Positions 1 to 14,823 of a stretch of 14,823 nucleotides of DNA are shown here, piece by piece; the first letter of the stretch is position 1; each line of letters starts with the position of its first letter. Below the pieces are notes generated by a model. It had not been told where the DNA came from, searched no databases, and saw only the letters and a program-made list of their open reading frames with translations. The stretch is from Saccharofermentans sp. (lineage in GTDB: Bacteria > Bacillota_A > Clostridia > Saccharofermentanales > Saccharofermentanaceae): assembly GCA_024695565.1 (NCBI GenBank), contig JAILHX010000065.1, positions 1 to 14,823 on the forward strand. Direction: 5' to 3'. A program made the position numbers and the translations under genes.

Positions 1-22
1 AGGGTATAAGACTCTCATCCAT

Positions 23-140
<118 letters not shown>

Positions 141-144
141 ATAC

Positions 145-180
145 AAGTCCCTTCGCGACAGATACGCGGAGGGACTTTTC
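145..180 (+). terminator. Intrinsic terminator of the rRNA locus
   Basis: A 13-bp stem pairs 145-157 with 165-177, including one G-T wobble, around a 7-nt loop. It is followed by a short T run at 176-179. It lies a few bases after the 5S end and is a textbook rho-independent terminator closing the rRNA transcript. Confidence 0.9.
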
Positions 181-205
181 ATTTGTAAAAATAATTAAAT
201 AAAAA

Positions 206-217
206 TGTAATATTACA
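206..217. promoter_or_regulatory. TGTAAT palindrome, candidate operator of the two-component operon
   Basis: TGTAATATTACA is a perfect 12-bp palindrome made of two TGTAAT hexamers head to head. Further TGTAAA hexamers occur at 184-189 (+ strand) and 219-224 (- strand, read TTTACA on +), the latter being the candidate -35 box. OmpR-family regulators of Firmicutes such as WalR and PhoP bind hexamers of this type, but as direct repeats with an 11-bp pitch, which is not seen here. An autoregulatory site is therefore an inference. In such AT-rich DNA chance occurrence is possible. Confidence 0.35.
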
Positions 218-218
218 A

Positions 219-246
219 TTTACATAAAATCGATTATTGGTAAAAT
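219..246 (+). promoter_or_regulatory. Candidate sigma-A promoter of the response-regulator operon
   Basis: TTTACA (219-224) and TAAAAT (241-246) are separated by 16 bp in the AT-rich gap between the 5S terminator and the first gene. A start near 253 would leave a leader of about 37 nt. The spacer is one base short of optimal and the region is rich in similar hexamers, so this assignment is tentative. Confidence 0.45.
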
Positions 247-289
247 AAAAACGTAATTGGTTTATTCCACGTAATTTATGAGGTGTGAT

Positions 290-1000
290 ATGGCGAAGAT
301 CCTGATAATCGATGATGATAGGGCGGTTGTAGATTCTACAGCCGATATGCTTAAATCCTTTGAATTTAATGTAATTACAGCTACTGACGGCAAGAAGGGT
401 TTTGAGCTTGCAGACCTCGAAAGACCTGATGTAATCATCCTCGACTGGATGATGCCCGGCTACAGCGGAATGCAGTTCATCAAGGACTATAGAGATCAGG
501 GCTATAAGACACCAGTATTGTTTCTTACCGGTAAGGGCGATCTGTCACAGTATCAGGTAGAAGCTCTCCGTGCCGGTGCTGACGATTATGTATCCAAGCC
601 CTATGAACCCATGATCCTGGTTGAGAAGTTAAGAGCCATGATCAGGCGTACCGAATACAGCAATAAGTCACGTGGTGCAGAAGGCAACAGACATGAGTAC
701 TGCGGCGGCGAGCTCATCATTGACGGTGACGTCATGCAGGCATTTAAGTACGAGGAATCCTGCGATCTTACGAACAGAGAATTCCAGCTTCTGCAGTATC
801 TTGAACAGAATATGGGCAGAGTCTGCTCCAGATCAGAGCTCTTAAAGCAGGTCTGGAAGTTCGATTTCTTAGGCGATGAGAGAACAGTCGATGTTACGAT
901 CAAGCGTACAAGACAGAAGATCGAACCTGACCAGAAGAATTTCAAATACATCCTTACGAGAAGGGGCTTCGGCTATTTCTTCCCGAATGATTTAGTTTGA
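290..1000 (+). CDS. OmpR/PhoB-family response regulator (WalR-like)
   Basis: A two-component response regulator that binds DNA when phosphorylated by its partner kinase, most likely the product of the next gene. The 236-residue protein has a receiver domain (about 3-117) with acidic pocket D8/D9, phosphoacceptor D52 in the LDWMMPG motif, T80 and K103 in VSKPYEP. A winged-helix effector domain (about 137-232) contains LTNREFQLL and ends with the usual RRGFGYFF. I chose ATG 290 because it begins at MAKILIIDDD, as relatives do, and has GAGGTG just upstream. An in-frame ATG at 278 would add four residues but place that Shine-Dalgarno inside the gene. The stop overlaps the kinase start. The neighbourhood (kinase, WalJ-like protein, RlmH) points to a WalR role, but sequence alone does not separate WalR from PhoP-like regulators. 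Confidence 0.93.
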   Translation: MAKILIIDDDRAVVDSTADMLKSFEFNVITATDGKKGFELADLERPDVIILDWMMPGYSGMQFIKDYRDQGYKTPVLFLTGKGDLSQYQVEALRAGADDYVSKPYEPMILVEKLRAMIRRTEYSNKSRGAEGNRHEYCGGELIIDGDVMQAFKYEESCDLTNREFQLLQYLEQNMGRVCSRSELLKQVWKFDFLGDERTVDVTIKRTRQKIEPDQKNFKYILTRRGFGYFFPNDLV

Positions 1001-3075
1001 TCTTGGGTATTATATCTTTTTCATTAATCGATCAGGCACTAAGGAACCCGATTGTACTCGTGGTCCTTGCTTTGATATTGATACTTTTAGGTGTTCTGGC
1101 AGGATATCTTATCGGCAACACCACTCTTCAGAAATCAGTTACGGGAAGTATCAATAATCTTGAGAGGGACAAGCTCATTCAGAAGGCTGTCCTTGATACG
1201 GTAGGCCTTGGCATCGCGGTTTACGATTCCAAGGGCGCTCTGTTCTGCAATGAGACTATCTTCAGACTTCCTGACTTTTTGAAGGGAGGTCTTCCGAAGA
1301 ATCTCAATAATTTCCTTGAGACATTCGATAACGGCAACCAGCTGAAGTCGAACTATATCTTAAGTCTTGAGAACGGCGTTAATCTCATAAGAGTCAACTA
1401 TATTAATAACCGCAGGATATATGAGATCAAGATCATCAGAAGACCTGCACAGCCCGATTCCAAGTTTTTCGGAAACGAAGAATTAAACATCGTGATCGTC
1501 GATGACATCACACAGATCAAGGACGATGAGAGACGTCAGAAGGATCTGGCTGCCAATGTTTCACACGAGCTTAAGACACCTCTGACATCTATCAAGAGTT
1601 CTGTATTCTCGATAAAGAAGTCATGCCAGGACGGCATGGGTCCGACAAGAGACGAGCTCGTTACATGGAGCGGAAGGATCGAAGAAAATACGGTAAGGAT
1701 GCAGGATATCGTCAACGACTTCCTCGTTCTGTCACAGTGCTCACATACGAGCCGCATGGAGATCTTTGACATCAGAGATGCGGTGGCACTCGCTTACAAC
1801 AATGTTCAGGATTATCCGGGAGCTTCAAACGTCAAGTTCACGATGCCCGAAGATAATGCATATCCGTTGCTTTACGGCAACTCGAAGCTTATCGTAAGAA
1901 CTATCGTTAACCTTCTTACGAATGCCATCAAGTACATCAGTTTTGAGGGTAAAACCGTTCCGGACCAGGTGCATATCAGCATCTCCGTAATAGATGACAG
2001 AGTAGCTGTCCAGGTTGACGATAACGGCAGAGGCATTCCGGCCAAGGATATCGAGCATCTTTTCGAGAGATTCTACAGAGTAGATAATTCGGGCAATAGG
2101 GAAGTAGGCGGCTCCGGCATAGGACTTGCGATCGCAAAAGAGATCGCAGATATGCACGACGGCGTAATCAGCGTCACTTCGACCTTTGGTCAGGGTGCAA
2201 CGTTCATATTGAGCCTGCCTACCGGAAAGTCGGTTTTCGACGGCGTATACAGCGATTCGAAGACAGGCATCATCAGTGAGAAGCCGCTGCACAGAGCTGC
2301 CGCATATTTCCTCGGACTTCAGGAGTGCGAGGCTGTAAGATCGTTGGGATACAAGGACCTCGAGGGTCTGGTCGACGAATATGAGCTCATCCCGGATCAC
2401 GAAGTAGCTGCAAGGGACAAAGCATTATCGAAGCTCCTCTCATCTTTCGGTGACGAGAGATTCGAAGAACTTAAGGAAGAACTCCTTTATGTCGAAGACT
2501 ACGACGATGAAGAGGACGGTCCTGTAACAGGACTTGAGCAGGAGATCGCCAAAGAGACCATGATCGAAGAAGTCCCCGTAACGCAGGCTTCAGCGCCCGT
2601 AATGCCAATGGCTGAGCAGCTGTCGATACCGATCGAGATGCTTATGCCAACAGAACCCGCAGCTCCGGCACCTGCTCCTGCACCCGCACCTCAGATGCAG
2701 CAGGTACCCCAGATCCACCCTCAGGTACCGCAGGCAATGTCTCAGATGAATGTTCAGATGAGTCAGGCAGAAGCTGATGCTCTGGCCAGGGAAGAAGAGG
2801 CCAGATTACAGGCAAAAGAAGAGGCAAGAAAGCTATTGACACAGCCCGTTGTTCAGATAAGTGCCGAACAAAGGAAGTCTATATCGCAATTAAATCGTGA
2901 ATCTCGCGAAAAACGCGTAATTCACCCAATTGACGCCCAGAAAAGGTATAATAGTAAGAGTGCTGTAACAGAGGACAAGGCAGAAGCTGCTGAACCTGCC
3001 CGTCCCGAGAAGAGTGAAGTTGCGGTCAAGTCATCTTTGAAGAAGATCCTTGATGACTCTAATCCGCACAAGTAA
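997..3075 (+). CDS. Sensor histidine kinase with PAS domain and long C-terminal tail (WalK/PhoR-like)
   Basis: Membrane histidine kinase paired with the regulator it overlaps by 4 nt. In order: one hydrophobic membrane segment (about 18-40); a PAS-like domain (about 62-170); a HisKA domain with phosphoacceptor H190 in SHELKTPL; a HATPase domain with N-box LLTNAIKY (306-313), DDNGRGIP (341-348), LFERFYRVD and GGSGIGLAIAKEI (371-383). There is almost no extracytoplasmic part and no evident HAMP domain, unlike typical WalK. After the ATPase domain (ending near 408) come about 280 more residues. They comprise an acidic stretch (about 484-508), a Pro-Ala run (about 552-565), a Gln/Met-rich piece, a charged helical stretch (about 590-613) and a basic end. 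Start is uncertain: TTG 997 is the most upstream option and overlaps the regulator stop, but no clear Shine-Dalgarno precedes it. 692 residues from that start. Confidence 0.9.
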   Translation: MILGIISFSLIDQALRNPIVLVVLALILILLGVLAGYLIGNTTLQKSVTGSINNLERDKLIQKAVLDTVGLGIAVYDSKGALFCNETIFRLPDFLKGGLPKNLNNFLETFDNGNQLKSNYILSLENGVNLIRVNYINNRRIYEIKIIRRPAQPDSKFFGNEELNIVIVDDITQIKDDERRQKDLAANVSHELKTPLTSIKSSVFSIKKSCQDGMGPTRDELVTWSGRIEENTVRMQDIVNDFLVLSQCSHTSRMEIFDIRDAVALAYNNVQDYPGASNVKFTMPEDNAYPLLYGNSKLIVRTIVNLLTNAIKYISFEGKTVPDQVHISISVIDDRVAVQVDDNGRGIPAKDIEHLFERFYRVDNSGNREVGGSGIGLAIAKEIADMHDGVISVTSTFGQGATFILSLPTGKSVFDGVYSDSKTGIISEKPLHRAAAYFLGLQECEAVRSLGYKDLEGLVDEYELIPDHEVAARDKALSKLLSSFGDERFEELKEELLYVEDYDDEEDGPVTGLEQEIAKETMIEEVPVTQASAPVMPMAEQLSIPIEMLMPTEPAAPAPAPAPAPQMQQVPQIHPQVPQAMSQMNVQMSQAEADALAREEEARLQAKEEARKLLTQPVVQISAEQRKSISQLNRESREKRVIHPIDAQKRYNSKSAVTEDKAEAAEPARPEKSEVAVKSSLKKILDDSNPHK

Positions 3076-3087
3076 GTTGGAGAGTTA

Positions 3088-4431
3088 ATGGAGCAACCAG
3101 ATGCAAGTGTGGGCAAGACCTACGCTTATGAGATAATCGGCGGTGTACCGCTAAGAGGCAATATCGAGATCAGCGGCAGCAAGAATGCTGCTCTTGGTGT
3201 CATTGCCGCTTCCATCATGGTCGATGGTGTCTGTACACTTGAGAACGTCCCTGATATTCTGGACGTTCATGTTATGTTTGATCTCCTAAGATCTCTCGGC
3301 GCAAAAGTTGAAGCAATAGATAACCACACATATAAGATCGATCCTACCAGCATCAATACATACAAGGCTTCAGGTCCGCTCGTATCGAGGATCAGAGCGT
3401 CCTATTATCTTATGGGCGCGCTCCTCGGAAGATGCGGCAAAGCTTCGATAAGACTTCCCGGCGGATGTAACTTCGGCCAGCGTCCTATCGATCTTCACCT
3501 CAAAGCATTCCAGCTCATGGGTGCAAAGGGTGCGAGACCTTCCGACATCAACAGCGGTATCGTTAATCTCGAAGCTGATCCCCTGCACGGCGCGAGGATC
3601 TACTTAGATATCGTAAGCGTCGGCGCTACTATCAATGCGATGCTCGCAGCATGCAAGGCCCAGGGCCAGACAGAGATCATCAATGCTGCAAAAGAACCCC
3701 ATATCGTTGACGTTGCAAACTTCCTGAACTCAATGGGTGCGAGGATCAAGGGTGCAGGTACCGATACCATCAAGATCACCGGTGTTCCGGTTCTCCCCGG
3801 CAACTTCACATATTCGATCATCCCGGACCAGATCGAGGCCGGCACATACATGATCGCTGCAGCCGTAACAAACGGTGACGTTACGATCCACAATCTTATC
3901 CCTACGCATATGGAACCTTTGTCCGCCAAGATGCGTGAGATGGGTTACCAGATCGAAGAAGGCGACGAATCGATCAGGGTTTACAGGGATAACTACAGCG
4001 AAGAGGTCTATCCTACAAGCGTTAAGACTTCACCTTATCCCGGGTTCCCTACAGATCTCCAGCCCCAGACGGTAGTGCTTCTCTGTTCGGCAGACGGTCA
4101 GAGCCGTATGCACGAGAACGTCTGGCAGAACAGATTCCAATATGTTCCCGAGCTCGCGAAAATGGGTGCCAACGTAAACGTTTACGAGCGCATCGCCTGG
4201 GTCAACGGCAAGACCGATTTCCGCGGAGCAACAGTTGAAGCAACAGACTTAAGAGCCGGCGCTGCTCTGGTCTGCGCAGCACTTGAAGCTACCGGCACAA
4301 CATACATAATGAATGCCCAGAGGATCGACAGAGGTTACGAGCATATCGTTCAGAAGTTAAGAGATTTGGGCGCATCTATCTCAAGAGTCAATCACACACC
4401 AGAATACGGCGAAGAGGATACCGAAGCATGA
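3088..4431 (+). CDS. murA: UDP-N-acetylglucosamine 1-carboxyvinyltransferase
   Basis: Cytoplasmic enzyme that transfers enolpyruvate from PEP to UDP-GlcNAc, the first committed step of peptidoglycan synthesis. The 447-residue protein has the EPSP-synthase-like fold signatures: substrate-site K32/N33 in SGSKNAAL, the catalytic-loop cysteine C127 in GGCNFGQRPIDLH with R132, PDQIEAGTY (246-254), and catalytic D323 in FPTDLQ. Because the loop residue is Cys, fosfomycin sensitivity would be expected by family knowledge. ATG 3088 is preceded by GGAGAG at 3079-3084. It lies 12 bp after the kinase stop and overlaps the next gene by 4 nt, so it is co-transcribed with the two-component genes. The first ten or so residues extend beyond the usual N-terminus. 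Clostridia often carry two murA paralogues (murA and murZ); which one this is cannot be told here. Confidence 0.96.
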   Translation: MEQPDASVGKTYAYEIIGGVPLRGNIEISGSKNAALGVIAASIMVDGVCTLENVPDILDVHVMFDLLRSLGAKVEAIDNHTYKIDPTSINTYKASGPLVSRIRASYYLMGALLGRCGKASIRLPGGCNFGQRPIDLHLKAFQLMGAKGARPSDINSGIVNLEADPLHGARIYLDIVSVGATINAMLAACKAQGQTEIINAAKEPHIVDVANFLNSMGARIKGAGTDTIKITGVPVLPGNFTYSIIPDQIEAGTYMIAAAVTNGDVTIHNLIPTHMEPLSAKMREMGYQIEEGDESIRVYRDNYSEEVYPTSVKTSPYPGFPTDLQPQTVVLLCSADGQSRMHENVWQNRFQYVPELAKMGANVNVYERIAWVNGKTDFRGATVEATDLRAGAALVCAALEATGTTYIMNAQRIDRGYEHIVQKLRDLGASISRVNHTPEYGEEDTEA

Positions 4432-5222
4432 CGGGACCCGACAGGATCGTCCCGCTTTATTCTTCATCTTCAGGCAACGCGACACTTATCAAGTGCCGTG
4501 GCACTTATATACTTGTCGACTGCGGAATGTCATGCAAAATGATGACCAAGGCCCTGGTCGACAGCGGTGTTTATCCTGACGATATAGGCGCGATCTTCTT
4601 AACTCACAGACATACCGACCACATCGGCGGAGTGCCTGTTTTCTCGCGCAAGTATCACACTCCGATCTACGGAACAAGAGCAACACTTGCTGTTCTTGAC
4701 GGTCTGGCTTCTCCGGTCACCGAGATCGAGGAGAACGACATCATTCAGATCGAAGGCGGTCCCGAGGTAAGGGCTTTCCCTACACCTCACGATGTCAACG
4801 GTTCTGTATGCTACAGGATCTATAATCACGATACAGGCAGTTCCATTGCGGTCATGACCGATCTCGGAAGAGTAACAGACGGCATGAAGGGCTTTGCCAG
4901 GGCAAGCGACGTCATCCTGCTCGAATCAAATTATGATCCGTACATGCTCGAGAACGGACCTTATCCATGGCCCCTGAAGAAGAGGATCTCCGGCGGTCAC
5001 GGACACATCAGCAATCCCGAATCGGCAGATGCAGCCGAATTCTTCATCAATAACGGCACTAAGAGATTTATCCTGGGACACTTGTCGCCCCACAACAACA
5101 CTCCTTCACTTGCGCTTGAGACATTCGTTAATTTACTGGGCGACAGAGGTTTTGTCCAGGGCATCGATTACGAAGTAAAGATCGCCAAGAAGGATGAACC
5201 GACTGAAGGGTATGTCTTATGA
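4428..5222 (+). CDS. WalJ/YycJ-like metallo-beta-lactamase-fold hydrolase
   Basis: A 264-residue MBL-fold protein. The metal-binding motif THRHTDH (59-65; H60, H62, D64, H65) is intact, with further likely ligands H121 (TPHD), D145 (MTDLG) and H218 (GHLSPHNN). The opening SSSSGNATLI and the LLESNYD segment (164-170) are typical of the YycJ/WalJ subgroup, whose members are linked to cell-wall homeostasis and coordination of division with replication in other Firmicutes. The exact substrate is unknown; nuclease-like activity has been discussed for the family. ATG 4428 overlaps the murA stop (ATGA) and the gene's own stop overlaps rlmH the same way, implying translational coupling. No signal peptide is visible, so it should be cytoplasmic. 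The alternative, a generic MBL hydrolase, is less likely given the synteny. Confidence 0.9.
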   Translation: MTGPDRIVPLYSSSSGNATLIKCRGTYILVDCGMSCKMMTKALVDSGVYPDDIGAIFLTHRHTDHIGGVPVFSRKYHTPIYGTRATLAVLDGLASPVTEIEENDIIQIEGGPEVRAFPTPHDVNGSVCYRIYNHDTGSSIAVMTDLGRVTDGMKGFARASDVILLESNYDPYMLENGPYPWPLKKRISGGHGHISNPESADAAEFFINNGTKRFILGHLSPHNNTPSLALETFVNLLGDRGFVQGIDYEVKIAKKDEPTEGYVL

Positions 5223-5683
5223 AGATAACTGTTGTATGCCCCGGCAGGCTCAAGGACAAGTGGCTCAAAGACGGTATCGACGAGTACAAGAAAAGGCTCT
5301 CCCGCTTTGCTGTCCTGGAGTTTATAGAAGTTGCAGACTGCCCTGATTCCGTTCCCGTGAACGAAGCGCTGAAGCGCGAAGGTGAGCTCATCTTATCCCA
5401 CATCAAGCCCGGTGACATCGTCTGGGCAATGGATCTCGGCGGCGAGAATGTATCTTCCGAGAAGCTCTCCGAATACCTTACTTCTGACATGGAGAAGGGC
5501 GGAGGTTCACTCAAGATCGTTATCGGAGGAAGCAACGGAATATCACCTGAAGTCCGCGCTCGTGCCGGCCGCAGAATGTGCTTTGGCAACATCACACTGA
5601 CTCATCTCATGACCCGCCTTGTCCTGGCCGAACAGTTATACCGCGGCTTCAAGATCGCCAAGGGCGAGAAGTACCATAAGTAA
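5219..5683 (+). CDS. rlmH: 23S rRNA (pseudouridine1915-N3)-methyltransferase RlmH
   Basis: SPOUT-class methyltransferase that uses SAM to methylate N3 of pseudouridine 1915 in helix 69 of 23S rRNA on the assembled ribosome. At 154 residues it has the normal compact RlmH length. It shows the knot/SAM-loop glycines in VIGGSNG (101-107), the conserved THLMTRLVLAEQLYR segment (128-142), and the diagnostic C-terminus KGEKYHK with the terminal YHK. ATG 5219 overlaps the preceding stop in an ATGA junction, making this the last gene of the operon. No intrinsic terminator follows. Instead there is a gene-free stretch containing a repeat array. In staphylococci this gene (orfX) is the SCCmec attachment locus; no integrated element is seen here. 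Confidence 0.97.
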   Translation: MKITVVCPGRLKDKWLKDGIDEYKKRLSRFAVLEFIEVADCPDSVPVNEALKREGELILSHIKPGDIVWAMDLGGENVSSEKLSEYLTSDMEKGGGSLKIVIGGSNGISPEVRARAGRRMCFGNITLTHLMTRLVLAEQLYRGFKIAKGEKYHK

Positions 5684-5697
5684 GATTGACAGATTTG

Positions 5698-5936
5698 GTT
5701 TCCCCGGAGTCCTTATTTTCGGGCACTTGGGAAAACTTGCCCCAAATTTCATAAAAACGGCAATTCGGGGGCACGGATAACAGGCATTGTTTGCCCCGGA
5801 CTTTGTGAAATCAGTAATTTGGGGGCAATTATTATGAATCCGTTTGCCCCGAACTTAGGAATAATAGAATTCCGGGGCAAAATCAGCAGGAGTATTTTTA
5901 CCCCAAACACTCGATTTCTGACATTATGGGGCAATT
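5698..5936. repeat. Array of five inverted-repeat units (AATTYGGGGCAA half-sites), about 54-bp period
   Basis: Five consecutive units each have a C-run arm (TTTGCCCC type) and a G-run arm (GGGGCAAA type) separated by 23-24 nt. C runs start at 5702, 5740, 5794, 5847 and 5901. G runs end at 5731, 5771, 5825, 5877 and 5931. The half-site consensus by eye is RAATTYGGGGCAA, in alternating orientation. The middle ~11 nt of each unit and the linkers are not conserved. Linkers are 21-23 nt, except the first, which is 8 nt. The first unit (CCCC/GGGA) and the left arm of the fifth (TACCCC) are degenerate. As RNA each unit could form a hairpin; as DNA it resembles an array of binding sites. No coding potential is supported. 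The array lies between rlmH and the his operator/promoter. Confidence 0.8.
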
Positions 5937-5950
5937 GATCAGAAAACGTT

Positions 5951-5966
5951 CTTTATTCGACTAAAG
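5951..5966. promoter_or_regulatory. Upstream his operator copy (O1)
   Basis: CTTTATTCGACTAAAG differs by one base from the perfect palindrome at 6004-6019. It ends 7 bp before the -35 box. The two sites have centres 53 bp apart, close to five helical turns, which would suit binding on one face or a loop across the promoter. TrpR-family HisR/YerC proteins are known to regulate his genes in Firmicutes; assignment to that family is inference. Confidence 0.7.
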
Positions 5967-5973
5967 AAAATGC

Positions 5974-6002
5974 TTGACATGGAGTGATTGCACAATTATA
6001 AT
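5974..6002 (+). promoter_or_regulatory. Consensus sigma-A promoter of the his operon
   Basis: TTGACA (5974-5979) and TATAAT (5997-6002) match the consensus at all twelve positions, with the optimal 17-bp spacer. Expected transcription start is near 6009, inside the operator palindrome at 6004-6019, giving a leader of about 100 nt before hisZ. So strong a core promoter overlapped by a palindrome is the usual design of a repressed biosynthetic operon. Confidence 0.9.
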
Positions 6003-6003
6003 C

Positions 6004-6019
6004 CTTTAGTCGACTAAAG
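6004..6019. promoter_or_regulatory. Downstream his operator (O2) covering the transcription start
   Basis: CTTTAGTCGACTAAAG is a perfect 16-bp palindrome starting one base after the -10 box and covering the expected start site. A bound protein would block initiation. A one-mismatch copy lies upstream of the -35 box at 5951-5966. A shorter CTTTATATATAAAG palindrome at 6052-6065 shares the CTTTA/TAAAG ends but may be chance or RNA structure. Confidence 0.8.
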
Positions 6020-6029
6020 AGTCGGCGAA

Positions 6030-6086
6030 AATGACACGGTATCGTCATTGGCTTTATATATAAAGGGCAAGTAAAATAATGACGAT
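6030..6086 (+). other. his leader segment with mutually exclusive pairings
   Basis: ATCGTCATT (6041-6049) can pair with either of two partners. The upstream AATGAC (6030-6035) gives a 6-bp hairpin. The downstream AATGACGAT (6078-6086) gives a 9-bp stem enclosing the self-complementary CTTTATATATAAAG at 6052-6065. The second stem ends about 10 nt before the hisZ Shine-Dalgarno (GGAG, 6097-6100). No T run follows, so if it is regulatory it would act on translation or stability rather than by termination. Whether it is functional is unknown. Confidence 0.35.
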
Positions 6087-6107
6087 AAGTAAAATTGGAG
6101 TGTTTAT

Positions 6108-7259
6108 ATGGGAAAACAGTTTTATACACCGGACGGTTTTAATGATCAGTTCCCGGGATTGTGCGGATTCAAAAGGGAGCTCGAATCTAAGCTCCGCAAT
6201 CTGTTCCTGCTCAACGGCTATGAAGAGATCGAGACTCCCGGAGTTGAGTATTTTGATGTATATAAAGAGTTCGTTGCAGAAGAAGAACTCTATAAGTTTA
6301 CTGACGGCAACGGCAGGCTTCTGTGCACCCGTTACGACGGAACGATCCCTACCGTAAGATTTTGCGCCGGCAGGAATGAGACTCTGCCTGTCCGTTATTC
6401 ATATATCGAGAACATGTACCGTTCAGGCAAACAGGGCGGCGGCAAGCTCTCCGGGTTTACCCAGGGCGGCATCGAGCTTTTAGGTGCTAGCGGCGCCAAG
6501 TCTGATGCTGAAGTTCTCGCGATTGCCATCAAGTCAGCGCTTGAGATCGGCATAACGGATCTTCAGGTATCAATCGGCCAGGTCAAGTTCTATAAGGGAC
6601 TTATGAAGCAGCTCGGAATTGATGAAGAAGGCCAGATCAAGATCAAGAATGCGATCGCGAACAGGGATTCCGTTACCATCGAGAAGCTCGATATCAGCAA
6701 GGAAGACAAAGAGACACTGCTGATGCTCACGGAGTCCGGCGGAACATATGAGACGATCGAGCAGATCTCACCTAGGATCACTGATGAGGGTGCCAAGGAA
6801 GCTCTCGCAAACCTCAAGGAGATCCTGGACATCATGGGCAACTACGGTTTCCTTAAGTATGTATCAGTTGACTTAAGCCTTATCGAGAGCATTGATTACT
6901 ACACCGGAATGGTATTCAAGGGATACACATATGAGGTAGGTTTCCCGATCATCTCAGGCGGCAGATATGACGACGTTGCCAATGTCTTCGGCAAGGAGAT
7001 CCAGGCAGTCGGATTCTCCATCTCACTGACACTTGCGATCACGGCTCTTATGAGACAGGACAAATATGCTCCGGCAAAGGGCGCAGGCGTTATCGTCGGA
7101 GGTGACTTCGAAGCCGCCACTGCCACAGCTGAAGCGTTAAGAGCAGAGGGCACCCCCGTCATCCTCGATACAACCGGTATGGATGAGGAAGCTCTCGAAA
7201 ACTATGCCAAAGAAAAGGGCATAGAGACAGTTATGTTTATGAACGGAGGTGAATCCTGA
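6108..7259 (+). CDS. hisZ: ATP phosphoribosyltransferase regulatory subunit HisZ
   Basis: A catalytically inactive paralogue of histidyl-tRNA synthetase that pairs with short-form HisG to give active, histidine-inhibited ATP phosphoribosyltransferase. The 383 residues keep the HisRS-like core: [14 protein letters not shown] (75-88), [10 protein letters not shown] (99-108), [10 protein letters not shown] (117-126), IDYYTGMVF (262-270) and SGGRYDDV (283-290). After about 320 there is an alpha/beta segment resembling a cut-down anticodon-binding domain. HisZ rather than HisS is chosen because it is shorter than HisS, the class II motif 2 is altered, and it sits directly before a short HisG. GGAG at 6097-6100 supports ATG 6108. 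The stop overlaps the hisG start by one base. First gene of the operon. Confidence 0.94.
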
Positions 7260-7894
7260 TGCTTACTATTGCTTTGCCTAAGGGAAGACTTGCCGATCAG
7301 ACCCTGGATATCATGGAGAAGGCCGGATACGATGTATCCGCAGCGAGAGACAAGTCAAGAAAACTGATCCTTGAAGACAAGGAAGCGGGATTAAGATTTA
7401 TCCTCTCAAAGCCTTCCGATGTTCCCACATATGTTGAGTACGGTGCCGCAGATATCGGCGTTGTCGGTAAGGACACTTTGCTTGAAGAAGGAAGACAGCT
7501 CTATGAGGTATTGGATCTCGGCCTCGGCAAGTGCAGAATGTGCGTTGCAGGTCCTGCAGAGCTTAAGGATAAATTAGATGAGATCCCGAACAAGAGAGTA
7601 GGAACAAAGTATCCTAATATCACGAGAAATTATTTCGAAGGCGTGAGAGGAGAGAGCGTTGAGATAATCAAGCTTAACGGTTCTGTTGAGCTCGCTCCTC
7701 TGACAGGACTTGCCGAAGTTATCGTCGATATCGTAGAGTCCGGCAGAACTCTTTATGAGAACGGACTTGATGTTCTGGAGACGGTAGCTGACATTTCTGC
7801 AAGACTTGTTGTTAACCGCGTATCCATGAAGATGAAGGAAGACGAGATAAAGCCAATGATCGCTAAGCTTAAGGAAGCATTGGCTGAAGAGTAA
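7259..7894 (+). CDS. hisG: ATP phosphoribosyltransferase catalytic subunit, short form
   Basis: Catalyses the first step of histidine synthesis, condensing ATP and PRPP to phosphoribosyl-ATP. At 211 residues it is the short form lacking the C-terminal ACT-like regulatory domain, which is why a HisZ subunit is needed. It starts with IALPKGRL (4-11) and has the PRPP-binding segment [12 protein letters not shown] (154-165). GGAGGT at 7245-7250, inside the hisZ end, positions ATG 7259, which overlaps the hisZ stop as TGATG. This suggests translational coupling for subunit balance. Feedback inhibition by histidine is expected through HisZ. Confidence 0.97.
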
Positions 7895-7915
7895 AGACTT
7901 AAAAGGGGGATAATC

Positions 7916-9214
7916 ATGCGCTGCAAGTTAGTTGAAGGTACAAAAGAGAACCTGAAGGCAACAGTCGAGAGTCTCGGCGTAAGAGGCAAGATGGACTTAA
8001 AGCCCGTTATCGAGACAGTCCAGAACGTCATCGATGACATCAGGGAGAACGGTGATGCCGCACTCCTCAAGTACACCGAGAAGTTTGACGGCGTCAAGCT
8101 CACGGCTGACCAGTTGAGAGTTACAGAGCAGGAGATAGACGATGCAATCAAGTCCATTGATCCTGAACTTCTTACTGTTATGAAGAAGGCCGCTTCCAAC
8201 ATCAGAAGATTCCACGAGGAACAGAAAGAACACGGCTTCATGATGGATGTCGGCAAGGGCGCCAAGATCGGCGTGCGCGTAAGACCTATCTCCATTGCGG
8301 GCGTCTATGTACCCGGCGGTACGGCACCTCTTCCGTCAACAGTATTGATGGATGTTATCCCTGCTTCTGTTGCAGGAGTTGAGAGGATCGTTTTCGCGAC
8401 ACCTCCGAGGAAAGACGGAACGATCGCTCCGGTTATCCTTGCAGCTGCATCAATCGCAGGAGCTACCGAGATCTACAGGATGGGCGGCTCACAGGCAATC
8501 GCAGCGATGGCATACGGAACAGAGACAGTTCCGAGAGTTGATAAGGTCTGCGGCCCGGGCAACATCTATGTTAATACTGCAAAGCGCCTTGTGTTCGGAC
8601 AGGTCGATATCGATATGTTTGCAGGACCTTCAGAGATCCTCATCATTGCTGACAAGACAGCTAATCCGGACTTCGTCGCAGCAGACATGCTCTCACAGGC
8701 AGAGCACGACAAGATGGCATCTGCGATCGTTCTTACTGATTCAAGAGATTTAGCAGAGAAGGTATTGGATATTGCAGACAAGAGGTCCGAGAAGGCAGAG
8801 CGCAAGGATATCCTTGCAAGATCAATGGAGGATTACTGCGCCATCATCGTCTGCGACAGCCTTGATACAGCAGTTAATTTCTCAGAAGAGATCGCGCCCG
8901 AGCACCTGGAGATCTGCGTCGAGAACCCTGAGGTCCTCGCTGCAAAGATCAAGAACTGCGGTGCAATGTTCCTCGGGAACTATTCACCCGAGCCTCTGGG
9001 AGATTACTTCGCAGGACCGAACCACACACTTCCTACATCAGGAACTGCAAGGTTCTTCTCACCTCTTAACACAGGTGATTTCTATAAGAAGATGAGCGTC
9101 ATCAACTATAACGAGGAAACGCTCAAGGATGTATATAAAGACGTAGCGGCATTTGCCGACAGCGAAGGTTTGGGCTGTCACGCCGCTGCAGTCAGAGCCA
9201 GATTTGAGGACTGA
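7916..9214 (+). CDS. hisD: Histidinol dehydrogenase
   Basis: Zn-dependent, NAD-linked enzyme that oxidises L-histidinol to L-histidine in two steps, the last reactions of the pathway. Length of 432 residues is standard. Zn ligands Q261 and H264 (SQAEHDK), D363 (GDYFAGPNH) and H422 are present, as are catalytic E329/H330 in APEHLEI. The NAD-site segment around YVPGGTAPLPST (131-142) and VCGPGNIYVNTAK (211-223) is also visible. GGGGGA at 7905-7910 supports ATG 7916, 21 bp after hisG. A cysteine precedes H422 (GLGCHAAAV), where many homologues have other residues; the ligand itself is kept. Confidence 0.97.
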   Translation: MRCKLVEGTKENLKATVESLGVRGKMDLKPVIETVQNVIDDIRENGDAALLKYTEKFDGVKLTADQLRVTEQEIDDAIKSIDPELLTVMKKAASNIRRFHEEQKEHGFMMDVGKGAKIGVRVRPISIAGVYVPGGTAPLPSTVLMDVIPASVAGVERIVFATPPRKDGTIAPVILAAASIAGATEIYRMGGSQAIAAMAYGTETVPRVDKVCGPGNIYVNTAKRLVFGQVDIDMFAGPSEILIIADKTANPDFVAADMLSQAEHDKMASAIVLTDSRDLAEKVLDIADKRSEKAERKDILARSMEDYCAIIVCDSLDTAVNFSEEIAPEHLEICVENPEVLAAKIKNCGAMFLGNYSPEPLGDYFAGPNHTLPTSGTARFFSPLNTGDFYKKMSVINYNEETLKDVYKDVAAFADSEGLGCHAAAVRARFED

Positions 9215-9219
9215 TTACA

Positions 9220-10314
9220 TTGAGTAAGTATTGGAACAAATTAATTAACGACATAGAGCCTTACGTCGCAGGCGAGCAGCCTAAGCCGGGGCAGAAGGTG
9301 ATAAAGCTCAACACCAATGAGAATCCGTATCCGCCTTCGCCCAAGGTCAGGGAAGCTCTTGAGAACTTTAACCTTGCAGACTTAAGGCTCTATCCTGATA
9401 CGAACTCGACAGATGTCATTAAGGCAGCTGCAAAGTTCGATGGTGTATCCGAAGCAAACATTTTCTGCGGTAACGGATCTGATGAAGTTCTGGCCATAGC
9501 TTTCCAGACATTCTTTGAGAAGAAGTCCCTGACAGGTCTTCCCGTGCTGATGCCGGATTACAGCTACAGCTTCTATCCGGTTTTCTCGGAGTTCTATGAC
9601 ATCAGAAGACAGACGATCGCGCTGAAGGAAGACTTCAGGCTCGATCCCGACGATTATATCGGAGTGCCCAACTGCGGTATTGTTTTCGCGAACCCCAACG
9701 CTCCGACATCAAGAGCGATCGCGGTCAGTGACTGCGCGAGGATCGCCGAAGCAAATCCCGATTCCGTTGTCATCGTTGATGAGGCTTATGTTGCTTTCGA
9801 AGAGAATTACGAATCGGCTGTATCCCTGATAGACAAGTATAAGAACATCTGCGTTATCAGGACTTTGTCCAAGGCGTTCTCGCTCGCGGGTATCAGATTA
9901 GGTTATGCGGTAGGTTCGGAGGAACTCATCGAAGGCCTTAAGAGAGCGAGGGATTCGTTCAATTCATATCCCGTTGACCGCCTCGCACAGAAGGTCGCGG
10001 AGGCAGCGCTTCTTGACGTCGATTACTATAATGAGACGCGCTCGAAAATAATTGCTACCAGAAGCCGCGTTGCAAAAGCCCTCGAAGAGATCGGCTTTAC
10101 CATGCCGCCTTCATCTGCGAACTTCGTATATGCCAAGCCACCTGTGGATTGCGCTCAACTGTATCAAAATCTCCGCAGTAAGGGTATACTTGTAAGATAT
10201 TTCAATAAGCCCGTGTTAAACGGGTATTTAAGGATCACGATCGGCACGGATGAAGAGATGGATGCTCTCATCGATGCAATCAAACAGGAGGTTCAAAATG
10301 CCGAGAACAGCTGA
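9220..10314 (+). CDS. hisC: Histidinol-phosphate aminotransferase
   Basis: PLP-dependent fold-type I aminotransferase converting imidazole-acetol phosphate and glutamate to histidinol phosphate. The 364-residue protein carries the PLP lysine K218 in RTLSKAFSLAGIRLGY (214-229), D187 and Y190 in DEAYVAF, the NPNAPTS segment (158-164), and the N-terminal NTNENPYPPSP. The start is TTG 9220, supported by GAGGA at 9206-9210 and by family alignment of MSKYWNKLI; no ATG lies nearby. It begins 5 bp after hisD and overlaps hisB by 17 bp. A broader aromatic aminotransferase role is possible in this family, but the operon fixes the main one. Confidence 0.96.
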   Translation: MSKYWNKLINDIEPYVAGEQPKPGQKVIKLNTNENPYPPSPKVREALENFNLADLRLYPDTNSTDVIKAAAKFDGVSEANIFCGNGSDEVLAIAFQTFFEKKSLTGLPVLMPDYSYSFYPVFSEFYDIRRQTIALKEDFRLDPDDYIGVPNCGIVFANPNAPTSRAIAVSDCARIAEANPDSVVIVDEAYVAFEENYESAVSLIDKYKNICVIRTLSKAFSLAGIRLGYAVGSEELIEGLKRARDSFNSYPVDRLAQKVAEAALLDVDYYNETRSKIIATRSRVAKALEEIGFTMPPSSANFVYAKPPVDCAQLYQNLRSKGILVRYFNKPVLNGYLRITIGTDEEMDALIDAIKQEVQNAENS

Positions 10315-10888
10315 GATCGCAAGGAAGACAAAAGAGACTGACATCAAGGTTAAGATCGATCTTGACGGCACAGGCGAGAACAGTATCGATACAGGTATCG
10401 GATTCTTCGACCACATGCTTACGGCTCTTAGCAAGCACTCCGGAATCAATATGGACATCTCCTGCAAGGGCGATCTCAATGTTGATGCTCATCACTCAGT
10501 TGAGGATGTCGGCATCGTTCTTGGCCAGGCAGTGAAGGATGCATTGGGAGACAAGGTCGGGATCAGACGTTACGGCTATGCTTCTATCCCCATGGATGAA
10601 GCCCTCGGAACATGTTCACTCGATATCTCAGGCAGGGCATATCTTGTATTCGATTGTGATTTTGCAGCCGAGTTCTGCGGAACCATGGACACACAGCTTT
10701 TCGAAGAATTCTTCAGAAGCTTCGCATTCAATGCAGGGATCACACTGCATGTTGCCTGCCCTTACGGCGCTAACGATCACCACAAGGCAGAAGCAATGTT
10801 CAAGGCTCTGGCAAGGGCATTGAGGGAAGCGACAGAGATCGACCCGAGATTTGAAGGACAGGTCATCTCAACCAAAGGCGCATTATAA
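10298..10888 (+). CDS. hisB: Imidazoleglycerol-phosphate dehydratase
   Basis: Mn-dependent dehydratase converting imidazole glycerol phosphate to imidazole acetol phosphate. The 196-residue protein is monofunctional, without the N-terminal histidinol-phosphatase domain of enterobacterial HisB. Metal-binding motifs are FFDHM (36-40), DAHHSVEDVG (63-72) and ANDHHKAEAMFKA (158-170). AGGAGG at 10286-10291 sets ATG 10298. An open frame extends to 10250, but that region encodes the hisC end and does not match the family. The phosphatase needed for the next-but-one step must therefore come from another gene. Confidence 0.97.
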   Translation: MPRTAEIARKTKETDIKVKIDLDGTGENSIDTGIGFFDHMLTALSKHSGINMDISCKGDLNVDAHHSVEDVGIVLGQAVKDALGDKVGIRRYGYASIPMDEALGTCSLDISGRAYLVFDCDFAAEFCGTMDTQLFEEFFRSFAFNAGITLHVACPYGANDHHKAEAMFKALARALREATEIDPRFEGQVISTKGAL

Positions 10889-10906
10889 TTTTTGGAGGAC
10901 ATATAA

Positions 10907-11788
10907 ATGCTTATTAAGGATACTGATTTTATCGATCAGCCGATGCTCTCAAAGGGCAAGGTAAGAAACATCTACGATCTTGGTGATTCACTCCTTCTGG
11001 TCGTTACCGACAGGATCTCAGCTTTTGACGTTATTTTCGACGAGCTGATACCTGACAAGGGAAGAGTTCTCTCTTCGATCTCTGAATTCTGGTTTGATTT
11101 CACAAAGGACATCATTCCGAATCACGTCATCACAACTGATGTTTCAAAGTATCCTATGGGATTCGATAAGTACAAGGAAGAGCTCCAGGGCAGATCAATG
11201 CTCGTTAAGAAGGCAGAGATGCTTCCTGCAGAGTGCATCGTAAGAGGCTACCTCGAAGGTTCCGCTCTTAAGGAATACAACAAGTCCGGTACAGTCGGCG
11301 GCATCAAGATGCCTGAGGGAATGCTCCAGGGCGACAAGCTTCCTGAGCCTTTGTTCACACCTTCCACCAAGGCTGATGAAGGACACGACATCAACATCAC
11401 ATACGAGCAGTTAGTCGATCTAATCGGCGAGGCTGATGCTTCCGCATTAAGAGATGCTTCTCTTGCTCTTTATAAGAAGGTATCAGAGTTCGCTCTTACA
11501 AAGGGCCTGATCCTTGCAGATACTAAGTTCGAGTTCGGTAAGATCGACGGCGTTCTTACGGTATGCGACGAGATGTTCACACCTGACTCTTCAAGATTCT
11601 GGGATGCAGCAGAGTATGAACCCGGACATGCGCAGAAGAGCTTTGATAAGCAGTTCTTAAGAGAATGGCTCGAGACTTTAGACTGGGATAAGACATATCC
11701 TGCTCCGACACTTCCCGAGGACATCATCGAGAAGACGGCAGCCAAATACCGTGAGTGCTACTTACGTATAACAGGAAAGGAAATCTGA
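10907..11788 (+). CDS. purC: Phosphoribosylaminoimidazole-succinocarboxamide synthase (SAICAR synthetase)
   Basis: ATP-dependent enzyme joining CAIR and aspartate to form SAICAR in purine synthesis. The 293-residue protein has KGKVRNIYDLGD (16-27), TDRISAFDV (34-42), the first signature LPAECIVRGYLEGSA (106-120), GLILADTKFEFG (200-211) and the second signature TPDSSRFWDAAEYEPG (225-240). Length fits the longer, Ade1-like form rather than the ~240-residue Bacillus form. GGAGG at 10894-10898 precedes ATG 10907. It sits between hisB and hisH, 18 bp after the former and 4 bp before the latter, so it must share the his transcript. It is a purine gene inside a histidine operon, presumably tied to AICAR made by HisH/HisF. 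No promoter of its own is evident. Confidence 0.96.
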   Translation: MLIKDTDFIDQPMLSKGKVRNIYDLGDSLLLVVTDRISAFDVIFDELIPDKGRVLSSISEFWFDFTKDIIPNHVITTDVSKYPMGFDKYKEELQGRSMLVKKAEMLPAECIVRGYLEGSALKEYNKSGTVGGIKMPEGMLQGDKLPEPLFTPSTKADEGHDINITYEQLVDLIGEADASALRDASLALYKKVSEFALTKGLILADTKFEFGKIDGVLTVCDEMFTPDSSRFWDAAEYEPGHAQKSFDKQFLREWLETLDWDKTYPAPTLPEDIIEKTAAKYRECYLRITGKEI

Positions 11789-11792
11789 TTAT

Positions 11793-12416
11793 TTGATAGC
11801 GATAGTAGACTATGGAATGGGCAATCTCGGCTCGGTTGAGAAAGCCTTAAAGCACATCGGTGAGGAGTGTGTCATCACTTCTGATGTCGGCGACCTCATG
11901 GATGCATCCGGAATAATCCTTCCGGGCGTAGGAGCTTTTGCCGCAGCGATGGATGAACTGACTGAGAGAGACCTCGCAAATCCGCTCATCGATCTGGCAT
12001 ATTCAGGCAAGCCTTTCTTAGGCATCTGCCTCGGAATGCAGCTCCTTTTGGAAGGCTCTGAAGAGAACATCCTGGAGAGAAGAGAGACCAAAGGCGTCGT
12101 CTCAGGGCTCGGAGTCATCCCCGGTTTTGTCAGACGTTTTCCCGACAGCGGCCTCAAGGTCCCCCAGATGGGCTGGAACAATCTGACCGATGTAACCGGA
12201 CGTCTTCTTACCGAAGGCGATTATGTCTACTTCGTACATTCCTACTTCTGCCAGCCCGATAACGCATCGGACATCGCAGCTAAGACTGAATACGGGATCA
12301 ATTACTGCGCTTCATTCGAGCACGATAACATCTTCGGAATGCAGTTCCATCCCGAGAAGAGCGGCGAAGCCGGACTTAACATACTTAGAAAATTTGCTTT
12401 GGAGACAAGGAAATGA
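11793..12416 (+). CDS. hisH: Imidazole glycerol phosphate synthase, glutamine amidotransferase subunit
   Basis: Class I glutaminase that feeds ammonia through a channel to HisF. The 207 residues contain the nucleophile C79 in LGICLGMQ, H186 and E188 in FHPEKS, and the PGVGAF oxyanion-strand region (44-49). The start is TTG 11793, giving MIAIVDYGMGNLGS as in relatives. An AGGAAAGGAAA stretch at about 11773-11783 is the likely ribosome site. No other in-frame start preserves the first strand. It begins 4 bp after purC and ends with an ATGA overlap with hisA. Confidence 0.97.
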   Translation: MIAIVDYGMGNLGSVEKALKHIGEECVITSDVGDLMDASGIILPGVGAFAAAMDELTERDLANPLIDLAYSGKPFLGICLGMQLLLEGSEENILERRETKGVVSGLGVIPGFVRRFPDSGLKVPQMGWNNLTDVTGRLLTEGDYVYFVHSYFCQPDNASDIAAKTEYGINYCASFEHDNIFGMQFHPEKSGEAGLNILRKFALETRK

Positions 12417-13126
12417 TCATATTACCCGCAATAGATCTTATAGGCGGCAAGTGCGTAAGGCTCCGTCAGGGCAGATATGATGACGTAACAGTCTATAACG
12501 ATTCGCCCTTAGACCAGGCCTTTATGTTCAAGGAAGCAGGCGCGGCATGGATCCATGTTGTCGATCTGGATGCAGCGAAAAGCGGCACTCCCGAGAACCA
12601 CGCGATCATCAAGGAGATTGCGGTAAAGACAGGTCTTAAGGTCGATACGGGCGGCGGAATCCGCAATATGGATACACTCGCAAAGTGGATCGAAGAATAC
12701 GGCGTATCAAGAGCTGTTCTCGGAACGGCAGCCGTAAAGGATCCCGAGTTTACGAGACGTGCGATCGAGCGTTTCGGTGATAAGGTCGCCATTGGGATCG
12801 ACGCTCATTCGGGCTTTGTATCAGTTGACGGCTGGACTGAAGATTCAGAACTCAAGGCTGTAGACTTTGCACTCAAGTGCAAAAAGATCGGTGCAACAAC
12901 TGTAGTATTTACCGATATCGCAAGAGACGGAATGCTTACGGGACCTGCAGTCGATCAGACAAAAGAGATGGTAGAGACCACGGGCCTTAACGTAATAGCG
13001 TCAGGCGGGATCGGCTCTGATGAGGACGTTGAACTCATCAAGACTTCCGGCTGCGCAGGTGTCATTATCGGCAAAGCAATATACGAAGGAAAGGTGGACC
13101 TGGCAAAATGCTTACAAAACGTATAA
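12413..13126 (+). CDS. hisA: ProFAR isomerase (phosphoribosylformimino-AICAR-P isomerase)
   Basis: (beta/alpha)8-barrel that isomerises ProFAR to PRFAR by an Amadori rearrangement. The 237 residues have the paired catalytic aspartates D8 (LPAIDLI) and D130 (AIGIDAHSG), with phosphate-binding glycines in DTGGGIR (78-84), ASGGIGS and [11 protein letters not shown]. The second half mirrors the first, as expected of HisA/HisF half-barrels. A GGAGACAAGG stretch at 12401-12410 precedes ATG 12413, which overlaps the hisH stop. The gene end overlaps hisF by 19 bp. A dual TrpF role (PriA) is seen in actinobacteria; nothing here suggests it. Confidence 0.97.
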
Positions 13127-13881
13127 TCCCCTGCCTGGACGTCAAGGACGGAAGAGTCGTCAAGGGCGTAAACTTCGTATCATTGAGAGATGCCGGCGAC
13201 CCTGTCGAGTGCGCTAAGACTTATAACGCTTCAGGTGCCGATGAACTGGTATTCCTTGATATTACCGCTACTCTCGAATCGAGAGGCACAACGGTCGAGA
13301 TGGCAAGAAGAGTTGCCAACGAAGTATTCATTCCTTTTACTATCGGAGGCGGTATCCGTACCGTCGAAGATATCAGGGAACTCCTTAATGCGGGAGCTGA
13401 TAAGGTATCACTTAATTCAGCTGCAGTTAAGAATCCCGACTTCGTAAGGGAAGCTTCAGTAATGTTCGGTTCTCAGTGCATCGTATGCGCGATCGACGTA
13501 AAGGCCAGAGAGACCGGTTTTCCTTCAGGTTACGAAGTGGTTATCGCAGGCGGCACAAAGCCTACGGGACTTGATGCATTAGAGTGGGCTAAGAAGGCCG
13601 TATCACTCGGTGCAGGCGAGATATTGCTCACGTCCATGGATAAGGACGGAACAAAGTCCGGTTACGATAATCAGATCACGGCTCTTATCTCAGAGAACGT
13701 CGGTGTTCCGGTAATCGCTTCAGGCGGAGCCGGGACCATGAGAGACTTCGTTGATGCCGTTAAGATCGGCAAGGCTGACGCAGTACTTGCTGCAAGTCTT
13801 TTCCACTTCGGCGAGATAGGTATCAATGATCTTAAGGACTACATGGCAGCTGAAGGTATCCCCGTAAGGAGAGTTTTATAA
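13108..13881 (+). CDS. hisF: Imidazole glycerol phosphate synthase, cyclase subunit
   Basis: (beta/alpha)8-barrel partner of HisH. It cyclises PRFAR with ammonia to imidazole glycerol phosphate and releases AICAR. The 257 residues show catalytic D11 in [15 protein letters not shown] and D130 in [16 protein letters not shown] (77-85), and the conserved [14 protein letters not shown] phosphate-site region. AAGGTGG at 13091-13097 supports ATG 13108, inside the hisA end. The last base of its stop is the first base of the hisI start (TAATG). AICAR release at this step is the likely reason for purC lying in the same operon. Confidence 0.98.
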
Positions 13882-14249
13882 TGGATAACAGAGATCCCAA
13901 GTACATGTGGTCATGCATGAAGAAGAATTCCGACGGTCTTGTGCCCGCCATTACAGTGGACTATGAGACAGGCGACGTTCTCATGATGGCTTACATGAAT
14001 GAGGAAGCTTTCCGTCTTACATGCGAGACGGGCTATATGCATTACTATTCAAGATCCAGAGACACTCTCTGGAAGAAGGGCGAGACCTCAGGTCACGTTC
14101 AGAAGGTAATATCCGGCAGCATCGACTGCGACAGGGATACGCTTCTTTACAGGATCGACCAGACAGGCGCTGCCTGCCATACAGGAAACAGGACATGTTT
14201 TTATACAGATCTTAATGACTGGAATCCGTCCCGGGACAAGGAGGAATAA
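13881..14249 (+). CDS. hisI: Phosphoribosyl-AMP cyclohydrolase
   Basis: Zn-dependent hydrolase that opens the adenine ring of phosphoribosyl-AMP, the third step of the pathway. The 122-residue protein contains the conserved [16 protein letters not shown] (57-72), the metal-binding DCDRD (82-86), and [11 protein letters not shown] (97-107) with C99, H100 and C106. It is free-standing rather than fused to HisE, which follows as a separate gene 3 bp downstream. Start ATG 13881 shares one base with the hisF stop, implying reinitiation by the same ribosome. Confidence 0.97.
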
Positions 14250-14252
14250 CCG

Positions 14253-14531
14253 ATGGATATCTTAAGAGAGCTTTACAGCGTAATTATGGACCGTAAAGAT
14301 CACCCCGTAGAGGGTTCTTATACAAATTACCTTTTCAATAAGGGTACGGACAAGATCTCTAAAAAACTCGGAGAAGAGGCTGTAGAGGTAGTTATCGCAG
14401 CTTCCCAGAGAGATCGAAAAGCAACAATTCAGGAGATCGCAGATCTCGAATACCATCTTCTCGTTCTCATGGCTGACCGCGGCATTACACTGGACGATGT
14501 TGAGGCAGAGCTCAGATCTCGCAGAAGTTAA
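14253..14531 (+). CDS. hisE: Phosphoribosyl-ATP pyrophosphohydrolase
   Basis: All-alpha MazG-like pyrophosphatase that converts phosphoribosyl-ATP to phosphoribosyl-AMP, the second step. The 92 residues match the usual HisE size, with the helix motif KKLGEEAVEVVIAA (37-50; E41, E42, E45 as Mg ligands) and EIADLEYHLLVLM (61-73). AAGGAGG at 14238-14244, inside the hisI end, directs ATG 14253. Last gene of the his operon. No convincing terminator directly follows: a T-rich tract at 14536-14549 lacks a proper stem. Confidence 0.97.
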   Translation: MDILRELYSVIMDRKDHPVEGSYTNYLFNKGTDKISKKLGEEAVEVVIAASQRDRKATIQEIADLEYHLLVLMADRGITLDDVEAELRSRRS

Positions 14532-14551
14532 GCGCTTTTCTTATATTTTCG

Positions 14552-14581
14552 TTGACTTTTAACCCTAGGCTGTGATACAAT
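14552..14581 (+). promoter_or_regulatory. Extended -10 promoter of rpmG
   Basis: TTGACT (14552-14557) and TACAAT (14576-14581) are separated by 18 bp, with a TG one base before the -10 box (14573-14574). Expected start is near 14588. This would begin a leader of about 95 nt before the L33 gene and separates ribosomal-protein expression from the his operon. Confidence 0.75.
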
Positions 14582-14590
14582 CTTCGCGCT

Positions 14591-14613
14591 AGACCGTACA
14601 GGTCTTGTTTTTA
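14591..14613 (+). terminator. Short hairpin plus T-rich tract near the rpmG transcript 5' end (weak terminator or 5' stem)
   Basis: AGACC (14591-14595) pairs with GGTCT (14601-14605) over a 5-nt loop, followed by TGTTTTTA. It could end read-through from hisE, or act as a protective 5' stem on the rpmG mRNA, since it begins about 3 nt after the expected start. With only five pairs its strength is doubtful. Confidence 0.35.
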
Positions 14614-14682
14614 GTTGCGCGGAAATTGGCGCGGGAGGGGCCGCAAAGTCCCTGAAACACAACGTTTGGAGGTATTTGGACT

Positions 14683-14823
14683 ATGGCAAAGGCCGGAGCT
14701 CGCGATAAGCTTACTCTCGCATGCACAGAGTGCAAGCAGAGAAACTATCAGACATACAAGAACAAGAAGAACAATACAGAGAGATTAGAGCTCAAGAAGT
14801 ATTGCCCCTTCTGCCGTAAGCAC
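14683..14823 (+). CDS. rpmG: 50S ribosomal protein L33, Zn-ribbon type (partial, 3' end outside window)
   Basis: Small large-subunit protein near the ribosomal E site. The visible 47 residues show both CxxC zinc knuckles, CTEC (14-17) and CPFC (41-44), and the conserved [11 protein letters not shown] (21-31), so this is the Zn-binding (C+) form. GGAGGT at 14668-14673 supports ATG 14683. L33 is usually about 49-55 residues, so only a few residues and the stop are missing. In many Firmicutes secE and nusG follow rpmG; that cannot be seen here. Confidence 0.96.

Follow-up and report, generated by a model that had tools for sequence, protein, structure and literature searches.

An orphan array of face-aligned half-sites upstream of a his operon in Saccharofermentans and its putative nuclease-like protein partners

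The RAYT proteins associated with REP/BIME or REPIN repeats are Y1 (HUH) transposases. Type I restriction HsdS joins a variable DNA-reading part to a conserved part, and its specificity shifts by recombination. TIGR arrays, in the portion of the TIGR-Tas account drawn on here (PMC12045711), are built of 36-nt units with alternating edge and loop repeats and spacers of about 9 nt. For histidine operons, part of a published account (PMC9413887) gives a Firmicutes HisR consensus that the TTTAN6TAAA sites discussed below fit. Here, we compare with these systems an array from the rumen bacterium Saccharofermentans sp. (assembly GCA_024695565.1, contig JAILHX010000065.1); the whole stretch analyzed, 14,823 nucleotides, is referred to as the window. 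A search of the open-access literature found no description of such arrays.

The window array and the rlmH–hisZ slot

The array, five inverted arm pairs at 5699–5934, separates rlmH, whose stop is at 5683, from the his promoter. Unit 1 (5699–5734) pairs TTTCCCC (5699–5705) with GGGAAA (5729–5734) and is by sequence the most divergent pair, with a differing core. Unit 2 (5737–5773; TTGCCCC at 5737–5743, GGGGCA at 5768–5773) has an A-tract in its centre and is followed by unit 3 (5790–5828; TTTGCCCC at 5790–5797, GGGGCAA at 5822–5828), unit 4 (5843–5881; TTTGCCCC at 5843–5850, GGGGCAAA at 5874–5881), and unit 5 (5897–5934; TTTACCCC at 5897–5904, GGGGCAA at 5928–5934). A sequence-only reading of the window had described ten GGGGCAA half-sites in five inverted pairs; the five pairs stand, whereas only six of the ten half-sites are exact GGGGCAA and unit 1 has another core. 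Left arms recur at about 37, then 54, 53, and 54 bp, and right arms at about 40, then 54, 52, and 54 bp; that is, units 2–5 keep a whole-turn pitch of 52–54 bp from which unit 1 deviates. Elsewhere in the window, a 5S rRNA gene lies at the very start (23–139), and the his operon includes what we take to be a purC-like gene (10907–11788) between hisB-like and hisH-like genes.

The array is a real feature of this DNA, not a product of chance. GGGGCAA occurs seven times in the window (the seventh copy at 14802) against 1.17 expected, a count reached in none of 200 shuffles, and the best exact 7-mer on both strands of the array segment has six copies, a number reached in none of 2000 second-order Markov simulations. 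A weaker test, in which TTTGCCCC with up to two mismatches was set against a Markov model trained on the same segment, gave p = 0.03. Tandem Repeats Finder returned no row at the array, which removes a simple tandem repeat from consideration. A covariance model built from 17 elements of relatives, with the window excluded, matches the array twice (E 1.7e-4 and 7.2e-4), over units 2 and 3 (5735–5830) and over units 4 and 5 (5842–5936). The earlier suggestion that the array belongs to a repeat family is thus upheld, by matches in relatives and by recovery of the window array from relatives alone.

Relatives were taken from a HisZ search that kept 80 loci, of which L001–L024 (76–92% identity) belong to Saccharofermentans-type rumen and gut genomes. 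In five of these 24 (L001, L008, L011, L016, and L017), the slot between rlmH and hisZ holds a reverse-strand gene, preceded by a two-unit array, that encodes a PD-(D/E)XK-like protein of ~261 amino acids, for which we use DDK, a label coined in this analysis. The place of this gene corresponds to 5684–5698 of the window, from rlmH to the array, where no DDK gene is present. The L004 slot contains a short element beside an apparent 3′ remnant of a DDK gene, recognized by eye and not confirmed by tblastn. In the other 18 slots no array was seen by eye or with an exact-arm detector whose negatives are weak, because it missed the elements of L001 and L017 (found by eye and with the covariance model); for L007 and L009, a stretch of 2.2 kb contained no recognizable rlmH. 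Slot arms are TTRTACTT in L001 and L017, TTGCCCC in L008 and L011, and TTGTCCCA in L016, and the four arms of a slot element differ together between lineages. The his-slot DDK pair of genomes G008 and G011 is 98% identical and has the same arms. A tblastn search with 70 DDK proteins against the whole window found no DDK gene (best E 0.025, a 21-residue match); since the window contains no DDK gene with the same arms, we call its array an orphan. Of 58 DDK arm models against which the window array was scored, those of the G008 and G011 his-slot genes ranked first (54.2 and 45.3), followed by a score of 38.1.

The his operon of the window has a sigma-70-type promoter (TTGACA-17-TATAAT, 5974–6002, plus strand) that matches the consensus at 12 of 12 positions. 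Between rlmH and hisZ, TTTAN6TAAA occurs only twice, 53 bp apart and flanking this promoter: a HisR-type palindrome at 5952–5965, upstream of the promoter and recognized from the pattern and the published consensus, and a second at 6005–6018, recognized from the pattern; both lie outside the array. Two HisR-type sites, 52–54 bp apart, precede hisZ in all 24 relatives, with an array or without one. The array is therefore unnecessary for explaining his control and is probably not a histidine regulator. Absence of the arms and spacing from the same locus in close relatives, which the sequence-only reading had named as evidence against it, was found in the majority of relatives. Chance nevertheless does not account for the array, and we attribute its absence from most slots to its apparently belonging with a DDK gene that comes and goes, not with the his operon.

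DDK genes and the arrays upstream of them

DDK matches are present in all 24 relatives' genomes, with 3–14 in each. Among the matches listed, 76 had E below 1e-30, 68 of which were fetched, and 69 upstream regions were examined (67 of strong matches and two of weak ones). An 8-mer found at least three times in both orientations is present in 57 of these 69 regions, at least three of which owe it to a shared TTGAGACT motif, versus 18 of 277 controls. With a stricter 9-mer arm score, 48 of the 69 exceed 32, the control 95th percentile, and 21 do not, versus 14 of 304 controls above this cut-off; 13 of those 14 lie at array-bearing loci and one lies before hisZ of L018, which has HisR-type palindromes. 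Some of the top upstream motifs are shared motifs, not arms (for example at L201, L208, L249, and L250). Where the upstream motif is good, the arms differ from paralog to paralog within a genome. The top upstream 8-mer recurs in none of the 69 downstream regions, which excludes terminal inverted repeats around DDK. A GTCTCAA motif is found in 49 of 69 DDK upstream regions versus 32 of 217 controls, often as GAGACYRGTCTCAA with a further copy, as in L203 and L242.

Homologues also occur in a second bacterial family, that of G189, where 24 of 60 genomes match at 1e-20. In a set of 30 upstream loci from which four were dropped (L302, L308, L313, and L325), 11 of the remaining 26 score above 32, versus 2 of 49 controls, both of them in one locus (L322). 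Upstream of its DDK homologue, L300 has 31 arm sites with 27 same-strand spacings, all of 53 bp. The family is not general: of 198 other genomes sampled across the phylum, only two matched at 1e-15, and one of these matches was limited to the C-terminal part. Among the 120 listed of 1287 homologous proteins, with Butyrivibrio represented, those that are named are all called 'hypothetical protein'.

DDK is predicted to consist of an N-terminal helix, a three-stranded sheet, and a long helix, followed by the PD-(D/E)XK-like domain. An alignment of 63 sequences, which left out L200, L221, L222, and L245 as well as L215, L223, and L281 (shorter than 250 amino acids), shows E159, P188, D189, and H205 to be invariant and E204 to be present in at least 90%, with no lysine at the usual (D/E)XK position. 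Searches of Pfam, NCBIfam, and PDB sequences gave no significant family, and structure searches with the whole model and with the N-terminus alone gave no clear match, the N-terminus returning generic coiled-coil matches only. A structure match to TasH covers the two-helix part only, and TasH is not among the matches listed for the isolated N-terminus. No support was found for reading the sheet as AP2-like. We regard DDK as a nuclease-like protein that may act as a nuclease, and its PDC-S68-like C-terminal domain hints at a role in phage defence.

Unit spacing in the EHCG class is 50–53 bp in 28 of 30 cases, and the arrays end a median of 129 bp before the start codon; in the EH[L/F]G class it is 72–74 bp in 41 of 47, with a median end at 32.5 bp. 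Spacings in the second bacterial family are 51–54 or 63–65 bp. Overall, the preferred pitches correspond to 5, 6, or 7 turns of the helix: with spacings of 42–84 bp considered, the medians of 45 of 60 arrays fall within 1.5 bp of 52.5, 63, or 73.5, compared with a uniform expectation of 17.2 and a largest value of 31 in 20,000 draws, the 60 arrays not being 60 independent trials because of their shared ancestry. The related arrays thus bear out two proposals of the sequence-only reading, namely that arms and helical geometry are constrained while centres diverge and that the sites occupy one face of the DNA.

Hairpin stems should have arms that match better within a unit than between different units of the same array. 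Same-unit arms gave 1332 matches of 1768 in 46 arrays (shuffled mean 1351, sd 8.8) and 595 of 845 in a separate set of 11 arrays (shuffled mean 599, sd 3.0). Additionally, most units of L270 keep the same left/right mismatch. The arms of related arrays behave as independent half-sites; as they match no better within a unit than between units, we read them as double-strand half-sites and not as hairpin stems.

Putative array–protein specificity, dispersed copies, and rival explanations

At three syntenic loci of G008 and G011, divergence affects both the array and the part of the gene that encodes the N-terminus, and the remainder is similar. Upstream flanks align at 92, 94, and 81% identity, and most of the gene with its downstream sequence aligns at 93, 86, and 93%. 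At two of the loci no alignment is obtained over the array or over the first 58 and 69 codons, respectively; at the third the array is unaligned, and the first four 30-residue windows are 43–70% identical versus 90–100% for the next four. These pairs were picked for near-identical C-termini and unlike N-termini, so they show that such co-divergence occurs and not how often, and a single recombination tract spanning the neighbouring DNA would produce an identical pattern. Two further pairs (L259/L247 and L250/L247) align only over 216–303 bp of the C-terminal part and are not syntenic.

Among 106 gene pairs of at least 55% identity, residues 21–45 are predictive of arm likeness after overall identity is accounted for (partial r 0.45); window 31–55, which overlaps them, reaches 0.22 and other windows are lower. 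None of 2000 label permutations, which leave shared ancestry in place, reached this maximum over windows. The signal falls as more distant pairs are admitted. At 45% identity or more, window 21–45 (partial r 0.17) is tied with 111–145 (0.16), and the maximum over windows has p 0.05; over all 1128 gene pairs residues 21–45 give a partial r of 0.09, and arm likeness correlates similarly weakly with the C-terminus (rho 0.18) and with the N-terminus (0.14).

Turning to arrays without an adjacent gene, half-site searches were made and a covariance model was built from two arm classes. The TTGCCCC pair pattern is present in G008 and G011 (eight matches each) and as one short unit in G018, and the other 21 of the 24 genomes had no match; the G008 and G011 elements consist of two 38–39-bp units at 51-bp pitch. 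The TTRTACTT pair pattern occurs in six of 18 genomes. In G001, 20 of its 21 matches are 39-bp units in ten elements at 52-bp pitch; matches of about 50 nt in several genomes look unrelated. The covariance model matches at E 0.1 in at least 14 of 24 genomes (150 scored per genome, out of several hundred first-look candidates) and at 0.01 in at least 12 of 39 genomes of a genus sample (109 candidates scored). By an ORF scan, the ten G001 elements and one of G017 lie between genes, and the dispersed loci carry many arm classes. Two G001 copies (L124/L125) lie inside a 240-bp block of 98.75% identity, which points to recent copying of arrays. Some G001 arrays (L124, L125, and others) are located within a 200–240-bp repeat that contains a terminator-like hairpin and is bounded by GGTGTCTCAAA-like ends; this repeat may be a miniature mobile element.

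A set of 54 arrays away from DDK genes was compiled after arrays adjacent to such genes (L174, L182, L185, L192, and L194) and the his-slot elements had been dropped. Half of them, 27, find their best-matching DDK arms in their own genome, against a shuffled mean of 6.7 and a maximum of 16 in 10,000 shuffles, and 27 match best outside it; four further arrays, of G011, score slightly higher with a near-identical gene of G008 than with the G011 gene. As the arm patterns of two DDK genes had served to find some of the 54, the test was repeated on the 35 arrays found by the covariance model alone, and 14 of these were best matched in their own genome (shuffled mean 3.1, maximum 12). Some arm classes, such as TTTCCCCC, are without a clear cognate DDK gene, as in the multi-unit arrays L106 (G008) and L108 (G011), whose arms are of this class.

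Several other explanations were weighed against this body of evidence. Mobile intergenic repeats of a REP- or MITE-like kind, spread as DNA and with arms kept alike by copying and template switching in the absence of any binding protein, would suit the dispersed copies in many relatives, the near-identical L124/L125 block, and the arrays that have no cognate gene. We nevertheless consider them unlikely, given the gene-specific arms before many DDK genes, a whole-turn pitch that is kept while centres diverge, and an arm likeness that tracks residues 21–45 among closer pairs. Moreover, the Y1 transposase family PF01797 was matched in none of six array-bearing genomes of relatives and in 5 of 14 control genomes, which excludes REP/RAYT specifically. 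The dispersed, intergenic, and face-aligned sites would also suit a chromosome organizer or insulator to which some host protein, and not DDK, binds. This is very improbable, since within a genome the arms vary from locus to locus in step with the DDK paralogs, which does not fit a single host factor. We place at the same low level a regulatory array of the his operon read by some regulator. The position directly upstream of the his promoter speaks for it, and it had been offered by the sequence-only reading; it fails against HisR-type sites that stand before hisZ in every relative regardless of the array, which also dispose of a his-specific operator, against the 18 of 24 slots in which no array was seen, and against the same kind of array at many unrelated loci.

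RNA-level explanations fare little better. A run of hairpins, acting as tandem terminators, mRNA-stabilizing stems, or attenuators, had likewise been suggested, and both strands of the window array fold better than shuffles (z −3.15 and −3.08), as is expected from inverted arms; there is also a weak terminator-like site on the minus strand, and many dispersed arrays lie at gene ends beside terminator-like hairpins. Partner arms do not covary within units in either of two separate sets, the L270 units keep a common mismatch, and RNA stems require no pitch of 5, 6, or 7 turns. Rfam gave no family match for the array (one sub-threshold snoRNA hit) and none for eight array-bearing loci. We therefore discard hairpins or terminators on the lack of covariation and the weakness of the minus-strand site, and judge them improbable overall. 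It is extremely unlikely that the array supplies guide RNAs to a PD-(D/E)XK effector in a system of the TIGR-Tas type: units are 51–54, 63–65, or 73–74 bp here against 36 nt, the DDK N-terminus alone gives only generic coiled-coil matches, and arm likeness tracks protein sequence among closer pairs.

A proposed gene–repeat partnership and its relation to known systems

We favour, with reasonable though far from full confidence, the explanation that the ten half-sites of the window array are orphan targets of a putative sequence-specific double-stranded-DNA-binding protein of the DDK family. DDK would bind its own arms, with the tip of its sheet possibly reading the half-sites, and the face-aligned geometry may allow several DDK molecules to bind cooperatively. 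Arrays linked to a gene could autoregulate their own DDK gene, and the window array may be either the remnant of a lost DDK gene or a copy that has spread. More tentatively, and with less than even odds, the arrays and proteins may form a self-addressing system, in which each genome has many nuclease-like proteins, each with its own face-aligned landing array, and in which tip and array change as a cassette. Specificities in such a system would keep diversifying, as in restriction systems; chromosomal arrays might hold, regulate, or license the nuclease, and orphan arrays would serve as extra landing sites. In more conservative wording, the association is a gene–repeat partnership.

Should this interpretation be correct, bacteria of at least two families carry mutually distinct sets of DNA-binding nuclease-like proteins, and the target sequence of each could be read from the DNA before its DDK gene. 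From these genes one could then tabulate naturally occurring tip sequences with the sites they bind and so learn a recognition code, and one could test directly why a nuclease-like protein would keep changing its address. The window array itself would move from a 'his regulator' to an orphan of another system.

The known partnerships that could be tested each fail in a defining feature. Autoregulatory operator arrays likewise place phased sites over or beside their own promoter; here there are many paralogs, each with its own sequence, and dispersed copies without a gene. REP/BIME or REPIN repeats with RAYT resemble the present case in combining dispersed short intergenic inverted repeats with a protein family of the same genome, whereas here a PD-(D/E)XK-like protein is the partner, each array is specific to its gene and precedes it, and the arms of related arrays are not hairpin-like. 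A CRISPR array has identical direct repeats and unrelated spacers, in contrast to the inverted arms with degenerate centres found here. With the target-recognition domains of Type I HsdS, DDK shares a variable, putatively DNA-reading part beside a conserved part and a specificity that may be changed by recombination, but its putative sites lie before the gene and change with it. HisR operators, as far as the part of the account drawn on here describes them (PMC9413887), fall in the same intergenic region of the window and are separate sites, with the consensus TTTAN6TAAA and present in 24 of 24 relatives. TIGR-Tas, in the corresponding portion of its description (PMC12045711), also combines an array with an adjacent small protein, in some cases bearing a nuclease, and has repeat sequences conserved within, not between, loci; it differs from the arrays described here in unit length, unit anatomy, and nuclease type, and the structural match between the proteins is confined to two helices.
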